Assembly (NCBI GenBank): GCA_012728015.1
Contig: JAAYFY010000001.1
Coordinates: 1-42,821, forward strand
Direction: 5' to 3'
From: Clostridiaceae bacterium
GTDB lineage: Bacteria; Bacillota; Clostridia; DSM-8532
Length of the DNA stretch: 42,821 nucleotides
Shown: positions 1-42,821 of the stretch, piece by piece
How positions within the stretch are numbered: position 1 is the first letter of the stretch
Layout of the letters: every line of letters starts with the position of its first letter
Program-made: the position numbers and the translations under genes
The notes under the pieces: model-generated
Database searches by the model: none
Told to the model about the DNA's origin: nothing
Seen by the model: the letters and a program-made list of their open reading frames with translations, nothing else

Positions 1-179
1 ACCATGATGGGCAAACCAAAAATCAGAAGAAACAGCAGATAAATAATGACAAATATTCCGCCGCCATAGGCACCGGTTATATACGGAAACCGCCAGACAT
101 TTCCCAGTCCTATGGCGCATCCGGCAGAAATCAGGATGAAACCAAGCCGGGATTTAAAGGTTTCTCTGTTTTGCTGCAT
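1..179 (-). CDS. NSS-family sodium-dependent symporter, N-terminal fragment
   Basis: This is a partial gene: it reads off the left edge and only the first 59 codons are present. They include a short basic N-terminus (MQQNRETFKSRLGF) and then ISAGCAIGLGNVWRFPY. That is the signature first transmembrane segment of the neurotransmitter:sodium symporter (SNF/LeuT) family, with the unwound Gly-rich stretch that binds Na+ and substrate. A second hydrophobic stretch follows (FVIIYLLFLLIFGLPIM). Family members import amino acids or other amines with Na+ across the cytoplasmic membrane. The ATG at 179 is preceded by AAGAAGGTG. Family is secure; substrate cannot be told. Confidence 0.85.
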   Translation of the reverse strand, partial: MQQNRETFKSRLGFILISAGCAIGLGNVWRFPYITGAYGGGIFVIIYLLFLLIFGLPIM

Positions 180-280
180 ATAAACACCTTCTTATGAGTT
201 TGTTTCAATCGTATTGTATTATATTTTCCAGTATCCTGAAACTGGTTGCGCGGCACGTCACTTGGACAGCCCTTTTGCAT

Positions 281-319
281 AAAAAAGCTCCTTGGCATAT
301 GTTCTGCGTAAGGAGCTTT
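281..319 (-). terminator. Rho-independent terminator of the sugar ABC operon
   Basis: The 10-bp arms 284-293 and 310-319 (AAAGCTCCTT and AAGGAGCTTT) form a hairpin with a 16-nt loop. Read on the minus strand it ends in a run of T (281-286). It lies about 35 bp after the stop of the last permease gene and fits the end of that operon. Confidence 0.75.
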
Positions 320-354
320 ATAAGTCTGCCTGGAAGGAATTAATCTGTGTAAGT

Positions 355-1215
355 TTATTCCTTCATACTTCCCAGCGCAACACCGGCGATGATATACTTC
401 GAGAGCGCGAAATACACAATGAACAGCGGCAGCACCGTCAGGGACAATCCCAGATAAACAGCGCCGAACTCTGTCCTGTAAATGTCACCTCTCAGCAAGC
501 TGACCATGATGGGCATGGTATAATTCTTTTTGTCAGTCAGCAGGATTAAAGGCATGAACAGGTTGTTCCAGCTTCCCACAAAAGAGAAGATGGCCTGTGT
601 TGCGATGGCGGGTTTCATGATGGGAAGCACAATCCTGTTAAAGGTGTAGAATTCATTGGCACCGTCTATTCGTGCCGAATTCACAATATCAATGGATAAC
701 GCGCCCAGGAGATATTGTCGCATGAAGAACACCACCGCAGGCGCCGCCATAGCCGGCAGAACCAACGGAAGAAAACTGTTGGTCCAGCCTATGCGGTACA
801 TGAACTGGTAGAATCCAATACTTGATACCTGCGCGGGGACCATCAGAACAGCCATTATAAATGTGAAGAACGGCTGGCGCAATTTCCAGTGATAAACCAC
901 AAGGGCATACGCGGTAAGCGAAGAGAAATAAACATTCAGGAGTGTTGAGCTGGCGGCTATGATGAAAGAGTTCTTAAAGCCCACCAGCGGATTGAATGAT
1001 TTTCCCTCGAACACTTTAAAGTTGTTCAGCAGGTAGGATGATGGCACAAGCGATATGGAGCTCTGCTGGATCTCATATGTATTTCGCGTAGCATTCATCA
1101 GCATGATCCAGAACGGCATTATGCTGAGGATGGCCAGGGTTATACATACAATATATTTAATTACCCTGGTAATTGTCCGGCCAGCAATCGGCTCATGTTT
1201 CAGTGTCTTTTTCAT
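355..1215 (-). CDS. Carbohydrate ABC transporter permease, MalG type
   Basis: This 286-residue protein has about six membrane segments and the EAA loop near residues 180-200 (ARIDGANEFYTFNRIVLP), which docks on the ATPase. The layout matches the MalG/UgpE branch of CUT1 sugar importers. It overlaps the upstream permease gene by 4 bp (1212-1215), so the two are probably translationally coupled. No ATPase gene is in the operon, which is common for CUT1 systems sharing a distant MsmK-like ATPase. The sugar is not identifiable. Confidence 0.9.
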   Translation of the reverse strand: MKKTLKHEPIAGRTITRVIKYIVCITLAILSIMPFWIMLMNATRNTYEIQQSSISLVPSSYLLNNFKVFEGKSFNPLVGFKNSFIIAASSTLLNVYFSSLTAYALVVYHWKLRQPFFTFIMAVLMVPAQVSSIGFYQFMYRIGWTNSFLPLVLPAMAAPAVVFFMRQYLLGALSIDIVNSARIDGANEFYTFNRIVLPIMKPAIATQAIFSFVGSWNNLFMPLILLTDKKNYTMPIMVSLLRGDIYRTEFGAVYLGLSLTVLPLFIVYFALSKYIIAGVALGSMKE

Positions 1216-2192
1216 GCTCCCGCCCCCCTTGCTGCCGCTTTCTGGGCTTTCTTGATCTTCTTTAACTCTTTCTTCATCTTTGCAGCATCCTTGTCACGCA
1301 GGATATAGAAGAGTATTGCTGATAATACCGCGATAATTAAAAACATAATCATACTCGCAGCTGACGCGCGGTTGTACATATAGCTTCCGCTGAACGCCTG
1401 GTTGAAGATGAACACGCTCACCGTAAGGGTAGAATTGTCCGGACCACCATTCAGGAACAGTTTCGGTATATCAAACATCTGCATGCCCCCTATCAGGCTG
1501 GTAACCAGCGTAAAGAGCATGATAGTTCTCAAACTCGGAAGTGTTATGTAGAAGAAGACTTGTCTGCTTGTTGCGCCGTCTATTTCCGCCGCCTCGAAAA
1601 GCGTTGGATTTATACCCAGCACACCGGCGATAAGCACAATCATTGTCTGTCCATACCACATCCAGAACTGGATAAATGAAACGATGCCTCGTGCCGTCCA
1701 CTTATTTATGAGGAAATTGATAGGCATATCGGCTAAACCCAGCAATTTGAACAAGTCATTAATTGGTCCCATGGGATATCCGAACAAGACATTGAAAAGT
1801 ATGGCTATGGTAGCTGCCGTTATGATGTTGGGCATATAGAACAGTACCTTGAATGCCCCCTGGCCTTTTATTTTCTGACGCTGATTTGTGAACCAGGCCG
1901 TAAGCAACAGGGCCAACAGCAGCTGTGGAATAAAGTTACATGTCCAAATGATCACCGTATTTATCAATGATTTCTGGAATGATGGGGTCTTAAGTATCTG
2001 CTGAAAATTCTGGAACGGATTATCCATAATCATAAAATCCGTTTTGCCCAGACCTTTAAGGTCGGTAAAACCAATTATTGCTGTATAAAATATAGGATAT
2101 GCCGTGAAAACCAAAAACGCAAGTACGAAAGGTATTGAGAATATATATCCGTATTTTGCATAGCTAACACTCTTAATTTTCTTGCGTCCCAT
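1212..2192 (-). CDS. Carbohydrate ABC transporter permease, MalF type
   Basis: A 326-residue membrane protein with an N-terminal helix (YIFSIPFVLAFLVFTAYPIF) and the EAA motif around residues 200-215 (EAAEIDGATSRQVFFYITLP). These features place it in the MalF/UgpA branch of sugar ABC permeases. The C-terminus is a Lys/Ala-rich cytoplasmic tail (KKELKKIKKAQKAAARGA), which is unusually basic. It sits between the binding protein and the second permease, separated from the former by a strong hairpin, so its mRNA level is probably lower than that of the binding protein. Confidence 0.9.
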   Translation of the reverse strand: MGRKKIKSVSYAKYGYIFSIPFVLAFLVFTAYPIFYTAIIGFTDLKGLGKTDFMIMDNPFQNFQQILKTPSFQKSLINTVIIWTCNFIPQLLLALLLTAWFTNQRQKIKGQGAFKVLFYMPNIITAATIAILFNVLFGYPMGPINDLFKLLGLADMPINFLINKWTARGIVSFIQFWMWYGQTMIVLIAGVLGINPTLFEAAEIDGATSRQVFFYITLPSLRTIMLFTLVTSLIGGMQMFDIPKLFLNGGPDNSTLTVSVFIFNQAFSGSYMYNRASAASMIMFLIIAVLSAILFYILRDKDAAKMKKELKKIKKAQKAAARGAGA

Positions 2193-2236
2193 AAGCTAAG
2201 CATTCACCTCCGGTAAAGAGTCTGGCGCCTTGTTAA

Positions 2237-2280
2237 TAAAAAGTTGGGGCGAACGGAAAGGCATCCGCCCGCCCCTTTTT
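2237..2280 (-). terminator. Intra-operon hairpin (attenuator) between binding protein and permeases
   Basis: GGGGCG (2246-2251) pairs with CGCCCC (2270-2275), and inside it ACGGA pairs with TCCG. On the minus strand it is followed by AACTTTTTA. It lies in the 99-bp gap after the binding-protein stop. Such partial terminators commonly keep permease expression below that of the binding protein; that role is inferred here. Confidence 0.65.
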
Positions 2281-2291
2281 TCAGCCAAAAC

Positions 2292-3749
2292 TTATTCAAC
2301 TATAATGTCGAGGTTATCGGCTACATTCTGCTTGAAGTCAGCGATAGCCTGTTCCTTGGTCTTGTTGCCGTTCTTGTATTCACCAACCTGGTTACGGAAG
2401 AGACTGTTGATTGTCTCGTCGTACTGGGTCATGGCTTTACCACTTGCGAACTCGCCAGCGGGTACGAATACTTCGAACATATCCTGACCGCCGAGGAAGT
2501 CGAGGGTACCATCGGACTTCTTCATTACAGTACCGGAAGCAACAGTATCCTTGGTTCCGCCAGGTCCGAAGAGGGTACCATTAGCCCAGTAGTACTGGAG
2601 ACCTGTCTCAGAGCTGTCGAGGGTAATCCACTCAACGATCTCACCAACGGTCTTCGGGATCTTGGTATCCTTGTTGGCGATAATCCATGTGCCGCCCCAG
2701 AAGAATCCTACAGGAGGCTCGCATATAGCCCAGTCGCCATATGTACCTTCACCGGGTTTCTCTCCGCCGGAGTTACCAGCCATTACGTAGTTGATCAGCC
2801 ATGCGGGACCAAAGAAACCGAATACCTTCTTGGCGCCGGCATCTTTCATATCGGCAAACCAGGAGTCAGACCAGTCAGTAGTATCGTTGAAGTAGTCGTT
2901 ATCCTTCAGCTTCTTGGAGAAATCCAGGAACTGTTCGTAGTTAGGATCGATATTCAGCTTGCCATCAACGATCCAGCCTTTCTCTGCGCTGCCCCTGACG
3001 GCCTGCCATACGTCACCGTCACCGGAAACAATTGCATAGCCCTTCGCCTTCAGAGCCTCAGCGGCTTCGAAGAACTTATCCCAGCCGGGACCGATCTTGG
3101 TTTTGATAACAGCAGGATCATCGGTGCCCCATACATCTTTCGCGATGGAACGACGATAGATGTATGCGCCGCCGGTAGCCTGGTATCCGAGACCTACCAG
3201 CTTGCCGTCGCCTCTTGTTCCGATATCAACGGTGTACTGAGCGATTTCGGCTTCAGCGAGGAGCTTGTCGACATCAATGCCCAGGTCTTTATAAGCTGCG
3301 GCAAAGTGTGCGGCGTCGCCCTGTGTGTACTTCAGTACGAAAGCGGCCTCAGCGCAGTAGATATCGGGAGCGTCAGCACCGCCAGATGCGAGAGCCTGGT
3401 CGAGTGCGGGCTGATATGCGCCCTCTGTGGTAGCGATGATGGTTTCCTTGATTTCATACGGGAAATCCTGACCATGTTTCTCTTTGTAGAGTTCCTTGAA
3501 CTTCTCCATCATCTTGGGAACCTCATCGGTGAAGCTCCACAGGTTGAGTACCTTTACGTTAGGATCATCGGACACTGACGGAGCAGGAGTGCTGGTGTCC
3601 TGGGGCTTGCTGCCGCCGTCACCGGGCTGAGCGGGAGCAGATGTTCCGCCGGGTGCCGATGGCTGCTCTTCCTTGCCGCAACCAGTGAAACCGAGAGCCA
3701 ACGTAAAGACCATTGCCAAAGTAAGGACTAGAGCTAGAATGCGTTTCAT
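2292..3749 (-). CDS. Sugar ABC transporter substrate-binding lipoprotein
   Basis: This 485-residue extracellular solute-binding protein (family 1 type) has a lipoprotein signal peptide: MKRILALVLTLAMVFTLALG followed by the lipobox FTGC, then a Ser/Pro/Gly-rich linker of about 40 residues before the mature domain (NVKVLNLWSFTDEVPKMMEKF). It captures an oligosaccharide or glycoside outside the membrane and hands it to the two permeases downstream. The frame is open further upstream to 4028, but the start at 3749 is chosen because AGGAGGATAAC precedes it and a signal peptide begins exactly there. The promoter region at 3790-3817 also lies inside that longer frame. Confidence 0.9.
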   Translation of the reverse strand: MKRILALVLTLAMVFTLALGFTGCGKEEQPSAPGGTSAPAQPGDGGSKPQDTSTPAPSVSDDPNVKVLNLWSFTDEVPKMMEKFKELYKEKHGQDFPYEIKETIIATTEGAYQPALDQALASGGADAPDIYCAEAAFVLKYTQGDAAHFAAAYKDLGIDVDKLLAEAEIAQYTVDIGTRGDGKLVGLGYQATGGAYIYRRSIAKDVWGTDDPAVIKTKIGPGWDKFFEAAEALKAKGYAIVSGDGDVWQAVRGSAEKGWIVDGKLNIDPNYEQFLDFSKKLKDNDYFNDTTDWSDSWFADMKDAGAKKVFGFFGPAWLINYVMAGNSGGEKPGEGTYGDWAICEPPVGFFWGGTWIIANKDTKIPKTVGEIVEWITLDSSETGLQYYWANGTLFGPGGTKDTVASGTVMKKSDGTLDFLGGQDMFEVFVPAGEFASGKAMTQYDETINSLFRNQVGEYKNGNKTKEQAIADFKQNVADNLDIIVE

Positions 3750-3789
3750 AGTTATCCTCCTTCTTTTTTTATATGTTTTGGCTGAGTTA

Positions 3790-3817
3790 ATTATAGCAGA
3801 ATGCACAATAATGTCAA
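3790..3817 (-). promoter_or_regulatory. Promoter of the sugar ABC operon
   Basis: On the minus strand, TTGACA (3817-3812) and TATAAT (3795-3790) are separated by 16 bp. Both hexamers are exact matches to the housekeeping sigma-A consensus. The predicted start point lies about 35 bp before the binding-protein start codon. Confidence 0.8.
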
Positions 3818-3849
3818 GGGTATATTGTACAACTATGAGCAAAAAGACC

Positions 3850-3861
3850 GCAAGCGCTTTA
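3850..3861. promoter_or_regulatory. Possible LacI-family operator or catabolite element
   Basis: The perfect 8-bp palindrome AAGCGCTT (3852-3859) sits about 35 bp upstream of the -35 box of the ABC operon. This core is shared by LacI-family operators and CcpA catabolite elements, although the flanks match the full CRE consensus only partly. No LacI-type gene lies in the window. Confidence 0.4.
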
Positions 3862-3900
3862 ACTGGTTGCGTAAATGACTGCTTTGCACAAGCATAAAGA

Positions 3901-3954
3901 AAAGCCGAAGACCATAGCCGCATCTTTATTACAGCCTGAAGCCCCCGGCTTTTA
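3901..3954 (-). terminator. Candidate terminator after the aminotransferase gene
   Basis: AAAAGCCG (3901-3908) is inverted at 3947-3954 (CGGCTTTT), extended by GCAT/ATGC outside it. The loop is long, about 38 nt, so it is weaker than the other terminators here. It lies between the aminotransferase stop and the ABC operon promoter. Confidence 0.35.
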
Positions 3955-4028
3955 TGCAAATTGTCCTGATCAAAATGACTACTGGCGTCTTGATCCTCTC
4001 TTAGCAGAAGATGGTCCCAGCCCAGCAT

Positions 4029-5147
4029 TTACCGGCCTTTAACCTGATCATATGCCCATTTCAGCCATTGGCACAGTATTTCAAGATCGGTCTTTTCCAC
4101 AGTCGCGCCGCACCAGATTCTGAGTCCGACAGGCGCCTCGCTGTAGGAATTGATATCATATGCCACATCTTCATCAGCCAGCAGCCTGACCATGGCTTTG
4201 ATCTGGTCGGCCGTGAGATCCACTTTCAGGCATACGCTTGTATTGGAGCGGCAGGATTTATCTTCAGCCAGGAAGCTTATCCATGGATGATTCCCCACAA
4301 AATCCTCAAGGACCTTAAGGTTCTCTTCGCTCCTGGCAATAAGTCCCCGGAGGCCTCCTATGGACTCCGCCCAGTCCAGGGCCCTCAGATAATCCTCATT
4401 GCAAAGCATTGAAGGCGTATTGATGGGAGAACCCTGGAATATGGCCAGGTTGAGAGCGCCCTTTTTTTTCAGCCTGAAAACCTTGGGTATAGGCCAGGGC
4501 GGATTATACGATTCTATGCGCTGAACTGCCCTCGGTGAAAGGACCAGCATGCCATGGGCGGCTTCTCCCCCCAGGACCTTCTGCCATGAGAATGTGAGGC
4601 CGTCTATCTTGTTCCACGGTATATCCATGGCGAAAACAGCCGAAGTGGCATCGCAAAGGGTAAGGCCTTCCCTGTCATCGGGGATCCAGTCGCCGTTGGG
4701 CACTTTTACGCCGCTGGTGGTGCCGTTCCATGCGAAAACAACATCATTGCTGAAATCAACCTTCGAAAGGTCGGGCAATTGGCCGTAGTCGGCAAAATGC
4801 TTGTTGATATTGGGTATCTTGAGTTCCTTTTCAATATCATAAGCCCAGCCAAAGCCAAAGGACTCAAAAGCGACAACATCAACGCCCCTCGGACCCAGTA
4901 CGTTCCACATCAGCATTTCAAACGCTCCGGTGTCGGATCCGGGCATGATTCCCACCAGGTAGTCTTCAGGTATACCAAGGATCTTCTTTGTCCGCTCTAT
5001 GGATTCTTTAAGCCTGGCCTTTCCTATGGCGCTTCGGTGGGATCTTCCCAGCGGGGCATCCTTGAGCTCTTCAATGGTATAACCAGGATGCTTGGCGCAG
5101 GGACCCGAAGAATAGCATGTGTTAATTGGCTTTTTGTCCGGCTTCAT
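4029..5147 (-). CDS. serC: Phosphoserine aminotransferase-like class V aminotransferase
   Basis: The protein has 372 residues from the start at 5147. It belongs to PLP-dependent class V aminotransferases and resembles the SerC type described from Methanosarcina (shape and motifs such as [15 protein letters not shown] near the N-terminus, [17 protein letters not shown], and [17 protein letters not shown]). The PLP lysine is probably the K in [11 protein letters not shown]. It would convert 3-phosphohydroxypyruvate and glutamate to phosphoserine in serine synthesis. The frame is open to 5237, but GAGGT sits 8 nt before the ATG at 5147 and the family N-terminus starts there. No serA neighbour is present, so the role rests on family alone. 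Confidence 0.8.
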
Positions 5148-5211
5148 CTGATAATACCTCGCTTTCCTTGCGTTAATGAAATGCGTATCTAAATCATAAT
5201 ATATATAATAT

Positions 5212-5246
5212 AAAAAATCCCCGTCCTGAAATATCAACAGGGACGA
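5212..5246 (-). terminator. Terminator hairpin between the activase cassette and serC
   Basis: CGTCC (5222-5226) pairs with GGACG (5241-5245), and on the minus strand GGGGATTTTTT follows. It either ends the upstream three-gene cassette or acts as an attenuator in the serC leader, 65 bp before the serC start. The shape resembles T-box terminators, but the T-box sequence AGGGTGGTACCGCG is absent upstream. The rest of the 5148-5393 gap shows only an AT-rich stretch and one short open frame (see findings). Confidence 0.55.
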
Positions 5247-5393
5247 GAGAATAACCCATCGATTTTACAGTATTATTTTAGAACATAATGTCCGTGTTCA
5301 TCAAGAGCCCTGGTAATTTTTATACAAGGTGCTGTATATGGAGTATCTCCGAAAAACAACTTTGATGAAAAATTAACAAACGGCTGTGCCAGG

Positions 5394-6374
5394 TCACAGG
5401 CTGTCGGCAATTGGCCGACACGTTCTTATCCGGCCGCTCCATATTCCGCAGCGATCCCCGAAGCAGCCTATCTCCATCCCGTTTTCACAGATCCTGGCCA
5501 CTTCGCAGCGGTTGGAGCACCCTTCACATTCAAAGCCTTTGGATTCAAAGTGCTTTTCCACGAGTGAGAAGCCCCTGAACCGGGTGCGCGCGCGCTTTCT
5601 CACCGCGTCCCTGGCCAGTATGGCGGCTCCTATGGCTCCCATCATCTTATGGTTTTCCGGAACGGTAACCTCAAACCCCAGTGCCCTCTCAAAGGCAATC
5701 TTCATACTCCTGTTGGCCGCAACGCCGCCCTGAAAAAACACCTTCGGCCTGATGTCCTTGCCCTTCCCCACGTTGTTCAGGTAGTTCCTCACCAGGGCCT
5801 CACACAGTCCCATGATTATATCAGACTGGTTGTATCCCATCTGCTGCTTGTGGATCATGTCACTTTCAGCAAAAACCGCGCAGCGGCCGGCGATCCTTAC
5901 GGGCGTTTCAGCCTTAAGGGCATAATCCCCGAACTCCTCAATGGAAATACCCATTCTTTCTGCCTGCCGGTCCAGAAATGATCCGGTTCCCGCCGCGCAT
6001 ACCGTGTTCATGGCAAAGTCCGATACCACGCCGTTCCTCAGAAGTATAATCTTCGAGTCCTGTCCTCCTATCTCGATAATGGTTTTCACGTCAGGGTCCA
6101 GTTCAAGGGCCGCCACGGCGTGGGCTGTAATCTCATTTTTCACAACATCGGCACCCACCAGGACCGATGCGATCTGTCTGCCGCTTCCGGTGGTGCCGCA
6201 GGCGGCGATCTCCCTATCACCATATTGGTCCGCCAAAAGCCTGAACCCCTCCTGGATTGCCCTGATGGGGTTACCGCGGGTCCGGAGATAATGCTTTTCC
6301 ACCACCTGCAGTCCATGGTCCAGCAAGACCAGGTCAGTGCTCACCGAGCCCACATCAATACCCAGATACAACAT
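5394..6374 (-). CDS. 2-hydroxyacyl-CoA dehydratase activase-like ATPase (BcrAD/BadFG family)
   Basis: A 326-residue ASKHA-fold ATPase. Visible motifs are the phosphate loop GIDVGSVSTDLVLLD at the N-terminus, ACGTTGSGR, EIGGQDSKII, and the Cys-containing NTVCAAGTGSF and AGRCAVFAES segments. In HgdC-type homodimers two such Cys per subunit hold the shared [4Fe-4S] cluster. Activases inject electrons into a partner enzyme at the cost of ATP. An extra C-terminal Cys-rich tail of about 35 residues (CEGCSNRC, then GCFGDRC) goes beyond the plain activase fold. The start at 6374 is chosen for GAAAGGAGAAGAAACC just upstream; it overlaps the preceding gene by 20 bp. No dehydratase subunit pair of classic HgdA/HgdB form is adjacent. 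Confidence 0.85.
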   Translation of the reverse strand: MLYLGIDVGSVSTDLVLLDHGLQVVEKHYLRTRGNPIRAIQEGFRLLADQYGDREIAACGTTGSGRQIASVLVGADVVKNEITAHAVAALELDPDVKTIIEIGGQDSKIILLRNGVVSDFAMNTVCAAGTGSFLDRQAERMGISIEEFGDYALKAETPVRIAGRCAVFAESDMIHKQQMGYNQSDIIMGLCEALVRNYLNNVGKGKDIRPKVFFQGGVAANRSMKIAFERALGFEVTVPENHKMMGAIGAAILARDAVRKRARTRFRGFSLVEKHFESKGFECEGCSNRCEVARICENGMEIGCFGDRCGIWSGRIRTCRPIADSL

Positions 6375-7452
6375 GGTTTCTTCTCCTTTCCAGCATATCG
6401 ACGAACGCCTCAATCCTGGTGACATACCCAGCCTCACCGGTCATCTCGTCCACTACCAGGGAAAGAATGGGGAAATCCTTATCCCTGGCTATGGTTGGCA
6501 GGATGGCTTTGGAAACGATTTCGGGCATGCATCCCATGGGGAATATCTGGATTGCCCCATCAAAACCGCTCTTCCAGGATAGGATGGCTTCACCGACGCA
6601 CTCCCTTGCATGGCCACCGATATAATAGGGCAGATAATCCCTGGACGCTGTTTTTATGCCGGGACTGTTCAGCCCGGCGGGCGAGAGAAGGGTATTTCTT
6701 ATCCACCAGCTGGGGGTCATGAGACGTCTCGTGGATATGCCGCGATCCATCAGCTTGTCCTCAATATATAGATTGGAAAAGGGCTCGATGACAGTATAAA
6801 TCTCGCCGATGATGGCAATCTTCAGGGGGGTTACCGTGCGGTCGCAGGGCACTTCGTTCATCATCCTGTTATAACCATTAAGGCAATCAAGCATCTTGTC
6901 AGGGCTGCCGCAACTATATGCCTCCTGCCTGCACTTTTTCAGGAGATTCTTGCATGTTCCCCGGACTTTCTCGTACCCTGCCTTTTCATGGGCCTTGGCT
7001 TCAACAGCATCCAAAAGGCCCATAATCCTGACCGCCTGCGCCAGGGCAAGCCATTTCCGCCCCTTTGTCCCGGGGCTATGGGCGGTCAGCCTTGAAATCC
7101 TTGCCAAAAGCTCCTTAAAGCCTATGGACTTTGGCGCGTCAATGACGATGAAATCCACCTTGTATCCCAGTCTTCTCAAAAGTTTCATATGCATCTCGGA
7201 ATACTCCCCGAAACGGCAGGGTCCGCAACTGCCTGTAACGATAACTGTATCGGCCCCCTGTTCAATAGCCTGGATATAATTGCCCACCAGGATCTTGAAC
7301 GGAAGGCATATCTCCTCGGGGGAATGAAGTGATCCTATTTCCAGGGCAGCCCTGCTGTTCAGCGGGGGAATTACATAATCCACTCCCAGTCCTTCAAACA
7401 GGGCTTTTGCAGCTATATAAACATTGCCCATATGGGGAATGGTCACTTTCAT
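6355..7452 (-). CDS. Acyl-CoA dehydratase activase-related protein (COG3581-like)
   Basis: This 365-residue protein matches the 2-hydroxyglutaryl-CoA dehydratase-like group usually annotated as predicted nucleotide-binding or CoA-substrate-specific activase-related proteins. It contains several conserved Cys contexts: EEICLPFKILVGN, VTGSCGPCRFGEYSEM and FPMGCMPEIVSK. The end (DEMTGEAGYVTRIEAFVDML) is clearly paralogous to the end of the next gene upstream. The Cys suggest Fe-S binding. Start 7452 is preceded by GAAAGGAGCTGTAAGC. It overlaps both neighbours (59 bp upstream, 20 bp downstream), so the three proteins probably work as a unit. The substrate is unknown. Confidence 0.75.
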   Translation of the reverse strand: MKVTIPHMGNVYIAAKALFEGLGVDYVIPPLNSRAALEIGSLHSPEEICLPFKILVGNYIQAIEQGADTVIVTGSCGPCRFGEYSEMHMKLLRRLGYKVDFIVIDAPKSIGFKELLARISRLTAHSPGTKGRKWLALAQAVRIMGLLDAVEAKAHEKAGYEKVRGTCKNLLKKCRQEAYSCGSPDKMLDCLNGYNRMMNEVPCDRTVTPLKIAIIGEIYTVIEPFSNLYIEDKLMDRGISTRRLMTPSWWIRNTLLSPAGLNSPGIKTASRDYLPYYIGGHARECVGEAILSWKSGFDGAIQIFPMGCMPEIVSKAILPTIARDKDFPILSLVVDEMTGEAGYVTRIEAFVDMLERRRNHVVSGY

Positions 7453-8344
7453 GCTTACAGCTCCTTTCCAGCATGTCCGCAAAGGCTTCAACGCGGGTAT
7501 CCACCCCCGCTTCGCCGGTGTGCTCGTCGATTTTAAGCACCAGCATGGGAAAGTCTTTTATCCTGTCCCTTACAAGCTCGATGATTACCGAATCGATACC
7601 GCAGGCAAAGGATGAAATGTAGACCACGCCCTGCACATGCTTTTTTGACGCAAGGGCGGCGATAAAGCCATAAGTTTTCCTGGCGAAGGTCCAGAAGGGT
7701 TTTTTAAACAGGGCCCGGACCTCCTGTGCGGTGTCTTCCCCGCCTGCGAACTCCTCGGTAATTACTCCCACCCCCAGATTATTGAGCTTTTTCTTTATAT
7801 TCATATTGATGAATGTATCATACAGGTTGTAGGGGTGTCCGGCCAGAGCCACTTTTATGGGGTATCCCTGGTCATGGTAACCTGTCCTGAAGCGGGACTG
7901 CTCATCAACAGCCGCTTCGAGAGCGGATTTTACGCGCCGCCGGTCACGGGTGATCGGACAGGCCGACGCCATGGCCCACTGGCGAAGCCTGGCCATGGTG
8001 GTGGCATAAACAGGATGTGATATGACCTCGGGCAGTCCGGGTATACTGTTGGTCACCATCTCCGGCAGGCCACAGAACTTCGGGCATATATACTCTCCTT
8101 TATACAGCTGCATGATCCTGGGGATGAACACCAGGTCGCATCTGTCCCTGAGATGGCACACATGCCCATGAAACACCTTCACCGGCAGGCAGGCCTCGTC
8201 CACACAATATTGGACACCCGCATCCAGTATGGATTTGTTGGTTTGGGGTGAAATGACCAGTTCGGCCCCGAGCTCAGTAAAAAAGCGTGTGAAAAAGGGG
8301 TGAAACTGATCATACAACAGCCCCCTGGGTATGCCGACTTTCAT
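7394..8344 (-). CDS. DUF2229 / acyl-CoA dehydratase activase-related protein
   Basis: First gene of the three-gene cassette, 316 residues. It starts MKVGIPRGLLYDQFHPFF, the typical opening of DUF2229 (COG3580) proteins. It has Cys contexts QYCVDEACLPVKVFHGH, CPKFCGLPEM and SSFACGIDSV, and ends with EHTGEAGVDTRVEAFADMLE, which the next protein repeats in slightly changed form. In many bacteria this domain is fused to two BcrAD ATPase domains in one protein of about 1400 residues; here the parts are separate genes. The function of DUF2229 proteins is not established. Its upstream leader carries the 8365-8457 repeats. Confidence 0.75.
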   Translation of the reverse strand: MKVGIPRGLLYDQFHPFFTRFFTELGAELVISPQTNKSILDAGVQYCVDEACLPVKVFHGHVCHLRDRCDLVFIPRIMQLYKGEYICPKFCGLPEMVTNSIPGLPEVISHPVYATTMARLRQWAMASACPITRDRRRVKSALEAAVDEQSRFRTGYHDQGYPIKVALAGHPYNLYDTFINMNIKKKLNNLGVGVITEEFAGGEDTAQEVRALFKKPFWTFARKTYGFIAALASKKHVQGVVYISSFACGIDSVIIELVRDRIKDFPMLVLKIDEHTGEAGVDTRVEAFADMLERSCKHESDHSPYGQCLYSCKSPV

Positions 8345-8364
8345 ATCCTTTCTCCCTGCTTGAT

Positions 8365-8457
8365 CTTTTTTGTGTCATTGCGCGCGAAGCCTTTTTTGTG
8401 TCATTACGTGCGAAGCCTTTTTGTGTCATTGCGAGGAGCAAAGCGACGAAGCAATCT
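8365..8457. repeat. Three tandem copies of a CATTGCGAG-type dispersed repeat
   Basis: Units of 26 bp begin at 8365 and 8391 (CTTTTTTGTGTCATT, then GCGCGCGAAGC or ACGTGCGAAGC), and a third, longer unit starts at 8417, ending with GCGAGGAGCAAAGCGACGAAGCAATCTC. The longest unit has the form of the widespread GTCATTGCGAG...GAAGCAATC intergenic repeat, which folds because TTGC and GCAA are inverted. It occupies most of the gap between the DUF2229 gene and the alcohol dehydrogenase. The rest of that gap shows nothing clear. Confidence 0.75.
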
Positions 8458-8564
8458 CATTATCCAGCGCGTTTTCCATTTGTACCTCCAAAGAACAGAT
8501 TATGGACTCTGACTTATCATTATTTCAACAGGGAACGGGGCATTTTTCAGTAAAACCCAGCGTA

Positions 8565-9695
8565 TCAGGGCTTCAGCACAACCTTGATGCAATGATCCCT
8601 TTTTTCATCAAATAGCCCATATCCCAGATCGCCCTTGTCCAGAGGCAGCCTGTGGGTGATGATGTCGGTAGCGTCCATGACACCGTCCTTTACAAGCGAC
8701 ATTATAGGCTCAACGTATTTGTGGACCGGGCATTGCCCCATCTTCAGCGTGATGTTGCGGGCAAAAAAGTCTCCCAGGGGAAACATGTTATAACGGCCTC
8801 CATAGACCCCCACGATGGAAATGGTTCCGCCCTTCCTCACCGCTCTGGCTGCAATTTCAACGGCGGATTTTGATCCCCCCTGGAGTTTCAATGCGGTTTC
8901 GATCCTCTCCATGAGTGTCATCCGACCGTCCATACCGACGCAGTCCACCACTACGTCGACCCCCCCTCCGGTGATATCTTTAATGTATTCACCGGCGTCG
9001 TCATGGTCCTCTATATTCACGGTTTCCACACCACTGTGTTTCCTGGCGTGCTCAAGGCGGTAATTGAGGGCATCAACGGCAATGATGCGCTTTGCCCCCA
9101 TAAAGGCCGCCCATTTTACCGCCAGAAGGCCAACAGGGCCGCAGCCCAGGATCGCTACCGTATCGTCCTTACCAACGCCACCCATCTCCACGCCCCAGTA
9201 GGATGTGGGAAGGATATCAGTTAAGAAGAGAACCTGTTCATCGGACAGCTCCTCCGGCACCACAACAGGTCCCGCATTGGCATAGGGGACACTGATATAC
9301 TCGGCCTGCCCGCCTTCATAACCGCCGAACATGCTGCCATAACCCAATAAACCCCCGGTCTCCCCGTTGGGATTGGAATTGTCGCACTGGGACCAGAGCC
9401 CATGGCTGCAATACCAGCAACGCCCGCAGGATACGGGGAAGGGTATAATGACCCGGTCGCCTTTCCTTACCCTGGTTACACTTTTCCCGGCTTCTTCCAC
9501 AATCCCCATGGTTTCATGGCCGAGAATGAACCCCTTGGGCAGATCGGGGATCATTCCGTGGATCAGGTGGAGATCCGAGCCGCAGATGGAAGTGGTCGTA
9601 ACCCTTACGATTATGTCTTCATCATCCTGGATCTCGGGATCTCCAACGTTCTTCACTTGTACGTCCTTTACACCTTCGTATACCAGCGCTTTCAA
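8565..9695 (-). CDS. Zinc-dependent alcohol dehydrogenase (MDR superfamily, formaldehyde dehydrogenase-like)
   Basis: This 376-residue medium-chain dehydrogenase has the catalytic zinc site (TSICGSDLHLIHG and LGHETMGIVEEAG), the four-Cys structural zinc loop (CGRCWYCSHGLWSQC) and a Rossmann motif (AILGCGPVGLLAVKWA). It resembles glutathione-independent formaldehyde dehydrogenase-like and threonine dehydrogenase-like enzymes that oxidise or reduce alcohols with NAD(P)H. The start at 9695 is a TTG. The gene stands alone, so the natural substrate cannot be inferred. Confidence 0.88.
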   Translation of the reverse strand: MKALVYEGVKDVQVKNVGDPEIQDDEDIIVRVTTTSICGSDLHLIHGMIPDLPKGFILGHETMGIVEEAGKSVTRVRKGDRVIIPFPVSCGRCWYCSHGLWSQCDNSNPNGETGGLLGYGSMFGGYEGGQAEYISVPYANAGPVVVPEELSDEQVLFLTDILPTSYWGVEMGGVGKDDTVAILGCGPVGLLAVKWAAFMGAKRIIAVDALNYRLEHARKHSGVETVNIEDHDDAGEYIKDITGGGVDVVVDCVGMDGRMTLMERIETALKLQGGSKSAVEIAARAVRKGGTISIVGVYGGRYNMFPLGDFFARNITLKMGQCPVHKYVEPIMSLVKDGVMDATDIITHRLPLDKGDLGYGLFDEKRDHCIKVVLKP

Positions 9696-9781
9696 TGTGC
9701 TGTCAGCCCTCTTTCAGAGATTCATCATTACGGTAGTTTTTCCGCCCCGGCGGCAAATATGCAAAAACAGCGCCTCCCTTA

Positions 9782-11062
9782 TCAGAGAACCTTCCGTACA
9801 TTGTAAACGGCGTTAAGGACAAGATAGTACTGGGGCGAGTATCTTCCGATGGTCCACAGGCTGATGCCCCCCAGCCTGTATTCGTTCACCAGGGCAAGCG
9901 AGGCATAAATGCTCCTGGCATCCGAAAACCATACTTCGTGCAGCCTTGCGTCGCTGTCATAGTATCTGAACCATGGCGCCTGGGCTTGCGTGTCAAATTG
10001 TATGAACGCCCCCACCCTTCTTGCCAGATCCACTGCCCCCGTATTGGATATGGTAGCAGCCGCAGTGCCCTCCCTGAATGGAAGTGTCCAGTTGTATCCA
10101 TAATTGGGGATACCCATTAGTATCTTCCTTCTGGGTATGACTGTAACCGCGTAGTTCAAAACGCGTCTAACCTCGTTAAGCGGCGCCACCGCCCTGGGCG
10201 GGCTGTATGTGTAACCCCATTCATAGGTCATGAGTATCACATGGTCGGTCAACGCGCCGTGGACAGGGTAATCATGGGCTTCATAGAGTAATCCCGGCTG
10301 ATCTCCCGAAATCTTGGGCGCCAGCGCCGTGGTGAGAGAATACCCTAAAGGCCGTATCCTTGCGGCCACCTTCCTTAAAAAGTTGTTATAGTTCTCCCTG
10401 TCCCGGGGATAGAGGTATTCAAAATCGATATCCAGCCCGTAGTAGTTTTTCTGCCTCATGACACGCAGAACGTTGTCGATCAGGGTATCCTGGAGCTGCT
10501 CATTGTTAAGGATCGTGCTTGCCAGATCGCTGGAAAAGCTGCCCCCTTCTTCGATATTTGTGATCACCATGAAGGGCGCCACCCTGGCAGCCCTGGCCGC
10601 CTGGATGAGCGGTTCGTCGTCGATGGCGCCCAGACTCCCGTCAGGCCTTACTTCATAGCTGAATATGCTTAAAAATGAGAGGGAAGGCAGCGTCCTTTCC
10701 AGCACCCCACGGTCTATATCCGGAAATGCATAGCCATTAACCAGGATCTCTCCGAAGTCTATCTCCCTGGGAGGTATAATGATCTCCTGCCCGATCTGCA
10801 GCGAGGCAGGATCGGTGATGTCGGGATTGGCATCAAGTATTTCGGCGACGCTGATATCATAGCGCCTTGCGATTCTGAAGACCGAATCGCCCGGCCTGAC
10901 GGTATACCGCCTGGTTCCCTCAAGGATGACCAGCGCCTGACCCGGTATCAGCCGGCCATCGGCCGGCAGTTCATTGTCGCTTATTATCCTCTGCATTGGG
11001 ACATCATACAGTCTTGCAATGGAATAGACACTCTCCCCCGGACTTACAACATGAATCCGCAT
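9782..11062 (-). CDS. LysM-LysM-GH18 spore-type peptidoglycan hydrolase (SleL/YaaH-like)
   Basis: The 426-residue protein has two LysM domains (about residues 2-46 and 52-96: HVVSPGESVYSIARLYDV and YTVRPGDSVFRIARRYDI) and then a glycoside hydrolase 18 domain (about 105-425). The GH18 active-site strand is present as YYGLDIDFEYL, with Glu as the likely acid catalyst. SleL/YaaH proteins are N-acetylglucosaminidases that bind spore cortex and degrade it during germination. There is no signal peptide, as is usual for proteins made in the mother cell and placed in the coat. Start 11062 is preceded by AGGAGTGTGAGTGAT. The position next to the ger operon fits a spore role. Confidence 0.88.
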   Translation of the reverse strand: MRIHVVSPGESVYSIARLYDVPMQRIISDNELPADGRLIPGQALVILEGTRRYTVRPGDSVFRIARRYDISVAEILDANPDITDPASLQIGQEIIIPPREIDFGEILVNGYAFPDIDRGVLERTLPSLSFLSIFSYEVRPDGSLGAIDDEPLIQAARAARVAPFMVITNIEEGGSFSSDLASTILNNEQLQDTLIDNVLRVMRQKNYYGLDIDFEYLYPRDRENYNNFLRKVAARIRPLGYSLTTALAPKISGDQPGLLYEAHDYPVHGALTDHVILMTYEWGYTYSPPRAVAPLNEVRRVLNYAVTVIPRRKILMGIPNYGYNWTLPFREGTAAATISNTGAVDLARRVGAFIQFDTQAQAPWFRYYDSDARLHEVWFSDARSIYASLALVNEYRLGGISLWTIGRYSPQYYLVLNAVYNVRKVL

Positions 11063-11183
11063 ATCACTCACACTCCTGTTTACGATAATGCCTGCAGGTC
11101 GGCTGCAGAGCACTATTACAGAATATGCGCGGAAGCCTGTTCATGGTTTATTATTAGCGGGCCGGAAAAAAGCTGATCGTAAC

Positions 11184-11441
11184 TTACAGCCTCAGTTTCC
11201 TCTTTATCTCCTCCATCCGGGCATCCAATTCCCTGATTTCCCTGCCAAGGTCCTCCCTCTCCCCGACCGACTCCTGGTACTCTTGCTGGGCCTGGGCCGT
11301 CAGCATGGCCTGCCCGATAGAAACGATGAAATTGCCCAGGGCCGCCTTCTCTTCGCTGTTCAGCGCAAAGCCGAACAACACTCCCAAAAACGCGGCAAGA
11401 AGCGCGAACCGGTTTGGGGACAGCCTGCTCAAACAATACAT
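11184..11441 (-). CDS. Small membrane protein with a C-terminal coiled coil, unknown function
   Basis: The frame encodes 85 residues from the ATG at 11441 (weak GGGTGA upstream; the frame stays open to 11534). It shows one hydrophobic segment (FALLAAFLGVLFGFAL), then an amphipathic region (FIVSIGQAMLTAQAQQEYQES), then a charged heptad-like helix (EREDLGREIRELDARMEEIKRKL). This layout is that of a membrane-anchored coiled coil. I do not recognise a family. It lies between a spore hydrolase and the ger operon, which hints at a sporulation link, but that is only context. Confidence 0.65.
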   Translation of the reverse strand: MYCLSRLSPNRFALLAAFLGVLFGFALNSEEKAALGNFIVSIGQAMLTAQAQQEYQESVGEREDLGREIRELDARMEEIKRKLRL

Positions 11442-11541
11442 TAACATCACCCGGAAACAGGTTTTCGGCATTACCATTATATTAAGCCGCGGTGTTTTTT
11501 GCGGCAGCCTTCTCCTCCGGGAATGACCGGACATGTTTGAT

Positions 11542-11570
11542 GCATATCCTACCCATATACTGCCATACTA
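11542..11570 (+). promoter_or_regulatory. Sigma-G-type forespore promoter of the ger operon
   Basis: GCATA (11542-11546) and CATACTA (11564-11570) are spaced by 17 bp. This matches the Bacillus subtilis sigma-G consensus (GHATR, 17-18 bp, CATWHTA) at every position. It lies 46 bp before the first ger gene, and gerA-type operons are known to be transcribed in the forespore by sigma-G. Confidence 0.75.
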
Positions 11571-11615
11571 AGTCTTATAGCATGCAGCCGTGTTTTTCCA
11601 TAACAGGATCAGTCC

Positions 11616-13403
11616 TTGGAGTGTGAGCATAGGGTGGATATAAAAAAAAGGATCAAAAACCTTCTTTTTTTCCATGAACCCCGGGTGGAACGGCCCTTTA
11701 TCCTTACAGAAGACAGCGAGGCCGGAAAGTATGACCCCGGCACTGACAAAGGCAGGGCGGGCCCGGAGAGCAAAAAGAATGAAGACCTCTTGCTGAAAAA
11801 GGTTAAAAAGATAAAGCTGACCAAAAAGAAAGAGAGCCCGGCAGATGAAGAGAAATCCGACATCAGCAAACAACTGTCGGAAAACCTGAACGTGATCGAG
11901 GAACGCTTTTCAGTTCCCCTTAACGGCGACCTGATCATCCGGAAGTTCGATATCACTGTGAAAGACTCGGTCATCCCGGCTTTTCTGGTCTTTTTTGATG
12001 GCCTGGTAAACACAAAGGTGATCAACGACGATATCCTCCAGCCTTTGATGCTGTTATCCAACCTTGATTTCAAAAGTGACCGAGATGATGTTTTAACATA
12101 TATCCGCAGCCATATCCTGCCCCACAACCAACTGAAAGAAGCGCGAACCCACCAGGAGGTTATCGATATGGTTTTTTTCGGCGGCTGCGGTATCTATATT
12201 GACAGCCTGGATGTGGCCTTTGTCGCCGATGTAAAGGATTTTCCCGGCAGGAGCGTGGAAAGGCCCAATAATGAACTTGTCATCCGGGGTCCGCAGGAAG
12301 GATTCACCGAGTGCCTGAGAGGCAACACGGCACTGATACGCAAAAGGCTCATGGACCAAAACCTGATCTCCGAAGACATCACTGTCGGCAGGAGGAGCAA
12401 GACGCCCTGTTCCATACTGTACATCAGGGATATCGCCAACAGCTCGCTGGTGGCCGAGGTCAGGCGGCGCCTTAAAAGCATAGAAACGGACCATATAATG
12501 GATGCCGGTGAACTGGAACAGTTTATTGAAGACAATCCCTCCCTGCCCGCTCCCCAGATAATTGCCACCGAACGGCCCGACAGGGTCTGCGCCATGCTGA
12601 CCGAGGGCAGGGTCGCCATTATCATGCACGGCAGCCCGTTTGCCCTGGTAGTGCCCATTACCAACAGCGATATCATATACTCAGCCGAAGACCAGTATCT
12701 GAGGTTTCCCTACTCCAACCTGCTGCGCGTCATCCGCGTATTGGCTGTACTCATGTCGCTGCTGCTTCCCGGAATATTTCTGGCTATCACAAATTACCAC
12801 CACGAAATGATACCCACCGACCTCATGCTGGCCATCCTGTCGGACCGGGAAAAAGTGCCTTTCCCATCGGTGGTTGAGGTGTTTCTGATGGAGATTTCCT
12901 TTGAACTAATCAGGGAAGCAGGCATAAGGATCCCTGGCCCCATCGGGCCCACCCTCGGCATCATCGGAGCCCTGATACTCGGCCAGGCAGCTGTCGAGGC
13001 AAACATCGTAAGCCCCATACTCATCATTATCGTCGCCGTCACCGGGCTGGGCTCCTTCGCGATCCCGAATTTTTCGGCCGGATTCGCTTTCAGGATACTT
13101 CGCTTCGGCTTTATCATACTTGCGGCGCTCTCTGGATTCCTGGGGATAACAGTGGGGCTGGTGCTCATGGGGCTTTGGATGGTCAACGCCAAGTCCTTCG
13201 GCGTTCCCTTTGTTTCGCCGGTTGCCCCCAGAACAACAGGAGGCTTTTCCGACGCGGTGTTCAAGAGCCCAGTATGGAAACAGGAGAAACGCCCTGACTT
13301 CATGAACACCAAGAAGAAAAGGAAGCAAGCCCACATCAGCCGGGGATGGGTAAACCGCGGCGCTTCCGCCCAGCAATCAGACAGTGGGAATAAGAATGAA
13401 TAA
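11616..13403 (+). CDS. Spore germination protein, GerA/GerKA subunit (A subunit)
   Basis: 595 residues. It starts with a charged Lys-rich region of about 80 residues, followed by the soluble N-terminal domain (about 85-335, with NGDLIIRKFDI and GGCGIYIDSLD), then the membrane domain (about 370-535, with several helices including LAVLMSLLLPGIFLAITNYH and the family motif GIRIPGPIGPTLGIIGALILGQAAVEA). C-terminal tail is basic. A subunits form the germinant receptor in the spore inner membrane and probably assemble the ion-release channel. The start is uncertain: TTG at 11616 has AGGA upstream, and GTG at 11634 has GGAG. The gene overlaps the next by 8 bp. Confidence 0.92.
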   Translation: MECEHRVDIKKRIKNLLFFHEPRVERPFILTEDSEAGKYDPGTDKGRAGPESKKNEDLLLKKVKKIKLTKKKESPADEEKSDISKQLSENLNVIEERFSVPLNGDLIIRKFDITVKDSVIPAFLVFFDGLVNTKVINDDILQPLMLLSNLDFKSDRDDVLTYIRSHILPHNQLKEARTHQEVIDMVFFGGCGIYIDSLDVAFVADVKDFPGRSVERPNNELVIRGPQEGFTECLRGNTALIRKRLMDQNLISEDITVGRRSKTPCSILYIRDIANSSLVAEVRRRLKSIETDHIMDAGELEQFIEDNPSLPAPQIIATERPDRVCAMLTEGRVAIIMHGSPFALVVPITNSDIIYSAEDQYLRFPYSNLLRVIRVLAVLMSLLLPGIFLAITNYHHEMIPTDLMLAILSDREKVPFPSVVEVFLMEISFELIREAGIRIPGPIGPTLGIIGALILGQAAVEANIVSPILIIIVAVTGLGSFAIPNFSAGFAFRILRFGFIILAALSGFLGITVGLVLMGLWMVNAKSFGVPFVSPVAPRTTGGFSDAVFKSPVWKQEKRPDFMNTKKKRKQAHISRGWVNRGASAQQSDSGNKNE

Positions 13404-14694
13404 AGGTAAACTCCTTGCCATATTCATAATGCTTGGGGCCATGTGCCCTGTTATGACATCCTGCTTTGACGCCAGGGAGGTGGACGATATGGGATTCGTC
13501 ATCGCCCTGGGACTCGACAAGGGAAAAACAAACGCTCTCCGGATGACACTGCAGATAGCCAAGCCCATGGCAGGCGACAACGGAGGAGGCGGCGGCAAGG
13601 ATGACGAGCTGCCTTATGCCCAGTTCAGCGTTGAGGCTCCCGCCATCTATACAGGGCTGAATATGATTAACACCTTTGCCAGCAAACAAATCAGCCTCAC
13701 CCATATCAAGGTAGTGGTCTTCTCAAGCGAACTTGCCCGGGAAGGTCTGGGACCTTACCTTCGTGCCATGATCAGGGGCCGTGAATTCAGACTCAACATG
13801 CCCATTGTGGTGGCAAGAAGCACAGCGGAGGAGTACCTTAAAAGCGTGGATCCAAAACTGGTACTCAATGCCGCCAAGTTCTACGAGCTGGTCTACCAGA
13901 GTTACAGGTACACGGGGCTGATCCCCAAGGTGGAATTCCACGACTTCTACCTGGCGGCTGAAAGCAACTGCAGAAATCCGGTGGCAATATTGGGAAACTC
14001 CGGAAGATTCCTGACAGCTGAGGATTTCGACATCGATAATTCGACCTTTCGGGAGCATGGCCGGTCAGCGCCCTTTGAAGGGGATTTTCTGGCGGGAGAT
14101 ATTCCGGGTGTCGGCGGCGCAAGGGCGGAAAACATCGGCCTTGCTGTGTTTGACGGAGACAGGATGGTAGGAGAGTTGGACGGGACCGATACAATCATAC
14201 ACCTTTTGTGCACAGGAGACTTTGTCCACTCATACTGGACAGTGCCAGATCCCCTGTCCGAAGGGTATTATGTGCTCATTGACGTAAAGCAGAGCAGGAA
14301 ACCCCGGCACCATGTGGAAATCGTGGACGGAGATCCCGTAATCCATATTACTCTCAATCTGGAAGGAGACCTGTTGTCGGTCCAGAGTGCAGTTAACTAT
14401 GAGGTTGGCGAAAACTCACTTACCCTGGAATCATCGGTAGAATCCCTTGTAAAGGAGCAGGTAAGCAGATTTCTGGATAAAACCATCAGCGAGTTTAAGT
14501 CCGATATATGCGGATTTGGTCAGCATGCGAGGAAGCTGTTTACAACCTGGGCGGAGTGGGAGGCCTATCAGTGGAAGTCAAAATATAAAGACGCGACTTA
14601 TACCATAAATGTGAACTTCAAAATCAGAAGGCCGGGTTTGATCCTGAAGAGCGAGCCTTCAATTTCTTCAGAAGGCAGGAGTGATGACAGATGA
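13396..14694 (+). CDS. Spore germination lipoprotein, Ger(x)C family (C subunit)
   Basis: 432 residues, beginning with a lipoprotein signal (KLLAIFIMLGAMCPVMTSC; the lipid-modified Cys is residue 23) followed by FDAREVDDMGFVIALGLDKG, the standard opening of GerAC proteins. The rest is the three-domain extracellular GerC fold. It is tethered to the outer face of the spore inner membrane and is needed for receptor function. It overlaps the A gene by 8 bp and the small downstream gene by 4 bp (ATGA), so translation is probably coupled. Confidence 0.92.
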   Translation: MNKGKLLAIFIMLGAMCPVMTSCFDAREVDDMGFVIALGLDKGKTNALRMTLQIAKPMAGDNGGGGGKDDELPYAQFSVEAPAIYTGLNMINTFASKQISLTHIKVVVFSSELAREGLGPYLRAMIRGREFRLNMPIVVARSTAEEYLKSVDPKLVLNAAKFYELVYQSYRYTGLIPKVEFHDFYLAAESNCRNPVAILGNSGRFLTAEDFDIDNSTFREHGRSAPFEGDFLAGDIPGVGGARAENIGLAVFDGDRMVGELDGTDTIIHLLCTGDFVHSYWTVPDPLSEGYYVLIDVKQSRKPRHHVEIVDGDPVIHITLNLEGDLLSVQSAVNYEVGENSLTLESSVESLVKEQVSRFLDKTISEFKSDICGFGQHARKLFTTWAEWEAYQWKSKYKDATYTINVNFKIRRPGLILKSEPSISSEGRSDDR

Positions 14695-14870
14695 TATCAA
14701 CCGGGCATATAGTCATAATCGCCTTGCTGGTTTGGGTGGCCTTTTACACGATAAGCTACGGGGTATGGACCTGGAGGAAGGATAACAGGCTCGGCGCTAT
14801 CATGATATTCCTGGTTGCCGTCCTTACAGTGGTCCTTCCCGTCTATATCCTTATCTTCAGAGAGGTTTGA
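14691..14870 (+). CDS. Two-helix small membrane protein inside the ger operon (candidate D subunit)
   Basis: A 59-residue gene, ATG at 14691 overlapping the C-subunit stop by 4 bp and ending 4 bp before the B-subunit start. It encodes two hydrophobic helices (HIVIIALLVWVAFYTISYGVW and AIMIFLVAVLTVVLPVYILIF) joined by a charged loop (TWRKDNRLG). The tight packing on both sides strongly supports a real gene. Small two-helix D subunits encoded in ger operons have been described in Bacillus as modulators of germination; this protein has the same size and shape, but orthology is inferred, not shown. Confidence 0.8.
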   Translation: MISTGHIVIIALLVWVAFYTISYGVWTWRKDNRLGAIMIFLVAVLTVVLPVYILIFREV

Positions 14871-14874
14871 TAAT

Positions 14875-15981
14875 ATGAAGAAAAAAACGATCTTCGGCAA
14901 CTGGGAAGCAAGCGCCATCATCATTAATCTGATCTGCACAAAGATATTCCTGAATTTTCCGCGGATGGCCGCTGAAACAGGGGGAACCGCGGCCTGGTTA
15001 TTTACAATATTTATCGCGGCTCTTGCCTTTCTGGGCTTCACAGTAATCCAGATACTCTACAAACCCTTTGAGGGTAAGGATTTATTGGATATCGCCGAGC
15101 TTGCCGCAGGCAATCCGGGCAGGGTTTTGGCCGGGCTTGTAATCATCCTCGGCGCGGGATGGTGCGCGACCGCTTATATGCGGGTATTCAGCGAGAATAT
15201 GAAACTCATATCCCTCACAACATCCCCATTAAGCTTTGTTGAGCTGTTTTTCACCGCATGCCTGGCCGCGGGAGCCTACCTGGGCATGGAAGCCCTGTCC
15301 AGGCTTCATGCCTTTTCGGTACCTTTTATAGCCTCGGGTTATCTGCTGATCATGGTGGGAGTTGTAAACTATATCGACTTGGGAAACCTGCTGCCTATCC
15401 TCGGAAACGGGGCCAAAGAGATTTTTATAAGCGGTGCCCCGAAAGTGTCGGTTTTTTTTGAAATCCTTTTCCTGTTCCTGCTGCCGCCATTCCTGAAAAA
15501 GCACGACAATATGAAAACGACTGGCTACTGGAGCCTGGGCCTGTCCGCATTTTTCCTGGTTATATCATCCCTGGTTTTTACATCGGTTTTTCCTTATCCC
15601 AGTTCCCTGGAAAGGATCATACCCATCTTCCATATCGCGCGGCTCATTAAGCTGGGAAGGTTCTTCCAAAGGTTGGAATCCATATTTCTGTTTATCTGGG
15701 CCGCTGCCGCGCTGCTCTATATATCTGTATGCTTTTATTTCATCCTGTTCGCTTTTCAGAAAACTTTTCGGCTGGATTACTACAAGCCGCTCATCGTGCC
15801 CTTTGCCATAATAATTATGAGCATCAGCTTCATTCCTACCGATTTCTCCGAAGTTATCACCTATGAAGTCAGCCTGTTCAGGAAATGGTCCTGGATCGCG
15901 GCTTTTGCCATGCCCATCCTGCTGCTGGTCCTGGCCAGGCTGAGAAACAAAGGGGCTGTACGAAAGGGGCGGGCCGCGTAA
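14875..15981 (+). CDS. Spore germination protein, GerAB family (B subunit, APC-type permease)
   Basis: 368 residues with about ten membrane segments, related to APC-superfamily amino acid transporters. Recognisable elements include the first helix region FGNWEASAIIINLICTKIFL and the loop YKPFEGKDLLDIAELAAG. In germinant receptors the B subunit binds the germinant in the spore inner membrane. The ATG at 14875 follows AGAGAGGTTTGATAAT, 4 bp after the small gene, so all four ger genes form one transcript. Gene order is A-C-small-B, with C before B, unlike the classical A-B-C order. The germinant is unknown. Confidence 0.92.
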   Translation: MKKKTIFGNWEASAIIINLICTKIFLNFPRMAAETGGTAAWLFTIFIAALAFLGFTVIQILYKPFEGKDLLDIAELAAGNPGRVLAGLVIILGAGWCATAYMRVFSENMKLISLTTSPLSFVELFFTACLAAGAYLGMEALSRLHAFSVPFIASGYLLIMVGVVNYIDLGNLLPILGNGAKEIFISGAPKVSVFFEILFLFLLPPFLKKHDNMKTTGYWSLGLSAFFLVISSLVFTSVFPYPSSLERIIPIFHIARLIKLGRFFQRLESIFLFIWAAAALLYISVCFYFILFAFQKTFRLDYYKPLIVPFAIIIMSISFIPTDFSEVITYEVSLFRKWSWIAAFAMPILLLVLARLRNKGAVRKGRAA

Positions 15982-16009
15982 AATACTCTGGAAACCGACC
16001 GGTGTAAAC

Positions 16010-16702
16010 TCACTCGTCGAGTGCCCGCTCCAGCGCGGGGATATCCAGGAGCCGGATTGAAGAAAGGTGGTAGTCGATAAGCCCTTCCTCCTTCATCCTG
16101 CTTAACTCCCGTGACATGGATGGTCTGGATACATTCAAAAAATCAGCCATCTGGTTGCGGTTCATGCTGAGGGTAAAGGTAGCGCGGCCTTCCTTCCGAT
16201 ACTGGTCGAGGAACAGGGCACTGAGCTTACCCCGCATGCCTTTTATGGTCAGATACTCAAGCTTCTTGTTCAACATGAGCGCGCGGTTCGACACAAGCCT
16301 AAGCATGTTTTGGATGATAATGCGATGCCAGGAACAAAGCCGCTGGCATTGGCCGATAATCCTGTTCCTTGGGATAAAGAGGGCTGCGGACTCTCTCACC
16401 GCCTGGACAGTGGCAGGCCAGGATGAATAGTCCGAAAAGGCGATCATTTCGCCGAACATGTCTCCAGGTTCGATCATATGTATGACCATTCGGTTTCCGG
16501 ACGGGGTTTCCTTGCTGACCGACGCTTCCCCTTTGAGCAGAATGCCGATGCCTTGAAATGGGTCCCCCGCTATGGTGATCAGATCATTCCTCTTGTATTT
16601 CCTGAAAATGGGGGACAGGCATTTGAGCATTTCTTCTATGTTATTCGGCTCAACACCCTTAAACAAGGCCGAATTGCCGATAACATCCAGATATTCTTTC
16701 AT
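16010..16702 (-). CDS. Crp/Fnr-family transcriptional regulator
   Basis: 230 residues: an N-terminal cyclic-nucleotide-binding-like beta roll (about 10-125, with GEASVSKETPSGNRMVIHMIEPGD split by loops, then GEMIAFSDYSSWPATVQA) and a C-terminal winged helix (about 150-225). The recognition helix is probably MADFLNVSRPSMSRELSRM. No Cys cluster typical of oxygen-sensing FNR is seen. Clostridial relatives often respond to NO or nitrosative stress and control hcp-type genes, which would fit DUF438 and DUF1858 nearby, but that is inference. The ATG at 16702 gives normal family length; the frame is open to 16750. It converges with the ger operon. Confidence 0.88.
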   Translation of the reverse strand: MKEYLDVIGNSALFKGVEPNNIEEMLKCLSPIFRKYKRNDLITIAGDPFQGIGILLKGEASVSKETPSGNRMVIHMIEPGDMFGEMIAFSDYSSWPATVQAVRESAALFIPRNRIIGQCQRLCSWHRIIIQNMLRLVSNRALMLNKKLEYLTIKGMRGKLSALFLDQYRKEGRATFTLSMNRNQMADFLNVSRPSMSRELSRMKEEGLIDYHLSSIRLLDIPALERALDE

Positions 16703-16759
16703 CGGTTTCCCAATACTCCTTCTGCTTAATTTAACCTTTATTCCTCCCAAAGGGATTCA

Positions 16760-16793
16760 CAGCCTTGGGCGCCGAAGCGCTAAACAGAGGCTG
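16760..16793 (-). other. Nested hairpin in the Crp/Fnr leader
   Basis: CAGCCT (16760-16765) pairs with AGGCTG (16788-16793), and inside it two GCGC tracts close a 4-nt loop (TTCG on the minus strand, a very stable tetraloop). It lies in the roughly 100-nt leader between promoter and start codon. No T-run follows, so it is not a simple terminator. Confidence 0.5.
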
Positions 16794-16809
16794 CGAGTCT
16801 GCTGATTTG

Positions 16810-16839
16810 ATTATATTCGCCGGTATATCATGAAGTCAA
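16810..16839 (-). promoter_or_regulatory. Promoter of the Crp/Fnr gene
   Basis: On the minus strand TTGACT (16839-16834) and TATAAT (16815-16810) are 18 bp apart, a good sigma-A match. It predicts a leader of about 100 nt. Confidence 0.65.
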
Positions 16840-16914
16840 TTGAATATGCGCTTAAGTCCAATGATGCCATTGCGAACTCCCCTTGTATCATTTACGGGCT
16901 GTCCAGGATATTCT

Positions 16915-17361
16915 TCAGTCTCCTGTCTTGCCCGGACTTCCGCCGCACTTTTGGCAGTACCCGTACATCTCCAGCTTGTGCCCGGTAATGCTGAAACCAA
17001 ACCGCTCTTCCAACTCGCCGGCATATTCATAAAAGGGGCATTCCTTCACGGGGATGATTTTCCTGCACTTTACGCACACGAGATGATGCCTGTGTTCTTC
17101 CCGCTTTATCTCGAAAAGGCTCTTGTTGTTATCGGTAAAATCGGTCTTGGCGACGATATCCTTTTCCACCAGCACATCCAGTGCGCGGTAAACCGTGGAT
17201 ATACTGATGGAAATACCCTTCTCCCTCAGGGTCAAATAGAGGGTTTCAGCCGAAACCGGTTCCTCCGATGCCTCCAGGGCTTCCAGTATGGATTGCCTGT
17301 GGCTGGTATTGCGCAGGTTTTCTTTTTTAAGCATCCTTCTGTACCGGTTTTTATCTTCCAA
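16915..17361 (-). CDS. zur: Fur-family regulator, probably zinc uptake regulator Zur
   Basis: 148 residues with the Fur fold: winged helix at the N-terminus (NTSHRQSILEALEASEEPVSAE, ISISTVYRALDVLVEK) and a C-terminal metal and dimerisation domain with HRHHLVCVKCRKI and YGYCQKCGG, the two CxxC pairs that hold structural zinc. As last gene of a zinc importer operon it is best called Zur, which represses zinc uptake when zinc is plentiful; Fur and PerR cannot be excluded from sequence. It follows znuB by 38 bp and is probably auto-regulated through the box at 19934-19952. Confidence 0.82.
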   Translation of the reverse strand: MEDKNRYRRMLKKENLRNTSHRQSILEALEASEEPVSAETLYLTLREKGISISISTVYRALDVLVEKDIVAKTDFTDNNKSLFEIKREEHRHHLVCVKCRKIIPVKECPFYEYAGELEERFGFSITGHKLEMYGYCQKCGGSPGKTGD

Positions 17362-17399
17362 AACCCATCACCCCCGTTTCATCGGCGCGTCGGATCCGG

Positions 17400-18257
17400 T
17401 TATGCCCTCAGCCGCCGCATAAAAAGCGTCGCGAAGAATATGACTGCCGCGATAAGCACTATGGTGGCCCCTGAAGCCGTTTCGGTGTAATAGGAGGCAA
17501 TAAGTCCCGAAACACCTGAAAACAAGGAAACCGAAACGGCTATCATATGGTACTGCTTCTGGCTGCGGGCAATATTGCGGGCGGCCGCGGCAGGAAGCAC
17601 CAAAAATGAGTTTATTACCAAAAGGCCGATCCAGGACATGGAAACGGTAACCAGGACCGCAATGGCCGCACTGAACAGGGTTTCCAGCCAGAAGGTGCGT
17701 ACGCCCCTGCTCCTTGCCAGAACCTCGTTGATGCTGGCAAAGAGCAGCTTATTGAAGAAGATAAACCAAAATAGGATGACAATAACCAGCATGATGGCTA
17801 TTACTCCGATTTCGGACGGGGTAACGCTCAATATGCTTCCCGCAAGATAGGAGTTTAACCGGGCAAAACTCTTTCCGCCGGCAGTGGCAAGAAAAATTCC
17901 TGCCGCCACCGCAATGGAAGAGAAAACGCCTATGATGGTATCGCTGGACATTTTGGTCTTGTGGTGGACAACCGATATCCCCACAGAAAAAACGATGGAG
18001 AAAATCACCGCCGACCACAGCGGCTGCATGAAACCTGCCAGCCCGCCAATGACGATGCCCGTGAAAGCGCCGTGTCCCAGGGCATCGGAAAAGAAGGCCA
18101 TCTGTCTGTTGACCACCATGGTTCCCAGGATTCCGAAGATGGGCGCCAAAAGCAGAACCGCCAAAAGCGCGTTTTTCATAAACAGCATCTTTCCGGGCAC
18201 AGCCCATTCAAAGGGCAGCAGGTCCACAAGCCTATACCAAAGTTCCATACCCATCAC
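17400..18257 (-). CDS. znuB: Zinc/manganese ABC transporter permease, ZnuB type
   Basis: 285-residue membrane protein of the ABC-3 family with about eight or nine helices. The motif NRQMAFFSDALGHGAFTG is the family hallmark near the N-terminus. It moves Zn2+ (or Mn2+) across the membrane. The start is GTG at 18257 or ATG at 18254, overlapping the znuC stop by 4 bp. Zinc rather than manganese is favoured by the Zur-like gene behind it. Confidence 0.88.
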   Translation of the reverse strand: MMGMELWYRLVDLLPFEWAVPGKMLFMKNALLAVLLLAPIFGILGTMVVNRQMAFFSDALGHGAFTGIVIGGLAGFMQPLWSAVIFSIVFSVGISVVHHKTKMSSDTIIGVFSSIAVAAGIFLATAGGKSFARLNSYLAGSILSVTPSEIGVIAIMLVIVILFWFIFFNKLLFASINEVLARSRGVRTFWLETLFSAAIAVLVTVSMSWIGLLVINSFLVLPAAAARNIARSQKQYHMIAVSVSLFSGVSGLIASYYTETASGATIVLIAAVIFFATLFMRRLRA

Positions 18258-19012
18258 CGCATCCCCGCAAATACCTTTCTGAAGCTTTCGCCTTCCATAA
18301 CCTCCCGGGGCGTACCGCTGTCCAGCACAGTACCGTTGAGAAGCACGAGCCTGTCAGCGTGACGCGCCACCAGGTCCAGATCATGGGAAACCATGATGAT
18401 GGAAAGGTCGTAGTTTCTTCTTATATCCGAAAGAAGGCCATAGAACATTTCCAGCCCTTTCTGGTCGATGCCCGATACCGGCTCGTCCAGCAGGAGCAGT
18501 TCGGGCACCGGATCTAACGCCAGGGACAGCAATACCCTCTGGAGCTCACCCCCGGATAAGGCTCCCAACCTCTTATACAGTAAATGGTCAGCCTCTGCCC
18601 GTGCGAGGCATTCCCTGGCCCTCTGCTCAACCCTCTTCGGAATATGGAGCCATACCGGGCTTCTGCTGCGGCAGACTGCATAAAGATCCAGCACACTGGT
18701 GGGACTGGTGGGATCCAGATTCAGGTTTTGGGGGACATACCCGGTAACCGGCCGTTCTTTTGCGGTCCCTGTGCTTCTCATAAACCTCAGATGACCGGTA
18801 TGTTTCACCTCTCCCAGGATGGCCTTGAGCAATGTGGTCTTTCCCGCCCCATTGGGCCCGATTATGGCCGTGAATTCACCGCAGTGGACATGGAGATTCA
18901 CATCCCTGAGGATGGTGACATCGCCTATTCTGACCCCCAGGTTTTCAATCCGGGTGCAGCAAAGGCCGCTATGTTCTTCACAAACGCATATCATGTTTCT
19001 TTCATGGTTCAT
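18254..19012 (-). CDS. znuC: Zinc ABC transporter ATP-binding protein, ZnuC type
   Basis: 252 residues with Walker A GPNGAGKTT, a Q-loop (YVPQNLNLD), ABC signature LSGGELQRV, Walker B ELLLLDEP and switch His (VSHDLD). It powers the ZnuB permease. An unusual N-terminal extension of about 20 residues holds four Cys (MICVCEEHSGLCCTRIE), possibly a metal-binding tail, not typical of ZnuC. It overlaps znuA by 4 bp and znuB by 4 bp. Confidence 0.9.
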   Translation of the reverse strand: MNHERNMICVCEEHSGLCCTRIENLGVRIGDVTILRDVNLHVHCGEFTAIIGPNGAGKTTLLKAILGEVKHTGHLRFMRSTGTAKERPVTGYVPQNLNLDPTSPTSVLDLYAVCRSRSPVWLHIPKRVEQRARECLARAEADHLLYKRLGALSGGELQRVLLSLALDPVPELLLLDEPVSGIDQKGLEMFYGLLSDIRRNYDLSIIMVSHDLDLVARHADRLVLLNGTVLDSGTPREVMEGESFRKVFAGMR

Positions 19013-19917
19013 TTCAGCGCCTCAATCAAGGTTTGGAGGTTCTTTTCCATGGTTTCAACATAGCTGCCGGGATCGGCATCCTTCGGCCCGGTTACCAGCG
19101 GATCGAGAATATACACCCTGGCTCCCGTTTCGGCCGCGATGGTTTCCGCTGCCCTGGCGGAGTACTGTGGCTCCGCGAATACTGCCTTTACGCCAAGGGC
19201 GTTAATGATCTCAATCGTCTCTTCCAGTTCGGCGGCAGTTGGCTCGGTGCCCGGTTCACGCTCAATAACAGCGGCGATGTTCAACCCAAACTCCTGGGCA
19301 AAATACGGAAACGCCTCGTGGAAGGTCACTATATCCCGCGACCGGATATCGTTCAGTTCTTCATGCATCCTGTCTTTTTGGACCTGCAGCTTATCTTTGA
19401 ATTCACCGGCGTTGCGGCTGTATTGCTCTTTATGCGCCGGATCGGCCTCTGCCAGGGCTTTTTTGATATTATCCACCTGCCGGATGGCGTTGGAGATGCT
19501 CACCCAGACATGGGGATTGGGCTCACCGGTATGCTCGTCGATTATAAGGGGTATATCCTTCGCCGCCTCAGCGATGGCAAGATCGGGGTAGGCCTTTTTG
19601 ACCTCATCTATAAAGGCTTCCATCCCGGCGCCATTTATCACGAACAGGTCGGCATATTCCAGGGCCTTCATGTCTGCCGGGCTGAGTTCATAATCATGCA
19701 GGCAGCCTGATTGCGGTTCGGTCATATTGGTAACCCGGACACCCGGTATATCCCCGGCCACATTTATGGTCAGCACATAGATGGGGTAGAATGAAGTAAC
19801 AATATGAAAGTCGTTTCCCCCGGCATCAGGTATAGTTCCGGACTCCCGGGGAGCGCCGCAGGATATAAGCAGTATGGCGCATATTATCAACGCCGGAAAT
19901 GCCTTGGCAGGCTTCAA
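19009..19917 (-). CDS. znuA: Zinc ABC transporter substrate-binding lipoprotein, ZnuA/TroA family
   Basis: 302 residues from the TTG at 19917, chosen because AAGGAGGAG lies 6 nt upstream and a lipoprotein signal begins there (KPAKAFPALIICAILLISC). Metal ligands expected in the family are visible: His in GCLHDYE, His in EPNPHVWV, His in VTFHEAFPY, and the acidic residue in YILDPLV. The long His-rich loop of many ZnuA proteins is reduced to EHTGEPNPH. The protein binds Zn2+ outside the membrane and delivers it to ZnuB. It is the first gene of the operon. Confidence 0.88.
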   Translation of the reverse strand: MKPAKAFPALIICAILLISCGAPRESGTIPDAGGNDFHIVTSFYPIYVLTINVAGDIPGVRVTNMTEPQSGCLHDYELSPADMKALEYADLFVINGAGMEAFIDEVKKAYPDLAIAEAAKDIPLIIDEHTGEPNPHVWVSISNAIRQVDNIKKALAEADPAHKEQYSRNAGEFKDKLQVQKDRMHEELNDIRSRDIVTFHEAFPYFAQEFGLNIAAVIEREPGTEPTAAELEETIEIINALGVKAVFAEPQYSARAAETIAAETGARVYILDPLVTGPKDADPGSYVETMEKNLQTLIEALK

Positions 19918-19933
19918 CTGGTCTCTCCTCCTT

Positions 19934-19952
19934 AATGCGACTGATTCGCATT
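19934..19952. promoter_or_regulatory. Fur-family (probable Zur) box in front of znuA
   Basis: The 19-bp sequence AATGCGACTGATTCGCATT is a 9-1-9 inverted repeat with one mismatch, the spacing typical of Fur-family operators. It sits between the znuA ribosome binding site and the upstream region, where a bound repressor would block transcription. Confidence 0.65.
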
Positions 19953-20028
19953 TGCATATGGTAATTGTACACCAGTATTCTTGCACATTCAACCCTCAAT
20001 ATACTTTTATTGGGCAATAGCAGGGCGT

Positions 20029-20079
20029 AAAAAAACAGGCCCGGCAGCCGCTCCATAAAAAGCCGTGCTCCCGGGCCTG
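20029..20079 (-). terminator. Terminator after the DUF1858 gene
   Basis: CAGGCCCGG (20036-20044) pairs with CCGGGCCTG (20071-20079), and on the minus strand a T-run (20035-20029) follows. It separates the DUF1858 gene from the znu operon. Confidence 0.75.
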
Positions 20080-20086
20080 ATTGGTC

Positions 20087-20111
20087 GTCCCATGGCGCGC
20101 CGCCATGGGAC
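20087..20111 (-). other. Perfect 11-bp hairpin just after DUF1858
   Basis: GTCCCATGGCG (20087-20097) is perfectly inverted at 20101-20111 with a 3-nt loop. It lies 12 bp after the DUF1858 stop and directly before the terminator, so the transcript would end in two hairpins. It may protect the mRNA 3' end or contribute to termination. Confidence 0.6.
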
Positions 20112-20122
20112 ATCATCAGTGA

Positions 20123-20314
20123 TCATGCCTGGTTGTTCAACTCGGACAGCATTCTTTCGATATCGACACCATGAACCTCTGCCGCTTCCTCCAGTGTTTC
20201 GGCCTGGGACGCGGGGCAGCTTACGCAGCCCATTCCCATGGTCATAAGGATCCGGGCGGCATTGGGATTCTGCCTGATGACTTCGCCTATGGTCATATCC
20301 TTGGTAACCTTCAT
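20123..20314 (-). CDS. DUF1858 redox-disulfide domain protein
   Basis: 63 residues from the ATG at 20314 (GGAGG, spacing 7). The sequence KVTKDMTIGEVIRQNP and the GMGCVSCPAS motif are typical of the DUF1858 domain, also called the hybrid-cluster-protein-associated redox disulfide domain. The two Cys (C-x-x-C) probably form a redox-active disulfide. In many anaerobes it accompanies DUF438 proteins and hybrid cluster proteins, suggesting a role in NO or redox stress; its exact reaction is not known. It follows the DUF438 gene by about 95 bp. Confidence 0.85.
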   Translation of the reverse strand: MKVTKDMTIGEVIRQNPNAARILMTMGMGCVSCPASQAETLEEAAEVHGVDIERMLSELNNQA

Positions 20315-20409
20315 GATCATACCTCCTTTATAATGCACTGATTCGGTTTTACAAGTCTATGCGCGTTCCTTGCTCTTCGCCTTATAAGGCTCCGGGCAGG
20401 CCGCTTTTT

Positions 20410-21633
20410 CTAATCAGACAGGAGCCTCTTTTCCCCCGTCAGTTCCTGGATGGGTTTTATGTCCTGGGTGACTTCCGCGACACCCAGGTACTCGCCTTCT
20501 GCGTTCCTTACCGCGAAATACCTGATGTAGACATACTTGTCACCCATCCTGATCCAGAAGTCCTCATGGTCCTTTTTCCCGCTCTTAAGGTCCTCGACTA
20601 TCTTCTCTACCACGTGGACACTAGCAGGCGGGTGGCAGTTCTGGACATTCCTTCCGATTATGGTCTTCGGCCTGGCAAAGATGCGGTCCTTCCCCTGGGT
20701 AAAATAACGCACCGTGTCGTCCTTTCCCACAAAGGTGATATCAAGGGGAAGGGTGTTCAGCAGGGCATTGATTTCTTCATGGGTCATGGCTCCCGCGTCA
20801 AACCGGACTATTTTCCCATCAGATTCCCCTTCCATTTTTGCCTGCCCGGCAGGGTCAACCCGCGCAGGTTTCCACGGCGCATCCGGAGTTATCAGGCTGT
20901 ACCCGAATTCATGGCTTTCTTCATAAATCTTCTGCCACTCATCCTCGGAGAGTGTGTCCATGGCCATTGGGAACAGGATGTTCTCTTCCTTGAATATCAT
21001 CTCCCTGGCCTTGGCTACAGCCTCATTTGCCTTTTCGAGCAGGACTTTCTTGCCGCCATCGTAGTTTTCCAGCATCCGTATGGTCTCCTTTATGGCCGCG
21101 CGGATCTCATCATCAACTCCCCACATGACCTTCGGCGGCGCGGTTATCCCATACTTCTCCAGGTAGGGGAAGAGCAGGTTTTCCTTCCTGGCATAGTGCC
21201 TGTCCACCTCAAGCAGGAGCCTGAAGCCTTCAAGGAGCTTGCTTACGGCATCCTGGTCATCGGCGGTCTTAAACTTTTCAATAAGGGGAACCAGCTTTCC
21301 CTCTATCAGGTTCTCAAGCTCCCTGTTTTCCTGTTTGAATACCTGGACAGGATGCCCCGCCGCTTTCGCGGATTCCGGCTCCCTGTGGATGTCCTCGATG
21401 GACCCCTTGAAAACTGCCGCGTGGACATCGCAAAGCCTTTGGACCTCGGCCACGGGCAGTCCTTCGTTTATAAGGGCTTGCTCCATCTCGGTTATCTCGG
21501 TAGCCGAAACATCCTTTATCAATTCCTCAAACCTGGGTTTTACTTCCTCGACGCTCCTGCCGCTATGGAGATCCATGATGATCTCCTTTAGCACCTTCTG
21601 CCTGTATTCGCGGTTATTGATCATTTCGCTCAC
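20410..21633 (-). CDS. DUF438-hemerythrin-PAS protein
   Basis: 407 residues in three parts: DUF438 (about 10-80, with LHSGRSVEEVKPRFEELI), a hemerythrin-like helical bundle (about 85-245, with VDRHYARKENLLFPYLEKY and KEENILFPMAMDTL giving the His/Glu ligands of a di-iron site), and a C-terminal PAS-like domain (about 285-400). It is probably a cytoplasmic sensor or scavenger of O2 or NO. The start is GTG at 21633 (GGAGG 10 nt upstream) or ATG at 21624. Pairing with DUF1858 is recurrent in Clostridia. Confidence 0.85.
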   Translation of the reverse strand: MSEMINNREYRQKVLKEIIMDLHSGRSVEEVKPRFEELIKDVSATEITEMEQALINEGLPVAEVQRLCDVHAAVFKGSIEDIHREPESAKAAGHPVQVFKQENRELENLIEGKLVPLIEKFKTADDQDAVSKLLEGFRLLLEVDRHYARKENLLFPYLEKYGITAPPKVMWGVDDEIRAAIKETIRMLENYDGGKKVLLEKANEAVAKAREMIFKEENILFPMAMDTLSEDEWQKIYEESHEFGYSLITPDAPWKPARVDPAGQAKMEGESDGKIVRFDAGAMTHEEINALLNTLPLDITFVGKDDTVRYFTQGKDRIFARPKTIIGRNVQNCHPPASVHVVEKIVEDLKSGKKDHEDFWIRMGDKYVYIRYFAVRNAEGEYLGVAEVTQDIKPIQELTGEKRLLSD

Positions 21634-21687
21634 GCATTATCACCCTCCGTATTGTTGGTATTTCCAAGGCTTTTTATGAATAAACTC

Positions 21688-21714
21688 CGGTTTCATTAAC
21701 CGGTCATGAAACCG
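21688..21714. other. Hairpin between copA and the DUF438 gene
   Basis: CGGTTTCAT (21688-21696) is inverted at 21706-21714 with a 9-nt loop. It falls in the 116-bp gap after the copA stop. There is no clear T-run on the minus strand, so termination is doubtful. Confidence 0.4.
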
Positions 21715-21749
21715 AAGAAATGTTCCAGCCAGTAATTCCGGAAATTTTG

Positions 21750-24164
21750 CTATTTGAAACGCTTAAGGCTCAGCGAGTTCATCACCACCGAAACCGAGCT
21801 GAAAGCCATGGCGCCTCCGGCGATCATGGGATTCAAAAGCCCCAGCGCGGCAAAAGGAATGCCGATGATGTTGTAGATAAAAGCCCAGAACAGGTTCTGC
21901 TTGATCTTGGTCATGGTCTTCCTGGAAAGCCTGATGGCATCGGGAATTGCCATCAGGTTCCCCCGCATGAGGGTTATATCGGCAGCCTCAATGGCGACAT
22001 CGGTACCATTTCCCATGGCCATGCCGATATCAGCTGTGGCAAGGGCAGGGGCATCATTGATACCGTCCCCCACCATGGCAACCGTCCTTCCTTCTTTTTT
22101 GAGCCTCTCTACTTCCCTGGCCTTGTTTTCCGGCAGTACCTCAGCCAGCACATGGCCGATCCCCGCCTGTTTCGCGATGGCCCGGGCCGTCCTTTCGTTG
22201 TCCCCGGTAATCATGAATACTTCAGCGCCCATTTGCTTAAGCGTCTCTATGGCTTTCCCGGAACTTTCCTTCAGGGTATCGGCTACCGCGATGATACCCT
22301 CAACACGGCGGTCGGAGGAAATGATCATGGCTGTTTTGCCCTGGTCCTCCAGCTCCGCGATGGTATCCTCGATACCGCTCACATCAAGTCCCAGACCTGC
22401 CATGAGCTTCCGTGTCCCCACATGGATGTCCCGATCCCCAAACCGGGCCTTGACACCCATACCGGTTATGGCCTCAAAGCCGTCGGGGTCTTCGATGGAT
22501 CCCAGTTCACGCTTGCCCTGCTCATAGATAGCAACACCCAGAGGATGCTCCGATCTCTTTTCGGCTATTGCCGCCAGCCTAAGAAGGTCCTGCCGGTTTC
22601 TTCCTGCCAGCGGAACAATGTCTGTCACTTCAGGGGTTCCCTTTGTGATGGTCCCCGTTTTGTCCAGCACAACGGTGTCGATCCTGTAAGCCGTTTCAAG
22701 GTGCTCGCCGCCTTTTATCAGGATCCCTTTTTCGGCGCCCTTGCCGGTTCCCACCATTATGGCCGTTGGGGTTGCCAGTCCCAGGGCACAGGGACATGCG
22801 ATAACAAGGACCGATACCGCGCTGATGAGCGCTTTTTCTATATCCCCGGATACCATCATCCAGGCAGCAAAGGTAAGGAGCGCTATCCCCATAACAACCG
22901 GGACGAAAACCCCCGATACCTTGTCCGCCAGCTTCTGGATGGGCGCCTTGGAGCCCTGCGCCTCTTCCACCATCCGGATGATCTGGGCAAGGACCGTGTC
23001 CCTGCCTATCCTGGCAGCCTTAAACGTGAATGAACCGAACTTGTTGATGGTGGCGCCTACCACAGTGTCCCCCGCCTTCTTTTCAACGGGGAGGCTTTCC
23101 CCGGTAAGCATGGATTCATCTATAGAGGTGTTCCCCTCTATGATGACACCATCCACCGGCACCTTCTCTCCCGGCCTAACCAGGATGACATCCCCGACCT
23201 GGACCTCTTCAATGGGTATATCCTCTTCCCAGCCGTCCCGTATGACCCTGGCGGTCTTGGCCTGGAGCCCCATGAGCTTCCTGATGGCCTCGGATGTTTT
23301 GCCCTTTGCCACAGCCTCCAGGTACCTGCCCAGCAGGATCAGCGTTATGATCATGGCCGATGCCTCAAAATACAGGTCATGCATCGTCCCATGCCCCACT
23401 TCCTGAAAGAGCGCATTGTAAAGGCTGAAGAAATAAGCGGCCGAGGTTCCCATGGCTATGAGCACGTCCATGCTGGCGCTTCCCGACTTCAATGCCCGCC
23501 AGGCATGCTTATAGAAGCGGGAGCCAATGATGAACTGGACAGGGGTCGCCATTGCCAACTGGAACCAGGGATTGTGGAGGAATGTCACTATGGCTCCCCG
23601 AAGGCCGGAAATCCAAAGGACCATTCCCAAAAGCAGGGGCGCCGTCAGGACCGCGGATATAATCAAGGTAGCCCTGAGGCTCTTTATTTCCTTTTCTCTC
23701 AGCTCCTTTTCCCTGTCTGCCGCGTCCTTGGCCATCCGGGCGTGATAGCCCAGGGATTCCACGGCGGAAACAAGGTCGGAAGTCCTGATCCTCCTGTGAT
23801 CATATTGGACGGTCGCCCGTCCTGTTGCCAGGTTTACCCTTGCCTCAACAACCCCGTCCATCCCTGAGAGTTTTTTTTCAATCCTCGCGGAGCAGGCTGC
23901 GCAGCTCATCCCTTCAATGCTGAGGGTAACGGTGCCGTCCTGGCCCTTGCTTTCCTTGAAAGCCTTATACCCCAACCCGGTAATGGCATGCTCAATGCGG
24001 GCATCATCAAGCAGCCCGTCGTCATATGTTACCACGGCCTTTTCCACAGCCAGGTTTACACTGGCCGACCGGACACCTTCAAGCCCCATCAGGCTTTTTT
24101 CTATTCTCGCCGCGCAAGCCGCGCAGGACATTCCTGTCACACGCCAGGTTTCTTTTCTTATCAT
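21750..24164 (-). CDS. copA: Copper-exporting P1B-type ATPase
   Basis: 804 residues. Two N-terminal heavy-metal-binding domains ([12 protein letters not shown] near residue 12, [12 protein letters not shown] near residue 86) are followed by eight membrane helices with the metal site CPCALG, the phosphorylation motif DKTGT, the HP motif in RSEHPLGVA and [10 protein letters not shown]. The CPC plus the Asn/Tyr and Met/Ser context in the last helices ([19 protein letters not shown]) is that of Cu(I) exporters. It pumps Cu(I) out of the cytoplasm. The ATG at 24164 follows GAGGAGGAGAC. No copZ or csoR is adjacent. Confidence 0.92.
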
Positions 24165-24293
24165 GTCTCCTCCTCTTCCAGTCCCCGTATCTATTCTTTC
24201 CCCGAAACAGCGTCTCGCAAATCACCGGATAGATGGTTTGCTCAGGCATATTGAAGCTTTTTTGCTATTCTAGCATGAAACCATGATTATTTC

Positions 24294-24309
24294 TGTAACC
24301 ATGGTTACA
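24294..24309. promoter_or_regulatory. Perfect 16-bp palindrome between copA and ku
   Basis: TGTAACCATGGTTACA is a perfect palindrome lying 130 bp before copA and about 80 bp before ku. A related half site (AACCATGATTAT) precedes it. Its form suggests an operator for a dimeric regulator of one or both divergent genes; the regulator is unknown. The surrounding 24165-24387 gap also holds a loose sigma-G-like pair (GCATA at 24246, TATTCTA at 24266, 15 bp apart). Confidence 0.5.
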
Positions 24310-24387
24310 AAAAACTGCCACCGCAGGTACAAAGCACGCATAAGGCATGGGCTAAAAACGAAAGATAACAAAAAGGAGGGTGATGCC

Positions 24388-25236
24388 ATGCATACAATGT
24401 GGAAAGGCTCGGTCAGCTTCGGTCTGGTCAACATACCGGTTAAGATGTTCGCGGCCACCGAGGATAAGGACGTCCGGTTTAGAACCCTGCACAAAAAATG
24501 CCGGACCCCCATAAGGCAGGAGCGTGTCTGCCCGGCCTGCAATGAAAAGGTAGGGCCTGACGACCTGGTCCGGGGCTTTGAGTATGAGCCTGGATTGTTC
24601 GTCCTCATAGATGACGAGGACCTGGAAGCCATTCGTCCGGCCACCGCAAAGACGGCTGAGATCCTGGATTTTGTCGATCTGCGGGAGATAGATCCTATAT
24701 ATTTTGACAAATCCTATTACCTCGCCCCCCAGGATAACAGCGGCAGTAAAGCATACAGCCTGTTATGCCAGGCTATGGAAAAAACGGGAAGGATAGCGGT
24801 TGCCAGGATCACCATAAGAAACAAACAGTCCCTGGCCGTCATCCGTGTGCTCGAAAACGCCCTGGTGCTGGAAACCATTTTTTACCCTGACGAGGTGCGG
24901 CCATTAAGTTTGGTCCCGGGTATTCCGGAAGGCGTAAAAATCGAGGAACGGGAACTTGGCATGGCCCGACAGCTGATAGAAAACCTGACCGCTGAGTTCA
25001 AACCGGAAAAATACAGGGATGAATACAGGGAAGATCTGCTGGAGCTGATACGGAAGAAAGCTGAAGGCAAAGAAATCGTTACCGCTCCCGAAGCGCCGCA
25101 ACGTAATGTTGTGGACCTCATGGCCGCCCTCCAGGCCAGCCTGCAGCAAGCCCAGGAAATGAGGAAACAGGGAAAAACACCCCAAGGCAAGCAGCGTGCA
25201 AAAAAGGGCGGGAAACAGCCGGTTGAGGCAGGGTGA
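24388..25236 (+). CDS. ku: Bacterial Ku, non-homologous end joining
   Basis: 282 residues with the bacterial Ku core: starts MHTMWKGSVSFGLVNIPVKM, followed by the small Cys motif region (HKKCRTPIRQERVCPACN) and the conserved VRGFEYEPGLFVLIDDEDLE stretch. The C-terminus is short and Lys-rich (GKQRAKKGGKQ). Homodimeric Ku encircles DNA ends and recruits the ligase. The ATG at 24388 is preceded by AAAAGGAGGGTGATGCC. The ligase gene follows after 3 bp. In B. subtilis the equivalent genes act in spores. Confidence 0.93.
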   Translation: MHTMWKGSVSFGLVNIPVKMFAATEDKDVRFRTLHKKCRTPIRQERVCPACNEKVGPDDLVRGFEYEPGLFVLIDDEDLEAIRPATAKTAEILDFVDLREIDPIYFDKSYYLAPQDNSGSKAYSLLCQAMEKTGRIAVARITIRNKQSLAVIRVLENALVLETIFYPDEVRPLSLVPGIPEGVKIEERELGMARQLIENLTAEFKPEKYRDEYREDLLELIRKKAEGKEIVTAPEAPQRNVVDLMAALQASLQQAQEMRKQGKTPQGKQRAKKGGKQPVEAG

Positions 25237-25239
25237 TCC

Positions 25240-26178
25240 ATGGAATGGATAGAGCCAATGGAGCCCATTTTAAGGCCAGACGCGGCTTCAGGACATCAAT
25301 GGGTTCACCAGGTCAAGTGGGATGGCATAAGGATCCTCTGCCGGGTGGAAAACGGGAAATATCGGATCTTTACCCGAAACAGGCGTGACCGGACAGAATT
25401 CTATCCCGAGTTGGAAGAGATAACTGGGCTGCTTGGCGTAAAAAGCGCCTGGCTTGACGGTGAAATAGTAGTGTTCGACCAGAACCAGAAGCCGTCCTTT
25501 TACCATGCGCTTGTGCGGGAGAGGCTGAAGAATCCCGAAAGGGCATGCCATTATTCACGGCGGAACCCGGCGCGGTACATCGTATTTGACATCATGAGCC
25601 TGGACGGAAAGGACCTGAGACCCCTCCCCCTGAGGCAGAGGAAGGCCATTCTTGAGGAAAGGCTTGCCCCGGGCAGGAACGTGGCGGTAACCCAGGATTT
25701 TTCAGACGGGGACGCCCTTTTGGCCATTATGAAGCAGAAAGGGTGGGAAGGAATCGTTTCCAAGCAGGCCAACAGCCCATATACCGGAGGGAAAAGGCAC
25801 AGGTACTGGTACAAGACAAAACTGCAAAGAAGGATTCTTTCGGTGGTATGCGGCATCTTTATGAAAGGGGGCATCCCCGCCTCCCTCATTTTGGGCATCA
25901 GGCCCAAAGAAGAATGGGTCTGTATAGGGAGGGCCTCCCTGGGACTTACACAGGATCACTTCCGGCTTCTCATGGAGAACATGGGGTTTTTGGCCGCAGA
26001 TTCGCCCCCGTTCCCCTCGGTTGCAGCAACAAAGGACATCCTGTGGTTCAGGCCCATCCTCACCTGCTGGGTTAGCTTCCTGGAGTGGACCAACGATGGC
26101 AGCCTGAGGCATCCACGAATCCTGGGGTTCAGCACCAGCAGCCCCGATGAGGCCGACGGGACGGAGTATGTGGAGTAA
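25240..26178 (+). CDS. ligD: ATP-dependent DNA ligase (LigD ligase domain as a separate protein)
   Basis: 312 residues, corresponding only to the ligase part of LigD. Motif I is KWDGIR with the adenylated Lys at residue 26; motif III is YIVFDIM, motif IV EGIVSKQ, motif V RYWYKTKL. An OB-fold domain follows (about 200-300). It seals DNA ends held by Ku. The polymerase domain is encoded by a separate gene 480 bp downstream, and no phosphoesterase domain is seen. The gene starts 3 bp after ku, so both are co-translated. Confidence 0.9.
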   Translation: MEWIEPMEPILRPDAASGHQWVHQVKWDGIRILCRVENGKYRIFTRNRRDRTEFYPELEEITGLLGVKSAWLDGEIVVFDQNQKPSFYHALVRERLKNPERACHYSRRNPARYIVFDIMSLDGKDLRPLPLRQRKAILEERLAPGRNVAVTQDFSDGDALLAIMKQKGWEGIVSKQANSPYTGGKRHRYWYKTKLQRRILSVVCGIFMKGGIPASLILGIRPKEEWVCIGRASLGLTQDHFRLLMENMGFLAADSPPFPSVAATKDILWFRPILTCWVSFLEWTNDGSLRHPRILGFSTSSPDEADGTEYVE

Positions 26179-26186
26179 TGGAAGTG

Positions 26187-26252
26187 GGAGGTTGAAGGTT
26201 AGATATAAAGTCCGGCTTCGAAGCCATTCTTATACTCCAACCTCTGACCTCC
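26187..26252. repeat. Short element with imperfect terminal inverted repeats
   Basis: GGAGGTTGAAGGTT (26187-26200) is matched in inverted form by AACCTCTGACCTCC (26239-26252), with a GC-rich centre GGCTTCGAAGCC. The 66-bp unit lies right behind the ligase stop and can fold into a long cruciform, like a miniature inverted-repeat element. Confidence 0.6.
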
Positions 26253-26256
26253 AGTA

Positions 26257-26430
26257 TCGTCATTGCGAGTGAAGCGCAGCAATCTCTTCAAGTGTTCTTG
26301 CAATGACATTCGCGGACTGTCAGCAAAGCGTCAGCGGAGCGCGGCAATCTCATCAGTGCCAACCCACAATGGCATAGATGAGTTGTCAATGCGAAAGGCG
26401 TGGCAATCTCTGCTGCGTTTCGCAAGTGAT
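26257..26430. repeat. Cluster of CATTGCGAG/GCAATCTC dispersed repeats
   Basis: Several degenerate copies occur: CGTCATTGCGAGTGAAGCGCAGCAATCTC at 26258 (given in part), then CTTGCAATGACA, GTCAGCGGAGCGCGGCAATCTCATC, and GTCAATGCGAAAGGCGTGGCAATCTC. They share the TCATTGCGAG and GCAATCTC ends with the repeat at 8417-8457. The remainder of 26430-26655 shows no gene I can support. Confidence 0.7.
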
Positions 26431-26655
26431 TGCGTGTTGCAGCCGCGCTGTTCAGTCTCTCCTTCAGTCCTCGTCGCAGGAAGTTGTACATGCTCATGCG
26501 GAGTCATTCGAGACTGAAACAGCACGTCTCATTTATGCAATTGCAAGCATTGAATTATCATAGGTTGCCTTTTTGAGGAGATTGCCAAGCATCCGGGAAC
26601 TATCCCCCTGGTCCTCCCTGGTTTGCTTTCAAGGAAAGAAAGGAGTGGTTATGGC

Positions 26656-27558
26656 ATGCCGGTTGCCGAAGTTATCATGATCGAGGGAAAAAAGATAAGG
26701 TTCTCCAATCCCGAAAAGCTCCTGTGGCCCAAGGCAGGCATAAGGAAGATCGACTACCTGGCCAGGATGATAGAACTTGCCCCATATATCCTGCCCCATT
26801 CAAAAGACAGGCTTCTTACCTCCATCAGGTACCCCGACGGGGCCGGGGGTAAATCCTTCTTCCAGAAGAACACACCCGAATATGCCCCTGAATGGGTCAA
26901 AACCCATACCTGGAACGACACCGACTATATCCTTTTGGACTCCCTGCCAACGCTGGCCTGGCTTGTGAACCTGGCGGCACTGGAATTCCATACCTCCTTC
27001 AATACCTGGCAGCGGGAGAACCACCCCACCTCCCTGGTCTTCGACCTGGACCCCTCCGAGGGCCAGCGGTTTGAAGACGCCGCAGAGGCCGCCCTGCTGA
27101 TTAAGGAGACGCTGGACTCCCTTTCGGTAAGGGGCTATGCCAAAACCTCGGGCGCAACCGGCCTTCAGATCTATATCCCCACCGGAGGCCGCTACGACTA
27201 CAATGAGGCCCGTCGGATAAACGAGTTCTTCGGCAGGTATTTCAGCCAGAAATATCCCCGGAAGATCACCATAGAGCGTATGGTCGAGAAGAGGGGACAG
27301 AGACTCTACTTTGATTACCTCCAGATGTGGCAGGGCAAGACCATCGCCATGGTGTATACACCGAGGGCCACCGACCATGCGAGCGTATCCATGCCCGTCG
27401 GGTGGGACGAATTGGAAAAAGGCGCACGCCCTGAAGATTTCACGCTGGATAATGCACTGGAAAGGTTAAAAAAGAAGGGCGACCTGTTCGCCCCTCTTCT
27501 TGAGAACCCTGTCCAGGAAAGCCTGGACAGTATCCTGGAATATGCGGGAATATCATGA
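26656..27558 (+). CDS. LigD-type primase-polymerase (PolDom) as a separate protein
   Basis: 300 residues, the stand-alone polymerase domain of LigD (archaeo-eukaryotic primase fold). The catalytic acidic pair is in LVFDLDPSEG (Asp130 and Asp132); the nucleotide-binding strand is KTSGATGLQIYIP, with Gln where many relatives carry His. It fills gaps with ribo- or deoxynucleotides during end joining. The ATG at 26656 is preceded by AAGGAGTGGTTATGGC. It is oriented with ku and ligase but lies beyond a repeat cluster, so it may have its own promoter. The gene ends 12 bp from leuA, convergent. Confidence 0.9.
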   Translation: MPVAEVIMIEGKKIRFSNPEKLLWPKAGIRKIDYLARMIELAPYILPHSKDRLLTSIRYPDGAGGKSFFQKNTPEYAPEWVKTHTWNDTDYILLDSLPTLAWLVNLAALEFHTSFNTWQRENHPTSLVFDLDPSEGQRFEDAAEAALLIKETLDSLSVRGYAKTSGATGLQIYIPTGGRYDYNEARRINEFFGRYFSQKYPRKITIERMVEKRGQRLYFDYLQMWQGKTIAMVYTPRATDHASVSMPVGWDELEKGARPEDFTLDNALERLKKKGDLFAPLLENPVQESLDSILEYAGIS

Positions 27559-27569
27559 GAAACCTCCCG

Positions 27570-29132
27570 TCACACAACCTCTTCTTCCTGCTTTGAAACA
27601 ATATCGTCAACAATGGCCATGTTCACGGCATTGACATAAGCCAGCGCGCTGGCCTTGAGGATGTCGGTATCAACAGCCTTGGACGAATGGACCTTTCCGT
27701 TGTCGCACTTCACCTTGATGCTGACCCTTCCCAGGGCCTCCTTGCCCCTGGAGATGCTGTTCAGCTTGTATTCAAGGAGGTCAAGATGGATGCCCGTCGC
27801 CTCCCTTATGGCTGTGTAGAGCGCGTCAACCGCGCCATCACCCATATTGCTGCTGGCGAGCATCTCGTTGCCCTTCCTGATCTTGACGCTGGCAGAGGGG
27901 AAGTTGTTGTTTACGATGACCTGCATATCAACAAGCTCATAAAGTTCATTGACGCCTGCTCCATTGCCGTTCCTTTTCACAGTGCTCTGGATAATATGGT
28001 ACAGGTCATGGTTGTATACTTCCTTCTTTGCATCGGCCAGATCAAGGAACCTGGCGAAGATCTTCTCGAACTCCTCATCGGTATAGTTGGTAAACCCGAC
28101 CTTGGACAGGGCATTCTTCACGGCATGGCGGCCCGACCTTGCGGTAAGGACGATCTCCATGTCTTCCACGCCCACGTCCTCCGGATGGATTACCTCGTAA
28201 GCATCCCTGGACTTCAAAAGGCCGTCCTGGTGTATGCCCGAGGAATGGGCGAAGGCGTTGTCCCCGACAATTGCCTTGTTGACCTGCACGTCAAGGCCCA
28301 TCAATGCGCTTACAAGGCGCGATGTCTTCTTGATCTCGGTAGTAACGATACCGGTGGTGGCCTGGTAGTAATCCTTTCTAAGGAAGAGCCCCATTACCAC
28401 TTCTTCAAGGGCAGCGTTGCCCGCCCTTTCCCCTATTCCGTTGATGGTGCATTCCACCTTGTCGGCGCCGTTCTTTATGGCGGCCAGGGTATTGGCCGTA
28501 GCAAGGCCGGTGTCGTTATGGCAGTGAACACTTAAGATAACATCGGGATTAAGGTTCTTAAGCCGCTCGTTGATCTTCCTCACCAGTTCGCCGAATTCTT
28601 CGGGGACCGCGTATCCAACGGTATCGGGTATGTTGATCATGGTGGCCCCGGCTTTGACAACCGCCTCAATGGTCTGCCAGAGATAATCGAACTCCGACCT
28701 GGAAGCGTCCTCGGTGGAGTATTGGACATAAGGACACAACGATTTGGCGTACCTTACCGCTTCCACGCCCTGCTCCAGGATCTGCTCCCTGGTTTTCCTA
28801 AGCTTTTTCTCCACATGCACGTCGGATGTCCCGAGAACGATATGGATCAGGGGCCTCTGGGCATGCTTCACGCTGTGGTATACCGCGTCGATATCGCTTT
28901 TTACGGCTCTGGCCAGGGCAGTAACCATCACTTTGTCCCCGACCTTTTTAGCGATCTCTTCCACCGCTTTGAAGTCGCCGGCAGACGAAGCCGGGAACCC
29001 GGCCTCTATGATGTCCACGTTAAGCTTTTTAAGCTGGGTCGCGATCTCCAGTTTTTCATACAGGTTCAGTTTCGCGCCGGGAACCTGTTCGCCGTCCCTT
29101 AATGTAGTATCCAGTACCATAATTTTTTGCAT
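27570..29132 (-). CDS. leuA: 2-isopropylmalate synthase
   Basis: 520 residues. The TIM-barrel domain has [13 protein letters not shown] at the start and [14 protein letters not shown] with the metal-binding His pair, followed by [18 protein letters not shown]-terminal allosteric LeuA dimer domain (about 390-510) binds leucine. It condenses acetyl-CoA and 2-oxoisovalerate, the first step of leucine synthesis. Homocitrate and citramalate synthases are related, but the leucine T-box upstream supports leuA. The ATG at 29132 follows AAGGAGGTCATAATC. Confidence 0.93.
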
Positions 29133-29213
29133 GATTATGACCTCCTTCTTTCTGTATGTCGTTGGCTCATATCTGCGCAGACTATTTCCTTTTTGCCATA
29201 AAATCTATGGAAT

Positions 29214-29480
29214 CAAAAAACCCCGTCTCCAATAACAGAGACGAGGCTAATTCCCGCGGTACCACTCTAATTGATTCAAAAAGAATCCACTCTTTCGATG
29301 GCCAACACCATCTATCCCTATAACGGTGGAAATCCGTCTTACCCTACATTATCGGGCAGAAGCTCATGGACGAGTTCAATGAACCTGAAAATACCGTTTC
29401 TCACCAACCACGGCTCTCTGTGAATTCCACAATTCATCTACTAGTTCCAGTCATCGCTTTTAAGTCTTTACGTTTAAAGT
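29214..29480 (-). promoter_or_regulatory. T-box leader, leucine-specific, controlling leuA
   Basis: On the minus strand the leader contains AGAGAGCCGTGGTTGGTG (stem I region near 29420-29403), a specifier loop GAACTC in which CTC (29374-29372) is a Leu codon, the T-box AGAGTGGTACCGCGGGAA (29268-29251) and a terminator (GTCTC/GAGAC stem, then GGGGTTTTTT at 29224-29215). Uncharged tRNA-Leu binding would favour the antiterminator and allow leuA transcription. Confidence 0.93.
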
Positions 29481-29487
29481 TGCATAT

Positions 29488-29517
29488 ATTGTACAACGCT
29501 ATCATCAGCGTTGTCAA
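29488..29517 (-). promoter_or_regulatory. Promoter of the leuA T-box transcript
   Basis: On the minus strand TTGACA (29517-29512) and TACAAT (29493-29488) are 18 bp apart. The spacer contains a perfect inverted repeat, CAACGCT-GATGAT-AGCGTTG, which overlaps the -35 box edge. Confidence 0.75.
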
Positions 29518-29570
29518 GCACTTTTTCCCACTTAGCGAAAAACCTCCGTACCGCGCTTGGGAAGCCGTTT

Positions 29571-30179
29571 TCACTCGCACTTTTCTATAAACCGCCTTAT
29601 ATCTTCTTCCTCCTTTGCCGTATCACTATCGACAGCGCGGCCCAGGCGGTCGCACAGGGCTAAGAGGGCTACTTCACGCACCGATACATGCCTTTTCATC
29701 TCATCGACCTCGGCAAAGGGAAGGCCGTTGATGACAAAGAGGGCCTGCATGTGCCATCTGACAAGCGCTGCAACTCCCTTTATGAAGTCCTCCTCCTGGC
29801 CGCAGGCCTTCAGGAACTCAAAAGCCAGCCTTTCACCCGCCTTGTCGTGGTCGTAGGCCGTTATTTTGCCCTTGCGCAGCCGGGTGGTAACAGCCTTTCC
29901 GATATCATGGAGCAGGGCTGCCCACATGAACACCCGCGGGGTTTCGCTCCGATCCTTACGTTCTGCCGCCTGGTCAACCACTATCAGCGTGTGGTTCCAT
30001 ACGTTCCCTTCGGGGTGGTGAACCGGGGACTGCTCCACACCCTCAAGCCTTTTTATATAGATGAACGGGAAAGCCCGCATCTCAGGCCTGTCCGCCGCCA
30101 GGTCCAGGAACCGTGACGGTCTTTTATCTTCCATCAGGTGCATTTCTATTTCGTTGAAGAATGCCTGTATATCATTCAT
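29571..30179 (-). CDS. HD-domain phosphohydrolase-like protein
   Basis: 202 residues with an HD domain: His in WNHTLIVVDQA, the HD pair in AALLHDIGKAVTT, and a downstream His in YDHDKAGERLA. The pattern is that of metal-dependent phosphohydrolases related to the HD domain of tRNA nucleotidyltransferases. The substrate is unknown. The ATG at 30179 follows GGAGGCAGAAGAAC; the frame is open upstream to 30269. It is transcribed away from feoA. Confidence 0.8.
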   Translation of the reverse strand: MNDIQAFFNEIEMHLMEDKRPSRFLDLAADRPEMRAFPFIYIKRLEGVEQSPVHHPEGNVWNHTLIVVDQAAERKDRSETPRVFMWAALLHDIGKAVTTRLRKGKITAYDHDKAGERLAFEFLKACGQEEDFIKGVAALVRWHMQALFVINGLPFAEVDEMKRHVSVREVALLALCDRLGRAVDSDTAKEEEDIRRFIEKCE

Positions 30180-30265
30180 GTTCTTCTGCCTCCAAATCAG
30201 AAAGGGCTCATGGCTTAAGCTAAACTGCAATTGTGGGTACAGCCGCCATAGGGCTACGGCGCTCA

Positions 30266-30299
30266 TCATTATCTAATTATACACTTTTTCAGATAATGA
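30266..30299. promoter_or_regulatory. Inverted repeat between the HD gene and feoA
   Basis: TCATTATCT (30266-30274) is inverted at 30291-30299 (AGATAATGA). The half sites look like those of Fur boxes (GATAAT/ATTATC), but the 16-nt spacing is unusual. It may be an iron-responsive operator for feoAB. Confidence 0.4.
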
Positions 30300-30339
30300 A
30301 TACGTCCTGGCCCCGGTGGGCCGATGGATTTCTGTAACA

Positions 30340-30363
30340 AACATATCCGGGACCTCATATGTT
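30340..30363. promoter_or_regulatory. Second inverted repeat upstream of feoA
   Basis: AACATAT (30340-30346) and ATATGTT (30357-30363) form a perfect 7-bp inverted repeat with a 10-nt spacer, 61 bp before feoA. It may be an operator; no known consensus is met. Confidence 0.35.
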
Positions 30364-30423
30364 GGCTTAGGGAAAAATTTTTAACCACGGCTAAAACAGC
30401 CGGATGAAAACGAGGAAAAACCC

Positions 30424-30690
30424 ATGGAGCAGAGTACCGCGCTTTTAATGGAACATGGGCAATTCATGCCCCTCAGCTTCCTGCCTGCCGGGAAGAAGGC
30501 AAGGGTTAGGGGGCTTATGTCAAACGGCATTTCAAGGAGAAGGATGCTGGACCTTGGCCTTATCCAGGACACCGAAGTGGAGGCGCTGCAGAAAAGCCCG
30601 TTTGGCGATCCAGCGGCCTACCTGATACGGGGAGCCGTCATCGCGCTCCGGCTTGAGGAGGCGTCAAAGATCATGGTGGAAGCCATGTAA
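30424..30690 (+). CDS. feoA: Ferrous iron transport protein A
   Basis: 88 residues forming an SH3-like FeoA domain: MPLSFLPAGKKARVRG, then RRRMLDLGLIQDTEVEALQKSPFGDPAAYLIRG split over the fold, ending in AVIALRLEEASKIMV. It is a small cytoplasmic partner that supports FeoB. The ATG at 30424 follows GAGGAAAAACCC. feoB follows after 39 bp. Confidence 0.9.
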   Translation: MEQSTALLMEHGQFMPLSFLPAGKKARVRGLMSNGISRRRMLDLGLIQDTEVEALQKSPFGDPAAYLIRGAVIALRLEEASKIMVEAM

Positions 30691-30729
30691 TGATATCCTG
30701 GATAATCGGCATAAGGGAGGCATGGCCGG

Positions 30730-32880
30730 ATGGGTCTTACAAAACAATCCACCGGGAGCGGCGTTCTTGCACCTGATCATTTTATTGAACGATCACATCC
30801 CGGTCAGAAAATCATCGCCCTGGCGGGGAACCCCAATGTGGGAAAAAGCACGGTGTTCAACAGCCTGACCGGTATGCGCCAGCATACCGGGAACTGGCCC
30901 GGAAAAACAGTTTCCATCGCCCGGGGGAATATCGTCCACAGGGGCACCCATTTCATATTGGTGGATATTCCGGGAACCTATTCATTGATGGCAAACTCGG
31001 TGGAGGAAGGAGTCGCCCGCGATTTCATCTGCTTCGGTGATCCGGACGCTGTCATCGTGGTAACCGATGCCACATGCCTTGAGCGGAACCTTAACCTGGT
31101 ACTGCAGACGTTGGAGGTTACCCGCAACGTGGTGGTATGCGTCAATCTCATGGATGAGGCCAGGCGCAGGAAGATCAGGATAGACCTCGAGGAACTGTCG
31201 CGCCGGTTGGGAGTACCGGTCGCGGGTACCAGCGCCCGAAGTGGAAAAGGGCTGGGTAAGCTCATGGATGAGGTCCAGGCGGTAACACATGGAAGATCCA
31301 GCTTAAATCCACCTAAGATCGGTTACCACGAGGCGGTTGAATCTGCTGTCAGTTTAATGGAGCCTGCCCTTAAGGCAGTGCTCAAAAACAGGCTCAGCGC
31401 CAGATGGGTAGCATTAAGGCTCCTGGAGGGCGAGGGAAGCATACTTGAGTCGATAAGGAACTGCCTGGGATATGATCCTCTCAGCTTCGAAACGGTAAAC
31501 GACAGCTTCCAAAAGGCAAAGGAAATTCTCCGGGAAAACTCGATCGGTCCCGACCTTTTCAGGGATATAATCGTGTCGGGTATTGTCCGCAAGGCTGAGG
31601 AAATCAGCCGGGAAGTCGTGGCCGTTGAAGATCCCGGCTACAATATGCGGGACAGGAGGATCGACCGGATCCTGACCTCGCGAACCTTCGGCATTCCCAT
31701 AATGATCGCGCTTTTGGGGGTTATTCTATGGTTAACCATCACCGGGGCAAATTATCCTTCCACACTTCTGGCAAACTCCTTGTTCTGGGTGGAAGACCAA
31801 TTGACAGCCCTGTTTGCGGCCATCGGGGCTCCTGCCTGGCTGCATGGCCTTTTGGTCACCGGTATGTACAGGACCCTTTCCTGGGTTGTTTCGGTGATGC
31901 TCCCGCCAATGGCCATATTCTTCCCGCTGTTTACTCTCCTTGAGGACCTGGGCTACCTTCCGAGGGTTGCATTCAACCTGGACAGCTTTTTCAAGAAGGC
32001 CTGTGCCCATGGAAAGCAGGCCCTTACCATGTGCATGGGATTCGGGTGCAACGCGGCAGGGGTAGTGGGCTGCCGTATCATCGATTCCCCCAGGGAAAGG
32101 CTTATCGCTATCATCACCAATAATTTTGTGCCTTGCAATGGGCGGTTCCCCACCCTGATTGCCATCATCACCATGTTCTTCGCCGGTATGATTGATGAGC
32201 CTTCCCGTACTGTTATCTCCGCGCTGATGCTTACCGGCGTTATTCTTTTAGCTGTAGTGATGACCCTCCTGGTGTCCAGGATACTCTCCAAAACAATACT
32301 GAAAGGCCTTCCATCCTCCTTTGCGCTGGAGCTTCCCCCCTACAGGAAACCCCAGGTGGGAAGGATACTCATCCGCTCGCTCCTTGACAGGACCCTGTTC
32401 GTGCTGGGAAGAGCAATTGCTGTGGCGGCTCCCGCAGGCCTTGTCATCTGGGGAATGGCCAACATCAATATAGGAGAGCTCAGCCTTCTTTCCCATTGCG
32501 CCGGTTTCCTCGATCCCTTCGCCAGGCTCATAGGCATGGACGGATGCATCATCATGGCCTTCATCCTGGGGTTCCCGGCCAACGAGATCGTCATCCCCCT
32601 CGTCATCATGAGCTATATGGCCACGGGAAGCATGATGGAATTCGAAAGCCTGATCCAGCTTCGTGAGCTCCTGGTAACCAACGGCTGGACCTGGCTCACA
32701 GCGGTATGCGTCATGCTCTTTTCCCTGATGCACTGGCCTTGCAGCACCACCTGCCTGACTATAAAAAAGGAGACCCAAAGCTGGAAATGGACCATAATTT
32801 CCATCCTGGTCCCCACGGCCGCCGGGGTCGCGGTATGTTTCATAGTGGCCAGCTGCGCAAGGCTTCTGGGACTTGCATGA
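30730..32880 (+). CDS. feoB: Ferrous iron transporter B
   Basis: 716 residues. An N-terminal G domain has GNPNVGKST (G1), VDIPGTYSL (G3) and NLMDEA (G4); a helical regulatory domain follows, then a membrane region (about 320-710) with two Gate-type repeats including CMGFGCNAAGVVGCRI and FILGFPANEIVIPLV. It imports Fe(II) under anaerobic conditions. The N-terminus carries an extra segment of about 28 residues before the G domain. The start ATG at 30730 is preceded by GGGAGG with spacing of 9 nt. Confidence 0.93.
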   Translation: MGLTKQSTGSGVLAPDHFIERSHPGQKIIALAGNPNVGKSTVFNSLTGMRQHTGNWPGKTVSIARGNIVHRGTHFILVDIPGTYSLMANSVEEGVARDFICFGDPDAVIVVTDATCLERNLNLVLQTLEVTRNVVVCVNLMDEARRRKIRIDLEELSRRLGVPVAGTSARSGKGLGKLMDEVQAVTHGRSSLNPPKIGYHEAVESAVSLMEPALKAVLKNRLSARWVALRLLEGEGSILESIRNCLGYDPLSFETVNDSFQKAKEILRENSIGPDLFRDIIVSGIVRKAEEISREVVAVEDPGYNMRDRRIDRILTSRTFGIPIMIALLGVILWLTITGANYPSTLLANSLFWVEDQLTALFAAIGAPAWLHGLLVTGMYRTLSWVVSVMLPPMAIFFPLFTLLEDLGYLPRVAFNLDSFFKKACAHGKQALTMCMGFGCNAAGVVGCRIIDSPRERLIAIITNNFVPCNGRFPTLIAIITMFFAGMIDEPSRTVISALMLTGVILLAVVMTLLVSRILSKTILKGLPSSFALELPPYRKPQVGRILIRSLLDRTLFVLGRAIAVAAPAGLVIWGMANINIGELSLLSHCAGFLDPFARLIGMDGCIIMAFILGFPANEIVIPLVIMSYMATGSMMEFESLIQLRELLVTNGWTWLTAVCVMLFSLMHWPCSTTCLTIKKETQSWKWTIISILVPTAAGVAVCFIVASCARLLGLA

Positions 32881-32893
32881 TTGTTCACGCGCT

Positions 32894-32929
32894 AAAGATC
32901 CTGGTGAGTTTTGTCCAGGATCTTTTTTT
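32894..32929 (+). terminator. Terminator of feoAB
   Basis: AAAGATCCTGG (32894-32904) is perfectly inverted at 32915-32925 and followed by a T-run to 32929. It begins 14 bp after the feoB stop. Confidence 0.88.
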
Positions 32930-33072
32930 CATTTTCCCAAGGATATTCAAATACATTCCAAATGATACAAAATAATAGCCGTTTTAATAGGACAAGCTAA
33001 GAATAAGGCGATTTATTGACAGATTTCGCCGGATATGACCGAAAAGATTCAGGCTGAAAGGAGGTAATGGTA

Positions 33073-33273
33073 TTGTTCAAATGGGTGGTCGCCTTTTTCG
33101 TACTGGCCCTCATATCGGCCCTGTTTGGCTTTGGGCTTATTGCCAACCTGACCTTTGGAATCGCCAGGATCCTGTTCTATGTATTTCTTGTTGCCGGCGT
33201 GCTGAGCCTTATCTTTGGCAGCCGCATGTTCGGAGGTAAGGATGATGAGGCAGAAACAGAAGAGATACGGTAG
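33073..33273 (+). CDS. DUF1328-like small membrane protein
   Basis: 66 residues with two hydrophobic helices (WVVAFFVLALISALFGFG and ILFYVFLVAGVLSLIFG) and a short acidic tail. It resembles the YtjA/DUF1328 family of small inner-membrane proteins, whose role is unclear. The TTG at 33073 is preferred because AGGAGG ends 8 nt before it; the ATG at 33067 would be only 2 nt from the ribosome binding site. The spore-protein gene follows after 29 bp. Confidence 0.7.
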   Translation: MFKWVVAFFVLALISALFGFGLIANLTFGIARILFYVFLVAGVLSLIFGSRMFGGKDDEAETEEIR

Positions 33274-33302
33274 CAGCGAAACTTACCAGGAGGTGCTGAC
33301 AG

Positions 33303-33470
33303 ATGGCAAAAAACAAATACAAGGAGAAGAATATGGCCATGCCCATAGAAAAGCATGATACCGCCGCATGGGCCAATATTGAGAAAACCAGGCGGGTATC
33401 AGGCGTAACCGAGCCCGGTGAACAACAGGTCAGGAACGCCAAGGACTATGTGGATGCAAACCAGAAATAA
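33303..33470 (+). CDS. DUF3787-family small spore surface-type protein
   Basis: A 55-residue protein, ATG at 33303 with AGGAGGTGCTGACAG upstream. The core IEKHDTAAWANIEKTR and the end VRNAKDYVDANQK match the pattern I know for the DUF3787 group, also named CDIF630_02480-family spore surface protein in Clostridioides difficile. It is hydrophilic and has no signal peptide. Its function is not known. It is probably co-transcribed with the DUF1328-like gene. Confidence 0.75.
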   Translation: MAKNKYKEKNMAMPIEKHDTAAWANIEKTRRVSGVTEPGEQQVRNAKDYVDANQK

Positions 33471-33500
33471 CCATACTCTATATTATATGTAATACTGAGC

Positions 33501-33535
33501 GGGCTGCCTCAGCTTGGTCTGAGACAGCCCTTTTT
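33501..33535 (+). terminator. Terminator after the DUF3787 gene
   Basis: GGGCTG-C-CTCAG pairs with CTGAG-A-CAGCCC (33501-33530), followed by TTTTT (33531-33535). It lies 30 bp after the stop. Confidence 0.85.
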
Positions 33536-33542
33536 AATAAAT

Positions 33543-33861
33543 TCATGTTTCAAGCCTGTAAACGTACCAGCCCTCGTTCCCCAGGTAGGTTAAAACATCG
33601 GCCTCAATTCCCTCATAATACGAATCATACGTTATTTTATTCCTGTCATCGACGTGCTTGAAATAAATGTTTCGGTCCTCCGCGATAAGTCGGGCAATAT
33701 CTTCCTCTATATGAGTGCCGGTTTTATCCTTGTAGTGAACCGATAACAGTCACAGAACCTTTATCTTTAGTCGAAAAAGGCTCGAAAGATACGCCAATGA
33801 TGCTCATGCCCTGAGGTAGGACCGGGCCGCTATATTGAGCCCGCTTAAATCTTTTTCCGCC
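33543..33861 (-). pseudogene. Frameshifted gene remnant abutting nifJ
   Basis: Two open frames on the minus strand read like one protein after a frameshift near 33727-33749. The first (up to 33861) reads KRFKRAQYSGPVLPQGM, then SIIGVSFEPFSTKDKGSVTVI. The second reads LSVHYKDKTGTHIEEDIARL, then IAEDRNIYFKHVDDRNK and finally DVLTYLGNEGWYVYRLET before a stop at 33545. No start codon with a ribosome binding site is visible, and the upstream end meets the nifJ stop. I do not recognise the family. It looks like the C-terminal part of a degraded gene. Confidence 0.45.
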
Positions 33862-33863
33862 AG

Positions 33864-36800
33864 CTATTCGTTATTCAAACCCTCGGCGGCTACGCCGGCA
33901 AGGCGCTTATAATTATCGTATCGTTCCCTCGCATGCTTTTCGGATACCTCAAACATCTGCTGCGCGATATCAGGGAACACGTTGAACAACGCCTCATACC
34001 GCACCTCGCCATGGAGGAAGTCCTGGTAGGGCATTTTGGGTTCCTTCGAGTCAAGCTGGAACGGGTTCTTGCCCTGCTCCTTCAGGGCGGGATTATACCT
34101 GTAAAGGTGCCAGTACCCCGCATCAACAGCCAGCTTCTCTTCCTGGATGCTGCTGCCCATGCCCTTTCTTATCCCGTGGCTGACACAGGGGGAATATGCG
34201 ATGATTAGCGAAGGACCCGGATAGCTCTCGGCCTCTGTTATGGCCCTGATGGTCTGGTTCATGTCGGCGCCCATGGCTATCTGGGCTACATAAACATACC
34301 CGTAGCTCATGGCCATAAGCCCCAGGTCCTTCTTGCGCGTCTTCTTGCCCGCCGCGGCAAACTTGGCCACCGCAGAGGCGGGAGTGGACTTGGAAGCCTG
34401 GCCGCCGGTGTTGGAGTAGATCTCGGTGTCCATGACGAACAGGTTTACATCATCGCCCATGGCAAGGACATGGTCCACCCCGCCGTAACCTATGTCGTAT
34501 GCCCATCCGTCCCCTCCTATGATCCAGAAGGACCTTTTTGCCAGGAAGTCCTTCTTTTCCATGATCTCGGCAAGCAGCGGGTTCTTTTTCCAGATGTCTT
34601 TTATGCCATCCAGCACGGCCCGTGACGCGGCCTTTGAGGCCTCTCCATCTTCCCTGGTCTCAAGCCATTTTCTGAGGGCGTTCTTAACCCCCTCGGGCAG
34701 TTCGGTCTTAAGGGCTTCTGTCATAAGCTCGGATAGCCTTTCACGGACTTGCTTGACACCCAGGTACATGCCGTAGCCGTACTCGGCGTTATCCTCAAAC
34801 AATGAATTGGCCCAGGCGGGACCCCTTCCCTTCTCATCGGTGCTGTAGGCCATGGAAGGCGCGCTTGCCCCCCAGATGGACGAACAGCCGGTGGCATTGG
34901 CAATCATCATCCTGTCACCGAAGAGCTGAGTCAGAAGGCGAATATACGGCGTCTCCCCGCAGCCGGGGCACGCGCCGTTGAATTCAAGAAGCGGCCGCCT
35001 GAACTGGCTTCCCTTCACGGTATTAGGGTTCATCACGTCGCCCTTGTCCTTCAGAGTCATGGCAAACTCCCAATTTTCGGCCTCGGCAAGTATCTCCTGC
35101 TCAGCCGGCTTCATGATAAGCGCCTTTCCCTTGGCGGGACAGACGTTGGCGCAGTTGGAACACCCCGTGCAATCCAGCGGGGCTAACTGTATGCGGTATT
35201 GATAATTCTCAAGTCCTTTTCCGATGGCCTGTTTTGTCTCGAAGCTTTCCGGTGCCCTGGCCGCTTCCTCCTCATCCAGGAGGAACGGGCGTATGGTTGC
35301 ATGGGGACAGATATATGAGCATTGGTTGCACTGGATGCATTTTTCGATCTGCCATTGGGGAATCATAACGGCTATGCCTCGCTTCTCATAGGCTGTGGTC
35401 CCCGGAGGCCACGACCCATCCTCCATGCCCGCAAAAGCGCTGACGGGAAGTTCGTCGCCCTCCATCCTGGTCATCACCTTATGAACCCTTTTTTTGAATT
35501 CAGGCTCTTCCTTTATGGGCTGTCCTTCATCCGCCGCATCCTTCCAGGACTCGGGCACCTTTACCTCAACCAGCCGTTCGATCCCCATATCCACTGCCTT
35601 ATTGTTCATTTCCACGATCTTACGGCCCTTTTTACCGTACATCTTTTCAATCATTTCCTTAAGGTATCTTGCCGCGTCTTCCACGGGTATGATATTGGCC
35701 ACCTTGAAGAAGGCCGCCTGCATGATCATGTTGATCCTGTTCCCCAGGCCGATCTCTCCCGCGATGCCTATGGCGTCGATTATATAGAACCTGATGTTAT
35801 TCCCGGCGATGTACCGCTTTATGGCGGCAGGTAGTTCGTTGTCCAGCTGGTTCTCCTGCCAGGGACAGTTCAGGACGAATGTACCGCTGGGCTTTAAGCC
35901 CTTCAGGATATCATAGTTGTATATGAAGGATTTGTTATGGCAGGCTATATAATCGGCCTTATAAACCAGGTAGGGAGATTTGAGCGGTTTCGGCCCGAAT
36001 CTCAGGTGGGAAACCGTAGTCCCTCCAGACTTTTTGCTGTCGTAGGAGAAGTATGCCTGGACATGCAGATCGGTGTTGCCTCCGATTATTTGGACGGCCC
36101 CTTTGTTGGCCCCCACCGTCCCGTCCGAGCCAAGCCCGAAGAATTTACAGCTGATGGTCCCCTCGGGCAGGGTATCGATAATCTCCCCGTCAGGAAGGGA
36201 AGTATTGGTAACATCGTCAACTATACCGATGGTGAAATGATCCCTGGGTATCTTCTGCATCAGGTTCCGGAAGACCGCCAGTATCTGGGATGGCCTGGTG
36301 TCCTTCGAGCCCAGCCCGTATCTTCCGCCAACGATCAGCGGCTTTTCGCCCGTATCATAAAACAGTTTCACAACGTCAAGATACAAGGGCTCGCCCGGTG
36401 CCCCCGGCTCTTTGGTCCTGTCCAGGACAGCAATGCGCTTTACAGTTCTGGGCAGAATATCGAAGAAATGTTTTGCTGAAAACGGCCGGTAAAGGCGGAC
36501 CTTTACCACGCCTGTCTTTTCTCCCCTTTTGTTCAGGTAATCCACCGTTTCCCCGATGGTATCGCAGACCGATCCCATGGCCACGATCACATATTCCGCG
36601 TCCCTTGCCCCGTAATAATCAAAAGGTCTGTACAGCCTTCCTGTGATGCTGTGGATGTCCTGCATGACCTTGTCCACTATGTCCGGTACCCTGTCAAAAA
36701 ACGGGTTTTGGACTTCCCTGCCCTGGAAGTAGATATCCGGGTTCTGGGCTGTCCCCCTGATTTTGGGCTGACCGGGATTCAGCGCGCTGTCCCTGAAGGC

Positions 36801-37400
36801 TTTTATCGCATCGTAGTCAAGAATCCTTTCCAGGTCCTCATAATCGATGACGCTTATCTTCTGGTACTCATGGGAGGTCCTGAACCCGTCGAAGAAATGG
36901 ATAAAAGGCAGCCTGGCCTTAATGGCCGAAAGGTGGGCTGCGCAGGCCAGGTCCATAACCTCCTGGATATTGGATGAAACCAGCATGGGCGCGCCAGTCT
37001 GGCGGCAGGCCATAACATCCTGGTGGTCCCCGAATATCGATAGGGCATGGGTAGCTATGGCCCTGGCTGAAACGTGCAACGCCCCGGGCAGGAGTTCCCC
37101 GACCATCTTGTATATGTTGGGTATCATCAAAAGAAGCCCCTGGGATGCCGTATAGGTGGTGGTCAGGGCACCTGCGGCCAGTGATCCGTGCAGGGCACCG
37201 GCAGCACCGGCTTCGGACTGCATTTCCACCACCTTGACCGGTCGCCCGAACAGGTTCTTCTTCCCATGGGCCGACCATTCATCAACTGTTTCGGCCATTG
37301 GGGATGAAGGGGTGATCGGAAAAATGGCCGCCACCTCGGTAAAGGCATATGAGGCATAGGCCGCGGCCTGATTGCCATCCATTGTCTCCAACCTGGACAT
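33864..37400 (-). CDS. nifJ: Pyruvate:ferredoxin (flavodoxin) oxidoreductase
   Basis: 1178 residues, full length for the homodimeric enzyme with all domains fused. Domain I begins YASYAFTEVAAIFPITPSSP. The 2[4Fe-4S] ferredoxin domain has CIQCNQCSYICPH (about residue 690) and CTGCSNCANVCPA (about 745). The thiamine diphosphate domain has GACPGCGETPY, GCSSIWG and GGDGWAYDIGYGG. It converts pyruvate and CoA to acetyl-CoA, CO2 and reduced ferredoxin, the central reaction of anaerobic pyruvate use. The ATG at 37400 follows AAAGGAGTATTGAGAT. Confidence 0.96.
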   Translation of the reverse strand: MSRLETMDGNQAAAYASYAFTEVAAIFPITPSSPMAETVDEWSAHGKKNLFGRPVKVVEMQSEAGAAGALHGSLAAGALTTTYTASQGLLLMIPNIYKMVGELLPGALHVSARAIATHALSIFGDHQDVMACRQTGAPMLVSSNIQEVMDLACAAHLSAIKARLPFIHFFDGFRTSHEYQKISVIDYEDLERILDYDAIKAFRDSALNPGQPKIRGTAQNPDIYFQGREVQNPFFDRVPDIVDKVMQDIHSITGRLYRPFDYYGARDAEYVIVAMGSVCDTIGETVDYLNKRGEKTGVVKVRLYRPFSAKHFFDILPRTVKRIAVLDRTKEPGAPGEPLYLDVVKLFYDTGEKPLIVGGRYGLGSKDTRPSQILAVFRNLMQKIPRDHFTIGIVDDVTNTSLPDGEIIDTLPEGTISCKFFGLGSDGTVGANKGAVQIIGGNTDLHVQAYFSYDSKKSGGTTVSHLRFGPKPLKSPYLVYKADYIACHNKSFIYNYDILKGLKPSGTFVLNCPWQENQLDNELPAAIKRYIAGNNIRFYIIDAIGIAGEIGLGNRINMIMQAAFFKVANIIPVEDAARYLKEMIEKMYGKKGRKIVEMNNKAVDMGIERLVEVKVPESWKDAADEGQPIKEEPEFKKRVHKVMTRMEGDELPVSAFAGMEDGSWPPGTTAYEKRGIAVMIPQWQIEKCIQCNQCSYICPHATIRPFLLDEEEAARAPESFETKQAIGKGLENYQYRIQLAPLDCTGCSNCANVCPAKGKALIMKPAEQEILAEAENWEFAMTLKDKGDVMNPNTVKGSQFRRPLLEFNGACPGCGETPYIRLLTQLFGDRMMIANATGCSSIWGASAPSMAYSTDEKGRGPAWANSLFEDNAEYGYGMYLGVKQVRERLSELMTEALKTELPEGVKNALRKWLETREDGEASKAASRAVLDGIKDIWKKNPLLAEIMEKKDFLAKRSFWIIGGDGWAYDIGYGGVDHVLAMGDDVNLFVMDTEIYSNTGGQASKSTPASAVAKFAAAGKKTRKKDLGLMAMSYGYVYVAQIAMGADMNQTIRAITEAESYPGPSLIIAYSPCVSHGIRKGMGSSIQEEKLAVDAGYWHLYRYNPALKEQGKNPFQLDSKEPKMPYQDFLHGEVRYEALFNVFPDIAQQMFEVSEKHARERYDNYKRLAGVAAEGLNNE

Positions 37401-37437
37401 ATCTCAATACTCCTTTATTGTTTTAAGTTGTGTGGTA

Positions 37438-37453
37438 CAATAATCTATTATTG
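37438..37453. promoter_or_regulatory. Palindrome upstream of nifJ
   Basis: CAATAAT and ATTATTG flank a 2-bp centre, a perfect 7-bp inverted repeat 38 bp upstream of the nifJ start. It may be an operator in or near the nifJ promoter. It does not match the Rex consensus (TTGTTAA...TTAACAA). A small hairpin followed by T6 on the plus strand (TCGGG/CCCGA, about 37478-37501) also lies in this gap. Confidence 0.4.
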
Positions 37454-37525
37454 CGGTTTATAAAAGCAATATTCATCCTCGGGACAATGCCCGAACTTTT
37501 TTATGAGAGAACATATCAAAAACCA

Positions 37526-37555
37526 TTGCAACAGATATATTAGTATGTTAATATA
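37526..37555 (+). promoter_or_regulatory. uxuA promoter with overlapping inverted-repeat operator
   Basis: TTGCAA (37526-37531) and TAATAT (37549-37554) are 17 bp apart. The 7-bp inverted repeat TATATTA-N6-TAATATA (37536-37555) covers the spacer and -10 box. A bound repressor would block the promoter. The left half with its next bases (TATATTAGTAT) occurs again before the gntR gene at 38811-38821. Confidence 0.6.
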
Positions 37556-37637
37556 CAAAAGAAGGCCGTGTACACAAGAAAACATCACATAATACCTTGC
37601 AGTTCATGCCTGCTGCCACAGAAATGGAGAAATGTGT

Positions 37638-38759
37638 ATGAAACTTTCATTCAGATGGTTTGGAACCGGTCATGACAGCGTCACACTGGAACAGATCAGG
37701 CAGGTACCGGGGGTAAAGGGTGTTATTACAACACTTTACGACATCCCCGCCGGAGACGCCTGGCCCATCGAACGTATCCGCGCCCTGAAAGAGGAAGTTG
37801 AAAGCTTCGGGCTAAAGATATTAGGCATTGAAAGCGTAAACGTCCATGATGCCATCAAGGCCGGGCTGCCCGAAAGAGACATGTACATAGAAAACTATAT
37901 CAGGACGCTGGAAGGGCTTGGTACCTGCGATATCGATGTTGTATGCTATAACTTCATGCCGGTCTTCGACTGGGTCAGGTCTGATCTGACCAAGCCCCGT
38001 GAAGATGGTTCCACGGTATTGTCCTATGACCAGGAGATCATAGACAGGATAGACCCTATGCGGATCTTCAGTACAATGGATTCCGGTTCAAACGGCTTCA
38101 TACTGCCCGGCTGGGAACCCGAACGGATGGCGCATCTCAAGGAACTGTTCGAACTCTACAGGGATGTGGACAATGAGAAGCTGTTCGGGAATTTGGTCTA
38201 CTTTCTGAAAGCCATTATGCCAACCTGCGAGAAATACGGCATCAGGATGGCAATCCACCCTGATGACCCGGCATGGCCAATATTCGGACTCCCAAGGATC
38301 GTTACAAATCATGAGAATCTGTCCCGGTTGTTTGAAGCCGCGGACAGCCCGTGCAACGGTGTAACCCTCTGTACCGGTTCCCTTGGCTCCAACCCCGAAA
38401 ACGACATTCCCGGGATCATCCGGGCGTTGAAGAAAAGGGTACATTTTGCCCATGTCAGGAATCTCAGGTATATGGGGCACCGCAAATTCGACGAAACCTC
38501 CCATCTGTCGGCAGACGGGTCCCTGGATATGTTTGAGATCATGAAGGCTTTCTATGATATCGGCTTTGACGGACCATTCCGCCCTGACCATGGCAGAGCC
38601 ATCTGGGGCGAAAAGGGAATGCCGGGATACGGCCTTTTCGACAGGGCTTTGGGCGCTGCATACCTGAACGGGCTTTGGGAAGCCATTATAAAGATGAACA
38701 GACGGGATGGCAAAAAGGTTTCTATGGGTTTACAGGTTGAAACAGGAATTCTGCATTGA
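37638..38759 (+). CDS. uxuA: Mannonate dehydratase
   Basis: 373 residues of the UxuA xylose-isomerase-like TIM barrel family: starts MKLSFRWFGTGHDSVTLEQI and has typical segments MDSGSNGFILPGWEP, RMAIHPDDPAWPIFGLPRI, HFAHVRNLRY and PFRPDHGRAIWGE, the last three providing likely metal ligands. It dehydrates D-mannonate to 2-keto-3-deoxygluconate in glucuronate breakdown. The ATG at 37638 has GGAG 8 nt upstream. It is the first gene of the hexuronate cluster. Confidence 0.93.
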   Translation: MKLSFRWFGTGHDSVTLEQIRQVPGVKGVITTLYDIPAGDAWPIERIRALKEEVESFGLKILGIESVNVHDAIKAGLPERDMYIENYIRTLEGLGTCDIDVVCYNFMPVFDWVRSDLTKPREDGSTVLSYDQEIIDRIDPMRIFSTMDSGSNGFILPGWEPERMAHLKELFELYRDVDNEKLFGNLVYFLKAIMPTCEKYGIRMAIHPDDPAWPIFGLPRIVTNHENLSRLFEAADSPCNGVTLCTGSLGSNPENDIPGIIRALKKRVHFAHVRNLRYMGHRKFDETSHLSADGSLDMFEIMKAFYDIGFDGPFRPDHGRAIWGEKGMPGYGLFDRALGAAYLNGLWEAIIKMNRRDGKKVSMGLQVETGILH

Positions 38760-38787
38760 ATATTGGTAAAGTTCAGGGTTTTTATAG

Positions 38788-38821
38788 TATAATAATAGCT
38801 GGCGTGTTACTATATTAGTAT
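38788..38821 (+). promoter_or_regulatory. gntR promoter -10 and operator half site
   Basis: A consensus -10 box TATAAT (38788-38793) lies 17 bp before TATATTAGTAT (38811-38821), a copy of the left half of the uxuA operator. The -35 (TTGGTA, 19 bp away) is weak. The half site downstream of the start point suggests autoregulation. Confidence 0.45.
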
Positions 38822-38856
38822 TTGTTCTGCGACTTTACCTAGTGAGGAGATTAACA

Positions 38857-39594
38857 ATGATTTCTGAGAGAACCCTGTTACCGAAACACACATCCTTAAG
38901 CATCGGGGACGGCGTATACTACAGCTTGCGCAAGAATATTATCACACTAAACCTGAAACCCGGTGAACCCCTGAACATTAAAACCATCTCCGAGAAGCTC
39001 AACGTGAGCAGGACCCCTGTGAGAGACGCACTGATAAAACTTGCCAAAGAGGGTTTGGTTGATGTGATCCCTCAGAAGGGAACCAGCGTTTCCAAGATAG
39101 ACCTCAAGCGGGTGGAGGAGGAAAGATTCCTGAGGGAAAGCCTTGAACTCAGGGCAATTGAGATTTTTATCGGGATACAGAAGGAGTCCGACATCTCCCG
39201 TATGAGGAGCATCCTGGACATACAGAAGGAATGCGTCGCGAAGAACGATCTGCTTGCCCTCCAGGAATATGATGACGAATTCCATAAAGTCTTCTTTACC
39301 GCCACCGAGAAAGAAACCTGCTGGGACATCATACAAAGCATGTCGGGCCATTACAGGCGCATAAGACTGATCTCGCTCTGGGAGAGGCCCATAATCGACA
39401 AGGTCATCGACCAGCACGAAAAAATCCTGGATTGCGTTCTAAGGGCCAATGTAGAAGAGGCCATAGCCGCTTTCAAAGACCATTCCTCAAGGATCATCAT
39501 TGAGGAGAAGGAATTGACCGAGAAGTACCCCGAGTATTTCAAACTCCAAGCCGATGACAATTTTCTGATGCAGGATTTCCTGCGTATGCTTTAA
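38857..39594 (+). CDS. GntR-family (FadR/FCD type) regulator, probable uronate repressor
   Basis: 245 residues. The N-terminal winged helix includes IKTISEKLNVSRTPVRDALIKLAKEG (split: recognition helix SRTPVRDALIKL), and the all-helical FCD effector domain follows with Asp/His contexts such as EYDDEFHKVFF, QHEKILDC and FKDHSSRI that bind a metal in this family. Effectors are often sugar acids. Its place between uxuA and uxuB, and the repeated operator sequence in front of uxuA and itself, support a role as UxuR-like repressor. The ATG at 38857 has GGAG 7 nt upstream. Confidence 0.88.
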   Translation: MISERTLLPKHTSLSIGDGVYYSLRKNIITLNLKPGEPLNIKTISEKLNVSRTPVRDALIKLAKEGLVDVIPQKGTSVSKIDLKRVEEERFLRESLELRAIEIFIGIQKESDISRMRSILDIQKECVAKNDLLALQEYDDEFHKVFFTATEKETCWDIIQSMSGHYRRIRLISLWERPIIDKVIDQHEKILDCVLRANVEEAIAAFKDHSSRIIIEEKELTEKYPEYFKLQADDNFLMQDFLRML

Positions 39595-39609
39595 ATGGAG
39601 ATGAAAGCC

Positions 39610-41226
39610 TTGAAACTAAGTGATGCCAGTCTTGCGGAACGACAAATCTGGCAGGACTCAGGTTTTGAGCTGCCCGTTTTTGACCGTGGCATGGTAAGAC
39701 AGGCCACGGTCAAGGAGCCCATATGGATTCACTTCGGAGCCGGCAATATCTTCAGAGCCTTTCCGGCCGCGCTTCAGCAGCGGCTCCTGGATGCCGGCGA
39801 AACCAATAAAGGCGTCATAGTTTGCGAAGGATACGATTACGAGATCATCCGGCGGCTGTACAAGCCGTATGATGACCTCTGCCTTCTTGTGGTGCTGAAG
39901 CCCGACGGACAAATTAAAAAGAGGGTTATCGCCAGCATAATGGAATCCCTGGCAGCGGACACGCAGGCTCCTTCCGATTGGCAGAGACTTAAGGAGATCT
40001 TCAGAATCCCGTCCCTGCAGATGGCCAGTTTCACCATCACCGAAAAGGGTTACAGCGTTTCCGACGCAGATGGCCGTTATTTCCCCGAGGTTTTAGACGA
40101 CTTCCGCAATGGGCCTGGGCTTCCTAAAAGCTTCATGGGCAAGGTTTCAGCCCTTTGCTGGGAGAGGTACAGGGCCGGAAAGCTGCCGCTGGCCTGGGTC
40201 AGCATGGACAACTGCTCCCATAATGGCGAAAAGCTCCACCATGCCGTAAGGACCTTCGCGGTTGAATGGGTAAACCGTAGCCTGGCTGACCCTGGTTTCC
40301 TTGAGTATGTTGATGATCCAAATATAGTGTCCTTCCCCTGGAGCATGATCGATAAAATAACCCCGCGTCCTGACACTAAAATCAAAAGCATGCTTGAACA
40401 GGATGGTTTTAGTGACACCGAGATTATCTGCACCGAAAAAAAGACCTACGCCGCGCCCTTTGTGAACGCCGAGGAGCCACAGTACCTAGTGATCGAGAAT
40501 GCGTTCCCCAATGGCCGTCCGCCATTGGAAAAGGCCGGCGTCATCTTCACCGACAGGGAAACTGTGAACCGGGTAGAAAAGATGAAGGTCTGCACCTGCC
40601 TTAATCCGCTCCATACCGCTCTGGCGGTGTTCGGCTGCCTGCTGGGCTATACCTCCATATCGGCGGAGATGGAGAATCCGCTTCTTAGGAAGCTGGTGGA
40701 AAGGATAGGCTATGACGAGGGACTGCCGGTAGTGGTTGACCCGGGCATAATCAAACCCTCAGACTTCCTGAAGGAGGTTATAGAGGTACGACTGCCCAAT
40801 AAATATGTACCGGATACACCGCAGCGTATCGCCACCGATACTTCCCAGAAGCTTCCCATACGTTTCGGCGAAACCATAAAGGCTTATATGGAACGCCCCG
40901 GCAGGAAGGCCTCTGATCTGACATATATTCCGCTGGTATTTGCGGCCTGGTTAAGGTACCTTTTGGGCATCGACGACGAAGGCAGGCCCTTTGAGCCAAG
41001 CCCTGATCCCCTGCTGGATCATCTCAGGAAACACCTGGAAGGCATGGGTTTAGGATCAGCGGGACCTTTTGAGGACCGGCTTCGTCCAATACTCAGCGAT
41101 GCCAGATTGTTCGGGGTCAGTCTATATGATGCCGGCCTGGCAGAAAAGGTTCAGCTCTATTTTGCCGAAATGGTTTCGGCCACGGGAGCGGCAAGAAGGC
41201 TTCTGGAAAGGCTTCTTGGCGTATAA
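39610..41226 (+). CDS. uxuB: Fructuronate reductase (mannitol dehydrogenase family)
   Basis: 538 residues from the TTG at 39610, which has GGAG 9 nt upstream; ATG at 39595 or 39601 would have no ribosome binding site. The NAD-binding motif is IHFGAGNIFRAFPAAL; the polyol dehydrogenase signature occurs as SFPWSMIDKITPRPD, and the catalytic Lys-containing region is near NRVEKMKVCTCLNPLHTALA. It reduces D-fructuronate to D-mannonate with NADH. Tagaturonate reductase is a close alternative, but the neighbouring uxuA favours fructuronate. It starts directly after the gntR stop. Confidence 0.88.
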   Translation: MKLSDASLAERQIWQDSGFELPVFDRGMVRQATVKEPIWIHFGAGNIFRAFPAALQQRLLDAGETNKGVIVCEGYDYEIIRRLYKPYDDLCLLVVLKPDGQIKKRVIASIMESLAADTQAPSDWQRLKEIFRIPSLQMASFTITEKGYSVSDADGRYFPEVLDDFRNGPGLPKSFMGKVSALCWERYRAGKLPLAWVSMDNCSHNGEKLHHAVRTFAVEWVNRSLADPGFLEYVDDPNIVSFPWSMIDKITPRPDTKIKSMLEQDGFSDTEIICTEKKTYAAPFVNAEEPQYLVIENAFPNGRPPLEKAGVIFTDRETVNRVEKMKVCTCLNPLHTALAVFGCLLGYTSISAEMENPLLRKLVERIGYDEGLPVVVDPGIIKPSDFLKEVIEVRLPNKYVPDTPQRIATDTSQKLPIRFGETIKAYMERPGRKASDLTYIPLVFAAWLRYLLGIDDEGRPFEPSPDPLLDHLRKHLEGMGLGSAGPFEDRLRPILSDARLFGVSLYDAGLAEKVQLYFAEMVSATGAARRLLERLLGV

Positions 41227-41292
41227 CGCCCATTTCAGCGCGCCTGCGCTGCCTAAAGCATGTCATTTTATTCGGAGCAAGGAGGGGTTGGC

Positions 41293-42693
41293 ATGGGCCA
41301 TTTTATCCATGAGGATTTCCTGCTGCAAAACAAGACGGCCATAATCCTGTACCATGAATACGCGAAAAATATGCCTATAATTGATTATCACTGCCATCTG
41401 GACCCGAATGAAATCGCGCAGGATAAAAGATACCGCAGCATTACCGAAGTATGGCTCGGCGGCGACCACTACAAGTGGCGCGCCATGAGGACCAACGGCG
41501 TGGACGAAGAGGCCGTAACCGGAAGCGCTCCGGACAAGGAGAAATTCCTGAAATGGGCGGAAACCATGCCATACCTTGTCGGTAATCCACTCTACCACTG
41601 GACCCACCTGGAACTCAAGCGCTATTTCGACATTGATATGCTTTTAGGTCCGGATACCGCTGAAGAGATCTGGGAGCTCTGCAACCAAAGGCTTCGCCAG
41701 CCTGATTTCTCTGCCCGCGGGATAATTATGAGATCCAATGTGGCGGTCATCTGCACCACCGATGACCCTGTCGACACCCTGGAATACCACAGGCATATAA
41801 GGGAAGACCCATCCTTTAAAACTAAAGTTCTGCCAGCCTTCAGACCCGACAGGGCTGTAAACATAGAGAAACAGGATTTCCGGGATTATGTCCAAAAGCT
41901 CTCGGCGGCATCCGGGATGCCCATCCGCACCCTTATTGACTTCTATGCAGCCCTTGAACGCAGGATATCATATTTCCATGAAAACGGGTGCAGGCTGTCA
42001 GACCATGCCCTGGAACCCCCTGTGTTCGTGCCGGGAACCGAGAGGGAAGCCGACGAGGTCTTCAGGAAGGCCCTGCATGGCCATAAACTGACCGACCAAG
42101 AGATCGCAATGTTCAAGACGAGGACCTTGCTTTTTCTGGGCAGCCAGTATGCCGAGTGGGGATGGGTCATGCAACTCCACATCGGCACCCAGCGTGACAA
42201 CAACACCCGGATGTTTGAAAAGCTGGGACCCAATACAGGGTATGACATGATGTCGGATTATACCTATTCCCTGCCACTGACAAAATACATGGATACCCTG
42301 GACAGGGAAGGCCTTCTGCCCAAAACCATCCTTTACGTCATAAACCCGCGGGACAATGAGATGATAGCCACCCTGGCAGGATGCTTCCAGGGCGATGGGA
42401 TACCCGGCAAGATCCAGTTTGGCTCCGGCTGGTGGTTCAATGACCAGAAGGACGGCATGATCCGCCAGATGACCGCCCTGGCCAGCATGGGGCTTTTAAG
42501 CCGGTTCGTGGGTATGCTCACCGATTCAAGGAGTTTCCTTTCCTACACCAGGCACGAATACTTCAGAAGGATCCTTTGCAATATGCTGGGAACCTGGGTG
42601 GAAACCGGCGAGGCTCCTGATGATATGGGGCTTATGGGCCGGATAGTTCAGGATATCGCCTACTATAACGCAATGAACTATTTCCAGTTTTAA
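41293..42693 (+). CDS. uxaC: Uronate isomerase
   Basis: 466 residues, normal length for UxaC, an amidohydrolase-fold enzyme. It has the metal-binding MPIIDYHCHLDPNEIAQD, then TEVWLGGDHYKWRAMR, DDPVDTLEYH and LHIGTQRDNN. It converts glucuronate to fructuronate (and galacturonate to tagaturonate). The ATG at 41293 follows AAGGAGGGGTTGGC. With uxuB and uxuA it completes the path from glucuronate to 2-keto-3-deoxygluconate; the kinase and aldolase are not in the window. Confidence 0.94.
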   Translation: MGHFIHEDFLLQNKTAIILYHEYAKNMPIIDYHCHLDPNEIAQDKRYRSITEVWLGGDHYKWRAMRTNGVDEEAVTGSAPDKEKFLKWAETMPYLVGNPLYHWTHLELKRYFDIDMLLGPDTAEEIWELCNQRLRQPDFSARGIIMRSNVAVICTTDDPVDTLEYHRHIREDPSFKTKVLPAFRPDRAVNIEKQDFRDYVQKLSAASGMPIRTLIDFYAALERRISYFHENGCRLSDHALEPPVFVPGTEREADEVFRKALHGHKLTDQEIAMFKTRTLLFLGSQYAEWGWVMQLHIGTQRDNNTRMFEKLGPNTGYDMMSDYTYSLPLTKYMDTLDREGLLPKTILYVINPRDNEMIATLAGCFQGDGIPGKIQFGSGWWFNDQKDGMIRQMTALASMGLLSRFVGMLTDSRSFLSYTRHEYFRRILCNMLGTWVETGEAPDDMGLMGRIVQDIAYYNAMNYFQF

Positions 42694-42750
42694 ACTTAGC
42701 GTAAAGTTACTGTAGGGTAAATGGGAAAAAAGACCAGAGGAATTGAAAAG

Positions 42751-42811
42751 AAGATGTCATCCTGTTAAGATAAGAATTTGCAACAAAAACTCAACGAAAG
42801 GGTGACATCTT
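42751..42811. repeat. Inverted repeat directly before a new start codon
   Basis: AAGATGTCATCC (42751-42762) is inverted at 42800-42811 (GGGTGACATCTT) with one mismatch and a 37-nt loop. The right arm overlaps the ribosome binding region of the ATG at 42813. It may be a mobile-element end or a translation-control hairpin. Confidence 0.5.
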
Positions 42812-42812
42812 C

Positions 42813-42821
42813 ATGTATAAC
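42813..42821 (+). CDS. Start of a gene cut by the window edge
   Basis: Only three codons (Met-Tyr-Asn) are visible. AAAGGGTGAC lies about 8 nt upstream as a possible ribosome binding site. The product cannot be told; a transposase is possible given the inverted repeat, but unproven. Confidence 0.3.

Follow-up and report, generated by a model that had tools for sequence, protein, structure and literature searches.

The injection of an electron, driven by ATP, at a [4Fe-4S] cluster with three cysteine ligands is among the few biological routes to Birch-type or ketyl-radical potentials. In the class I benzoyl-CoA reductase subunit BzdO, the catalytic [4Fe-4S] cluster is bound by Cys95, Cys128 and Cys380, and the fourth ligand is water or hydroxide (PMC11971306). 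The [8Fe-9S] double cubane of the BzdN subunit requires six cysteines (PMC11971306). Here we analyzed a three-gene cassette within a 42,821-nucleotide stretch of DNA from a Clostridiaceae bacterium, referred to below as the window. Two of its products are "uncharacterised" DUF2229 proteins, and they resemble the catalytic pair of such an ATP-driven system in their modelled fold and in their cysteines. The cassette had been picked out in a first-pass annotation of the sequence. That reading was partly supported by our analysis: the cassette is real and had been correctly spotted, and its nature had been partly misread.

Gene organization

The features of the cassette are as follows.

P3, 7394..8344, minus strand: short DUF2229 protein of 316 aa, predicted HgdA/HgdB-type subunit
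P3/P2 overlap, 7394..7452, minus strand: 59 bp, read from the sequence
P2, 6355..7452, minus strand: long DUF2229 protein of 365 aa with its ATG at 7452, predicted HgdA/HgdB-type partner subunit
P2/P1 overlap, 6355..6374, minus strand: 20 bp, read from the sequence
P1, 5394..6374, minus strand: BcrAD/HgdC-type activase ATPase of 326 aa with its ATG at 6374

The open reading frames are real and lie on the minus strand where the first-pass annotation had placed three overlapping genes for a BcrAD-type ATPase and two homologous DUF2229 proteins. Upstream TTG and GTG codons give longer reading frames for P2 and P1, and both ATG codons have AAGGAG directly 5′. This Shine-Dalgarno-like element lies within the P3 codons for L-E-R (CTG GAA AGG AGC) in the case of P2 and within the P2 codons for L-E-R-R (CTG GAA AGG AGA) in the case of P1. 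Judged from the sequence, it is likely that the conserved LER/LERR-coding motif at the C-termini of P3 and P2 doubles as the ribosome-binding site for the following gene, and the translation of P3, P2 and P1 may be coupled through the overlaps. The 20-bp P2/P1 overlap (17 plus the stop codon) was present in 41 of 84 homologous loci, and P3/P2 overlaps of the size classes seen here recur in homologues. Since the gene order P3-P2-P1 with comparable overlaps was found again in dozens of genomes, the arrangement is not a product of chance.

The domains had also been said to be fused in other bacteria. Such fusions were seen in the very same genome, which encodes two proteins, C56 (1428 aa) and C62 (1435 aa), with the modules in the order activase-activase-P3-P2.

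The activase P1

P1 matched BcrAD_BadFG (PF01869) with an E value of 1.2e-45 and TIGR00241 with an E value of 3.9e-56, the latter at 190.3 bits against a curated cut-off of 125.4 and over residues 3-253 for a model of 248 positions. By these profile matches, P1 is a member of the BcrAD/HgdC activase family with an ASKHA ATPase domain at its whole length. Of the solved proteins, MbdQ and the (R)-2-hydroxyglutaryl-CoA dehydratase activator are nearest to it; the match to 1hux (E 4.7e-37, phmmer) covers residues 3-261 only. P1 scored under the cut-offs of the equivalog models for class I benzoyl-CoA reductase A/D/Q (101.3 vs 578, 69.5 vs 312.85 and 86.5 vs 380.2 bits).

Six cysteines of P1 are invariant in all 89 homologues. 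Two of them, Cys126 and Cys165, are the canonical cluster cysteines and are present in all four fused modules. The other four form a C-terminal tail (Cys283-x2-Cys286-x3-Cys290 and Cys309), which lies past the point where the solved activases (243-276 aa) end, the match of P1 to these proteins ending at about residue 260. In the fused C56 and C62, the tail is found in the second activase module only.

Fold and cysteines of P2 and P3

P3 matched DUF2229 (PF09989) over its full length with an E value of 7e-53, and its C-terminal part alone matched HGD-D (PF06050; E 4.8e-8, 33.4 bits, cut-off 28.4). The match of P2 to DUF2229 was weaker than that of P3 and above the cut-off (E 1.9e-8), while its C-terminal match to HGD-D was sub-threshold (E 6.6e-5, 23.1 bits, cut-off 28.4). 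The two proteins are homologous to each other, with an E value of 2e-18 by BLASTP and 2.6e-40 by profile-profile comparison. The EMTGEAG/EHTGEAG..TRxEAFxDM block, noticed earlier as common to both, is indeed present in P2 and P3. It shows homology with the C-terminal end of the family formed by the 2-hydroxyacyl-CoA dehydratases (HAD) and double-cubane cluster proteins (DCCP) and aligns there, at the place where DCCP has D..EEDQGQLKTRIEAFLEM. The C-terminus of P3 also matched DCCP by profile with the third cysteine aligned. With the DCCP equivalog model NF040772, P3 scored 12.9 bits against a cut-off of 350 and P2 gave no match.

When P2 was compared with solved structures, the sequence-only search found nothing and the profile search returned no more than sub-significant HAD/DCCP entries. 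A fold search was required. Single-chain AlphaFold models were built from alignments of 70 (P2) and 71 (P3) sequences, with a pLDDT of 91.3 and a pTM of 0.89 for P2 and a pLDDT of 93.7 and a pTM of 0.89 for P3. The clear PDB matches for both models were HadBC (3o3m/n/o), DCCP (6eno, 7yyl, 7yzm), BzdNO (8s02, 8s2r) and MbdON (9g87, 9gai), with Foldseek E values of about 1e-9 to 1e-5. The VIA Z scores to HAD/BCR/DCCP chains were 13-17 for P2 and 11-14 for P3, and unrelated entries began at 9.4 and 9.2, respectively. The P2 model aligned to 3o3m over 310 residues at 4.2 Å (Foldseek E 1e-9, VIA Z 16.8), followed by DCCP, BzdNO and MbdON. The P3 model aligned to the same structure over 251 residues at 4.1 Å (VIA Z 14.3), its best clear matches being 3o3m, 8s02, 7yyl and 6eno. 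The identity of P2 and P3 to the solved HAD/BCR/DCCP chains is 8-19% overall. Other Rossmann-like entries (lumazine synthase, binding proteins; Z of about 8-9) were taken as background from a common arrangement.

As modelled, P2 and P3 are a divergent HgdA/HgdB-type pair by fold, and no dehydratase is missing from the cassette. The first-pass annotation had noted that no HgdA/HgdB pair is adjacent. This is correct by Pfam for the whole genome and incorrect by fold, with P2 and P3 themselves modelled as that pair. The description of the cassette as being "without a classical dehydratase" overlooked that the two DUF2229 proteins are such divergent HgdA/HgdB-type subunits.

Exactly three cysteines are invariant in each protein: Cys49, Cys79 and Cys308 in P2 (96/96 homologues) and Cys52, Cys87 and Cys248 in P3 (95/95 homologues). 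Both sets are retained in the matching modules of the two fused proteins. Compared by sequence and spacing, the cysteines of P2 are 30 and 229 residues apart and those of BzdO 33 and 252. By analogy, these three invariant cysteines predict one three-cysteine, open-site [4Fe-4S] cluster in each of P2 and P3 rather than a six-cysteine double cubane. The likeness to double-cubane proteins, which had been drawn at first, is therefore not the best one: three cysteines per subunit fit the site of HAD and BzdO and not the six-cysteine [8Fe-9S] cluster (PMC11971306).

Distribution and the dehydratase question

We sampled 398 genomes of the phylum, scoring the split cassette by a P2 match at E<1e-25 and HGD-D proteins at E<=1e-30. 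The split cassette was found in 276 of the 398 and HGD-D proteins in 200; 172 genomes have both and 104 have the cassette without an HGD-D protein. The cassette is common in anaerobic Bacillota: it occurs in most sampled genomes of the phylum, and the window genome has three copies if the fused forms are counted.

These data bear on the possibility that P1 is the activator for a dedicated HgdAB dehydratase encoded at a distance, with P2 and P3 as accessory proteins. P1 indeed has the (R)-2-hydroxyglutaryl-CoA dehydratase and 3-methylbenzoyl-CoA reductase activators as its closest relatives. However, no HGD-D protein was found outside the cassette in the window genome, which is 99.9% complete, and P2 and P3 themselves have the modelled fold and the predicted cluster cysteines. 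Since 104 of the 276 cassette genomes have no HGD-D protein, the cassette is not an activator for an HGD-D dehydratase. A distant dehydratase that always accompanies the cassette, which would have spoken against a self-contained system, was not found, and we regard this explanation as highly improbable.

Gene neighborhood and other arrangements

The window encodes ABC transporter permeases, SerC, a LysM-GH18 protein, a gerA operon, a znu-type transporter, a P-type ATPase, Ku/LigD-type proteins, an HMGL-like enzyme, FeoB and UxuA. A zinc alcohol dehydrogenase gene lies 220 bp upstream of the cassette on the same strand. The pyruvate:ferredoxin oxidoreductase (PFOR) at 33864-37400 is a source of low-potential ferredoxin. 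None of the neighbors in the window indicates a substrate, and no hydroxyacyl-CoA, aromatic-degradation or supporting dehydration-pathway genes are among them. Across the loci compared, no acyl-CoA, hydroxy-acid or other enzyme gene was found to adjoin the cassette consistently. The neighbors in the nearest relatives (Caloramator, Clostridium homopropionicum, C. carboxidivorans and Sedimentibacter) are unrelated. The survey for a conserved fourth gene, which had been proposed as a check, showed no pattern in the window's subfamily (exonuclease, peptidase, GH8, TetR, ProRS, Hsp20, RsgA and others); copies from other branches often lie next to the spoVA operon.

The fused cousins and other REARRANGEMENTS are represented by C56/C62 and by the loci L069 and L051. 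P3 and P2 are fused into one protein of 721 aa in L069, and two P3-P2 pairs lie ahead of a single activase in L051. The arrangement in L051 would agree with a P3-P2 catalytic unit that is served by P1 as a common electron donor. In some loci (L062, L063, L092, L098 and L107), P3-P2 have no adjoining activase.

The absence of substrate-pathway genes nearby is also what a reductive reactivase or a metallocluster maturase might show, in which P2 and P3 would not turn over a small substrate but supply some other enzyme with the electron or with an assembled cluster. The occurrence of the cassette and its fused cousins in species of differing metabolism would agree with such a role. BcrAD-type ATPases are found in non-dehydratase systems as well, and P1 matched the model for methanogenesis marker 15 (TIGR03286; E 2e-35, under its cut-off); a paper on MCR activation makes no mention of marker 15 or activases. 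However, no client protein was found, and the two distinct P3-P2 pairs with one activase in L051 are better explained by substrate-specific catalytic units. We consider a reactivase or maturase unlikely.

Linkage to sporulation genes

In a branch of the cassette family other than that of the window, about 20 sampled loci have the cassette 2-290 bp downstream of spoVAF and in the same orientation. Genes of the dacF-spoIIAA-spoIIAB-sigF-spoVAC-AD-AE-AF region immediately precede it in Desulfotomaculaceae, Peptococcaceae, Syntrophomonadaceae, Halobacteroidaceae and others, spoIIAA and spoIIAB being named from position and size. Among the genomes listed, the cassette is at most 10 kb from spoVAD in 27 of 73 comparable genomes from 14 families, while about 0.7 would be expected by random placement. 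SpoVAD is present in 266 of the 276 genomes with the cassette and in 71 of the 122 without it, an odds ratio of 19 with kinship ignored. We regard these observations as good evidence that one branch of the cassette family has a role near sporulation.

It is possible, if doubtful, that the cassette family is a forespore-expressed, ATP-driven reductase that anaerobic spore formers need for forming spores, for the chemistry of spore metabolites or to maintain spore enzymes in a reduced state. Besides the linkage above, this would be in line with the presence of SpoVAD in the window genome and of the gerA operon and the LysM-GH18 gene near its cassette. On the other hand, the window's copy is in a tree branch separate from the spoVA-linked copies, its spoVAD is on another contig (C82), and its nearest relatives have unrelated neighbors, as noted above. 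A spoVA linkage of the window's own copy was rejected on the grounds of its branch and contig; there is no evidence to extend the link to this copy. In the window's own class, cassette and SpoVAD are not associated among the genomes listed: 2 have both, 2 the cassette alone, 6 SpoVAD alone and 6 neither. Ten genomes lacking SpoVAD retain the cassette, and conserved gene order can be inherited. In families with both states, retention and loss of the cassette are about equally frequent in genomes without spoVAD, judged by eye among the genomes listed.

In the literature searched, we found no functional study of DUF2229, COG3580/COG3581 or the activase in sporulation, and neither activase nor dehydratase appears in the main text of two papers on C. 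difficile sporulation regulons. The spoVA linkage of one branch offers a concrete and cheap route to testing function in anaerobic spore formers.

Proposed mechanism

We propose that the cassette probably encodes a complete two-component iron-sulfur system in split form, driven by ATP and belonging to the HAD/BCR/DCCP superfamily. We favor this reading because, for both P2 and P3, no group other than the HAD/BCR/DCCP chains scores well clear of the background, because the three proteins have 3+3+6 invariant cysteines, and because co-linear fusions exist. Against it stand the low overall identity of P2 and P3 to the solved chains (8-19%) and the loci in which P3-P2 lack an adjoining activase. 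The earlier suggestion of a self-contained ATP-driven system for low-potential electron transfer thus gains support from an activase with two cysteine-bearing partners that have, by model, the fold of HAD/BCR/DCCP catalytic subunits.

By homology, P1 would be a homodimer with one [4Fe-4S] cluster held between Cys126 and Cys165 of both chains. Its four-cysteine tail probably holds a second cluster, which would accept an electron from ferredoxin. As P1 binds and hydrolyzes ATP, one electron of very low potential would be driven into a P2/P3 heterodimer. In P2 as in P3, with the two-lobed HgdA/HgdB fold of the models, three cysteines may ligate a [4Fe-4S] cluster and leave one iron open, as suggested by their 3+3 cysteines and by BzdO and HAD. 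The substrate would be bound and reduced at one such open-site cluster, in the manner of HAD and BzdO, and the reaction there would be a reduction or a radical dehydration.

More tentatively, DUF2229 cassettes might constitute a further catalytic branch of HAD/BCR/DCCP, marked by the four-cysteine activase tail, of which one large branch might serve sporulation in anaerobes as the final module of the spoVA operon, through a low-potential forespore chemistry that aerobic spore formers can dispense with.

Comparison with known systems

The (R)-2-hydroxyacyl-CoA dehydratases (HgdC/HgdAB and HadI/HadBC; 1hux, 3o3m) consist, like the cassette, of an activase and two paralogous subunits. They share with the modelled P2 and P3 the HgdA/HgdB fold over about the full length, as well as the C-terminal TRxEAFxxM motif and three conserved cysteines per subunit. 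However, the identity is only 10-19%, P2 and P3 belong to a different Pfam family (DUF2229), and P3 is shorter. The cassette further differs in the additional four-cysteine tail of P1 and in having no hydroxyacyl-CoA genes nearby.

The class I benzoyl-CoA reductases (BzdNOPQ and MbdONPQ) resemble the cassette in having two structurally similar subunits together with BcrAD ATPases, and in the three-cysteine [4Fe-4S] site of BzdO. In contrast to these enzymes, the cassette has no six-cysteine double-cubane subunit, one activase gene instead of a pair, and no aromatic-degradation genes. The double-cubane cluster protein with its reductase (DCCP/DCCP-R; 6eno, 7yyl) has the fold, the two-component ATP-driven logic and the aligned C-terminal cysteine in common with the cassette. 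Each chain of the DCCP homodimer carries one double cubane (six cysteines), whereas P2 and P3 are paralogues encoded as a pair with three invariant cysteines each.

The fused DUF2229 "CoA enzyme activase" proteins of about 1430 aa are built of the same modules as the cassette and have the same P2/P3 cysteines. These proteins differ in having two activase modules per chain in the order activase-activase-P3-P2, with the four-cysteine tail in the second only. The cassette of the window is the split form of DUF2229 with a linked BcrAD activase, in which PF09989 is above its cut-off in both P2 and P3 and P1 is adjacent.

Gene arrangement in the homologous loci

Three of the loci (L092, L098 and L107) carried a cassette without an adjacent activase, and L051 contained two P3-P2 pairs (DUF2229 proteins) of different subfamilies, with a single activase after both.
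L051, 8588-14028: two P3-P2 pairs, then one activase
In these same four loci the cassette is adjoined by a membrane protein of ~230 aa, which by eye resembles a PrsW protease.

Genes of sigF/spoVA lay directly or closely upstream of the cassette in L057, L058, L060, L061, L063, L116-L122, L124-L127, L129-L133, L135 and L143. In the Tissierellia-type loci (L091-L109), an RNase H-fold protein and an unknown protein of ~487 aa, the latter without a Pfam match, were recurrently found upstream.

Surroundings of the cassette in the window

8365-8456: three direct repeats of 25-26 bp each, between the alcohol dehydrogenase gene and the cassette
24283-27558: NHEJ genes (Ku, ATP-dependent DNA ligase, LigD primase-polymerase)

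The repeat unit is CTTTTTTGTGTCATTGCG..GCGAAGC, terminating in TGTCATTGCGAGGAGCAAAGCGACGAAGCAATC, and the repeats look like a dispersed repeat element. The NHEJ functions are split over three separate genes in this host, an anaerobe with a small genome.

Fused proteins in the same genome

Two contigs of the window's own genome (G000) encode fused proteins.
L046, 9084-13367 (G000:C56): fused double-activase-DUF2229 protein
L047, 8229-12533 (G000:C62): fused double-activase-DUF2229 protein
Both are co-linear with the split cassette, except that each contains two activase modules.
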